Source: Bacteroidota bacterium (GTDB taxonomy: Bacteria; Bacteroidota; Bacteroidia; Palsa-948). From it: 38,970 nt of DNA. The stretch lies in contig JACRAL010000010.1 in assembly GCA_016213435.1 (NCBI GenBank), positions 1 through 38,970 on the forward strand. The letters run 5' to 3'. The position numbers and the translations under genes were made by a program. Positions 1 to 38,970 of the stretch are shown piece by piece (position 1 is the stretch's first letter; every line of letters begins with the position of its first letter). The notes below the pieces were generated by a model. The model was not told the DNA's origin. It worked only from the letters and a program-made list of their open reading frames with translations, and ran no database searches.

Positions 1-89
1 AGGAAGTGATTCAACGATATATTCATGAGCAAGGGACTGATAAGGGGACGTACAAAAATTTTCATAAGAATCAATTGCGTCTATTTTAG
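1..89 (+). CDS. C-terminal end of an IS200-like (Y1) transposase, partial
   Basis: An open frame enters from outside the window (frame starting at base 3) and ends at a TAG at 87-89. Only 28 residues are visible; they are polar and end in NQLRLF. This ending resembles the tails of IS200/IS605-type single-strand transposases as I remember them from Bacteroidota, but the catalytic HUH and tyrosine motifs lie outside the window, so the identification is weak on its own. It is strengthened by the perfect-looking hairpin 22 bases downstream and by a truncated gene directly after it, the arrangement expected at the right end of an IS200-type insertion. Confidence 0.45.
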   Translation, partial: EVIQRYIHEQGTDKGTYKNFHKNQLRLF

Positions 90-110
90 TATAATGTATT
101 TGTATTGATA

Positions 111-131
111 CCTCGCAGCTCTGCTGCGGGG
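111..131 (+). repeat. Hairpin, probable right-end structure of the IS200-like element
   Basis: CCTCGCAGC (111-119) pairs with GCTGCGGGG (123-131) around a 3-base loop; eight Watson-Crick pairs plus one G-T pair. IS200/IS605 elements have subterminal hairpins at their ends that the Y1 transposase recognises. The element boundary is probably near 132-141, just before the broken reading frame that follows. Confidence 0.55.
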
Positions 132-141
132 TCATTCATTA

Positions 142-462
142 GAAGGCCCGAAATCCTTTTTGGTAAAAGCAAAAACTATGGGGTTGGAAAATAAATTATT
201 TCTCTCAAATGCGTTAACACAAGCCAACATTGATACAGCGGTCAAATATTCTTTTTTTGGACTAAGCTCACAGCTTGACGATTTTGAAGTGGATGCCGGT
301 GTGGCACATGCAAAAGGGTTATATGTTATGGGATATTCTCCTTCTAACTATTACCTTAATCTTGGCGCAATTAAGAAAAAGGTAGATATACTTCAAACCG
401 ATGATCCTATTTCCATTCTGAAACACTTTGATCGTTATAATTATGAATATATCATTCCATAA
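142..462 (+). pseudogene. C-terminal remnant of a glycerophosphodiester phosphodiesterase
   Basis: The frame is open from the hairpin to the stop at 460-462 and gives about 106 residues of good protein sequence. There is no convincing start codon, and the open frame simply runs back into the insertion-sequence end. The last part (VDAGVAHAKGLYVMGY, then VDILQTDDPISILKHF) matches the end of the GDPD TIM barrel, where a final strand with a G/VDxxxTDxP motif closes the fold. These enzymes cleave glycerophosphodiesters to glycerol 3-phosphate and an alcohol. The catalytic N-terminal histidines are absent, so this piece cannot be active. Most likely the IS200-like element split the gene and the 5' half lies upstream of the window. 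A separate small protein is less likely. The family call is from motif memory only. Confidence 0.55.
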
Positions 463-563
463 GGGTGTTTAGTTGATATCCTTCTATCGGTCTTTTTTTG
501 AAATTGTTTCAGTCATTTCATTTGGGACATTTGTATATTCGCAGTTCTTAATTCTTAATTTTT

Positions 564-2243
564 ATGAGCGAAGGCAGACAGGTTATTTTCTCGATGGTGA
601 ACGTGAGCAAAGTGCTCCCGCAAAACCAAAAAGCAATTTTAAAAGATATTTATCTCTCGTTCTATTACGGAGCAAAGATTGGTGTGCTCGGATTGAACGG
701 TTCGGGTAAATCCACTTTGCTGAAAATTATTTCGGGCAAAGACACCAGTTATCAGGGAGAAATTCATGCTTCGCCCGGCTACACAATGGGTATGCTTGAT
801 CAGGAACCTATTCTTGACGACAGCAAAACTGTAATTGAAATCGTGCGCGAAGGTGCGCAGGAGTTTGTAAATATTCTGAAAGAATACGAAGAAGTGAACA
901 ACAAGTTCTCCGAACCAATGACGGATGAGCAGATGAACAAGCTGGTGGAGAAGCAAGCTCGCCTCACCGATGAAATAGACAAGCACGACCTTTGGAATCT
1001 TGATAACCGTTTGGAACAGGCGATGGAAGCGCTTCGCTGTCCGGAGAGCAATGCTTCGGTTAAGAATCTTTCAGGTGGTGAACGCAGACGTATTGCACTT
1101 TGCAGATTACTAATTCAGGAGCCGGATATTCTTTTACTTGATGAGCCTACCAACCATTTGGATGCTGAATCGGTTGAATGGCTGGAGTTGCACTTAAAAA
1201 ACTATAAAGGAACTGTCATTGCAGTAACGCACGACAGATATTTCCTTGACAATGTTGCAGGATGGATATTGGAATTAGATAGAGGCGAAGGAATTCCATG
1301 GAAAGGAAATTATTCCTCTTGGCTGGAACAGAAAGCAAAACGTTTGGAGCAGGAAGAAAAAACAGAAAGCAAGCGCCAGAAGTTTTTGAAGCGTGAGCTG
1401 GAATGGGTTCAGAAAGGAGCGAAAGGACGACAGGCAAAACAAAAAGCCCGTTTGCAGAGCTATGATAAAATGATGAGCGAGGACGTGAAATCAAAAGAAG
1501 AGAAACTGGAGATATTTATTCCCAACGGTCCGCGACTTGGCAACGAAGTGATAGAAGCTAAAGGGGTTGCAAAAGCATTTGGTGATAAATTACTTTATGA
1601 AGATTTAAATTTCAAATTACCACCTGCGGGAATTGTTGGTATTATCGGCCCGAACGGTTCCGGAAAGACAACCATCTTCCGCATGATCATGGCACAGGAA
1701 AAACCCGATAAAGGAGAATTTAAGATCGGGCCAACCGTAAAATTAGGTTACGTTGATCAGGCGCATACAGACATTGATCCGAACAAAACTTTGTACGAAG
1801 TGATCAGTGGCGGACTGGATAATATTTTACTCGGAGGAAAGCCGATGAATTCACGTGCATACATTTCGCGTTTCAATTTCAGCGGAACCGATCAGGGGAA
1901 AAAGTGCGGAGTGCTTTCGGGCGGTGAACGAAACCGTTTGCACCTTGCTATTACGCTGAAATCAGAAGCCAACGTGCTGCTTCTCGATGAACCGACAAAC
2001 GATCTGGATGTAAATACACTTCGCGCACTGGAAGAAGGTTTGGAGAACTTTGCCGGCTGTGCTGTTATCATCTCACACGACCGTTGGTTCCTCGATCGCG
2101 TATGTACGCACATACTCGCTTTTGAAGGAGATTCAAAAGTATATTGGTACGAAGGAAGTTACTCTGAATACGAAGAGAATAAGAAGATGCGTTTGGGAGA
2201 TGCCGCCCCAAGACGGGTTAGGTATAAAAAACTTGTAGTGTAA
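564..2243 (+). CDS. ettA: Energy-dependent translational throttle protein EttA (ABC-F ATPase)
   Basis: A 559-residue soluble protein with two ABC domains and no membrane segments, close to the 555 residues of E. coli EttA. The first Walker A (GLNGSGKST) is at about 43-51, followed by the signature LSGGERRR and LLLDEPTNHLD. A charged linker of the ABC-F type follows, then a second domain with GPNGSGKTT, LSGGERNR and LLLDEPTNDLD. ABC-F proteins of this group bind the ribosomal E site and gate entry into elongation according to ATP/ADP levels. The start MSEGRQVIFSM fits family members. An overlapping ORF at 473-709 in another frame is a shadow. The gene stands alone and is followed by a short C/G palindrome. 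Confidence 0.93.
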   Translation: MSEGRQVIFSMVNVSKVLPQNQKAILKDIYLSFYYGAKIGVLGLNGSGKSTLLKIISGKDTSYQGEIHASPGYTMGMLDQEPILDDSKTVIEIVREGAQEFVNILKEYEEVNNKFSEPMTDEQMNKLVEKQARLTDEIDKHDLWNLDNRLEQAMEALRCPESNASVKNLSGGERRRIALCRLLIQEPDILLLDEPTNHLDAESVEWLELHLKNYKGTVIAVTHDRYFLDNVAGWILELDRGEGIPWKGNYSSWLEQKAKRLEQEEKTESKRQKFLKRELEWVQKGAKGRQAKQKARLQSYDKMMSEDVKSKEEKLEIFIPNGPRLGNEVIEAKGVAKAFGDKLLYEDLNFKLPPAGIVGIIGPNGSGKTTIFRMIMAQEKPDKGEFKIGPTVKLGYVDQAHTDIDPNKTLYEVISGGLDNILLGGKPMNSRAYISRFNFSGTDQGKKCGVLSGGERNRLHLAITLKSEANVLLLDEPTNDLDVNTLRALEEGLENFAGCAVIISHDRWFLDRVCTHILAFEGDSKVYWYEGSYSEYEENKKMRLGDAAPRRVRYKKLVV

Positions 2244-2255
2244 GGCCCAACCTTA

Positions 2256-2276
2256 CTCCTTCCCGAAGAGAGGGAG
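2256..2276. repeat. Short dispersed C/G palindrome after ettA
   Basis: CTCCTTCCC (2256-2264) pairs imperfectly with AGAGGGAG (2269-2276) in the gap after ettA. It is a diverged member of the palindrome type seen better preserved at 7483-7517 and 35107-35142. There is no T-run, so it is not a clear terminator. Confidence 0.45.
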
Positions 2277-2308
2277 ATAATTTATCTTATTTGGAAAAAG
2301 AGAAAAGC

Positions 2309-2752
2309 ATGAGGAGATATAAACTCAGAACCAATATCTTAATTGTAATCGTGTTGTGTCTCACTGCTTTTGTCTTTTCGGAGTGCAAAAAATATCCCGA
2401 TGGTCCTAAAATAAGTTTTCGTTCAAGAGCAACACGCATTACTGCTACCTGGTACATAGATTTGTATTTGCTAAATGGCACAGATCAAACCACAACATAT
2501 TTATCTTCTGTCGGAGATACCTATGCGCTTACTATTGAAAAGAATGGCACATATCAGAAGTCCGGAAATTTTCCGGATGAAGGAACCTGCCGGTTCGGAG
2601 ATAAACACGAAAACATTTACCTTCAGTCCTATTCAGCAAGTAAGCAGGAGCAAAAGTACAGTATCCTTCGCTTGGAATTCAAATCGTTATGGCTCAAGAG
2701 TATTAAACCCAATGGTGATGAAGAAGAGATCCATTACATAACGTATAGATGA
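2309..2752 (+). CDS. Small putative lipoprotein of unknown function
   Basis: From the ATG at 2309 this is a 147-residue protein. It opens with a basic N-region (MRRYKLR), a hydrophobic stretch from about residue 9 to 23, and a cysteine at 26 followed by KK. That is a signal-peptidase-II-like pattern, although the -1 residue is E, which is unusual. The rest is beta-rich and polar, with alternating threonines and aromatics such as ATWYIDLYLL, GTYQKSGNF and RLEFKSLWLKSI. It resembles the small lipocalin-like lipoproteins common in Bacteroidota, but I recognise no family. A TTG at 2291 would add six residues and is a less likely start. No partner gene is evident. Confidence 0.7.
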   Translation: MRRYKLRTNILIVIVLCLTAFVFSECKKYPDGPKISFRSRATRITATWYIDLYLLNGTDQTTTYLSSVGDTYALTIEKNGTYQKSGNFPDEGTCRFGDKHENIYLQSYSASKQEQKYSILRLEFKSLWLKSIKPNGDEEEIHYITYR

Positions 2753-2883
2753 ATTATTGCTCTTATTGCACAAAGCATTATAAATATTAATCAGGATCAT
2801 AATAAAAGAATTTATTTACGGAATAGAGAAAAAAAGGGGTATTGTAAATAATTCATAAATTCGCCTGTTAACAATGTAAGAAC

Positions 2884-3651
2884 ATGTTTTTCATTATCTC
2901 AAAAATACTTTCATTTCTTTTTATTCCTGTCACATGGATCTTTATCCTGTTGGTGATTGCGATCATTTTAAAAAATCCAAAAAGAAAAAATAAAAGTTTG
3001 TTAGCTGCGGTGCTGCTCTTTTATTTCTTCTCCAACTCTTTTATTATGGAAGAAGTAAACCGCGTGTGGGAAGTGCCGGCAACTTCTTACAAAGACTTGA
3101 AAACCTATGATGCAGGAATTATACTTGGCGGTATTTTAGATTATGATGTCAAACTGGATAGAATGCAATTTCAACGCAGTGCAGACAGATTGTTTCAGGC
3201 AGTGGAGCTGTACAAGACAGGTGTGATCAAAAAAATATTTTTTGTCGGAGGAAGCGGAAGCATTGAGTTTTATTACCTGAAGGAAGGAATGTTTGTGCGC
3301 AGGTATCTGCTCCTGCTTGGAATTCCGGATAAAGACATTTGGATTGAAAATGAATCACGCAATACACATGAAAATGCGGTGGGAGCAAACGAGTTTTTGG
3401 AAAAGCACGAATACACCAATGGTAATTTTTTACTCATCACTTCCGGAAGCCATATGCGCAGGGCGCTTGCCTGTTTTGAAAAAGTAAGCTTGAAAGTTTC
3501 TCCCTACAGTGTTGACCGCAGAGCAGGCCCGATAAGAAGATATACGTTTGATCATTTACTGATTCCAAATACAGGAACACTTCTTGACTGGGCTTCTCTG
3601 ATTCACGAATGGATTGGGATGATTACTTATAAAATTCAGGGGTACGCTTGA
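2884..3651 (+). CDS. DUF218 (YdcF/ElyC/SanA-type) membrane-anchored protein
   Basis: A 255-residue protein with two hydrophobic segments at about 1-30 and 38-57, then a DUF218 Rossmann-like domain. The family signs are DAGIILGGILDY, FVGGSGS, and ESRNTHENAVGA, which matches the conserved E-SxNTxEN motif, then LLITSGSHMRRALACFEK. Members such as SanA and ElyC affect envelope integrity and peptidoglycan precursor lipid handling in E. coli, but the biochemical reaction of most members is unknown. The start ATG at 2884 gives a sensible N-terminal membrane anchor. The gene is alone and converges with the M1 peptidase. Confidence 0.88.
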   Translation: MFFIISKILSFLFIPVTWIFILLVIAIILKNPKRKNKSLLAAVLLFYFFSNSFIMEEVNRVWEVPATSYKDLKTYDAGIILGGILDYDVKLDRMQFQRSADRLFQAVELYKTGVIKKIFFVGGSGSIEFYYLKEGMFVRRYLLLLGIPDKDIWIENESRNTHENAVGANEFLEKHEYTNGNFLLITSGSHMRRALACFEKVSLKVSPYSVDRRAGPIRRYTFDHLLIPNTGTLLDWASLIHEWIGMITYKIQGYA

Positions 3652-3694
3652 CAAGTCAGTCACTCAGCCCTAAAGAGAGAATGTCCGGAATTTG

Positions 3695-3714
3695 CTCCCC
3701 TTCAGGGGGTGGGA
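3695..3714. repeat. Dispersed C/G palindrome at the peptidase 3' end
   Basis: CTCCCC (3695-3700) faces GGGGGTGGGAG (3704-3714). It lies between two convergent genes and its G-rich arm encodes the last residues (ISPTP) and the stop codon of the M1 peptidase on the minus strand. Confidence 0.5.
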
Positions 3715-5393
3715 GAAATTTTTCTTAATCTTTTATTTTTCTCTATTCCGAAAAGTTTCGTGTAGTTATTAAAAGAGATCTCTTTATAGGTTAGAGATGA
3801 AACAGCAATTTTTTGAACTTTAACTGTTGGCTTTAAATTTACTTTAACAAGATTGTCAAGCATTAGTTCAGCCGACATTTTAAAAGTGGGATCCACATTT
3901 TTCCAGTGGTAATAAAAGTCAGTGCCGTCCCAGTAATATTCCAGTATCGGAGTTTTTCTTTCATACAAATATTGTTTGAAGAACCATTCATAATCCTCCC
4001 CTGTTTTTTCATTGACCATATCAATAAAGTTCTGAGAGGTAACGGTTTTCTTTGCGTACTTCTCCTGAAAGGATTTAAGAATGTCAAAAAATATTTTGTC
4101 ATCACTTATCTGTGTGCGAAAAGTGTGAAGCACCCAAGCGCCTTTCTGGTAACAGTCGCTGTTGCGGTAGTCAAAATAGCGGTAGCCCGCAGGACCCACC
4201 ACAGGATATTTGTTTGCAATAAATAATCTGTAAACAAGCAAGTAGTTCAGATAAGCATTTTTTCCCTCGGTGCTTTCCACATAAAGTGCTTCGGCATACG
4301 TGGCGAAACCTTCCTGAAGCCATACATCAGAAAAATCGGAAGCGCTAACACTATTACCCCACCATTCATGTGCGCTTTCGTGCAGGATGATGTAGTCAAA
4401 TCCGTTGTAAGAATTTTTGTACCCTGCACCATAAGCAATTGCACTCTGATGCTCCATTCCTTCATAAGGGGATTCAACTAATTTGTATCCGTCTTTGTAC
4501 CATGGATATTCTCCGAAAGTCTTTTCGTAGAAAACAAGAAAGTCTTTTGCCTGAGCTAAATGTGTTTTTGCTTTTTCATAATTAATCGGCAATACGTAAT
4601 GATTTATCGAAAGGGTTTTTCCTGAAGGCATTTCTAAGGAATCAGCCAGCAGTTTAAATTTTCCTACATAAAGCGTAACATCATACAGATTGATGGGGTA
4701 GGAGACAAACCATCTGTATGTATCAAACATTCCGTTCGATGTTTTCCCGATAAGATGTCCGTTGCAAACCGCCACCAGATCTTTTTTAACGGTGATGTTG
4801 ATTGTTACGCTGTCAGGTTCATCGTTGTTAACGTCTTTGCAGGGCCACCACAAACTCGCGCCTTCAGTTTCGCAGGCAACACCTATCCATGGATTTTTTT
4901 CTTTGTCTTTGCTCCAAACGAAACCGCCTTTCCATGGTGGTTTTGCTGCAACAAGCGGTGAACCTTCGTAATCAACAGCAAGACTGAATTTTGCGTTGGC
5001 TTTTTCTTTTATTGCTACGAAGATTGCCCCGTGCTTTCTTGTATAACTCAATTCTTTTCCTTCCTCAGAAATTATACTGATGATTTTCATGTTCTCATAC
5101 AAGTCAATTTGCAGCGTATCAAAATCAGAGAGAGTGGTTGCGTATATTTCAACTGCTCCTTTCAGACTTTTGTTTTCTTCATTCACCATTACGAAGAGAT
5201 TGTAATACGTTACATCAAAGCAATTGCGGTACTTTGTATTTTCATTGCCAAGCAGTTTTGTGGATTCAGAAAACTTTGGGTATTTGTTTGCGTGCTTGGG
5301 GTTTTGAACTTTTACGTGCAGACCCAATAAAGAGCAGGAGGATAAAGTGAAAAGAAAGAAATAAGCGGAGAAAAGTACAATAGATTGCGTCAT
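3702..5393 (-). CDS. M1-family zinc metallopeptidase (putative lipoprotein)
   Basis: A 563-residue gluzincin peptidase. The zinc site HESAHEWW gives H338, E339 and H342, with the third ligand E361 in LQEGFATY, 18 residues after the second histidine as the M1 family requires. The exopeptidase motif GxMEN is altered to GMEHQ at about 311-315, so aminopeptidase specificity is uncertain. Starting at 5393 gives MTQSIVLFSAYFFLFTLSSC, a signal peptide with a lipobox-like SSC. A longer frame to 5471 exists, but its 26 extra residues are the translation of a palindromic intergenic repeat (5388-5464) and are very probably not real; even the chosen ATG lies in the arm of that repeat. The C-terminal ISPTP also comes from a repeat. 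It probably trims peptides in the periplasm or at the outer membrane. Confidence 0.88.
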   Translation of the reverse strand: MTQSIVLFSAYFFLFTLSSCSLLGLHVKVQNPKHANKYPKFSESTKLLGNENTKYRNCFDVTYYNLFVMVNEENKSLKGAVEIYATTLSDFDTLQIDLYENMKIISIISEEGKELSYTRKHGAIFVAIKEKANAKFSLAVDYEGSPLVAAKPPWKGGFVWSKDKEKNPWIGVACETEGASLWWPCKDVNNDEPDSVTINITVKKDLVAVCNGHLIGKTSNGMFDTYRWFVSYPINLYDVTLYVGKFKLLADSLEMPSGKTLSINHYVLPINYEKAKTHLAQAKDFLVFYEKTFGEYPWYKDGYKLVESPYEGMEHQSAIAYGAGYKNSYNGFDYIILHESAHEWWGNSVSASDFSDVWLQEGFATYAEALYVESTEGKNAYLNYLLVYRLFIANKYPVVGPAGYRYFDYRNSDCYQKGAWVLHTFRTQISDDKIFFDILKSFQEKYAKKTVTSQNFIDMVNEKTGEDYEWFFKQYLYERKTPILEYYWDGTDFYYHWKNVDPTFKMSAELMLDNLVKVNLKPTVKVQKIAVSSLTYKEISFNNYTKLFGIEKNKRLRKISPTP

Positions 5394-5464
5394 GGCGAGG
5401 GAATGAAATGACCGAAGCCATCTCCCTTTTTTTGTGAGATTGCTTCGGTCCGCTCGCAATGACG
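5388..5464. repeat. 77-bp dispersed palindromic element containing the peptidase start codon
   Basis: Two nested inverted repeats. The outer arms are CGTCATGGCGAG (5388-5399) and CTCGCAATGACG (5453-5464), with one mismatch. The inner arms are about 15 bases, GACCGAAGCCATCTC against GAGATTGCTTCGGTC, with one mismatch. A half copy, CGTCATTGCGAGGACGAAGG, sits at 38545-38564. Such elements are often misread as protein starting with SLRA(D/E)RSNL. This one fills the gap between the valS stop (5474) and the peptidase, and could also fold as RNA at the 3' end of the valS message. Confidence 0.8.
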
Positions 5465-5473
5465 TTTTCATAA

Positions 5474-8149
5474 TTATTTCAGGGATGCAAGTTGTTCCTC
5501 AATCGCTTTGATCTTTGCTTCTGCATCGGCTTGTTTTTTCTTTTCTATCTCAAGGATTTCCGGTTTTGCATTTTGCACAAAACGTTCGTTGGCTAATTTT
5601 TTCTGAACAGATAGGAGGAAACCTTTGTTGTAGTCGAGTTCTTTTAATAGATTTTCCTTGTCATCTTGAATTTTTTCTGATGAAAAGTTGGTAATAGAAA
5701 AGCCCCATTGCCCAATTGTGAAATTATGAGAGTATTTTTCGGAAGAGTTGTAAGTTATTTTTTCAACTTCACAAAGCTTGTAAATATGATGTTCGTATTG
5801 CTTTGTGCAATTTTCATTTTCTTGAAACTTTGTAGACACTTGAAATCGCACTGTTTTTGGGATATTTTTATTTTTTCTAATTTCTCTTAATTTTGAAATT
5901 ACTTCTTGTATGAATTCAAAATCTCGAATTATTTTTGAATCGTATTTTTGAATTGTATTCCAATCCGCCATCATGATACATTCTTTTTCTTTCCTTTCTC
6001 CAATAAGATGCCACAACTCTTCGGAAATGAACGGCATAAATGGATGAATAATTTTCAAAAGTTTCTCAAAGAAATGGATTGTCGCATCATAAGTTGCTTT
6101 ATCAATTGGTAAGGATTTTCCATCTACAAACTCTGGCTTTATCATTTCTAAATACCATGCGCAGAAATCATCCCAAATTAATTTATAGGTTGCCATTAAT
6201 GCCTCTGAAATTCTATATTTGAAGTAGAGATTATTTATGCTTTCTAACTCAGCATTAAATTTTGCATTGAACCATTCGATAGAAATTTTATTTCCATCCG
6301 ATTGTTTCAACTTTTCATCTGTTTCCCACATTTTAACTAAACGAAACGCATTCCAAATTTTATTCGAAAAATTCCTTCCTTGCTCGCAATAACTTTCATC
6401 GAATGGAAGGTCGTTTCCAGCAGGAGAACACAACAACATTCCAACGCGAACGCCATCGGCTCCATATTTTTCAATCAGTTCGATTGGGTCAGGAGAATTC
6501 CCCAGCGACTTAGACATTTTTCTTCCCTGCTTGTCGCGCACAATTCCTGTGAGATAAACATTGGAGAAAGGTTTTTCGCCCCGGTATTCATATCCTGCAA
6601 TGATCATTCTTGCTACCCAGAAGAAAAGGATTTCAGGAGCCGTCACTAAATCATTGGTCGGATAATAATATTTTATATCCGCATTGTTTGGGTCTTTGAA
6701 TCCGTCAAAAACAGAAATAGGCCATAGCCAGGAAGAGAACCATGTATCCAGAACATCTTCATCCTGACGAAGATGTTGGATGTTAGAGGTTGGATATTGG
6801 ATGTTGTAAAGTTGTAATGCTTCTTCATGAGTCTTTGCGACAACAGTATTTCCTTTCTCATCATACCAAGCCGGAATTCTTTGCCCCCACCAAAGCTGAC
6901 GGGAAATACACCAGTCGTGTACATTCTCCATCCAGTGTTTGTAGGTGTTGATGAACTTATCAGGAATGAGCTTTACATCTCCATTTACAATTGCATCAAG
7001 CGCAGGTTTTGAAATATCTTTCATATTCACAAACCACTGGCGTGAAAGTTTTGGTTCGATCACAGCATCTGTGCGCTCGGAATATCCAACTTTGTTCTTG
7101 ATGTCTTCAATTTTCACCAGATTGCCCGACTCTTCCAATGCTTTAATAATTTTCTTTCTGGCAATGAAACGATCTTCTCCGACATAAAATTTTGCAGACT
7201 CGCTCATTGTTCCGTTCGGATTGATCACATCAATGATATCGAGTTTATGTTTGTTGCCAAGTGCATAGTCGTTTACATCGTGAGCAGGAGTAATTTTAAG
7301 TGCACCTGTTCCGAATTCACGGTCAACATATTCATCAAAAATTATAGGAACACTTCGTTTTACCATAGGAACAATGGCACGTTTTTCTTTTAAGTGTTTG
7401 TATCGCTCATCTTCCGGGTGAACACAAATGGCAGTATCACCAAGAATTGTTTCGGGACGTGTGGTGGCAATTGTAATCCAAGCCTCACTCCCTTGCCCCT
7501 CTCCGAAGGAGAGGGGCGAATTATCCTCGTTCACTAATTTATATCGAACATGAAAAAGTTTTGAATTAATTTCTTTGTAAATAACTTCTTCATCCGAAAC
7601 AGCCGTCATCCCTGCCGGATCCCAATTGACCATTCTGTGTCCTCGGTAGATGTATCCTTTTTTATGCAGATCAATAAAGACATCGATCACCGCTTCGCTC
7701 ATGGAATCTTCCATTGTGAAACGGGTTCTGTCCCAGTCACAGGAGCAGCCGAGTTTTTTTAATTGTTCCAGGATGATGCCTCCGTATTTTTCTTTCCATT
7801 CCCAAGCGTATTTCAAAAAATCATCACGTGATAAATCTGATTTCTTGATTCCTTTTTCTTTCAGCATCGCCACTACTTTTGCTTCGGTAGCAATGGAGGC
7901 ATGGTCGGTTCCGGGAACCCAGCAGGCATTTTTACCCAGCATTCTTGCCCTGCGGATCAGTACATCTTGTATTGTGTTATTTAGCATGTGACCCATGTGA
8001 AGCACGCCTGTAACATTGGGAGGAGGAATGATAATTGTATAAGGTTCACGTTCATCGGGAACTGAATGGAAGAATTTTTTCTCCATCCAGTAAGAATACC
8101 ATTTGTCTTCTACCTCGCGGGGATTGTATGTTTTTGAGATTTCAGTCAC
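5474..8149 (-). CDS. valS: Valyl-tRNA synthetase with two repeat-encoded insertions
   Basis: An 891-residue class Ia synthetase that charges tRNA-Val in the cytoplasm. The HIGH motif is PPNVTGVLHMGHM (about 43-55). The editing domain carries TTRPETILGDTA, the DEDVLDTWFSS motif follows, KMSKS lies in GRKMSKSLGN near 543-547, and the coiled-coil tail ends the protein (LLSVQKKLANERF, AKIKAIEEQL). Two short segments are encoded by dispersed repeats kept in frame: NSPLSFGEGQGSEA at about 209-222 in the editing domain, and YNIQYPTSNIQHL at about 447-459 just before the DEDVLDTW motif. Both fall where family members vary in length, so the enzyme is presumably active. The gene is transcribed toward the M1 peptidase. 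Confidence 0.97.
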   Translation of the reverse strand: MTEISKTYNPREVEDKWYSYWMEKKFFHSVPDEREPYTIIIPPPNVTGVLHMGHMLNNTIQDVLIRRARMLGKNACWVPGTDHASIATEAKVVAMLKEKGIKKSDLSRDDFLKYAWEWKEKYGGIILEQLKKLGCSCDWDRTRFTMEDSMSEAVIDVFIDLHKKGYIYRGHRMVNWDPAGMTAVSDEEVIYKEINSKLFHVRYKLVNEDNSPLSFGEGQGSEAWITIATTRPETILGDTAICVHPEDERYKHLKEKRAIVPMVKRSVPIIFDEYVDREFGTGALKITPAHDVNDYALGNKHKLDIIDVINPNGTMSESAKFYVGEDRFIARKKIIKALEESGNLVKIEDIKNKVGYSERTDAVIEPKLSRQWFVNMKDISKPALDAIVNGDVKLIPDKFINTYKHWMENVHDWCISRQLWWGQRIPAWYDEKGNTVVAKTHEEALQLYNIQYPTSNIQHLRQDEDVLDTWFSSWLWPISVFDGFKDPNNADIKYYYPTNDLVTAPEILFFWVARMIIAGYEYRGEKPFSNVYLTGIVRDKQGRKMSKSLGNSPDPIELIEKYGADGVRVGMLLCSPAGNDLPFDESYCEQGRNFSNKIWNAFRLVKMWETDEKLKQSDGNKISIEWFNAKFNAELESINNLYFKYRISEALMATYKLIWDDFCAWYLEMIKPEFVDGKSLPIDKATYDATIHFFEKLLKIIHPFMPFISEELWHLIGERKEKECIMMADWNTIQKYDSKIIRDFEFIQEVISKLREIRKNKNIPKTVRFQVSTKFQENENCTKQYEHHIYKLCEVEKITYNSSEKYSHNFTIGQWGFSITNFSSEKIQDDKENLLKELDYNKGFLLSVQKKLANERFVQNAKPEILEIEKKKQADAEAKIKAIEEQLASLK
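6773..6806. repeat. Direct-repeat-rich insertion inside valS
   Basis: The plus strand carries imperfect copies of TTGGATGTT and TTGGATATT in a row (6773-6806). On the coding strand this reads NIQYPTSNIQHL. The internal repetition and lack of any family resemblance suggest a second type of dispersed repeat captured in frame. Confidence 0.55.
7483..7517. repeat. C/G palindrome inserted in frame in valS
   Basis: GCCCCTCTCC and GGAGAGGGGC (7495-7517) pair perfectly around a short loop; the upstream part CCTCACTCCCTT matches the flank of the copy in wzt (35107-35142) in layout. On the valS strand it reads SPLSFGEGQGSEA. The reading frame is intact on both sides. Confidence 0.75.
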
Positions 8150-8230
8150 AGATTAATTCAGTTATATAATATGAGGGATAAAATTAGCAACAAGTTTGGA
8201 AACGGAGGGGAAAATTCACTGGCTGTTCTC

Positions 8231-8244
8231 TCCCCCCTTATAAA
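8231..8244. repeat. Left half of a split C/G palindrome plus left target duplication
   Basis: TCCCCC followed by CTTATAAA (8237-8244), the latter being the left copy of the 8-bp target duplication. Joining this to 10525-10537 (GGGGGACTAAGGG) restores a palindrome with a TTATAA loop, so the element inserted in the loop of a dispersed repeat. Confidence 0.75.
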
Positions 8245-8269
8245 GGCAACGAATCACTAAATGGGACAA
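8245..8269 (+). repeat. Left terminal inverted repeat of the IS1595 element
   Basis: 25 bases from GGCAACGAATC to GGGACAA, identical to the reverse complement of 10492-10516; the match ends exactly at the next base. Confidence 0.95.
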
Positions 8270-8275
8270 TCGAAA

Positions 8276-8380
8276 TTAAGTAATTTTTAGTTTTTCTTTT
8301 ATCTGTTGAAATTTTTCTGAATTTTCGTCTAACATTTCAGGAGGGATAAACCATACAGGATAACTATGTGAAGATGGCAT
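8276..8380 (-). pseudogene. Possible remnant of a passenger protein
   Basis: A 34-codon minus-strand frame from ATG at 8380 to TAA at 8276-8278, protein-like in composition (VWFIPPEMLDENSEKF, then a KEKLK tail). The frame is open a few codons further upstream before a stop. No homologue is recognised. It ends seven bases inside the left inverted repeat and probably is the tail of a decayed cargo gene; a chance ORF cannot be excluded. Confidence 0.3.
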
Positions 8381-8546
8381 ACCTACACAAATAACGTGGA
8401 CTAATTACGGTTTTCGGTAAATGGTATCTTCTCATATTATATCTATTTTTTGTATGAATAAGTTTATTAACAAGCAGGGATTGTATCTGTTGAAATCTTT
8501 TTATGTCGCAACTCGTCTATTTGCGTTACTTTTACATTAAATAGAA

Positions 8547-8577
8547 AAGTCCGACACCGGCAAAGGAAATCGGACTT
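8547..8577 (-). terminator. Minus-strand intrinsic terminator inside the IS
   Basis: AAGTCCGA (8547-8554) pairs with TCGGACTT (8570-8577). Read on the minus strand the stem is followed by TTTTCTATTT. It begins two bases after the stop of the small ORF at 8579-8698. Confidence 0.6.
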
Positions 8578-8578
8578 C

Positions 8579-8698
8579 TCAAAAACGATTTGACGAAGGG
8601 TGCGTTGATTTAGGAGAGTTAGAGTAAGGTTTCAGTCTGCAAAACTGAATATATCTAATGTCCGATACTTTTAACTTCTGAATCTTCCCCTTTGTCAT
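8579..8698 (-). CDS. 39-aa basic ORF or small RNA, divergent from the winged-helix gene
   Basis: The frame starts at ATG 8698 and encodes 39 residues rich in K, R, S and P (MTKGKIQKLKVSDIRYIQFC at the start). A promoter-like TATATTTG box lies immediately upstream (minus strand, 8708-8701) and an intrinsic terminator begins two bases after the stop. With the box so close, transcription should start at or next to the ATG, so the message would be leaderless or the product may be a non-coding RNA of about 150 nt. The two divergent starts (8698 and 8732) are only 33 bases apart, so the winged-helix protein could regulate this transcript. I recognise no family. Confidence 0.4.
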   Translation of the reverse strand: MTKGKIQKLKVSDIRYIQFCRLKPYSNSPKSTHPSSNRF

Positions 8699-8700
8699 TA

Positions 8701-8708
8701 CAAATATA
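8701..8708 (-). promoter_or_regulatory. Candidate -7 box for the minus-strand small transcript
   Basis: Reads TATATTTG on the minus strand, matching the Bacteroidota TAnnTTTG consensus. The nearest TTTG upstream is only 15 bases away, shorter than the usual 19-20. Confidence 0.4.
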
Positions 8709-8731
8709 TAAAAAAATAACACACAAAAACT

Positions 8732-9130
8732 ATGAACACAAAAGAAGAAGTAAATCTATCTAACTTAGAAAAGATATATAAGGACAAAGTCCTTTTCTAT
8801 CAAAATAAACTTGATGCTATAAAAACATTAAGAATACAGGAAGATGAAATGCCTGATAATAAGGTACAGAAAAATCATATTCCAGCTAAGAAGTTCGATC
8901 TTCCCGATGAATATAGCGTTCATTGGGGGCAAGATGATAAAATATTATTTGCTCTTAAAAACATAAAAGAAGGATTTTCAGAAGATGTTGCAAAAGAATT
9001 AGTACGCTTAGATGATAGTTTTGATAAAACAGGATCGGAAAAATTAGCAAGACAAAAACTCTCGAAATTAAAGGGATTGGGATATATAAATCATTCTGCA
9101 ATAGGACGTAGGCATAAGTATAGCATATAA
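8732..9130 (+). CDS. IS passenger: putative winged-helix protein
   Basis: A 132-residue protein inside the IS1595 element. Residues 1-45 are charged and helical, possibly a coiled coil. Residues 69-132 look like a winged helix: helix KILFALKNIKEGFSEDVAKEL, helix KLARQKLSKLKGLGYI, and a basic wing ending in IGRRHKYSI. The layout resembles DNA-binding regulators, with the C-terminal half being the binding domain. I cannot name a family. It is divergent from the small minus-strand transcript and upstream of the transposase, so it might control element expression or be unrelated cargo. Start ATG at 8732 is the only reasonable one and has no Shine-Dalgarno. Confidence 0.65.
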   Translation: MNTKEEVNLSNLEKIYKDKVLFYQNKLDAIKTLRIQEDEMPDNKVQKNHIPAKKFDLPDEYSVHWGQDDKILFALKNIKEGFSEDVAKELVRLDDSFDKTGSEKLARQKLSKLKGLGYINHSAIGRRHKYSI

Positions 9131-9250
9131 AGAAAAACCCCGATTTCGGTCGGGGCTGTGGCGAAGTATCGTAAATAGATGCGGTACACTTGTGGAGAGT
9201 GGGGGTTATTGTTGTCGGATTCATAACCCGATGGCAAACGCCCCTTTCGC
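9131..9250 (-). ncRNA. Candidate small RNA inside the IS, divergent from the transposase
   Basis: On the minus strand a promoter-like TATCTTTG box (9262-9255) predicts a start near 9250. A strong intrinsic terminator follows about 95-110 bases later: CCCCGA and TCGGGG arms around a short loop (9155-9138) followed by TTTTTCTTT. No convincing ORF lies between. The interior contains two mutually exclusive stems: GGGTTAT with ATAACCC (9203-9209 and 9223-9229), and TCGG with CCGA around a TTATGAA-type loop (9215-9231). No -33 element is evident. It could be a regulatory or antisense RNA for the element. I do not recognise a known RNA family. Confidence 0.5.
9138..9155 (-). terminator. Strong minus-strand intrinsic terminator
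   Basis: CCCCGA/TCGGGG stem followed on the minus strand by TTTTTCTTT. In the plus direction it also lies eight bases after the winged-helix stop but lacks a T-run, so it mainly serves minus-strand transcription. Confidence 0.75.
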
Positions 9251-9254
9251 TTTT

Positions 9255-9262
9255 CAAAGATA
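9255..9262 (-). promoter_or_regulatory. Candidate -7 box for the IS small RNA
   Basis: TATCTTTG on the minus strand, a full TAnnTTTG match, about 100 bases upstream of the terminator at 9155-9138. No TTTG at the expected -33 distance. Confidence 0.4.
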
Positions 9263-9303
9263 CACATATTTTCTAATTGATAAATAACGCTCTTTTTGCA
9301 TAG

Positions 9304-9311
9304 TAAATTTG
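9304..9311 (+). promoter_or_regulatory. Candidate -7 box for the transposase
   Basis: TAAATTTG, a full TAnnTTTG match, 79 bases upstream of the transposase ATG and back to back with the small-RNA box at 9255-9262. A -33 TTTG at proper spacing is not seen. Confidence 0.35.
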
Positions 9312-9390
9312 TTAATAACTTTCATAGGTATTTTGTCCTGTTATGTTACTAATATTATTATCTTTACTATATCAATAAAAACAACGCACT

Positions 9391-10308
9391 ATGAAAACTC
9401 AATTTAAAAACCTACTTCAAATCCTCGACTACTTCAAGGACGAAGCAACTTGCAGGGAACTACTGGAACTGCAAAGATGGAATGGAAAACCTACCTGTCC
9501 TCATTGCGGACACGAAAAAGTTTACCGCACGAATAGAGGTTTCAAATGCGCTTCTCCAAAGTGCTACAAAAAGTTTTCTGCTACAACCGGAACGATACTG
9601 GAAAGCTCAAAGCTACCGCTTCGTATATGGTTCGGTGCTATCTACCTGAACACAGCACACAAGAAAGGTATTTCTTCTCATCAGTTAGGTCGTGATTTAG
9701 GAATTAGTCAGCGCACAGCATGGTTTGTTTTACAGCGTGTTCGTGCTATGCTGAAAAATAATAATCCTTCTTTACTCACAGGAACAGTTGAAGTGGATGA
9801 AACATTTGTAGGAGGCAAAGCAAAGAACAAACACGCCAAACAACGCAGAGAAATAAAAGCAACTGGATATGTAAACAAAACTATGGTATTCGGCATCCTT
9901 GATAGGGATGGTAAAACGGTACATAATCAAATCGTTGCAAACGTGGACGGAAACAATTTAAAACCTATCATTAACGAAAAGGTAAAGGAAGGTTCAATCG
10001 TTATGTCGGATGGCTTCGGGGCTTATACTGGATTAAATGCAAACTATCAGCACGAAGTAATCAACCACGCACAAGGCGAATATTATAGGAATGGTTTCCA
10101 TACAAACACTTTAGAGGGATACTGGTCGCAATTAAAGAGAGGTATCTATGGTATTTATCATTCTACAAGCAGAAAGCACCTGCATAGGTATTGTGATGAA
10201 TTTGCATTCCGTTATAATAATAGGCATGTAAGCGACACGGAAAGATTTATTAATGTGCTTACGAAGGTTGCTGATGCAAGACTTACATGGAATCAGTTGA
10301 CAAAATAA
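9391..10308 (+). CDS. IS1595-family (ISXO2-like) transposase
   Basis: A 305-residue transposase. An N-terminal zinc ribbon has C36, C39, C53 and C58 (CPHCG, then CASPKC). A helix-turn-helix-like part follows (SSHQLGRDLGISQRTAW). The RNase H-like catalytic core has VDETFVGG with D136, MSDGFGAY with D207, and HTNTLEGYWSQLKRG with N239 and E242. It ends in the typical FRYNNRHVSDTERF segment. The order and motifs are those of IS1595-family enzymes, which move DNA by a cut-and-paste or copy route and make 8-bp duplications, matching the flanks seen here. The gene appears complete, without frameshift. The downstream 39-aa gene begins 18 bases after its stop and is probably co-transcribed. Confidence 0.93.
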   Translation: MKTQFKNLLQILDYFKDEATCRELLELQRWNGKPTCPHCGHEKVYRTNRGFKCASPKCYKKFSATTGTILESSKLPLRIWFGAIYLNTAHKKGISSHQLGRDLGISQRTAWFVLQRVRAMLKNNNPSLLTGTVEVDETFVGGKAKNKHAKQRREIKATGYVNKTMVFGILDRDGKTVHNQIVANVDGNNLKPIINEKVKEGSIVMSDGFGAYTGLNANYQHEVINHAQGEYYRNGFHTNTLEGYWSQLKRGIYGIYHSTSRKHLHRYCDEFAFRYNNRHVSDTERFINVLTKVADARLTWNQLTK

Positions 10309-10326
10309 AGTTTGTATTTTTACATA

Positions 10327-10446
10327 ATGGCAAAGAAGAAAAAGGTAAAAAAGAAACGAGCGCACAAGTATGAAAAGAAATTAATCATTAAGGGTTCATT
10401 TCTTGACGTGATTAATGCACTTGTGGACGTGGATAAGAAGAAGTGA
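10327..10446 (+). CDS. 39-aa lysine-rich protein co-transcribed with the transposase
   Basis: ATG at 10327 to TGA at 10444-10446. The first half is very basic (MAKKKKVKKKRAHKYEKK) and the second looks folded or binding-competent (LIIKGSFLDVINALVDV). It starts 18 bases after the transposase stop and ends 45 bases before the right inverted repeat. Short basic proteins with a KGSFLDVI-like tail look familiar to me next to Bacteroidota insertion sequences, but I cannot give a family name. A nucleic-acid-binding accessory to transposition is an inference from charge and position. Confidence 0.6.
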   Translation: MAKKKKVKKKRAHKYEKKLIIKGSFLDVINALVDVDKKK

Positions 10447-10491
10447 TTTTTAAAAAGCAATAATCTTGTGCCAGTTTTACTTTACCCTACT

Positions 10492-10516
10492 TTGTCCCAT
10501 TTAGTGATTCGTTGCC
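10492..10516 (-). repeat. Right terminal inverted repeat of the IS1595 element
   Basis: 25 bases ending CGTTGCC, exact reverse complement of the left end, followed directly by the right CTTATAAA target duplication (10517-10524). Confidence 0.95.
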
Positions 10517-10540
10517 CTTATAAAGGGGGACTAAGGGGGA

Positions 10541-11413
10541 TTACATTGCCGTAAGCGACATGTCAAGCGCTTTCACGCTATGAGTCAGCGCACCAACAGA
10601 AATATAATCTGAACCGCAGGAAGCGTATTGGCGAATGTTCTTTTTATTTACGCCACCGGAGATTTCAGTTTCAAATTTTCCATTGATGAGTTGAACTGCC
10701 TTTTTTATTTCAGAAACTGAAAAATTATCTAAAAGAATTCTGGTTATTTTTCCGATTGATAGGATTTCTTTTACTTCTTTCAAATCTCTGGCTTCAATTT
10801 CAATCTGAAGTTTAAGTCGTTTCTTTTTCAGATAATCGTTTGCGGATTCAATGGCATTGGAAATTCCTCCTGCGAAATCTATGTGGTTGTTCTTAATAAG
10901 GATCATATCATACAATCCAAAGCGGTGATTGTATCCTCCGCCAATCTTCACAGCCCATTTCTCTAATCCTCGAACGAGAGGCGTAGTTTTGCGGGTGTCC
11001 AATAATTTTGTTTTGTATGGTTTGCAGAGGTTGACAAATTTATTTGTCATAGTGGCAATGCCGCTCATTCGCTGCAGGCAGTTCAGCACAACTCTTTCTG
11101 CTGTGAGGATGGAACGCGCACTTCCTTCTACAGAAAAAGCAATCTCTCCTTTCTTTATCTGTGAGCCATCATTTTTGTAAACTGTTACTTTTAGATTTTT
11201 GTCAACAATGTGGAATATTCTCTTTGCAAGTTCTGTGCCTGCAAGGATTCCATTTTCCTTTATTATCAGACAGGCTTTATTTCTTGCGGTTGCAGAAATT
11301 GTTGAAAGAGAAGTGTGGTCGCCAGTGCTTATGTCTTCTTTGAGTGCCTGACGAATGAACAGGTCAATATTAAAGTTTTTGTGAAGAAGAGAAAAGGCAG
11401 AAGGTTTATTCAT
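10541..11413 (-). CDS. nadC: Nicotinate-nucleotide pyrophosphorylase (quinolinate phosphoribosyltransferase)
   Basis: A 290-residue enzyme that converts quinolinate and PRPP to nicotinate mononucleotide in de novo NAD synthesis. Family signs are EDISTGDHTS near the N terminus, CLQRMSGIATMT, the substrate-binding LLDTRKTTP (about 136-144), KIGGGYNHRFGLYDMILIKNNH, and ISGGVNKKNIRQYA near the end. Length fits the family. ATG at 11413 overlaps the stop of the upstream DUF4783 gene by 8 bases, suggesting translational coupling; a start at 11425 would add four residues. Its 3' end abuts the restored palindrome hit by the IS1595 element. Confidence 0.94.
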   Translation of the reverse strand: MNKPSAFSLLHKNFNIDLFIRQALKEDISTGDHTSLSTISATARNKACLIIKENGILAGTELAKRIFHIVDKNLKVTVYKNDGSQIKKGEIAFSVEGSARSILTAERVVLNCLQRMSGIATMTNKFVNLCKPYKTKLLDTRKTTPLVRGLEKWAVKIGGGYNHRFGLYDMILIKNNHIDFAGGISNAIESANDYLKKKRLKLQIEIEARDLKEVKEILSIGKITRILLDNFSVSEIKKAVQLINGKFETEISGGVNKKNIRQYASCGSDYISVGALTHSVKALDMSLTAM

Positions 11414-11804
11414 CCTGTGTTTCAAAGCGCATTTGCTGGATTGCTAATCCTGTTTTTTCTTTTTTGAAGAGGAAGTATGTTCTGAATTTTTTACCTGTGG
11501 TGGTTTCGTAAGTTCCGATTGCATACTGGTCTCCGTTTTTAGAAGTTCCTTTGTGGATTACGGAAAATGACTTTATTGGGTTCTTTGAAAAGAAATCTTT
11601 GAGTATAAGTTCTGCCTGAGCTTTGCTGCAAACTTTTTCTATGTTAGGAACTTTAAGGTCAACATTTTCGGAAAAGAATTTTGCAACATTAGAAGCATTG
11701 CCGGTTTTCATGGCAGTTGCAACATCGTCAGTAATATCAAGAAATGATTCTGTCGGAGAATCGCTAAGTGTAAAGAGCAGCAGTATGGTGAGTAAAGTAT
11801 TCAT
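11406..11804 (-). CDS. DUF4783 (NTF2-like) secreted protein
   Basis: A 132-residue protein with a hydrophobic start (MNTLLTILLLFTL) that looks like a short signal peptide or anchor. It then has an NTF2-like fold pattern: DITDDVATAMKTGNASNVAKFFSENVDLKV, AELILKDFFSKNPIKSF, GTYETTTGKKFRTYFLFKK. This corresponds to the DUF4783 family known from Bacteroidota, of unknown function. A start at 11825 would put seven residues before the hydrophobic stretch and is less likely. It overlaps nadC by 8 bases, so the two are one operon. Confidence 0.8.
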   Translation of the reverse strand: MNTLLTILLLFTLSDSPTESFLDITDDVATAMKTGNASNVAKFFSENVDLKVPNIEKVCSKAQAELILKDFFSKNPIKSFSVIHKGTSKNGDQYAIGTYETTTGKKFRTYFLFKKEKTGLAIQQMRFETQDE

Positions 11805-11844
11805 GAATCTTTTTTGTAATAGCAAATATCAAGCCATTTACTAC

Positions 11845-11852
11845 TAACTTTG
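11845..11852 (+). promoter_or_regulatory. Candidate -7 box for rlmH
   Basis: TAACTTTG, a full TAnnTTTG match, 77 bases upstream of the rlmH start in the gap between divergent genes. No clear -33 element. Confidence 0.3.
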
Positions 11853-11863
11853 CTTGATTGGAG

Positions 11864-11871
11864 CAAAATTA
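11864..11871 (-). promoter_or_regulatory. Candidate -7 box for the DUF4783-nadC operon
   Basis: TAATTTTG on the minus strand, a full TAnnTTTG match, 59 bases upstream of the 11804 start; a TTG lies about 16 bases further up. Confidence 0.35.
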
Positions 11872-11929
11872 TACTTTTTTTCTCCTCCAAGCCGGAACTT
11901 TGTTTGGTTTAACTAGCCGATTTTAAATT

Positions 11930-12388
11930 ATGACCATTACACTGATTTGTACGGGAAAGACTTCGGAACAATATGTTTCTGAAGGGATGAAACTTTACCT
12001 TGAGCGGTTAAAACATTATTGCAAGTTTGATTTGATAGAGATTGAATCTGGGAAAGGGGATGAGAGCCAGATCAGGAAAAAGGAGACTGAAAGTATTCTG
12101 ACAAGAGCACGAGAGAAGTATTTTTTGATTCTGCTGGATGAAAAAGGCAAGGAAATGAATTCTATCGGGTTTTCCGACTTAATACGCCATCATCAGAATA
12201 TCTCTACAAAGAATTTTCTTTTTGTGATTGGAGGTGCTTATGGATTTTCGGAAGAAGTATACAAACGTGCAAACTTGAAAATTGCATTATCAAAAATGAC
12301 ATTTCCGCATCAATTGGTCAGAGTAATTTTTCTTGAGCAGCTTTATCGTGCAATGACCATTTTAAAGGGAGAAAAGTATCACCATTGA
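11930..12388 (+). CDS. rlmH: 23S rRNA (pseudouridine1915-N3)-methyltransferase RlmH
   Basis: A 152-residue SPOUT-class methyltransferase that methylates the pseudouridine at position 1915 of helix 69 in the large subunit, using S-adenosylmethionine. Conserved features are the YxxR region (MKLYLERLKHY), LDEKGKEMNS, the GGAYGFS SAM-binding turn at about 101-107, and the C-terminal knot MTFPHQLVRVIFLEQLYRAMTILKGEKYHH-type ending. Length is typical. It converges with galE; their stop codons are two bases apart and a C/G palindrome covers the junction. Confidence 0.96.
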   Translation: MTITLICTGKTSEQYVSEGMKLYLERLKHYCKFDLIEIESGKGDESQIRKKETESILTRAREKYFLILLDEKGKEMNSIGFSDLIRHHQNISTKNFLFVIGGAYGFSEEVYKRANLKIALSKMTFPHQLVRVIFLEQLYRAMTILKGEKYHH

Positions 12389-12438
12389 CCTCAGCCCTCG
12401 CTCTCCTCCCCCTTTGGAGAGGGGATGGGGGAGAGGTG
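12389..12438. repeat. C/G palindrome at the galE 3' end
   Basis: A copy of the dispersed palindrome (CTCCTCCCCC, TTTGG, AGAGGGGATGGGGGAG) lies directly after the rlmH stop. On the minus strand it supplies the last residues of GalE, LSPIPSPKGEESEG, and its stop. Confidence 0.7.
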
Positions 12439-13443
12439 TAATTGCCACTTCCAAGCTGTTTCCATCATTTTCTCAATGTTGTATTTTGGCGTCCAGCCAA
12501 GGATTTTTTTTGCTTTTGAGGAATCGGAATATATTGCTTCCACATCTCCTGATCTTCGCGGAGCGATCTTGTAATTAAGTTTTTTTTCGCTCACTTTTTC
12601 AAATGCCTTAATTGCTTCGAGGACGGTTATGCCATTTCCAGTACCTAAGTTGATGATCTCAAAATTATTTTTGATCTTTCCTTCAAATAACGCCTGAAGA
12701 GCAAGTACGTGTGCGTATGCAATATCCGATACATGAATATAATCGCGTATGCAGCTGCCATCTCTTGTGTCGTAATCGTTCCCAAACACATTGAACTGCC
12801 CTAGTTTTCCAATAGCAGTTTGTGTAATGGAGGGAACAATATTGTCAGGTTTTCCAAGAGGTGCTTCACCGATCAGACCGCTTAGGTGAGCGCCTGCAGG
12901 ATTAAAATATCTGAGGGCGATAGAGTATATATCAGGATTTTTTTTTGAGAACTCTGTAATAATTCTTTCTCCTTCCTGTTTTGTTTCTGCGTATGGAGAT
13001 TGTGCTTTTTGTAGTGGAGATTCTTCATTGACAGGAAGTGTATCAATGTTTCCGTAAACAGAACAGGATGAAGAGAAAATAAAATTCTTTATTCCAAATT
13101 CTTTAATGCAGGCAAGAATGTTTTTAAGCGATTCGTTATTGTTGCGATAATATAATTCAGGATTTGAAACCGATTCCGGGACAGATTTTAGAGCAGCAAA
13201 GTGAATGATCCCCTTGATATCCGCATTTTCTGAAAAGATCGTTTTTATTTTTTTGAAGTCGCATAAATCAAAGTTGTAATTTTTGATTTGTTTTCCCGAA
13301 ATATTTTTTATCCTTTCAAGTGTTAGCGGAGAAGAGCGGAGAAAGCTATCAGCTGAAATTGCATCCCATGAAGTTTTCTCAAGAACTTCCAATATTGTAT
13401 GAGAACCGATATAGCCGGCACCGCCAGTAACAAGTATTTTCAT
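12391..13443 (-). CDS. galE: UDP-glucose 4-epimerase
   Basis: A 350-residue extended SDR enzyme interconverting UDP-glucose and UDP-galactose (or the N-acetyl forms) with bound NAD. The nucleotide-binding GGAGYIG is at 7-13, the catalytic serine region SSSCSVYG at 124-131, and Y151 with K155 in YAETK. RYFNPAGAH and DYDTRDGSCIRDYIHV are classic GalE signatures. The protein should end near ETAWKWQ, about residue 335; the last 14 or so residues are read from a dispersed palindrome. It lies at the end of the polysaccharide locus, three bases after the upstream gene, so it probably supplies UDP-hexose precursors. Confidence 0.95.
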   Translation of the reverse strand: MKILVTGGAGYIGSHTILEVLEKTSWDAISADSFLRSSPLTLERIKNISGKQIKNYNFDLCDFKKIKTIFSENADIKGIIHFAALKSVPESVSNPELYYRNNNESLKNILACIKEFGIKNFIFSSSCSVYGNIDTLPVNEESPLQKAQSPYAETKQEGERIITEFSKKNPDIYSIALRYFNPAGAHLSGLIGEAPLGKPDNIVPSITQTAIGKLGQFNVFGNDYDTRDGSCIRDYIHVSDIAYAHVLALQALFEGKIKNNFEIINLGTGNGITVLEAIKAFEKVSEKKLNYKIAPRRSGDVEAIYSDSSKAKKILGWTPKYNIEKMMETAWKWQLHLSPIPSPKGEESEG

Positions 13444-13445
13444 AT

Positions 13446-14918
13446 TCAGTCGTTAATCATTTCCTGTGTTTGCCTGTATCTTTTCATGCCAATGGAATCC
13501 ATGGGTATATCTTTAAGTAAAGGGATTGAGTCTTTAAAAAGATTATTGAAGATAAACGGAAAAGAGTTTACGGGTGTGATAGTGTTGTAAAGTTTATTTC
13601 TCCATGAATCGGGAACGAGATAGGAATTCAGTATTAAACTTCTTGCATTGTAAACACCGGTCAGCGAATGGCTTTTCATCCATGGTCCATGGTCTGATTG
13701 AACTAGGATAATTGGTTTTATCTTACTGGACAAAAGAACTTCTGTAATGAAATTCTGAATATTTCTATTGACGAATTTCGACTGTTGAACATAGTCGTTT
13801 TTAGGTTCCCACCAATCGTTAATAAGGGGTGGACTTTTTTTAAAATTCCCATCCGCGTCACAAACGTAGGGTGGATGAGGGGAAACAATATGAATGAAAA
13901 CGAATTTCGGACCTTTTATTTTTATTAACTCATAGATGGTTGATAGTTGTTCTTTTAGAATATTGTATTGTGTATATCCGAGCAGATCATCGAGGCGGAA
14001 GATAGTGTATCGGAGCAAAGTCCGTTCAAATTCACTTAAGCTTTTCAGATAGATAGTCTCATCTGCGTAATAATTTTGACGGGTTACAGAATACCCGGAA
14101 TTAATGTGAACGATTTTATACCCATGTTCTTTTAAATATCTGCTCACTTCATTTTTATAAATTAGAGAACTTTTAGTGGGATTTTCTTTTGAAACAGAAT
14201 CAATATACATGTGGTTTAGAGAACTTCCAAGCGATTCGGATGTGACAAGGTAATTTGCCCGGCTTTCAGTGGCAACATAAAACCCATTTTGTTTTAAAAA
14301 CAAGGTGAGCGAATTGTGTGGGTAATTATAAAATTTTTTGAGTGTTTGGTCATTTGCATATCCATCCAGAATGATATAATAAATATCAGGAAAGGTGTCA
14401 TTAATATTATTTTTTATGGAAACAAAATCTTGGTCTTTGATAACCGAGACTGGTTTTGTTATAATACGGTAAGATAGATTTGCTCCGTTGATGAACATAA
14501 TAAACAATACAAAAAAATTAAGTGGCAAGGTGATGGAGCGATAGGAGCGTTTTGCGCGTGAAACCCAAAAGTACAGAAAGGTATAAATTAAAATCAGAAA
14601 TAAAAGAAGATACCTGTGGATATTTGAAAATGGCCATAATCCTTTGTAGAATAAAGATTCGAGCAATTCATAGATTAATCCGTAGGAGAAAACAGGAACC
14701 ATTATCAGTAAGGTGATAAATCCTGCCTTGTGCTGATTTTTTTTGAAGATAAAATAGGTTGCTGTAAAAAACAGAAACGAGATAGATGTACTGAGAAGTA
14801 AACTTCGCAAGGTGTTTTCTAAAAAAATATTCGGATAGTTGTGCACGTAAAGGAAAAATATCAAAGTCGGACATAATAAAAAGGTATAAGCAGGAATTTT
14901 TTTTAAAGCATTTGTCAT
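13446..14918 (-). CDS. Sulfatase-fold (alkaline phosphatase superfamily) membrane protein
   Basis: A 490-residue protein with about five transmembrane segments in residues 10-170, then an extracytoplasmic domain. PDIYYIILDGYAND (around 195) looks like the metal-binding start of a sulfatase or phosphotransferase domain. HIVSPHPPYV and QSDHGPW supply the later metal-binding histidine and aspartate. The layout is like lipoteichoic-acid synthase or phosphoethanolamine transferases, which move a phospho-alcohol from a phospholipid to a glycan. Here it may decorate the polysaccharide or lipid A. The family nucleophile cannot be assigned with certainty. It sits in the locus between galE and an acyltransferase. 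Confidence 0.8.
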   Translation of the reverse strand: MTNALKKIPAYTFLLCPTLIFFLYVHNYPNIFLENTLRSLLLSTSISFLFFTATYFIFKKNQHKAGFITLLIMVPVFSYGLIYELLESLFYKGLWPFSNIHRYLLLFLILIYTFLYFWVSRAKRSYRSITLPLNFFVLFIMFINGANLSYRIITKPVSVIKDQDFVSIKNNINDTFPDIYYIILDGYANDQTLKKFYNYPHNSLTLFLKQNGFYVATESRANYLVTSESLGSSLNHMYIDSVSKENPTKSSLIYKNEVSRYLKEHGYKIVHINSGYSVTRQNYYADETIYLKSLSEFERTLLRYTIFRLDDLLGYTQYNILKEQLSTIYELIKIKGPKFVFIHIVSPHPPYVCDADGNFKKSPPLINDWWEPKNDYVQQSKFVNRNIQNFITEVLLSSKIKPIILVQSDHGPWMKSHSLTGVYNARSLILNSYLVPDSWRNKLYNTITPVNSFPFIFNNLFKDSIPLLKDIPMDSIGMKRYRQTQEMIND

Positions 14919-15034
14919 AATAGTTAAAAATATTTATGGTTCTTCTTTCTTAGCTAAACAAAAGACACATTTCTGTATTTTTTTTCTTTCAGGATGTTAA
15001 TTAGGATTCAATGTTTGCTCAAGTGCATTTGATG

Positions 15035-16159
15035 TTATTTTGTAATATAAGTAAATTTTTCTTTGAGGTTTAGAAATGGGGTTTCAAAAAACCGGTAACT
15101 AATCATACTTATTATAATAGTTATTATTAATGAAATAGGTGTGTCAATAAGAAGAGTTTGCCATAAATTTTTATTTATACCTAATATTCTGGTTGTGTTA
15201 ATTGTGATTAAAATACCTATGAACTGAAAACAATAGCAGCCATAAGTGATTAACCCCAATTTGGATGGAACTTTTAAATTCGACATTTTAAATAAGGAGT
15301 TTTTCGAATAACTTTGTTCTAATATTATAAGCAAAATAACAATTGCAATAAATTCCCTTTCAAATATTCTTGTGATATAGGTGCCTTGGAATAGCTCATT
15401 TCTGAATAGATATATCAATAAGAAGATGGAATATATAATGACTATGAGTATTTTTTTTAGGTACTCAATGACGTTTTTAAATTTTTCGAACTGCGTTATT
15501 AACCAAGCGCCAAATGCTCCGGTTGCCATATCTCCAATGCAAGACAGAGTATGAAATTCATGCATTGTATAGGAGTCGTTACGAGCTCTGAAAAACAGGC
15601 TGCTTATAATTATTAGTGTAAATGGTATCCAGTATTTTTTCTTAGGAAAAATATGTAAAATTAGTGGCCAGATAAAATAGAATTGTTCTTCGATTGCCAC
15701 GCTCCATAGCACTCCTAATATCGATGCATCAGGAGGTCCCTTTTTAATAAAATCAAAGTTGTTGATTAGTCCAATATAATACCATGGATTGGCTGTTTCA
15801 TTTGGAATTTGTCCGAATAATTTTTTTAGGAATGGAAAAATCACAAAGCCAAAAAACACACAAAAGAAATAAAGAGGCCAAATTCTTAGAATGCGTCTTA
15901 TCCAAAATTTTTTAATATTAATTTTCTCATTTAATTCTTTTTCTTTTATCAGCAAGAAAGTGATTAAAAAGCCGCTCAATACAAAGAAAAAGTTTACGCC
16001 CAAATTCCCATTGCCAAATAAATCAAATTTTATGAAATAGTAAAACGAAGAAGATTTTATCTCTTCGTAATTGGTGTGAAAGCTATGAAAGAAAAAAACT
16101 GAAAGAAAACAAAAAAATCTCAGCCCGTCTATGTTTTGAAAATGTATTTTGTTTTTCAA
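15035..16159 (-). CDS. Acyltransferase family 3 (OafA-like) membrane protein
   Basis: A 374-residue protein with about ten transmembrane helices. The first helix holds DGLRFFCFLSVFFFHSF, where the histidine corresponds to the family's catalytic region. NLGVNFFFVLSGFLITFLL and LGVLWSVAIEEQFYFIWPL are the standard conserved helices. These proteins transfer acetyl or other acyl groups onto sugars across the inner membrane and commonly O-acetylate O-antigen or capsule. There is one base between its start and the stop of the upstream methyltransferase, so the two are co-transcribed. A 117-bp gap below it separates it from the sulfatase-like gene and holds nothing I recognise. Confidence 0.92.
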   Translation of the reverse strand: MKNKIHFQNIDGLRFFCFLSVFFFHSFHTNYEEIKSSSFYYFIKFDLFGNGNLGVNFFFVLSGFLITFLLIKEKELNEKINIKKFWIRRILRIWPLYFFCVFFGFVIFPFLKKLFGQIPNETANPWYYIGLINNFDFIKKGPPDASILGVLWSVAIEEQFYFIWPLILHIFPKKKYWIPFTLIIISSLFFRARNDSYTMHEFHTLSCIGDMATGAFGAWLITQFEKFKNVIEYLKKILIVIIYSIFLLIYLFRNELFQGTYITRIFEREFIAIVILLIILEQSYSKNSLFKMSNLKVPSKLGLITYGCYCFQFIGILITINTTRILGINKNLWQTLLIDTPISLIITIIISMISYRFFETPFLNLKEKFTYITK

Positions 16160-16160
16160 T

Positions 16161-17606
16161 TTACGCGATTTTGTAATTATATTTTTTTGCTCTCATCAAA
16201 CACAGAATCCGTTTTGACTCCGGAAGTTCATGCTGATGGTGTAAGTCAAAATAAACAGAAAAAATGTCAATAAAGCGATGAAAAATATAGTCGGTAAATA
16301 TATCTTCTCTGTTTTGTAGCATTTCCTCTACCTGGCTGTCGTCTTTTGGAACATACTCGATGATCAGCCATTCTCCTTGTTCTGAAAATGATCTTGCGAT
16401 CTTCTCAAAAGGAATGCCATGACTGATCCTTAAATGATGAACAAGCGCAAGGGCCATGATCAGATCAGGTTTTCCGCGTTGAATCAGTGTTTTTCTTTCT
16501 CGGTTATTCCACCCAATACCCGGGCTGGGATTAGCCAGATCAATAATTAAGGGAAGAATGTTGTTCTTTTTTGAATTCGTAAGTGAATGGCAGAAAGATT
16601 CCATACAGGCATGGTCGGCATCCATGGCAATCACGTGATTGCAGAATGCAGATGCAAGCAATGAGTAGGTGCCTGTGTTGCTGCCCATATCCCAGATTGT
16701 TTTCGGCTTTACCGATTGCAGCCATCCGGAAATTATTTTTGATTTTTCTTCAGTAGATTTTTTTGTGTATGAACTTTCTGAAACGTATTCATTCCACAGA
16801 CTTCTTTTGGTTTTTAAATTCAAACTATTTACTGTTTCTTTCAGATGATCTAAAATTGTGGTCAACTGTCTTTTTGAAAGCATTATTCTCTTGTCGCTAC
16901 TTTTTTTCTTAGTTTTTTTTGGCTGAATTTTTGAATGAACGTGTATGTGAGATGCAATGCCTGTGTTCAGGTAAGAGCGCATGGTAAGAAGTGAAGAGGT
17001 TAATTCAAGAGGGATTCCATCCAAAAACACCTGAGATAGTTTTGATAAAGATTCGCTTTTATATGCGATTAAAGCAAGAGGTGCAAGGAAATGCTGGCAA
17101 AATTGTCGGTACGCGATCCAGGGAGAACCTTCTTTGTATTTTTCAAAAGAAAGAGTATCAATAAAAATAGGTTTGTTTCCTATAAATTGCACGTTAAATG
17201 CGGATGCATCTTTTAAAGTCATTCCGTGTTTCAGCGCTTCGCTTTGAATGGTCAGGGTAAGCAAAGCAGCTTTCTTTAACTGGCTGAAACACCATTCGTA
17301 GGGATATGAGATGAATGGAATTTGTTTTGGTTTTATGATCTTAAAGCCGGCAAATTGAGAAGCCAGAGATGAGTTTGCATTTTGAAGAAAGGGAGGATCA
17401 ACTTCTTCATTGTGTTTAACAAGATATTCATGAGAAGATAAGAGGTCATAAAGCCCTGAAGACTTCATGAGTTCAAAATGATCAAAATAGGAGGGGGCTA
17501 TCGCTCTGAAAATTTCATTGTTGTAGTAAAAAGAAAAACCCGATGGATCTCTGAAGGATCCATGATCAACAATAAACGAAAATGTATCTTTTTCGGAGGA
17601 AGACAT
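16161..17606 (-). CDS. Two-domain SAM-dependent methyltransferase
   Basis: A 481-residue protein. Residues 1-200 form an unusual N-terminal domain with KDASAFNVQFIGNKPIFIDTLSFE, resembling the phosphotransferase-like pattern D-x-S-x-x-N ... I-D. The C-terminal half is a class I methyltransferase with WDMGSNTGTYSLLA (about 302-315), MDADHACMESF and MALALVHHLRI. This combination occurs in proteins sometimes annotated as NoeA-like nodulation or polysaccharide proteins; the substrate is unknown. Its ATG overlaps by one base the stop of a 56-aa membrane protein (TAATG), implying coupled translation and perhaps membrane docking. Confidence 0.82.
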   Translation of the reverse strand: MSSSEKDTFSFIVDHGSFRDPSGFSFYYNNEIFRAIAPSYFDHFELMKSSGLYDLLSSHEYLVKHNEEVDPPFLQNANSSLASQFAGFKIIKPKQIPFISYPYEWCFSQLKKAALLTLTIQSEALKHGMTLKDASAFNVQFIGNKPIFIDTLSFEKYKEGSPWIAYRQFCQHFLAPLALIAYKSESLSKLSQVFLDGIPLELTSSLLTMRSYLNTGIASHIHVHSKIQPKKTKKKSSDKRIMLSKRQLTTILDHLKETVNSLNLKTKRSLWNEYVSESSYTKKSTEEKSKIISGWLQSVKPKTIWDMGSNTGTYSLLASAFCNHVIAMDADHACMESFCHSLTNSKKNNILPLIIDLANPSPGIGWNNRERKTLIQRGKPDLIMALALVHHLRISHGIPFEKIARSFSEQGEWLIIEYVPKDDSQVEEMLQNREDIFTDYIFHRFIDIFSVYFDLHHQHELPESKRILCLMRAKKYNYKIA

Positions 17607-17776
17607 TAATTGGAATTCTGCTCATTATCTGTTTTTTTTGAATCGGATTTGAAACGATTAAAAAAACTCTTGAAGGCGTTTTTAAAAAACATAAAAAATG
17701 CTGCTGCTCCTGCAAGGATTACCTGTGCGATTAAACTTCCGGTGCCCGGATCAATGTATAGTAGTGTAGTGTGCAT
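17606..17776 (-). CDS. 56-aa single-span membrane protein coupled to the methyltransferase
   Basis: A small gene from ATG 17776 to TAA 17606-17608. It starts MHTTLLYIDPGTGSLIAQVI, continues with one hydrophobic segment (about 13-31), then a basic region KNAFKSFFNRFKSDSKK and a polar tail. YIDPGTGS is a motif I have seen in short ORFs of polysaccharide gene clusters in many bacteria, so this is likely a real conserved gene although its role is unknown. The TAATG overlap with the methyltransferase suggests the two act together, for example by holding the enzyme at the membrane. It is the first gene of the lower minus-strand block; the divergent membrane protein begins 268 bases away. Confidence 0.75.
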   Translation of the reverse strand: MHTTLLYIDPGTGSLIAQVILAGAAAFFMFFKNAFKSFFNRFKSDSKKTDNEQNSN

Positions 17777-17853
17777 AAGAAATAAATTTATTTCATATTA
17801 TATTTGTAAATATAATTATTTTTTTGAAATGTTAGTCTGAAGAACTGAAGTGG

Positions 17854-18003
17854 GGTGTAAGAAAAACTGCACCTTTCATTTGTAAATGTTAACCCCCTCC
17901 CCTTCGGGACTCCCCCTTGAGAAGGGGGAGAGCTAATAGCTCCCCTCCTTTACAATGAGGGGTTGGGGTGGTTTCATTGAAATTGTGCAGTTTTTCTTAC
18001 ACC
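17854..18003. repeat. 150-bp MITE-like element with 19-bp inverted termini
   Basis: GGTGTAAGAAAAACTGCAC at 17854-17872 is repeated exactly in inverse orientation at 17985-18003. Between the arms are further inverted repeats made of the C/G palindrome type, including GGGGGAGAGCTAATAGCTCCCC and an AACCCCC/GGGGTTGGGG pair. The whole can fold as one long hairpin. No coding capacity and no clear target duplication. It lies between two divergent genes, upstream of both. Confidence 0.8.
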
Positions 18004-18032
18004 AACTGAAGGTTACGTAAGTGCTATTAATG

Positions 18033-18040
18033 TAACTTTG
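18033..18040 (+). promoter_or_regulatory. -7 box placing transcription at the start codon of the next gene
   Basis: TAACTTTG, a full TAnnTTTG match, ends four bases before the ATG at 18045. With this promoter class, transcription would begin at or within a base or two of the ATG, giving a leaderless message. The -33 TTTG is not evident. Confidence 0.45.
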
Positions 18041-18044
18041 TTTC

Positions 18045-19394
18045 ATGGACTATTCCCGCATAATATCATTCTTGGATTTTGTAATTGCCCCGATATATAT
18101 TCTTGCTATTCTCTTATATGCAAGTTCTATTCAGAATAAAAAGATTAAAGAAAATCCCGGATATCGTTACTTTACTCTTGGAATAGCAGCTAAAATTGTA
18201 GGAGCCGTTGGCTTGTGCCTGATATATGTATATTACTACGATGAAGGTGGAGATACTATCAGTTACAATGCAGACAGCTCCTCCCTGTTAAAATTATTGT
18301 TTCGTTCTCCCTCGGATTTTTTTGATGTATGGTTAGCACCTTTAACAAGAAAAACCCGATATTACTTTCCTAATATGTTATATTTTTCTTCCGACTCAAA
18401 TGCTTTTATGGTATGCCGATTATTGGTACCAATACGATTAATTTGTTTTGACAGTTATCTGCTTTCTTCCATAGTCATGGCAGTGGTAAGTTTTACAGGA
18501 GTATGGAAATTATATGAAGTATTTTGTGATTGCTACCCTGCTTTGTATAAGCATTTTGCTCTTGCGGTTATTTTTACTCCTTCTGTAGTGTTTTGGGGAT
18601 CCGGGATGCTTAAGGACTCATGGACGCTTGCAGCTGCCGGCTGGTACTGCTATTCACTTTATATGATCTTTATTAAAGGGGGAAAGCTACTTTCATCAGT
18701 GGTAACCCTGCTGATAGCGATGTTTCTTTTGATTACCATTAAGCCCTATATTTTTGTGGGCTTGCTGCCTGGTTCCATGCTGTGGATGATCTGGAGCAGG
18801 ATCGCTAAGATTAAAAGCACATTTTTGAAAATTATTATCGCGCCTTCTATTATGATTGCTGGAATGGGTTTGGGCATAGGGTTATGGATGCTGACCAGTT
18901 CCAATCTTGGAGAATATGGTTCTTTGGACAGTATGATACTAAAGGCGAGTGTTGCTTCTGAAGATTTAAAACAGGATTATTATCAGGGAAACTCATTCGA
19001 TTTAGGAGCGTATGATCCTACTCTTGTCGGCATGTTATCTAAATTTCCTATTGCAACCGTTACAGGATTATTCAGGCCATTCATTTTGGAGGCAAAAAAT
19101 ATTGTGATGGCTGTATCCGGCTTGGAGAACCTTTTTATTTTGGGATTTGCATTTATAGTTCTGCTCAGAAAACCAAGGACAGCGTTGATGAATTTATTTA
19201 CAAATCCACTTGTGCTTTTCTGCCTGATTTTTGCTGTTTTTTTTGCATTTTCTGTTGCTATTTCCACCTCCAATTTTGGTGCGCTTGTGCGGTTGAGGAT
19301 ACCGCTGATGCCTTTTTTATTAAGCGGATTGATGATTGTTAATTATGCAAATAAATCTGCTGGTATATCTTCTCAGCAATCTCAAACCCTCTGA
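18045..19394 (+). CDS. Multipass membrane protein of the polysaccharide locus
   Basis: A 449-residue protein with about ten hydrophobic segments and short polar loops, including YYYDEGGDTISYNADSSSL after the second segment and GSGMLKDSWTLAA in the middle. The overall plan, with an acidic loop early and a large central loop (GEYGSLDSMILKASVASEDL), is like polysaccharide polymerases, ligases or membrane glycosyltransferases, but no motif is decisive. It is the only gene on the plus strand within the locus. Its 3' end overlaps the convergent glycosyltransferase gene by 56 bases. It could provide a polymerase, ligase or transporter function missing elsewhere in the locus. Confidence 0.65.
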   Translation: MDYSRIISFLDFVIAPIYILAILLYASSIQNKKIKENPGYRYFTLGIAAKIVGAVGLCLIYVYYYDEGGDTISYNADSSSLLKLLFRSPSDFFDVWLAPLTRKTRYYFPNMLYFSSDSNAFMVCRLLVPIRLICFDSYLLSSIVMAVVSFTGVWKLYEVFCDCYPALYKHFALAVIFTPSVVFWGSGMLKDSWTLAAAGWYCYSLYMIFIKGGKLLSSVVTLLIAMFLLITIKPYIFVGLLPGSMLWMIWSRIAKIKSTFLKIIIAPSIMIAGMGLGIGLWMLTSSNLGEYGSLDSMILKASVASEDLKQDYYQGNSFDLGAYDPTLVGMLSKFPIATVTGLFRPFILEAKNIVMAVSGLENLFILGFAFIVLLRKPRTALMNLFTNPLVLFCLIFAVFFAFSVAISTSNFGALVRLRIPLMPFLLSGLMIVNYANKSAGISSQQSQTL

Positions 19395-20577
19395 ACTTTT
19401 TAGCAATATTTCTTATTTCACCTTTCTTTTTTTGAAGCAAAGTGGAATTTAAGAGAGCATCTATTATTTTTACAGCCACAAGGTAATTTTCTTCATCAAG
19501 CGCGTGAAGAATCGCACCCGTTTCATTTCTTTCTATAATATCCGAATCGTCAGAAATATTTTCCGGTATTACCACCGGTAAACCCATAGCCCAGTATTCA
19601 CCGTCTTTAATGGAGGTGCAGTATTTTTTAGTGGGTACAGGTTTAACGGGATTTATAGCAAAGTCAGCAAGTGCTAAATATCCTGGGATTTCTTTGTGCT
19701 CAACAAACTGACTGATAATGATTTCTTTATTCACTCCTGTCTTTTCTGCATAATGATCAATTTGTTCTCTGGAGGTATTTGTCAGAAGTAAAACCCTGAA
19801 TTTTCCTCCCCAATATTTTGCTGCTACGCGGATAAAGTGAAAAATTTCCTGATCCAGATAAATTCCTCCGAATTTTCCCGCATAAACACATACGATCTTA
19901 TCTTTCAGCAGCCATTTTTTTCGTAAATACTTGCTTTCACTCATTGCTTTTTCAAATGAAAACAAATCCAGATTGACGCATGCAGGTTTGGTGAAGAAAG
20001 ATATGGCAACATCTATCTGATATTTTTCGAATGCATATTCCTTCATCCCGGAGGAGCAAGCAATAAGAGTCGTAGCCCTCCTGCTTTGAAGCTTTTCCAG
20101 CATCAGGAGTAATTTATAGGCTATACCATTTTTGTTCCATGTGCCATTCTCCACCATAGCTTCCGCATGGGGTTCGTAGCTGTCAATGATCAATGGTTTT
20201 CCTGTGAGTATAGATAAAACATATCCTAAACTTCCGGCAGGAGTGCACCATGCATGAATGTGAGTTATTTTTTTTGAAATGCAAAGCCACAAAAGACCGA
20301 CAAGTGAAAAAATATTTTTCAAAAGAGCAATTACTCCAAGAGGTCTGTAGGAATAAGAGATCCATGAAATATTTTTATCGGCAAGTTGTTGTTTGATTTT
20401 CTTATTTTCTGCAGGGGATATGGCGTGAAAGTTATTTTCAAAAGTGACAAAAAAAATTTTTGAATCATCGGATATGATCTTTCGAATGATTCTGACATAG
20501 GGCAGGGTATAGGTTTGGATTAATGCGTCTTTGTAACTCCAATAGGTGAGGATAAGAATATTCTTTTTTATCTGCAT
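19339..20577 (-). CDS. GT4-like glycosyltransferase (GT-B fold)
   Basis: A 412-residue protein starting MQIKKNILILTYWSYKDAL. The N-terminal half has a Rossmann pattern with THIHAWCTPAGSLGYVLS. The C-terminal half has VCVYAGKFGG, a nucleotide-binding start, and DGEYWAMGLPVVIPE, in the place of the E-x7-E donor-binding region of GT4 enzymes. An upstream extension of the frame to 20718 overlaps the preceding gene and is not used. The chosen ATG shares one base with the stop of the upstream GT2 gene (TAATG). Its end overlaps the plus-strand membrane gene by 56 bases. Confidence 0.82.
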   Translation of the reverse strand: MQIKKNILILTYWSYKDALIQTYTLPYVRIIRKIISDDSKIFFVTFENNFHAISPAENKKIKQQLADKNISWISYSYRPLGVIALLKNIFSLVGLLWLCISKKITHIHAWCTPAGSLGYVLSILTGKPLIIDSYEPHAEAMVENGTWNKNGIAYKLLLMLEKLQSRRATTLIACSSGMKEYAFEKYQIDVAISFFTKPACVNLDLFSFEKAMSESKYLRKKWLLKDKIVCVYAGKFGGIYLDQEIFHFIRVAAKYWGGKFRVLLLTNTSREQIDHYAEKTGVNKEIIISQFVEHKEIPGYLALADFAINPVKPVPTKKYCTSIKDGEYWAMGLPVVIPENISDDSDIIERNETGAILHALDEENYLVAVKIIDALLNSTLLQKKKGEIRNIAKKFRGFEIAEKIYQQIYLHN

Positions 20578-21455
20578 TACAAAAGCTTTTTTAATAATTT
20601 CAGAATATTGGGAGGATAGGCAAGAATAGATTTTAAAATATAACGACCTCCTTTGATTTTTCCTCCTTCGTTTTTCCAAAAGCTTCCTGCAAGTATTAGA
20701 TACATATTGGAATAACATCTTCTTCTGAAAAAAGCGTTTTTGAATAACTTATACTCATCTGCTTTTCTGTATGCCTTAAGCGTATCTTTTTCAAGAAGAT
20801 GAATATTAGAATGCATATTTCCTGAATGAATGCGGTAGTACAAAGCAACCGTTGGAACTCTGCCTATTCTGTATCGATTTGCAATTCTGAAATAAAATTC
20901 ATGGTCAGCGCCATTTGAAAGTTCCGGATCAAAACCTCCGACAGATTCAATCACTTCCCTTTTAATAAGCACCCCGCTTATGGAAAAAATGTATTTCCCT
21001 TCTCCTCCTAATAATAAATGCTCTAAGATGTAGCCTTCTTCTCCGCGATTCACTTCTTTCTTTTTTTGAGAGTCACCATCTATTATTTGATTGTCACAAT
21101 GTACAAGTCCAAGAGCGTCATCAAATGAAAATTTCAACAGCATTAATTCCAGAAAATTTGGCAACCATATGTCATCAGAATCCAGATATGCAATATAACT
21201 TCCTTTTGAAACAGCAAATCCAGTATTTCTTGCGACAGAAACACCTGCATTATTTTGGTTGATTAATTTTATTCTTGGATCGTTTTTGCAGATTGCCTCC
21301 ACAAGTTTCGAGGTGGTATCGGTTGAACCATCGTTTACGACAATCAGCTCTAAGTCGGAATGTGTTTGTTTTAAAACAGAGCGGATGGTTTCTTCAATAT
21401 ACTTCCCTGCATTGTAAGCCGGAATAATTACTGAAATTAAAAAGCCATCTCTCAT
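20577..21455 (-). CDS. Family 2 glycosyltransferase
   Basis: A 292-residue GT-A enzyme. VIIPAYNAGKYIEETIRSVL (9-28) is the standard GT2 opening, LIVVNDGSTD at 38-46 binds the nucleotide, and YLDSDDIW gives the metal-binding D92/D94. GGFDPELSNGADHEFYFRI corresponds to the acceptor and catalytic-base region. No membrane segments, so it probably acts on lipid-linked sugars at the cytoplasmic face. Coupled to the downstream glycosyltransferase by a TAATG overlap. Confidence 0.9.
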   Translation of the reverse strand: MRDGFLISVIIPAYNAGKYIEETIRSVLKQTHSDLELIVVNDGSTDTTSKLVEAICKNDPRIKLINQNNAGVSVARNTGFAVSKGSYIAYLDSDDIWLPNFLELMLLKFSFDDALGLVHCDNQIIDGDSQKKKEVNRGEEGYILEHLLLGGEGKYIFSISGVLIKREVIESVGGFDPELSNGADHEFYFRIANRYRIGRVPTVALYYRIHSGNMHSNIHLLEKDTLKAYRKADEYKLFKNAFFRRRCYSNMYLILAGSFWKNEGGKIKGGRYILKSILAYPPNILKLLKKLL

Positions 21456-21502
21456 AGGTTACTTTTTTGAATTTCCTTTCAATATTTTAATTGGAATTGG
21501 CT

Positions 21503-22609
21503 TTAATTAAATTTGCGGTAAACATTGTAAATAAAGTCTAGCATTCTTTTACTGTTGGGATAATCCTTATATGTTTTAGGAGGCAGACTCATAATATCAT
21601 TGAACTCAGTAAGAGAAATATCAAGTTTTTTGCAAACGTATTTTTTTTCTTCCTCTGTTTTTATCAGGTCATAAGATTTTTTGGCTAACTCCATTATCGC
21701 TTCTTCTCGTGTCATTTCACCCGTACATATTTGTGTCGAAAAAGTGGGGAGGCGATAATCGATTTTAAATTTTTCCGGTAAAACATACGATTGTATGAAT
21801 CCAGTGTATTTGGATTCATAGTGTTTCCCTCCATAATATTTCCATGCCAATTCCCGTTCGAGAACATCCATTGCTCCTTTTTTGCTGTACGGGACATGGT
21901 TTAATAAATAAATTGTTTTTATCCCTCGCAGTTTGTAATAAATTCCTTCCATGTAACCAAAAAGGGGAAATGTATTAAGCTTCTTTCTGCCAAATTGTTT
22001 GTGAATGGCTTTTAGGTATTTCACATCTTTTGCATCGTAATGCCAGCTTTTCGGAAGAATACCTTCCGTAGCGAAGTTGCCTCCACTGATTATGTATTTT
22101 ACTTTATGTTTTGCAGCAATCCCATATACCACACCCTGAATTGCAATATCCGTTGGAGTTTCTGCTTCGGGCACAGATGCTTTTAAAAAAGAAACCTGAA
22201 GATCTTTGAATTCTTCCCAATCGAGTACAACACTCTGATAGTCGATGCCGAGTTTTGACACAATATATTTAATGTTTTTTACCGAGATTTCGGAATCCCA
22301 GCCATTGTCTAAATGAACAGCCAGTGTTCTTAATCCTAATTTTTTGAGTGTGTAAGCGGCATAGCTGCTGTCAATTCCTCCGCTAATACCTAAAACGCAG
22401 TCGTATTCATTATTTTTTCCGGCTTTTTTTATCTCATCAACAATCTGTACAAGTTTTTGATCGCTCTCTTTTCCCTGATAGGTGCGTTTAGATAATCTCT
22501 CTAAGAAATCATTGCAATGGTTACAATATCCATTCTCGTCAAAAATAATTTCAGGGTCTGTAGTATCCATGACACACCTTTTGCATTGCTGATACTTTAA
22601 GTCTTTCAT
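21503..22609 (-). CDS. N-acetyl sugar amidotransferase (WbpG-like)
   Basis: A 368-residue ATP-dependent enzyme. Two CxxC pairs (C9, C12, C29, C32) form a zinc site around MDTTDPEIIFDENGYC, followed by a PP-loop GISGGIDSS (74-82). This is the arrangement of the N-acetyl sugar amidotransferase family (WbpG, PseA). In those systems ammonia released from glutamine by a HisH-like subunit is passed by a HisF-like subunit, and an acetamido group of the nucleotide sugar becomes an acetamidino group. HisF- and HisH-like genes lie directly upstream in the same operon, which makes this role convincing. The exact sugar cannot be told from sequence. Confidence 0.9.
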   Translation of the reverse strand: MKDLKYQQCKRCVMDTTDPEIIFDENGYCNHCNDFLERLSKRTYQGKESDQKLVQIVDEIKKAGKNNEYDCVLGISGGIDSSYAAYTLKKLGLRTLAVHLDNGWDSEISVKNIKYIVSKLGIDYQSVVLDWEEFKDLQVSFLKASVPEAETPTDIAIQGVVYGIAAKHKVKYIISGGNFATEGILPKSWHYDAKDVKYLKAIHKQFGRKKLNTFPLFGYMEGIYYKLRGIKTIYLLNHVPYSKKGAMDVLERELAWKYYGGKHYESKYTGFIQSYVLPEKFKIDYRLPTFSTQICTGEMTREEAIMELAKKSYDLIKTEEEKKYVCKKLDISLTEFNDIMSLPPKTYKDYPNSKRMLDFIYNVYRKFN

Positions 22610-22618
22610 ATTAGTTGG

Positions 22619-23371
22619 CTAGAATAATAATTCTGATTTTTCAGGATAATTTATTAAAACACCGCTTTTGGGTCCGTGGAAAACAAACATGCTGCCGGCT
22701 GCTAAAGCGCTTGCATAGCCTTCCGTGTAGGCTTGTTTCATGTGATTCAGATTTCCGGCTCCACCCAGTGCAATTACCGGAATACTTACAGCTTCAGCTA
22801 TTTCTTTAATCAAATTGATGTCGTACCCGTTCATCATTCCGTCTTGTTCAATGGATTGAACAATTATTTCCCCAACTCCCTTCTCTTCCATGAGTTTGGA
22901 AAAATCCACGGGAGAATAAGAAGTATATTTTTCCCCATTGTATAGGCACACTTTGTTTTCTCCCAGCATATTTTTTTTTACATCCATACACACAACGATG
23001 GTTGAAGAACCAAATGTTTCCGATGCCTGAAGTATAAAATCAGGATTCTCGGCTGCAAAGCTATTTATAATAACTTTCTCTGCTCCGGCTCCTATGATCT
23101 TACGAATATCCTCTATCGACTTAATTCCTCCGCCAACTGCAAATGGCATATTTGCTTCTTCTCCAACGTTCTTAACAAATTCCAAAGAGATGAGTCTGTT
23201 CTCTTTTGTTGCTAAAATATCGAAAAAGGCGAGTTCGTCTGCTTTTAAATCGTTGAATATCCTGACTGCGTTTATGGGGTCGCCTATGTACCTGTGATCT
23301 TTAAATTTTTTGGATTTAACCAAGGTGTTTCCTTTTAAGAGTAAAACAGGAATAATTCTTGGCTTGAACAT
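22619..23371 (-). CDS. HisF-like subunit for sugar amidation
   Basis: A 250-residue TIM barrel related to imidazole glycerol phosphate synthase HisF. It starts MFKPRIIPVLLLKGNTLVKS, where true HisF has RIIPCLDV, and has the phosphate-site motifs AVGGGIKS and IALGGAGN. The replacement in the first motif and its neighbours (HisH-like and WbpG-like) indicate the polysaccharide paralogue rather than histidine synthesis; no other his genes are here. It likely channels ammonia from the glutaminase to the amidotransferase. Confidence 0.88.
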   Translation of the reverse strand: MFKPRIIPVLLLKGNTLVKSKKFKDHRYIGDPINAVRIFNDLKADELAFFDILATKENRLISLEFVKNVGEEANMPFAVGGGIKSIEDIRKIIGAGAEKVIINSFAAENPDFILQASETFGSSTIVVCMDVKKNMLGENKVCLYNGEKYTSYSPVDFSKLMEEKGVGEIIVQSIEQDGMMNGYDINLIKEIAEAVSIPVIALGGAGNLNHMKQAYTEGYASALAAGSMFVFHGPKSGVLINYPEKSELLF

Positions 23372-23372
23372 A

Positions 23373-23993
23373 TTATATATTTATAAAATTTTTTAAAAGG
23401 GATTCTCCAACATCGTGGCTTTTCTCAGGATGATATTGCACGCCCATAATATTATTCTTTTCAATTGCGGATGTGAATTTACATTCATATTCCGTTGTAT
23501 TTAAAATATCAATTTCGTTATTCGGTTGCAGGTAATAAGAATGCACAAAGTAAAATTCAGATAATTCAGGTATGTCCTTCATCAGGCAGCTCTCTTTTAA
23601 CTTCGAGATATGATTCCATCCCACATGAGGGATCTTGAACTTCAGCGTATCGTGCACCTTGAATTTTACAACATCTGCATCTATCCAGCCCAAGCCGGCA
23701 GCATTTCCCTCTTCACTTTTATTTCCCATTAACTGCATGCCCAAACAGATGCCCAGTATTGGCTTTTGTTTTACTAAAACCACTTCGTTTAAGATATCCA
23801 CTAAATTTAATTTATTTAAATTTTTCATTGCATTCTGAAAATGTCCAACCCCCGGTAATATTATCTTATCAGCATTTGCAATATCTTTTGCATCTGATGA
23901 AATAACCGGGTTGCATTTGAATTTCGACAGTTTTTTTCTGACAGAATTAAGATTTCCCATTCCGTAATCCACGATAATGATTTGATACGCCAT
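23373..23993 (-). CDS. HisH-like glutamine amidotransferase for sugar amidation
   Basis: A 206-residue class I glutaminase. The nucleophile is C83 in GICLGMQLMG, and the triad is completed by H188 and E190 in HPEKS. GMGNLNSVRKKL near the N terminus and LPGVGHF are typical of HisH. It ends one base before the HisF-like gene begins, so the two form a complex that hydrolyses glutamine and hands ammonia on, in this locus for acetamidino sugar formation. Confidence 0.9.
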   Translation of the reverse strand: MAYQIIIVDYGMGNLNSVRKKLSKFKCNPVISSDAKDIANADKIILPGVGHFQNAMKNLNKLNLVDILNEVVLVKQKPILGICLGMQLMGNKSEEGNAAGLGWIDADVVKFKVHDTLKFKIPHVGWNHISKLKESCLMKDIPELSEFYFVHSYYLQPNNEIDILNTTEYECKFTSAIEKNNIMGVQYHPEKSHDVGESLLKNFINI

Positions 23994-24001
23994 AGTTTAT
24001 T

Positions 24002-24892
24002 CTATTTCAGACAGTAAATCAATTTTAGTTTTTTTGCAGTTTGTTCATCACAAAGCAGAAAATTATAATAATCACTTTTTGTCAATTTAAGTACTTGTTT
24101 TGGAGGATTTTGTTCATCTATGTTAAAAAACAAATAACCCAATCCAGATACTGATTTTTCAATTTTCTGAGCCACTTCATCGTTTAGGATTTCAATCAAC
24201 ATGGTTGGTTTATGAAGAACTAAGTATTTCTTATAACCTTCCAGCACTTCCGGTTCGTGAGTTTCTGTGTCAATTTTTAAAAGATCAATGCGGGAAATAT
24301 TTCCGGATTCGACTATTGAATCTAACTTTTTAACAGGGATACGAACGGGTACAAAATCAATATTAAGATCTGCATTAAAATTTCTGTTCAAACTGACAGA
24401 TAAAACATGATCCTCTGTTGTGTCATAGATATCGGCATACCCATCAGTATTTGATATGGCGTAAGGTTCTGAAATAATCTCCATTTTATTTAATTTGCAG
24501 TTGTATTGTAATTTTTCATATACCCTTTTAATTGGTTCAAAGGCATAAACGGTGGCTTGTGGGTTCATGGTTTTTGCGGCTAACGCGTAAATGCCTGTAT
24601 TTGCTCCGATATCGATAATTGTAGTGGCTGTTTTACATAACTCCATCCATAATGCCAGAGATATTTTTTCCCACCCATTATTTATTCCTCTCCAGAATAG
24701 TTCGTTTTCAATCAGGTAGCCATAATGCTGCATCTGAAAGGACAAGGTGTTATTTATTTGAATTTTAATTTCCCCTTTAAAATGTAAATGTTTATAGACA
24801 TTTTCAGGAGGTTGCCAAACAGATTTTAGTATGGTAAATAATTCCTTCTTGAAAGGGAATAATTTGTATAAGTGGGAAAGAAGTTTTATCAC
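24002..24892 (-). CDS. FkbM-family methyltransferase
   Basis: A 296-residue class I SAM methyltransferase. IIDIGANTGIYALAA is motif I, VYAFEPIKRVYEKL motif II, and LLKIDTETHEPEVLEGY is the characteristic FkbM block. FkbM enzymes O-methylate sugars or polyketides. A second FkbM protein is at 33203-34027, so the final polysaccharide may carry more than one methyl group. Eight bases separate it from the HisH-like gene downstream. Confidence 0.88.
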   Translation of the reverse strand: MIKLLSHLYKLFPFKKELFTILKSVWQPPENVYKHLHFKGEIKIQINNTLSFQMQHYGYLIENELFWRGINNGWEKISLALWMELCKTATTIIDIGANTGIYALAAKTMNPQATVYAFEPIKRVYEKLQYNCKLNKMEIISEPYAISNTDGYADIYDTTEDHVLSVSLNRNFNADLNIDFVPVRIPVKKLDSIVESGNISRIDLLKIDTETHEPEVLEGYKKYLVLHKPTMLIEILNDEVAQKIEKSVSGLGYLFFNIDEQNPPKQVLKLTKSDYYNFLLCDEQTAKKLKLIYCLK

Positions 24893-24895
24893 GTA

Positions 24896-25786
24896 TTACG
24901 ATTTATTTTCAATGTCTAATACCATTTCTTTAAAAGAGAGAGGATTATATAAAAAGTCATTTTTAGAGGTGCTAATATCATTGATATGGTCTTCTTTGAT
25001 TGATGAAAGATGATTTAATTTTTGCTGAACTTTATAAGGAAAACAATACCTGAGCTTAATGAATGGTTTTAGGAGCAATTCAGGAATTTTTAAAACTATA
25101 TAATTAGCTTTTATCACTTCCCTAAGAGTGCGCACATATTCAAAATAGGTAACAGGATTAGCACAAGAAATGTTATATATTTTTTTTTCTGTTTTTTTAT
25201 TGTATAAAACAGCAAGAATGGCAAAAACAATATCCTTATAGTAAACAGGATGCCTATAGTAATCCCCTTTTCCAAATATCCATAAAATTATTTTTTGTTT
25301 TAGTAGTTTTTTTAATGCTTCCCATTCTTTTTTTGCTCCTAAAATCTCTGATGGGCGAAGAATTGTCCAATTTAATGTGCTGCTTTGAACTAATAATTCC
25401 GCCTGTCGTTTACTGTTAGAATAATCATCTTTTAAATCAGGATAATCAACAACAGAACTTGATATATAAATAAAACGCTTGATTCCTCTTTTAATACATT
25501 CATTAATTAGTAGAGAAGTGCCTTCGACATTTGTTTGATAATATTCGAGAGGGGTGGTTGCAGATGAAGCAGAAGTTGCGGCAGCTAAATGAATCACGGT
25601 ATCAATTTCTTCCAAAGCATCATTTAAGTTAAAACGAATATCACAAATTTTTATTTCAATATTCACTGAAACAGGCAGTTTGTAACTTCTATTTCTTGTA
25701 ATTATCCGAATAGAATGCCCTTCGTCTACTAATTTATTAACTAAATATTGACCAACAAAAGAAGTGGCGCCAGTGACAAGAATCAT
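24896..25786 (-). CDS. NAD-dependent epimerase/dehydratase (extended SDR)
   Basis: A 296-residue protein with an N-terminal GATSFVGQYL nucleotide site (6-15), VIHLAAATSAS, YISSSVVDYP and YSNSK supplying the catalytic tyrosine and lysine, and LRPSEILG. The pattern is that of sugar-nucleotide epimerases, reductases or dehydratases; substrate not predictable. It is three bases upstream of the FkbM gene and 16 bases below a glycosyltransferase, in one operon. Confidence 0.85.
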   Translation of the reverse strand: MILVTGATSFVGQYLVNKLVDEGHSIRIITRNRSYKLPVSVNIEIKICDIRFNLNDALEEIDTVIHLAAATSASSATTPLEYYQTNVEGTSLLINECIKRGIKRFIYISSSVVDYPDLKDDYSNSKRQAELLVQSSTLNWTILRPSEILGAKKEWEALKKLLKQKIILWIFGKGDYYRHPVYYKDIVFAILAVLYNKKTEKKIYNISCANPVTYFEYVRTLREVIKANYIVLKIPELLLKPFIKLRYCFPYKVQQKLNHLSSIKEDHINDISTSKNDFLYNPLSFKEMVLDIENKS

Positions 25787-25802
25787 TGATTAGTATGATA
25801 TT

Positions 25803-26930
25803 TTATTTAACACATTTCTCATATAGTTCCAGATGTTTTTTTAACATTGCCTCTATCGAAAAATTGCTACGAGCGGTCTCTTTTGCATTTTTTTGCATTA
25901 CATCAGTATTGTTGTCAAGCACATATCGGATTCCTTCTGCAATTCCCTGTGAGTCATTTGGCTTTACAAGGTAACCATTTATCTTATGCTCAATTACATC
26001 TGCAGCTGCTCCGGTTCGAGTGGCAACAACTGGAAGCCCGTTTACCATTGCTTCGGCTATTACAAATCCGAACGGTTCATATAGGGAAGCATGAATAAAC
26101 ATATCGGCAATGTTATAAATGCAATTAAGTTCTTCGCGATCAATGGAATTGTTAAAAGAAAAGTACTGTTCTAGTTTTCTGTTTTTTACAAGAGGATTAA
26201 ATTCTTTTTCCCAGTTCCCCCAACCAAAACATAAAAATATTAAATCTTTTCTATTATTATAATTTATCAATATATGAGCTGCTTCTATAATATTCCTATA
26301 CCCTTTTAATTCAAGATATCTTGCTACTACTAAAATAACTTTTTTCCCTTGAATGTTGTACTTGTTTATGAGTTTATCTTTGATAGAAGGAGCATAATTA
26401 GTAACCTCATCAAAAGGAATTCCTTGGTGAATCAAGGTAATCTTGTCGGACTGCACTCCTTCTTTATCTATAATAAATTTTCTATTTTCTTCTGAAACCG
26501 AAAGAATGTGAGTCGCATTCCAATTGTTAAGTTTGTCAAGGGACACCCACTTAGGATTATAATGATAGTGATATCCCGAATCTAATTTTGAAATAATCCT
26601 GCATTTTATTCCAGCTAATCTTGCAGCTGCAAGACCGGGTAAGGAATCATCAAACAAATGAGTGTGAACGATGTCGGGATGTATCTTTTTAAAAAGTCGA
26701 AACAAATGTATCAATGAAGTAGCATAATCATTTTTTTTTTTATTTTCATCAAACCGTATCCAATAGCAATCACAGTTTCTCCGTTTCATGTCTTCTATCA
26801 TTTCCGGCTCCTCAGGATATAAGCATACAAATGAAAATTTATACTCAGGATATTGATGAATTCTTTCTGCAAACCGGTTAAAATACGGAGTGGAAGAATT
26901 GTTTGCCATTGTAAGTGCAACATGAATCAT
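25803..26930 (-). CDS. GT4 glycosyltransferase
   Basis: A 375-residue GT-B enzyme. HTHLFDDSLPGLAAARLAG lies in the acceptor domain, and KVILVVARYLELKGY opens the donor domain. EPFGFVIAEAMVNGLPVVA holds the E-x7-E motif, followed by AADVIEHKINGYLVKPND, all typical of family GT4. ATG at 26930 overlaps the upstream stop by four bases (ATGA), so translation is coupled to the previous glycosyltransferase. Confidence 0.93.
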   Translation of the reverse strand: MIHVALTMANNSSTPYFNRFAERIHQYPEYKFSFVCLYPEEPEMIEDMKRRNCDCYWIRFDENKKKNDYATSLIHLFRLFKKIHPDIVHTHLFDDSLPGLAAARLAGIKCRIISKLDSGYHYHYNPKWVSLDKLNNWNATHILSVSEENRKFIIDKEGVQSDKITLIHQGIPFDEVTNYAPSIKDKLINKYNIQGKKVILVVARYLELKGYRNIIEAAHILINYNNRKDLIFLCFGWGNWEKEFNPLVKNRKLEQYFSFNNSIDREELNCIYNIADMFIHASLYEPFGFVIAEAMVNGLPVVATRTGAAADVIEHKINGYLVKPNDSQGIAEGIRYVLDNNTDVMQKNAKETARSNFSIEAMLKKHLELYEKCVK

Positions 26931-28072
26931 TTGAGGTTGTTTATACTGATAAAAATTGTACTGATTAATTTTTCATAGCTCGTTTTCTCTATGTATTCTT
27001 TTGCTAATTCACTATCATAATACAAGTTATTCTCTAATGCTGATTTAAGATAATTCAAAAACTCGTCAGTTTGGCTCGTCAAATAGATGATTTTTTTATT
27101 TAATTCCAGAAGGTCATAGAAAAATGTACTGCTGACTATCATTTTTTTTTGGGCAATGTAACTTGAAACTTTTAAAGGTGTTCCTAAACAAAATTCATTT
27201 TCTTCTGTATAATAACTCAAAATACAAACCCGAGAAGCAGCAGTATAATTATTGAGCTTTTTTGCATGAATGATGCCAAGATATTTCACATTTTTACATT
27301 TAATTAAAGACTCAAAGGTCAGGGCATTATCTGACTTCTGAAAAAACCGAGGTCCGATAATTATCAAATTATTTTGTGGAAACGATGTAGCAATTTTTTT
27401 TAAAAGATGAAGATTGACACGATCGTTTATTGTTCCGATTAATAATATAAAGTTGCCAAATACCCCTCTTAGTTCATCAACAATCTCTCTATTCGTTGTC
27501 AACTCATCTCCACTTATTCCGTGAGGGATATGTATTATGTTTTTATTTAATACTTTGTAATGTTCTATATATTTCGAACTTGTTAAAATTATCAAGTCCG
27601 ATTTTAACGCTATATTTTTATCCGTTTCTATTTTTAAATAAGGGTCAACAACATGATAAATTCTTTTTTTATTTTTTAAAAAAAATATATGTATGAAACG
27701 AAAGGGGTCGAATTGCCAGAAGATAACAGGCTTATTGGTAACTTCATCTTTGATAGCCCTTTTTAATTTATGGGAATTGCATACATCATTGAGATATCTT
27801 GTCCATGTTTTTAAAATCGGTAATACGGGAAAGTTGTTCTGATAGTTTATGATGGATAGAGATGCTGATATTTTCTTTATGTCAGATGCAAAGGAAAACA
27901 GATTGAAAAACTTCCATCGGGCAGGAGGATTGACAAAAAAAACATGATTGTTTTTCGAAAGTTCATTTGCATAATGTTGTTTTGAATACCAAACATCTCC
28001 CCAGCTTTCATTTGAAATTATAAAGATGATATTATCTTGTTTGGTCACTTCCTGAAGGATATTATAAAGCAT
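26927..28072 (-). CDS. Putative GT-B glycosyltransferase
   Basis: A 381-residue protein from the ATG at 28072, which overlaps the preceding methyltransferase by 11 bases; a start at 28093 is possible but overlaps more. The sequence has IFIISNESWGDVWYSKQHYA at the N terminus (acceptor side). The second half has FILLIGTINDRVNLHLLKKIA, NLIIIGPRF, VKYLGIIHAKKL and GTPLKVSSYIAQKKMIVSS, the donor-domain pattern of GT4-like enzymes seen in biofilm and capsule clusters. The E-x7-E motif is weak, so family assignment is moderate. Confidence 0.78.
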   Translation of the reverse strand: MLYNILQEVTKQDNIIFIISNESWGDVWYSKQHYANELSKNNHVFFVNPPARWKFFNLFSFASDIKKISASLSIINYQNNFPVLPILKTWTRYLNDVCNSHKLKRAIKDEVTNKPVIFWQFDPFRFIHIFFLKNKKRIYHVVDPYLKIETDKNIALKSDLIILTSSKYIEHYKVLNKNIIHIPHGISGDELTTNREIVDELRGVFGNFILLIGTINDRVNLHLLKKIATSFPQNNLIIIGPRFFQKSDNALTFESLIKCKNVKYLGIIHAKKLNNYTAASRVCILSYYTEENEFCLGTPLKVSSYIAQKKMIVSSTFFYDLLELNKKIIYLTSQTDEFLNYLKSALENNLYYDSELAKEYIEKTSYEKLISTIFISINNLK

Positions 28073-28760
28073 TATTTTGCTTTGCCAATACAATATATTG
28101 AATTACAAATTGTTTTTTGAATTTTCCTAGAGTAAGCATATTATATAATTTAGGTCTCAAATGAACAGTATCATCTACGGTGGTATGATGAGTCATTGTA
28201 AAACCACAGTCGGTAAGCAATTTTATAATGGTATGTAAGGTAAAAAAACGAATATGTGTAATATCAAGTAATCCTCTGCTTTCGTATTCAAATTTATCTG
28301 TAAAAAGTTTTTTTATAACATATATGTTTCCTGCATTTGGAATACTACATACTAAAAAACCTTTCGGGGTAAGCCAATCTTTAATGGTATCCAACGCTCG
28401 CCATGGATCATATAGATGTTCTAATACATCTAGAAATAATACCATATCATATTTACCTTTCAGGTCATCTGTTTTATGTTCCTCTATCATTTTCTCGAAA
28501 TTACCGCATACAACTTTATCAATATTTTTTTCAGCAAGACGGGCTGCTTCTTCATTAAACTCAACACCAACGTAGTTTTTAATATTAAAAATTCTCTTTA
28601 ATTTATTTCCTGTTTTCCCTGAGGCGCACCCGATTTCCAGGACATTATTCAGAGTGGTTTGAGTAGGTAAGCTGTTTTGAAGAAATCCGATAACATCATC
28701 CCTTACCCATTCGTAGTATTCCTGAGTATCTTTAAATTTTAAAGCGTAAAAATCTTTCAT
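28062..28760 (-). CDS. Class I SAM-dependent methyltransferase
   Basis: A 232-residue protein. VLEIGCASGKTGNKL is motif I, VGVEFNEEAARLAEKN motif II, and DMVLFLDVLEHLYDPWRALD motif IV with post-motif. It closely resembles glycan-locus methyltransferases of the UbiG-like class. A 191-bp gap upstream to the next gene (28761-28951) holds AT-rich sequence with no clear promoter or terminator. Confidence 0.86.
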   Translation of the reverse strand: MKDFYALKFKDTQEYYEWVRDDVIGFLQNSLPTQTTLNNVLEIGCASGKTGNKLKRIFNIKNYVGVEFNEEAARLAEKNIDKVVCGNFEKMIEEHKTDDLKGKYDMVLFLDVLEHLYDPWRALDTIKDWLTPKGFLVCSIPNAGNIYVIKKLFTDKFEYESRGLLDITHIRFFTLHTIIKLLTDCGFTMTHHTTVDDTVHLRPKLYNMLTLGKFKKQFVIQYIVLAKQNNAL

Positions 28761-28951
28761 TGAAGTTGTTTAAGGGTAAGAGATGATTTTAAGCACCACA
28801 ATCTGATATTCGGTTAATTGGAGGTTGATTTTGTGTGCAATTTTTGTTCTGAAAAAAAAACGATATAAATTCTTAATAAATTAAGCATTTTTTGAAAATA
28901 TGTGAATTCAACTTTACAAAACTTCATTAAGAAATATTTTCTATTATCAAG

Positions 28952-29758
28952 TTATAGGATTTTTTTTTTAAATCTATACCAATATTGTTTTAGGATGCTT
29001 TTCTTTAGCATTTTGGCATCTGCCCATGTTAAATTACGACCATAATCATAATTCTTATCAATTTTGTGATCCCCAAAAGATATTCCCTTGTAATGGAAAA
29101 CAAATGACAATAAACAAAATACTTTTTCTTCCTTTATTCTTTCGCATAATTCAGACTCATTACCTACATTTATATTTAACGGGTCGAATAGATTGCCATC
29201 CGGCAATTCATATTTAGATACACTTCTATTAAGGCCAAAGAAAAATCCATTTATTGTTTTTTCTATTTTAGTTTTTGATTCGGATTTTAAATTATTTAAG
29301 TGATCTTGAATTTTTTGATAATTATCAGGATTCTCATCATCAATAGAAATAGTGTGATTACTTTTTAATGCTTGGATCGGGTCAAACGTAACTCCTTTAA
29401 GTGAACTCATGACGCCAACTAAAATATCCTTTTCAAGACATTCTAAAAGATTCTCAATAGCACCTTGGGGAACTAAAATATCATTATTGGCTAAAATTAA
29501 ATTTTGATAGTTATTTTCTTTAAAATATTTATACCCGACATTCCACGAATTAGTTAATCCAAGTGGTTTTGTTTTAGTGTATACGGGAATTTTTTGTTCA
29601 TTGCAATATTGTACTGTGCCATCAATTGAACAATCATCTACAACCAATAAATCAACATTTTGTAACGCACAATTTCTTATGGATTCAACAGCCCATTTTG
29701 TATATTCTACTTGATTGGCAGTTGTAATAACCAATAATGTCCGACCATTTGTTTTCAT
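28952..29758 (-). CDS. Family 2 glycosyltransferase
   Basis: A 268-residue GT-A protein. LLVVDDCSIDGT (38-48) binds the donor nucleotide, LGLTNSWNVGYKY follows, and LILANNDILVP contains NND at 91-93 in the place of the DxD metal site. It resembles rhamnosyl-type GT2 enzymes. A -7 promoter box lies 14 bases upstream of its ATG, so a transcript may start here. Confidence 0.85.
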   Translation of the reverse strand: MKTNGRTLLVITTANQVEYTKWAVESIRNCALQNVDLLVVDDCSIDGTVQYCNEQKIPVYTKTKPLGLTNSWNVGYKYFKENNYQNLILANNDILVPQGAIENLLECLEKDILVGVMSSLKGVTFDPIQALKSNHTISIDDENPDNYQKIQDHLNNLKSESKTKIEKTINGFFFGLNRSVSKYELPDGNLFDPLNINVGNESELCERIKEEKVFCLLSFVFHYKGISFGDHKIDKNYDYGRNLTWADAKMLKKSILKQYWYRFKKKIL

Positions 29759-29772
29759 GATGCAAGATATAC

Positions 29773-29780
29773 CAAAGGTA
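29773..29780 (-). promoter_or_regulatory. Candidate -7 box inside the polysaccharide locus
   Basis: TACCTTTG on the minus strand, a full TAnnTTTG match, 14 bases upstream of the GT2 ATG in a 130-bp gap. This is the same box-to-ATG distance as at the better supported promoter 36217-36248. No -33 TTTG found. Confidence 0.4.
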
Positions 29781-29888
29781 AGCGGATTTTAGAAATAGGT
29801 AATGGATTGATGGGAAAAATTAAGTTTGCGGGTTTTACATAAATAGCAATGCGTGTTGTATATTTACGTCTGTTTTTTACCCCTAATA

Positions 29889-30683
29889 TTACCAGTTTAT
29901 ATATTTGTTGTAAATAAAGTCATAGACATGTCTTAAAAATACTGGCGATAAATAATAAAATTTCCTATAAAATTTTTCTTTTCGTGTTTGCACCTTTCTG
30001 TAATTTAAATCGATATTAATTCCTTCTTTTTGACATATCTCTATAACTTCTGGCATCCACATTCCTTTAAATACGGCTGTTTTATAATAATATGTAATGG
30101 GATAAGTATGTGTACGAATATGACCTTTGGTTTGCTTAATCAGACTTAGAAACAAATAATCTTTTGAGCGACTTGGAGAATTAATTTCAAAATCCCAGTT
30201 AGTTTCCTCTTTTTTTAAAAGAGACAAAAAAGTATTTTTCTTCCATATTGCACATTGAAGGGATGTTCGGTAATCGGCATCTTTTCCGATAATGCCAATT
30301 TGTTTTTCATTTTCTATTGGGAGGTCAGGACCTAGGGAAGGAAACAATCTAAGATAGTCCGCATTTTGTAACATCATTTTTTCTATGAGTGCTTCAATAA
30401 CCGGAGTACTTACTTTTTTAGTTAAAAAATAATCGTCTTGAAAATAAATCAAATAGTCGTGAGGATATTTTTCAAGAATAGAGAATGTCTCATCCGACCA
30501 ATTCGTAAACTTATTACTGTGTATAGACTTGATCTCTTTTCGGGAATATGTCTTTGAGTTAGTGGCTAAGTAAACAGGGTAAGGACAATCTGCCCAGTAT
30601 TTTTCAAAAAAGTAAAAAAATGGATTCCATAAATCATAATATGTATCACATGACATAACGAGTATTCCTATATTATTTTCCAT
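29889..30683 (-). CDS. Putative GT-A-type glycosyltransferase of unknown family
   Basis: A 264-residue protein. It begins GILVMSCDTYYDLWNPFFYF and YPVYLATNS, consistent with a nucleotide-binding fold. YLIYFQDDYFL at 78-87 has an acidic pair that could be the metal-binding DxD-like motif. SRSKDYLFLSLIKQTKGHIRTHTYPITYYYK near the end is also seen in capsule-locus proteins. I do not recognise a named CAZy family. Its ATG directly follows the stop of the DUF268 gene, so the two are translationally linked. Confidence 0.65.
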   Translation of the reverse strand: MENNIGILVMSCDTYYDLWNPFFYFFEKYWADCPYPVYLATNSKTYSRKEIKSIHSNKFTNWSDETFSILEKYPHDYLIYFQDDYFLTKKVSTPVIEALIEKMMLQNADYLRLFPSLGPDLPIENEKQIGIIGKDADYRTSLQCAIWKKNTFLSLLKKEETNWDFEINSPSRSKDYLFLSLIKQTKGHIRTHTYPITYYYKTAVFKGMWMPEVIEICQKEGINIDLNYRKVQTRKEKFYRKFYYLSPVFLRHVYDFIYNKYINW

Positions 30684-31421
30684 CTATTTTTTAAACCAGT
30701 AACATCCGCATCCATAATCCTGTTTCATTATCAACTCGTTGGGCGGATTTATAACTAAGCCACCTTCATTTCCGTTTTCTGGGATTAATGCAAATTCAAT
30801 CATGCGAAGGTCTTTAAAATACTCTGTAATTTGTTCATGCGAATAGATTCGATGTGCATTAAATATGATTTTTGGTTTACCGATAGGCACAACAAAAAGA
30901 AGATTCCCATTGGGGGCAAGAACTCTTCTTAGTTCATTGATTGCTTTCAAATCTCCATCGGGATCAAGGTTATCACCATATCTTCCTAATCCAATATGTT
31001 CCACAGTGTGCATGCAGGAGAGGGACTGTATGGAATTACTTTCGAAAGGTAGTTTTATTAAGTCAATTGGTTTACATACTAGATTATTCAAAATCAAATC
31101 AGCTGGTCTGTAGTCGTAAAATTCAATTTTTACAAAGGCAGAGCAAATTCCTGAAAAGAACAAAGAAGAAGAAATATCTACATGCTTTTCAGGTTTAGTT
31201 TTTGCAAGGTATCTTGCAGCCCACGATGTATGGTAAACATAATGTCTGTCAAAATCTGTTTTTTCCGTTTTTTCATTTATAGGATGAACATCTTTCCAGT
31301 TGATATTAAAACGCTGCGTAGTTTGTGTGGAAAGTGACAAAAAAAGATTAAAATCACGTTTGAAATGTTTATTAAAGTTTAACCGAGTTGATATTCTTTC
31401 TATCAAGTTTTTTATGTTCAT
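30684..31421 (-). CDS. DUF268 methyltransferase-like protein
   Basis: A 245-residue protein. The distinctive block SCMHTVEHIGLGRYGDNLDPDGD (about 134-156) and LRRVLAPNGNLLFVVPIG match the DUF268 family, which has a methyltransferase-like fold and is common in O-antigen and capsule clusters. The end has a cysteine pair (YGCGCYWF). Substrate unknown. Operon member with genes on both sides. Confidence 0.75.
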   Translation of the reverse strand: MNIKNLIERISTRLNFNKHFKRDFNLFLSLSTQTTQRFNINWKDVHPINEKTEKTDFDRHYVYHTSWAARYLAKTKPEKHVDISSSLFFSGICSAFVKIEFYDYRPADLILNNLVCKPIDLIKLPFESNSIQSLSCMHTVEHIGLGRYGDNLDPDGDLKAINELRRVLAPNGNLLFVVPIGKPKIIFNAHRIYSHEQITEYFKDLRMIEFALIPENGNEGGLVINPPNELIMKQDYGCGCYWFKK

Positions 31422-31456
31422 TTTTTTAATTTAATTAAGGAAGATAATCAATGAAA

Positions 31457-32440
31457 CTACCAATAGCATCCTCCTTCTATAGTTTGGTATCCAATCGGTC
31501 TTTCTTCTTCAGAGGGTCTTATCCAATGTTCATTTTTTAATTTAAGATATGCTTCTTTTCTTGGCTCGTCATATCTGCTTCCCCAAATTCCAAATAATAT
31601 TTGAGTAGCACCCCCCAAATGAATTCCAATCTTTCCCATTTGTTTTACATAAGAGGTCAAAGGTAATCCATATGCTCCAGCGCCAATAATGGCAATATCA
31701 AACTCTATTTTTGAAATATCATTAACCATGAATTTTAAAGCTTCTATCCAATCTTTAAACTGAGTTTTATTTCCGGCTATAGATTGTACGGCCTTATAAG
31801 TAATTAATTCAAAATCCGGCAAAATATTAGGATCTTTAAATAGTAAATTTCTCTTTTTGTATTGTACCTGAATACTTTTTTCAAATGGATGAATAACTAA
31901 AACCTTTTTCCCGGCAAGATATTTTGACCATGGATTTTCATGAAAATATGGCTCGTAAGCAAATATGGAAACTAAGTCAGCTGTTGGAAAATAGTTTTTA
32001 TAAAAGAATTCTTCGCCATGCAGCCAAGAAGCCAGAACATCTATATTCGGAAGATGACTTTTAAATTCTTCTGAGAAGGCAATGAACATTTTTTCTGAGT
32101 GTGGAAATACCCCCGCATTGTAAAAAATTGGTTTTCTGCTTTTGTCATCCCAAAATACAGGATCTCCTCCTTTAATATAATCCAACTTGTTTTTCCAGCT
32201 TGTTTCTCTGTACGCTAAGTAATGACGCAGGCAGTATAATTCAGAGTCGCCAAATCTGGCTATCATTGCGGGGGCTCCTTTAACGAGGATATTTTTTATA
32301 ATTTCGTTTGCTTTACTTCCTTCAAGAATTTCTTTGTCATTATAATACCTTTTCTGATTATAAAAGGAAATTGTGGGTCTAAATAATTTGATATATATAT
32401 TCCTCATTGTTTTAAGGAAAAATATATTCAAGCTATTCAT
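31457..32440 (-). CDS. Putative GT-D-like glycosyltransferase
   Basis: A 327-residue protein (or 316 from the internal ATG at 32407). MIARFGDSELYCLRHYL (59-75) resembles the RxGDxE signature of the GT-D fold (DUF1792) glycosyltransferases known from Gram-positive adhesin glycosylation. VLVIHPFEKSIQVQYKKR and FDIAIIGAGAYGLPLTSYVKQMGKIGIHLGGATQILFG fit the alternating strands of the same type of enzyme. The fold call is from motif likeness only. In context it is probably another sugar transferase. Confidence 0.6.
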   Translation of the reverse strand: MNSLNIFFLKTMRNIYIKLFRPTISFYNQKRYYNDKEILEGSKANEIIKNILVKGAPAMIARFGDSELYCLRHYLAYRETSWKNKLDYIKGGDPVFWDDKSRKPIFYNAGVFPHSEKMFIAFSEEFKSHLPNIDVLASWLHGEEFFYKNYFPTADLVSIFAYEPYFHENPWSKYLAGKKVLVIHPFEKSIQVQYKKRNLLFKDPNILPDFELITYKAVQSIAGNKTQFKDWIEALKFMVNDISKIEFDIAIIGAGAYGLPLTSYVKQMGKIGIHLGGATQILFGIWGSRYDEPRKEAYLKLKNEHWIRPSEEERPIGYQTIEGGCYW

Positions 32441-32527
32441 AGGGAGAAGATGTTTTAATAAATATTATTACTGGGTATTGTCACTTCAATATCACATTAT
32501 TCTTATGAAAAAAACAATCGATAATTT

Positions 32528-33187
32528 TCAAGAGTTTTCATGTACGCAACAAATGATATCATTTTCGATTGAAATTCTATATTTTGAATCTTTTGATAGA
32601 ATATATTTTGTTAAGTCTTCAATCGTAGGATAATCATTTTTTCCAACAAAAAGTCTTGCATCATCTATTAATATGATATGTTTAAATTCTTTATCTTTCA
32701 TGATTGTGTCCAATTCTTCCATAATAGGGCATTCTTTATTGCTTTTTGCAGTACCTGCTCCTGAATAATGCCCATCAAGCCAAAATATTGCTGAACGTGT
32801 TAATTGGCTAGTTATATTTCCTAGTATTTTCCCGCTATCGCCATGTATAATTTTGATATGTTTATATTTAGAAAATTTATCCACTGCCATTGCCCATAGT
32901 TTTTCACTAAGTTCAATAGAATATATTTCTTTAAATTTTTTTATTTGGGATTCTATCATGTCGCCCATATAAGTTCCTGTTTCCACTAAAATATCGTAGT
33001 TTGATTTAAATCGATATGCGTCAATAGTGATTTCTTTGACTCTGTGGGGTGGAGGGAGAGGTTTCCCTGAATATTTCCAATCTCGTATTATCTTTTTTTG
33101 GATCCTGCTACTTTGAAACGTTTTTATTGTATTGCGAAGTGGAGATGGAAGTAAACTCAATATATGCTTTGCAAAATTTCTTATCAT
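32528..33187 (-). CDS. Putative methyltransferase-like protein
   Basis: A 219-residue protein. YDILVETGTYMGDMIESQ (64-81) and IYSIELSEKLWAMAVDKF look like motif I and II of a Rossmann methyltransferase, followed by IKIIHGDSG and SAIFWLDGHYSG and IILIDDARLF. Motif I is ETGTYMGD instead of the classic GxGxG, as in several capsule-locus families. No close family is recognised. Located between an FkbM gene and the GT-D-like gene. Confidence 0.6.
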   Translation of the reverse strand: MIRNFAKHILSLLPSPLRNTIKTFQSSRIQKKIIRDWKYSGKPLPPPHRVKEITIDAYRFKSNYDILVETGTYMGDMIESQIKKFKEIYSIELSEKLWAMAVDKFSKYKHIKIIHGDSGKILGNITSQLTRSAIFWLDGHYSGAGTAKSNKECPIMEELDTIMKDKEFKHIILIDDARLFVGKNDYPTIEDLTKYILSKDSKYRISIENDIICCVHENS

Positions 33188-33202
33188 AACCCTATTTTTC
33201 GT

Positions 33203-34027
33203 TTATTTATGTTCTGCTAAATAATTAATATATACGAATATCTCAAGGTCTTCAGAGTAGTTTGCAATAGGATAAATCCCATCTTTTACAATGCGATATA
33301 AATTATATTTTTCTTTTAAAAGAGTATAGAAATCTTTGAAGAATATGCGTGCGTCAATGTCTGTGCCTCCAAATTCAAATTGAATAAATCTGATTTTATC
33401 AGATTTCATCATTTTAGTTGCTCCTTCTAAAGCTTTAATTTCATGACCTTCTATATCAAGTTTTAAAAAATCTATTTTTTTTATTTTATTTTTCTCGCAA
33501 AACTCATCAATAGTAGCTATTTCAATTGTTTCCCGATCATTCATCTCAATGTTTCGATGTGTAAGGTTTCTATTATATAAAGAAGAAATTGTACCTGCAG
33601 TATCTTTATGTGATAGATATAAGGTCATTTGGCCCGTTTCATTTCCTATTCCTATGTTATGTAATTGAATATTATTTCCAAATAAATTACTAGTAAGATT
33701 TGCAAAAGTTTTTTTCGAGGGCTCGAAGGCATGCAAAGTGAAGTTTGAATTTTTAAAGATTTTAATAAGGTTTAAACTATAATCACCTGCATTTGCTCCT
33801 ACATCAAAGATGATAATTTCTTTTTCATTGCTAATTATTTTTTTTATGTATTTTATTACTTCGAGCTCTCCATTAGATTGCATTTCTCCATTTCCATAAT
33901 TCATGCCTTCCAGACCTATTGAATAAAAATATCGAAAGAAACCCTGAAATGCTTTTTTTCCAGCCAATAAGTTCAATACGCTTTTGTGAAGAGAATATAG
34001 AATTCTATTGAGTATTTTCTGGATCAT
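33203..34027 (-). CDS. FkbM-family methyltransferase
   Basis: A 274-residue protein. IIIFDVGANAGDYSL (71-85) is motif I, LHAFEPSKKTFANLT motif II, and DFLKLDIEGHEIKALEGA the FkbM block. ATG at 34027 overlaps the stop of wzt by four bases (ATGA). In several O-antigen systems a methyltransferase caps the chain and works with the C-terminal domain of Wzt to control length; the direct coupling of this gene with a Wzt that has such a domain fits that picture but is an inference. Confidence 0.88.
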   Translation of the reverse strand: MIQKILNRILYSLHKSVLNLLAGKKAFQGFFRYFYSIGLEGMNYGNGEMQSNGELEVIKYIKKIISNEKEIIIFDVGANAGDYSLNLIKIFKNSNFTLHAFEPSKKTFANLTSNLFGNNIQLHNIGIGNETGQMTLYLSHKDTAGTISSLYNRNLTHRNIEMNDRETIEIATIDEFCEKNKIKKIDFLKLDIEGHEIKALEGATKMMKSDKIRFIQFEFGGTDIDARIFFKDFYTLLKEKYNLYRIVKDGIYPIANYSEDLEIFVYINYLAEHK

Positions 34028-35247
34028 ATTTTGTTAATTATAATTTCCATCTGATTTAATACTAATCCTCCGCTTCTTATAAAAATATTTTTATCTGCGT
34101 AGCCGTCAAATTCAATAACTGCACAGTCTTCAATGTAATGAAAAGCATGTTCTCTTGAAGATAAACCTATATTGAGTTTATATTTCCCGGCCCCATAATA
34201 AATAGTAGATTCTTTGAAAATCGCTTCGTATTCTCCTGGTAATATATCTTTGGGAATAGACCATGTTGTGCGAAAAGAAATATTTTCATTGTTTTTAAAT
34301 CCTATGCCAATTATAAAATGCGGTGTGATATCATTAATAGTAAAGCTAATTCTTACTTGCCATGGTTGCCCTATCGGAATTATTTGAATAGGATTTCCCA
34401 TGATGTCTTCAATGCTAATTTTTTTAGCATAACCAATGCCACTTCTAATTTTTGTATAATCAATATCAAATGCTTGTTTATTATTGGTGAAACTGTTAGA
34501 ATAATCATTTACAACAATATTCGTATTGTCGTATTTTATTAAGCACCCTTTGTTTAATAATACACTTTTTCTGCATAGGGTTTTAACAGCCCCCATATTG
34601 TGACTTACAAAAAGAACAGTTCTGCCGCTTTTGCTTACGTCTTCCATTTTACCCAGACACTTCTGTTGAAACTCGGCATCTCCCACAGCCAGCACCTCAT
34701 CAATCACTAATATTTCAGGTTCAAGAAATGCGGCAACAGCAAAAGCAAGACGTAACTGCATTCCGCTGGAATAATGTTTAAGAGGAGTATCCAGAAATTT
34801 CTCTACTCCCGAAAAATCAACAATTTCATCAAATCTTTTTTGAATCTCTTTGCGTTTCATCCCAAGGATAGAGCCATTCAGAAAAATATTTTCTCTTCCG
34901 GATAGTTCCGGATGAAATCCGGTTCCCACTTCAAGCAAACTGGCTATTCTGCCGCGTGAAATTATTTTTCCGGATGTTGGTGGAGTTATCTTTGAAAGTA
35001 TTTTTAACAGCGTGGATTTTCCTGCTCCATTTTTGCCGATTATGCCGATGGATTCGCCCGGATATACATTAAAACTCACATCTTTTAGTGCCCAAAAATC
35101 TTCTACCTCAGCCCCAACCCCTCTCCCAAAGGAGAGGGGAGATTTTATTACTTTACTAATACTATCACGCAAACTCAAATAGGGCTGCTGTTCGTGTTGG
35201 ATACGAAACTTTTTAGATATGTTTTTTATTTCAAGAATGGGTAACAT
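34024..35247 (-). CDS. wzt: Polysaccharide ABC exporter ATPase with C-terminal binding domain (Wzt)
   Basis: A 407-residue protein from MLPILEIKNISKKF. Walker A is GKNGAGKST (71-79), the signature is YSSGMQLRL and Walker B LVIDEVLAVGDAEF, as in O-antigen and teichoic-acid exporters. Residues from about 250 to the end form a beta-rich domain (IGIGFKNNENISFRT, GAGKYKLNIGL) like the Wzt carbohydrate-binding domain that recognises the finished chain end. Residues 36-48 (SPLSFGRGVGAEV) are encoded by a C/G palindrome inserted before the ABC core. The frame extends to 35307 but that part lacks family similarity. Partner permease at 36231-37049, separated by a toxin-antitoxin pair. Confidence 0.92.
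   Translation of the reverse strand: MLPILEIKNISKKFRIQHEQQPYLSLRDSISKVIKSPLSFGRGVGAEVEDFWALKDVSFNVYPGESIGIIGKNGAGKSTLLKILSKITPPTSGKIISRGRIASLLEVGTGFHPELSGRENIFLNGSILGMKRKEIQKRFDEIVDFSGVEKFLDTPLKHYSSGMQLRLAFAVAAFLEPEILVIDEVLAVGDAEFQQKCLGKMEDVSKSGRTVLFVSHNMGAVKTLCRKSVLLNKGCLIKYDNTNIVVNDYSNSFTNNKQAFDIDYTKIRSGIGYAKKISIEDIMGNPIQIIPIGQPWQVRISFTINDITPHFIIGIGFKNNENISFRTTWSIPKDILPGEYEAIFKESTIYYGAGKYKLNIGLSSREHAFHYIEDCAVIEFDGYADKNIFIRSGGLVLNQMEIIINKI
35107..35142. repeat. C/G palindrome inserted in frame in wzt
   Basis: CCTCAGCCCCAACCCCTCTC then AAAGGAGAGGGGAG (35107-35142). ACCCCTCTCC and GGAGAGGGGA form the stem. On the coding strand it reads SPLSFGRGVGAEV, almost the same peptide as in valS (SPLSFGEGQGSEA). 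Confidence 0.75.
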
Positions 35248-35284
35248 CTGGGAATAACAAATTGGTGCGAATTTACAAATAGCT

Positions 35285-35914
35285 TTAAAACGGCTGTGTT
35301 GCCGCATCTGTCAAAAAGTTTTTAATTTCTTCATCGCTGACGGGAGTGGTTACAAATTCAACCTGCTCGCTGTAATCAAGATCATTGAAAAAACAAAGCT
35401 GCTGACGAAAAAGTTTTTTTGTGAATACAACAGTCTGTTCTGTATTGAACAGGTGTTCTGTTTTCTTGCAAATTTCTACAAGAGAATGATGGTATTTTAA
35501 AATGAAATACATATCTACATAGTCCTTCCACTTGGCTCTTTCCGCAAAAGCAAATGCTTTCATTGCTGCCAGATCAAGCAGAGAAGGCATTTGAATGATG
35601 TCATTAAAATCTATAGTTGCCGGCACTGAAAAAGGAAACTGAAAAAAGGTGACTTTCACTTCTTTTATTTTCAGATGCAGCTGGTCGGACGATTCATACA
35701 TGGAGACAAACGAGGGCGATGATTCTTCGGAAATTCTTTTTTTTATATCTGTTCGTTGAATTCTTTTTCCGGTGAATAAATCAAAATCAATAGATCGCCT
35801 GTGACCAATTTGCAAGGCAATAGCTGTACCGCCAACCAGGTAGTAGTCCTTGCTGAACAGCTTGATAAGAGGGAGAAGGTTTTTCTGCTCTTCAGATAAT
35901 ATTTCTGTATGCAT
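35285..35914 (-). CDS. AbiEii-type nucleotidyltransferase toxin
   Basis: A 209-residue protein from the ATG at 35914. YYLVGGTAIALQIGHRRSIDFDLF gives GGT at 28-30 and DFD at 43-45, the GS/GG-x-n-DxD core of the AbiEii/AbiGii nucleotidyltransferase family. MPSLLDLAAMKAFAFAERAKWKDYVDMYFIL corresponds to the conserved K-x4-DxxD region. In type IV toxin-antitoxin systems these enzymes are the growth-inhibiting half and can contribute to phage abortive infection. It overlaps the upstream partner gene by 23 bases. Located between wzm and wzt, 37 bases before the wzt start. Confidence 0.85.
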   Translation of the reverse strand: MHTEILSEEQKNLLPLIKLFSKDYYLVGGTAIALQIGHRRSIDFDLFTGKRIQRTDIKKRISEESSPSFVSMYESSDQLHLKIKEVKVTFFQFPFSVPATIDFNDIIQMPSLLDLAAMKAFAFAERAKWKDYVDMYFILKYHHSLVEICKKTEHLFNTEQTVVFTKKLFRQQLCFFNDLDYSEQVEFVTTPVSDEEIKNFLTDAATQPF

Positions 35915-36203
35915 TATTTTTTTTGAAATACAGGTCAAAAAAATTTCTTACCAGCTTAAGATAGTTGATCCTGTTTCTGGCAGTCAGATTTTCCTTGTGA
36001 GTTTGTTTGTAAAATATCTCCGCCACTTTTTCCATTCCCAGCAGATCGAATAATTTTTTTACGTTTTTCTCATCCCCGTAATTCAGTATGAATTCAACTA
36101 ATGTTTCGTGGCTGATATTTTCTTTTGCCTTCTCAGGGATGTACCAAAACAACGCTGTGTTCTCGCGGATAAATTGTTTTATTTCAGGAGTGTTTGTGTC
36201 CAT
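35892..36203 (-). CDS. Partner (probable antitoxin) of the AbiEii-type toxin
   Basis: A 103-residue protein. Features are ENTALFWYIPEKAKENISHETLVEFILNYG, then DEKNVKKLFDLLGMEKVAEIFYKQ and a helical C terminus (NYLKLVRNFFDLYFKK). Short proteins beginning with an N-x-LFW-like segment precede AbiEii-type toxins in many Bacteroidota. It is encoded first, overlaps the toxin by 23 bases and has its own promoter. The antitoxin role is inferred from this arrangement. No canonical winged-helix regulator typical of AbiEi is obvious. Confidence 0.72.
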   Translation of the reverse strand: MDTNTPEIKQFIRENTALFWYIPEKAKENISHETLVEFILNYGDEKNVKKLFDLLGMEKVAEIFYKQTHKENLTARNRINYLKLVRNFFDLYFKKNNAYRNII

Positions 36204-36216
36204 AAAGTTATCACTA

Positions 36217-36248
36217 CAAATATAGGAAAATCATGCAAGGTCAGCAAA
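36217..36248 (-). promoter_or_regulatory. Promoter of the toxin-antitoxin pair
   Basis: On the minus strand TTTG (36248-36245), a 20-base spacer, then TATATTTG (36224-36217), 13 bases before the ATG at 36203. This is a full match to the Bacteroidota primary sigma consensus. It overlaps the end of wzm. Confidence 0.65.
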
Positions 36249-37049
36249 GTAATATTCTGTTTTCCGGAAGTAAAACAAACCAAAAAAAAATAAAACGAAT
36301 GATATAATTAAGCTTATAACAACCAATTGAATATTTAACACGGAATGAGCTACAGGCGATCGAAGCAGTTCAATGGCTCCTGCCAAGGGGTTGAGCATGA
36401 GTATCTTTTGTGCCCATGGGAATTTTATGATGGATACCGGATAAATTACGGGTGTGACAAAAAAAAGGATCTGGATGAAGAAAGGGATCACATACCTGAA
36501 ATCTCTGTACTTTACATTCATGGCGGCAAGCATGGTTCCAAGCCCAAAGGTTGTAAATACTGTAATCAGCAAACTCAATGGAAAAAACAGCAGGATGGAT
36601 GAATCTACAGGCTGATGATAATAAATGAGTATGCCAATATAAATGATAAGCGCCATAATAAAGTCAAACAGTGCAACCAGGATGGCAGATATTGGAATGA
36701 TCAGTCTCGGGAAATAAATTTTCTTGATGATGCCTGCATTTGACACCATGCTGTTGGAGGCATTGGAAAGCCCGGAAGAAAATATATTCCAGAGCAATAA
36801 GCCCGAATACACAAAAATAGGGTAAGGGGTATTGTTTTCGGTGGGAACCCCCAGCGCCTGCCCGAAGAAAAGGGTGAATACAATCATGAGCAACAAGGGT
36901 TGTAGAATTGCCCAAAGCACCCCCAATACAGTTTGTTTGTACTTTACTTTAATATCTCTCCATGTAAAGAAATAGAATAACTCCCTGAATTCCCACAGTT
37001 CTTTTAAGCCCAGAGAAGTTTTGCTGACGGGTTTAATCTCGTATTCCAT
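36231..37049 (-). CDS. wzm: Polysaccharide ABC exporter permease (Wzm)
   Basis: A 272-residue ABC-2 type permease with six hydrophobic segments. FYFFTWRDIKVKYKQTVLGVLWAILQPLLLMIVFTLFFG is the amphipathic plus first-helix block conserved in Wzm/TagG proteins. IKKIYFPRLIIPISAILVALFDF and FFVTPVIYPVSIIKFPW, LNPLAGAIELLRSPV are the other landmarks. Together with Wzt it forms the channel exporting completed lipid-linked polysaccharide. It is the first minus-strand gene of the upper locus. No strong promoter box is seen directly upstream. Confidence 0.94.
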   Translation of the reverse strand: MEYEIKPVSKTSLGLKELWEFRELFYFFTWRDIKVKYKQTVLGVLWAILQPLLLMIVFTLFFGQALGVPTENNTPYPIFVYSGLLLWNIFSSGLSNASNSMVSNAGIIKKIYFPRLIIPISAILVALFDFIMALIIYIGILIYYHQPVDSSILLFFPLSLLITVFTTFGLGTMLAAMNVKYRDFRYVIPFFIQILFFVTPVIYPVSIIKFPWAQKILMLNPLAGAIELLRSPVAHSVLNIQLVVISLIISFVLFFFGLFYFRKTEYYFADLA

Positions 37050-37176
37050 ATTTTCAGTTATAAAGATATTAAAGATTTCCTTTTAACATTCTTTAACAAT
37101 TATAATGAAACAAATTGGAGCATGAACAGTTAAAGTCAAAAAAAAGAACAGAAGAATTAATGCATCCAAGCAGAGT

Positions 37177-37617
37177 TCGCTGAACAGACCCGAGAGAATG
37201 AAAAACATAAAGGAAAGATGTGATCTTGTGCTAAAAAGAATTGATTTCGTGAAGGAAAGAGAAGAAGCTGTAATGAAAACGATTAAAGACGAAACGAGTC
37301 GAATTGAAAATGTGAAGAGATTAAAAGAAAACGTAAGGGAAAAACATTAAAACATGGAGAAAATAAATAAAAGTGTGGCGAGTTAATATGTTTCCGTACC
37401 AAAAGGAAATGAAAGTGTGAAGGAAAGAAATTAATTCGTGAATAAAAGAGATCAAAACGTTAAGGAAAGAAATCAAAACGGCACAAAATGAATTGATAAA
37501 ATAAAGTAAACGAATGAAACTGTAATAAAAACAGATGTAATTATGAATAAAAGAGATCAAATTAGGAAGGAAAGAAATGAACCTTGTACGGAATTAATTC
37601 AAAACGTGAAAGAATCA
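37177..37617. repeat. Degenerate 21-bp tandem repeat, about 21 units
   Basis: A run of about 21 units of 21 bp, with a rough consensus GTGAAGGAAAGAAATCAAAAC. The register is kept without any insertion or deletion. Read in one plus-strand frame the units are heptads such as IDFVKER, NESVKER, DQNVKER; from 37198 on, position 4 is V, I or M in 16 of 20 units. Stop codons break the frame from unit 8 onward, so only the first part (37198-37350, 50 residues) is an open frame. The unit is A-rich and twice the helical repeat of DNA. It fills most of the 724-bp space between wzm and the FN3 gene. Confidence 0.75.
37198..37350 (+). pseudogene. 50-codon heptad-repeat ORF, possibly relic of a coiled-coil gene
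   Basis: ATG at 37198 to TAA at 37348. The product is a string of heptads (MKNIKER, CDLVLKR, IDFVKER, EEAVMKT, IKDETSR, IENVKRL, KENVREK), highly charged with a hydrophobic residue every seven. The same frame and periodicity continue after the stop for another 12 units with several stop codons. It may be the surviving end of a decayed coiled-coil gene, or just the translation of a DNA repeat. Confidence 0.35.
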
Positions 37618-37704
37618 ACTTGTTGATAAAATAAATCTAAAAAACAAACAAAAGAACACACATGAAGCACCACTACTCGTCATGACTTAAAATAAAAATC
37701 AATC

Positions 37705-37757
37705 GTTCTGCATCGTTTTTGTCTTGATGGCCATCGGGATAAAAGACGCTGCGGAAC
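37705..37757 (+). promoter_or_regulatory. Long hairpin upstream of the FN3-type gene
   Basis: GTTCTGCATCGTTTTT (37705-37720) pairs with AAAAGACGCTGCGGAAC (37741-37757), with thirteen standard pairs, two G-T pairs and one mismatch. The 20-base loop contains the palindrome GATGGCCATC. The stem ends 16 bases before the ATG at 37774, where it could influence translation initiation, or act as DNA as a binding site. Confidence 0.5.
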
Positions 37758-37773
37758 ACAAAACTAAAACATC

Positions 37774-38388
37774 ATGAAAAAGTCAGTAGTGGTATTGCGG
37801 CTTGCGAGTTTGTCAATACCTAAAAAGATCGAGAAAACCCGGTTCATTGTAACATCAATGACCGGCAATGTAAATTTTACAACACCCAATCCCACCTTGG
37901 CAACTATTACTGCCAATGCCGGCAACCTTGAAACCGCACACATTGCGGCACAAGGAGGAGGAGCGGATGAAACCGCCAATATGCACGCAAAGGAACTGGT
38001 GCTGGACCTTTCCTTAAAACTGCTTTCCGCGTATGTGGAAGGAATTGCCAATAGCAATCCTATGAATGCGGAGGCGATCATTCTGAGTGCAGGAATGGAA
38101 GTGAAAAGCGGAGGAGGTCGCAGAGCCAAAGAATTTGCGGCTGAACAAACCGGAAACCCTGGAGAAGTGAAACTCTCCACCTTGAGCAGTAACCGGGCCA
38201 CTTTTGTGTTCCAGATGACAACGAGCCCAAGCACAGAGAGCAGCTGGGCAACGATTGGACAAAGCACCCGTGCAAAGCTGGTAAAGAGCGGGCTGGTGAG
38301 CGGAACACGGTATTACTTTCGTGTGGCAATGATCGATAAGAATGGACAGAATCCTTGGAGCGATGTGAAGAATATCATTGCGCTGTAA
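37774..38388 (+). CDS. FN3-domain protein of a Bacteroidota-specific family
   Basis: A 204-residue protein without a signal peptide. The N-terminal two thirds (to about 125) is helical, with IPKKIEKTRFIVTSMTGN, NFTTPNPTLATITANAGNLE and ANMHAKELVLDLSLKLLSAY. The C-terminal part resembles a fibronectin type III domain (RATFVFQMTTSPSTESSW, GLVSGTRYYFRVAMIDKNG, NPWSDVKNIIAL). I recall this combination as a repeated, often multi-copy family in Bacteroidota whose function is unknown. Codon use is richer in G and C than the neighbouring polysaccharide genes. It is followed by an intrinsic terminator, so it is probably a single-gene unit. Confidence 0.8.
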   Translation: MKKSVVVLRLASLSIPKKIEKTRFIVTSMTGNVNFTTPNPTLATITANAGNLETAHIAAQGGGADETANMHAKELVLDLSLKLLSAYVEGIANSNPMNAEAIILSAGMEVKSGGGRRAKEFAAEQTGNPGEVKLSTLSSNRATFVFQMTTSPSTESSWATIGQSTRAKLVKSGLVSGTRYYFRVAMIDKNGQNPWSDVKNIIAL

Positions 38389-38420
38389 ATTAAGAAAGAG
38401 GTGGAGAGTGTGCACTGTTA

Positions 38421-38455
38421 AAGTCCTCTGATTTATTATCAGGGGACTTTTTTTT
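38421..38455 (+). terminator. Intrinsic terminator of the FN3-type gene
   Basis: AAGTCCTCTGA (38421-38431) pairs with TCAGGGGACTT (38439-38449), followed by a run of eight Ts, 33 bases after the stop codon. Confidence 0.9.
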
Positions 38456-38477
38456 ATTAGGACTCTTTCGAAATTAA

Positions 38478-38520
38478 CTTCTAATGCCACTTTGGTGTTT
38501 TAGTGGCAAGAATACATTAG
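38478..38520. repeat. Nested inverted repeat
   Basis: CTAATGCCACT faces AGTGGC and, after a 7-base bulge, CATTAG. It may be a second hairpin or part of a dispersed repeat; no T-run follows. Confidence 0.4.
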
Positions 38521-38544
38521 ACATCTTCGGAAATACATATTTGC

Positions 38545-38564
38545 CGTCATTGCGAGGACGAAGG
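38545..38564. repeat. Half copy of the 5388-5464 palindromic element
   Basis: CGTCATTGCGAGGACGAAGG matches one arm (CGTCATTGCGAG plus part of the inner arm) of the element next to valS. The other arm is missing or strongly diverged. Confidence 0.55.
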
Positions 38565-38597
38565 TGATGACATAAATTTACTGTATTGGTATCTTTT

Positions 38598-38628
38598 TTT
38601 GCCCAACAGGGTATTAATCGTAAATTTG
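38598..38628 (+). promoter_or_regulatory. Consensus Bacteroidota promoter
   Basis: TTTG (38598-38601), a spacer of 19 bases, then TAAATTTG (38621-38628): an exact match to TTTG-N19-TAnnTTTG. Predicted start of transcription is close to 38633, just upstream of the ATG at 38641. Confidence 0.8.
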
Positions 38629-38640
38629 TAACAATAAAGG

Positions 38641-38970
38641 ATGCAATCATTGAAAATGAGTAATTACTACAAGCAAATATGTTTTTTTCTGCTATTTGCA
38701 ACACTTTCTTCCTATGGTCAAAGTTCATTTACACCCAGCGCTGTTTCGTGTTTACGATTATGGCTATCCTCGGACAGCGGCATCACGGTAGATGGGAGCA
38801 ATAATGTTATGCAATGGAATGATATAAGCGGGAACAATAATAATTTTATTCAGGCAACACCTGCTAACAGGCCTGCTTACGTAAGCAATAATTTATTCAG
38901 GACATATGGATTGCAATTCGATGGTTCAGCGAAGGAGTTAATAAACAGTTCTTTTTTAAATGGAACAAAT
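38641..38970 (+). CDS. Secreted protein, 5' part only (LamG-like start)
   Basis: The frame is open from the ATG at 38641 to the window edge (110 codons). A second in-frame ATG at 38656 gives a better signal peptide, MSNYYKQICFFLLFATLSSYGQSS, cleaved probably after GQ. The mature start CLRLWLSSDSGITVDGSN, then QWNDISGNNNNFIQATPANRP and LQFDGS, is the usual entry into a LamG/concanavalin-like module found in large exported Bacteroidota proteins, many of which carry a C-terminal type IX secretion signal. That end is outside the window. Driven by the consensus promoter just upstream. Confidence 0.78.
   Translation, partial: MQSLKMSNYYKQICFFLLFATLSSYGQSSFTPSAVSCLRLWLSSDSGITVDGSNNVMQWNDISGNNNNFIQATPANRPAYVSNNLFRTYGLQFDGSAKELINSSFLNGTN

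Follow-up and report, generated by a model that had tools for sequence, protein, structure and literature searches.

Insertion sequences of the IS1595 family are described as single-gene elements that generate 8-bp target duplications (PMC8101967), and in one survey they span 700-1287 bp (PMC7371123). Passenger-carrying relatives, the "transporter IS" (tIS), are also known. According to PMC11891212, which cites Siguier 2009, the IS1595-family element ISNha5 carries transcription regulators. The Bacteroidota element that we analyse here is an IS1595-family tIS, and thus of a known kind. The best explanation for its organization, in which we have high confidence, is a backbone combined with an exchangeable cargo slot.

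The window (the whole 38,970-nucleotide stretch that was analysed) is contig C47 of a 3.7-Mb genome in 216 contigs. Direct reading and a repeat search place a 2272-bp element at positions 8245-10516, between valS and nadC. Its 25-bp terminal inverted repeats (GGCAACGAATCACTAAATGGGACAA at 8245-8269 on the plus strand, and its counterpart at 10492-10516 on the minus strand) begin with GGCAAC and are complementary at 25 of 25 positions. Most related elements also begin with GG. Two copies of an 8-bp target duplication, CTTATAAA, lie immediately outside at 8237-8244 and 10517-10524, and exact duplications also flank 31 delimited relatives. A perfect 25-bp pair and an exact 8-bp duplication around a transposase gene are far beyond chance. 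The repeat finder reports a 39-bp arm because the duplication sits inside a flanking palindrome, and the true end was set at the GG by comparison with the family.

The element is present as a single copy in its genome, which gives no sign of recent movement. Only one other IS1595-like transposase was found in the same genome (G000:C43; 49% identical). Three congeners (G005, G002 and G003) lack the element here, and in them only 45-194 bp separate nadC from valS; this comparison is among congeners, whose intergenic DNA differs.

The transposase (305 aa; 9391-10308, plus strand) matches the NCBIfam model transpos_IS1595 (NF033547; E 1.7e-59). It carries a Pfam Zn_ribbon_IS1595 domain at its N-terminus (PF12760; E 1.6e-9), as expected of every IS1595 group except IS1016, and DDE_Tnp_IS1595 at its C-terminus (PF12762; E 1.4e-41). 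These matches, the ends and the duplication bear out the original prediction of a cargo-carrying IS1595-family element with exact ends and target duplication. The transposase is not the only gene, being accompanied by a second, small conserved gene and by cargo. A single gene is the usual description of the family and does not serve to exclude members; members with passenger genes are recognized (PMC11891212).

Searching GTDB contigs and 395 genomes of the class with the transposase yielded 76 transposase loci, from which a script that looks for inverted repeats and an 8-bp duplication delimited 35 distinct elements, some of whose ends may be wrong. Five of the 35 are bare (961-1117 bp), so that the window element, as predicted, is about twice the size of a bare member. 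The other 30 bear cargo and measure 1.8-5.8 kb. Typical ends are GGYAACTATATAC...GGGACAA, and the cargo lies to the left of the transposase, to its right or on both sides. Cargo genes are nearly all unique; few protein clusters other than the transposase recur, each in two or three elements. Cargo includes N6 DNA methylases, some with restriction domains (L006, L086, L108), a HigB toxin with an HTH partner (L113), a PemK-like toxin (L093), a HEPN-like family (L090, L105, L106, and a relic in L338), P63C (L088, L131 and its cluster mate L132), KilA-N (L133), HNH (L011), and a HATPase with a STAS-like DUF4325 protein (L105). The cargo across relatives is hyperdiverse, spanning restriction-modification, toxin-antitoxin, HEPN and P63C/KilA-N genes.

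Several loci show further features. Beside the HigB gene and its partner in L113, a protein with an rve integrase-core domain (3219-4292) perhaps marks a nested element. The relic in L338 (5242-6347) comprises a transposase C-terminus, the HEPN-like gene and the small terminal gene, with no detectable ends. L340 (G120:C124; ~5.5-7.0 kb) holds a decayed 1506-bp copy with near-perfect ends and an exact duplication, AGTAAAAA; its transposase is truncated and its small gene is intact, 66 bp from the end.

The closest relative of the window element (G004, also recorded as L005/L085) comes from the same genus, is 3742 bp long and is flanked by the duplication CCTTAAGG. The two have in common ~36 bp of the left end, including all but one base of the 25-bp repeat, and the entire stretch that starts shortly before the transposase and runs to the right end. 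The small genes are 92% identical at the amino acid level, and the 2.5 kb of left cargo in G004 is unrelated to that of the window element. The backbone consists of the 25-bp ends, the zinc-ribbon DDE transposase and the gene for a small basic protein just inside the right end, and the cargo slot, which reaches from the left end to the transposase promoter, has been exchanged in the congener. With its IS-type ends, its transposase and passenger genes that appear not to serve transposition directly, given that G004 swaps cargo and keeps the backbone, the window element has the makeup of a tIS.

The original prediction had joined four parts into a single accessory module, and this does not hold: G004 keeps the ends, the transposase and the small gene and replaces the rest, which assigns the small gene to the backbone. 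Copies of the same four parts at other loci were not found at high identity; the winged-helix gene recurs in the same place in other elements.

The transposases of the two elements are themselves mosaic, with 99% identity over residues 1-128, 44% over residues 129-218 and 83% over residues 219-305. Segment trees agree, as the N- and C-terminal parts pair the window element with G004 (support 100 and 99) and the core does not. Both the cargo swap and the core swap are most simply explained by recombination between co-resident elements. The mosaic core itself (window 9777-10044; L005 3387-3654) is closer in the window element to that of L087. Internal copies of the terminal repeats near the transposase promoter, considered as a relic of cargo capture, are suggestive in L085 and L106 and weak overall, and we set this idea aside.

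The small gene predicted behind the transposase (10327-10446, plus strand) encodes a lysine-rich protein of 39 aa and proved real by profile search and by its pattern of selection. Its family comprises ~25 lysine-rich proteins of ~40-55 aa with the consensus KYxxKLKxxGTFxxxIxAxV...PKKK, all at IS1595 loci (leave-one-out E 1e-7 to 1e-12), an association that is partly built in, since the five seeds of the profile all came from such loci. A search of 395 whole genomes with this profile was not confined to IS1595 loci; it gave 17 matches at E<=1e-7, and 16 of these are at IS1595 loci. No member was detected by profile search in ~100 control contigs. A strong homologue in L333 (6797-6928; G206:C5; E 6.5e-15) has no IS1595 transposase within 6 kb. 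The small protein matches nothing in Pfam, NCBIfam or PHROGs and nothing significantly in the PDB, and its predicted structure is one helix, with no fold worth searching.

The small gene is present in 14 of the 30 cargo elements and always reads outward. In eight of those 14, 67-80 bp separate its stop from the transposon end, including where cargo lies between the gene and the transposase. This often fixed distance would suit a DNA feature such as subterminal binding sites, and the frame might then not be a protein gene at all. We regard that as very improbable, as synonymous changes dominate between pairs (dN 0.03-0.06 against dS 0.57-0.99; dN/dS ~0.06, indicating purifying selection) and in L008, L104 and L109 the frame instead follows the transposase immediately, a long way from the end. 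Judged from these sequence comparisons, the small gene is a backbone gene of the element and not cargo.

Empty sites could be rebuilt from 32 exact duplications, which are 86% A+T. Inverted repeats flank 8 of the 32 sites at p<0.05, where 1.6 are expected. For instance, the window target is CCCCC-CTTATAAA-GGGGG and that of G004 is CCACGA-CCTTAAGG-TCGTGG. Across the 32 related insertions, palindrome centres, including the terminator-like C5-G5 palindrome of the window (8230-8250 and 10510-10530), are hit above expectation.

Within the cargo slot of the window element, the gene at 8732-9130 (plus strand) encodes a protein of 132 aa with a predicted N-terminal helix and a C-terminal winged helix (residues 66-132), modelled by AF2 at pLDDT ~90; structure prediction thus agrees with the winged-helix-like gene originally proposed. 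The protein has no significant sequence match in Pfam or NCBIfam, and Foldseek returns winged-helix matches of the MecI, BlaI and PapI-like type at a marginal E of ~0.01. In L087 and L104, homologous genes lie upstream of the transposase (leave-one-out E 8e-7, 2e-10 and 4e-8), the L350 protein is 78% identical to that of L104, and weaker homologues lie near IS1595 transposases in L352 and L354. No convincing homologues were found in phages, plasmids or viral contigs. In L324, L325 and L332, coiled-coil plus winged-helix-type proteins are encoded close to serine-recombinase-like genes, another mobile context for proteins of this type.

The extra 1.1 kb of the element could be host DNA that was trapped between two ends and has no organised function. 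Consistent with this, the cargo differs in almost every element and none of 60 relatives has a close homologue of the winged-helix gene. We consider such accidental capture improbable, as elements from other families carry a member of the winged-helix family at the corresponding position, and in L104 and L350 the winged-helix codons are under purifying selection (dS ~0.8-1.8) and the adjoining RNA is conserved.

Two promoter-terminator cassettes had been predicted on the opposite strand. Both have a TAnnTTTG -7 box and a hairpin terminator; their promoters are only probable, because the -33 element is missing or badly spaced. Cassette R1 (8540-8708, minus strand; box 8701-8708) would encode an RNA antisense to the leader of the winged-helix gene. 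It ends in a terminator-like hairpin (8540-8577) that was read by eye and has an 8-bp stem and a long loop, and its fold scores z -3.0 with the terminator and -1.8 without it. Cassette R2 (9130-9262, minus strand; box 9255-9262) is a candidate structured RNA convergent with the winged-helix gene. It has a terminator hairpin (9138-9155) followed by a T run, and this terminator, unlike that of R1, is found by the automatic scan.

Comparison with the relatives places R2 in a recurring arrangement. In the window element, L087, L104 and L350, an opposite-strand segment of 120-270 nt lies between the winged-helix gene and the transposase; its terminator meets the winged-helix stop, and a TAnnTTTG-like box starts most of these segments. 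L112 is arranged in a comparable way, with a similar protein that is unproven as a winged-helix type. A 94-nt stretch of the segment is identical between L104 and L350, at a divergence at which synonymous sites in the neighbouring gene are near saturation, and its 5' part is barely alignable (41-53%). On the evidence of these alignments, the L104/L350 segment is a conserved RNA with a variable head. L371, which has no IS1595 transposase, encodes a protein with this architecture together with a convergent RNA; the heads of the L371 and L104 RNAs are 87% identical. Taken with the conservation between L104 and L350, this therefore points to a mobile protein-RNA pair. The L371 pair (3477-4120; G512:C3) adjoins a Bro-N/KilA-like gene and an IS110-like transposase.

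For the window itself, an RNA at R2 is probable from its position, promoter box, terminator and a mild excess of folding over shuffles. That the opposite-strand cassettes are chance terminator hairpins and not RNAs is a serious possibility, to which we give somewhat less than even weight. The R2 fold is only slightly better than that of shuffles (z -2.3, and -1.0 without the terminator), the -33 box is missing, a search of Rfam with the window and five related loci returned no relevant family, and no conserved copy of R2 was found in 60 relatives. R2 resembles the L087 RNA weakly (blastn E 0.26); apart from this, no sequence homologue was detectable outside the window, and it is not detectably related to the L104 RNA. 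Chance would have to account for the agreement in place and orientation between R2 and the conserved RNA of L104 and L350, with similar stretches in L087, L112 and L371, and we favour a genuine RNA at R2.

Other ideas about these RNAs were rejected. Mimicry of tRNA was suggested by anticodon-arm-like stretches on the plus strands of R1 and R2 (17 nt exact to tRNA-Met in several genomes), and shuffled elements match tRNAs about equally. Pairing with the winged-helix start codon is not a general rule: a perfect 12-nt antisense match exists in L104 and L350 (0 of 200 shuffles), and none exists for R2, L087, L112 or L085. The 14-mer core of R2 has only chance matches in viral contigs. In type III toxin-antitoxin systems, a repetitive antitoxin RNA lies upstream of, and co-directional with, an endoRNase gene; here the RNA is convergent and not repetitive, and the protein is a winged helix.

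It is rather unlikely, in our estimate, that the winged-helix gene and the RNA are transposition regulators of one element sublineage and not cargo. The position of the gene, upstream of the transposase and on the same strand in the window element, L087, L104 and L350, would suit such a role, as would the transcription regulators for which ISNha5 is cited in PMC11891212. The nearest relative by transposase and ends (G004) lacks the winged-helix gene, and weaker homologues, as well as one protein-RNA pair (L371), occur without an IS1595 transposase, which argues for cargo.

We propose that the transposase would bind the GG...GGGACAA ends and move the whole unit, creating the 8-bp duplication in an AT-rich site, here the centre of the C5...G5 palindrome between nadC and valS. 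Cargo would be swapped by recombination between elements with common ends and transposase. From domain type, position and neighbours, we guess at two roles: the small basic protein would most likely be a DNA-binding accessory factor that aids or regulates transposition, and the winged-helix protein would most likely act as a repressor, with the adjacent RNA tuning its level. More tentatively still, and with rather less than even confidence, the winged-helix gene and its convergent structured RNA, in which the 3' domain is invariant and the 5' domain variable, may constitute an undescribed two-part system of Bacteroidota that is regulatory, toxin-antitoxin-like or anti-phage, travels on IS1595 transposons and also occurs apart from them, with the small terminal protein as a new accessory factor of these transposons. 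The small terminal protein and the protein-RNA cargo look new. This novelty is provisional: in the accessible literature we found no description of a conserved terminal small gene or of such cargo.

Small IS-type transposons are usually viewed as single-gene selfish DNA, and this Bacteroidota group instead works like a cargo vehicle on a small scale: its conserved second gene is missing from family libraries, and its slot gathers genes for restriction, toxins and regulation. The terminal small gene offers a simple marker by which such transposons, and the cargo in them, can be found, its product is a testable candidate accessory factor for DDE transposition, and the protein-plus-RNA cargo is a concrete lead toward a new small-RNA system.

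Like the IS1595 groups ISPna2, ISH4, IS1016, IS1595, ISSod11, ISNwi1 and ISNha5, the window element has the zinc ribbon and DDE_Tnp_IS1595 domain, GG ends and 8-bp duplications (PMC8101967). Unlike the described elements, it is 2.3 kb long and has a second conserved small gene and cargo. It resembles tIS such as ISNha5, for which PMC11891212 reports passenger genes including transcription regulators, and differs in its small terminal protein, which the accessible papers do not mention. The winged-helix protein shares its predicted C-terminal fold with MecI, BlaI and PapI-like regulators and has an N-terminal helix in place of their dimer domain. In contrast to Tn7-like transposons with defence cargo (PMC8649781), the element is far smaller, has one DDE transposase and no targeting proteins, and relies on unrelated machinery; as in those transposons, shared ends enclose variable restriction-modification, toxin-antitoxin and conflict cargo.
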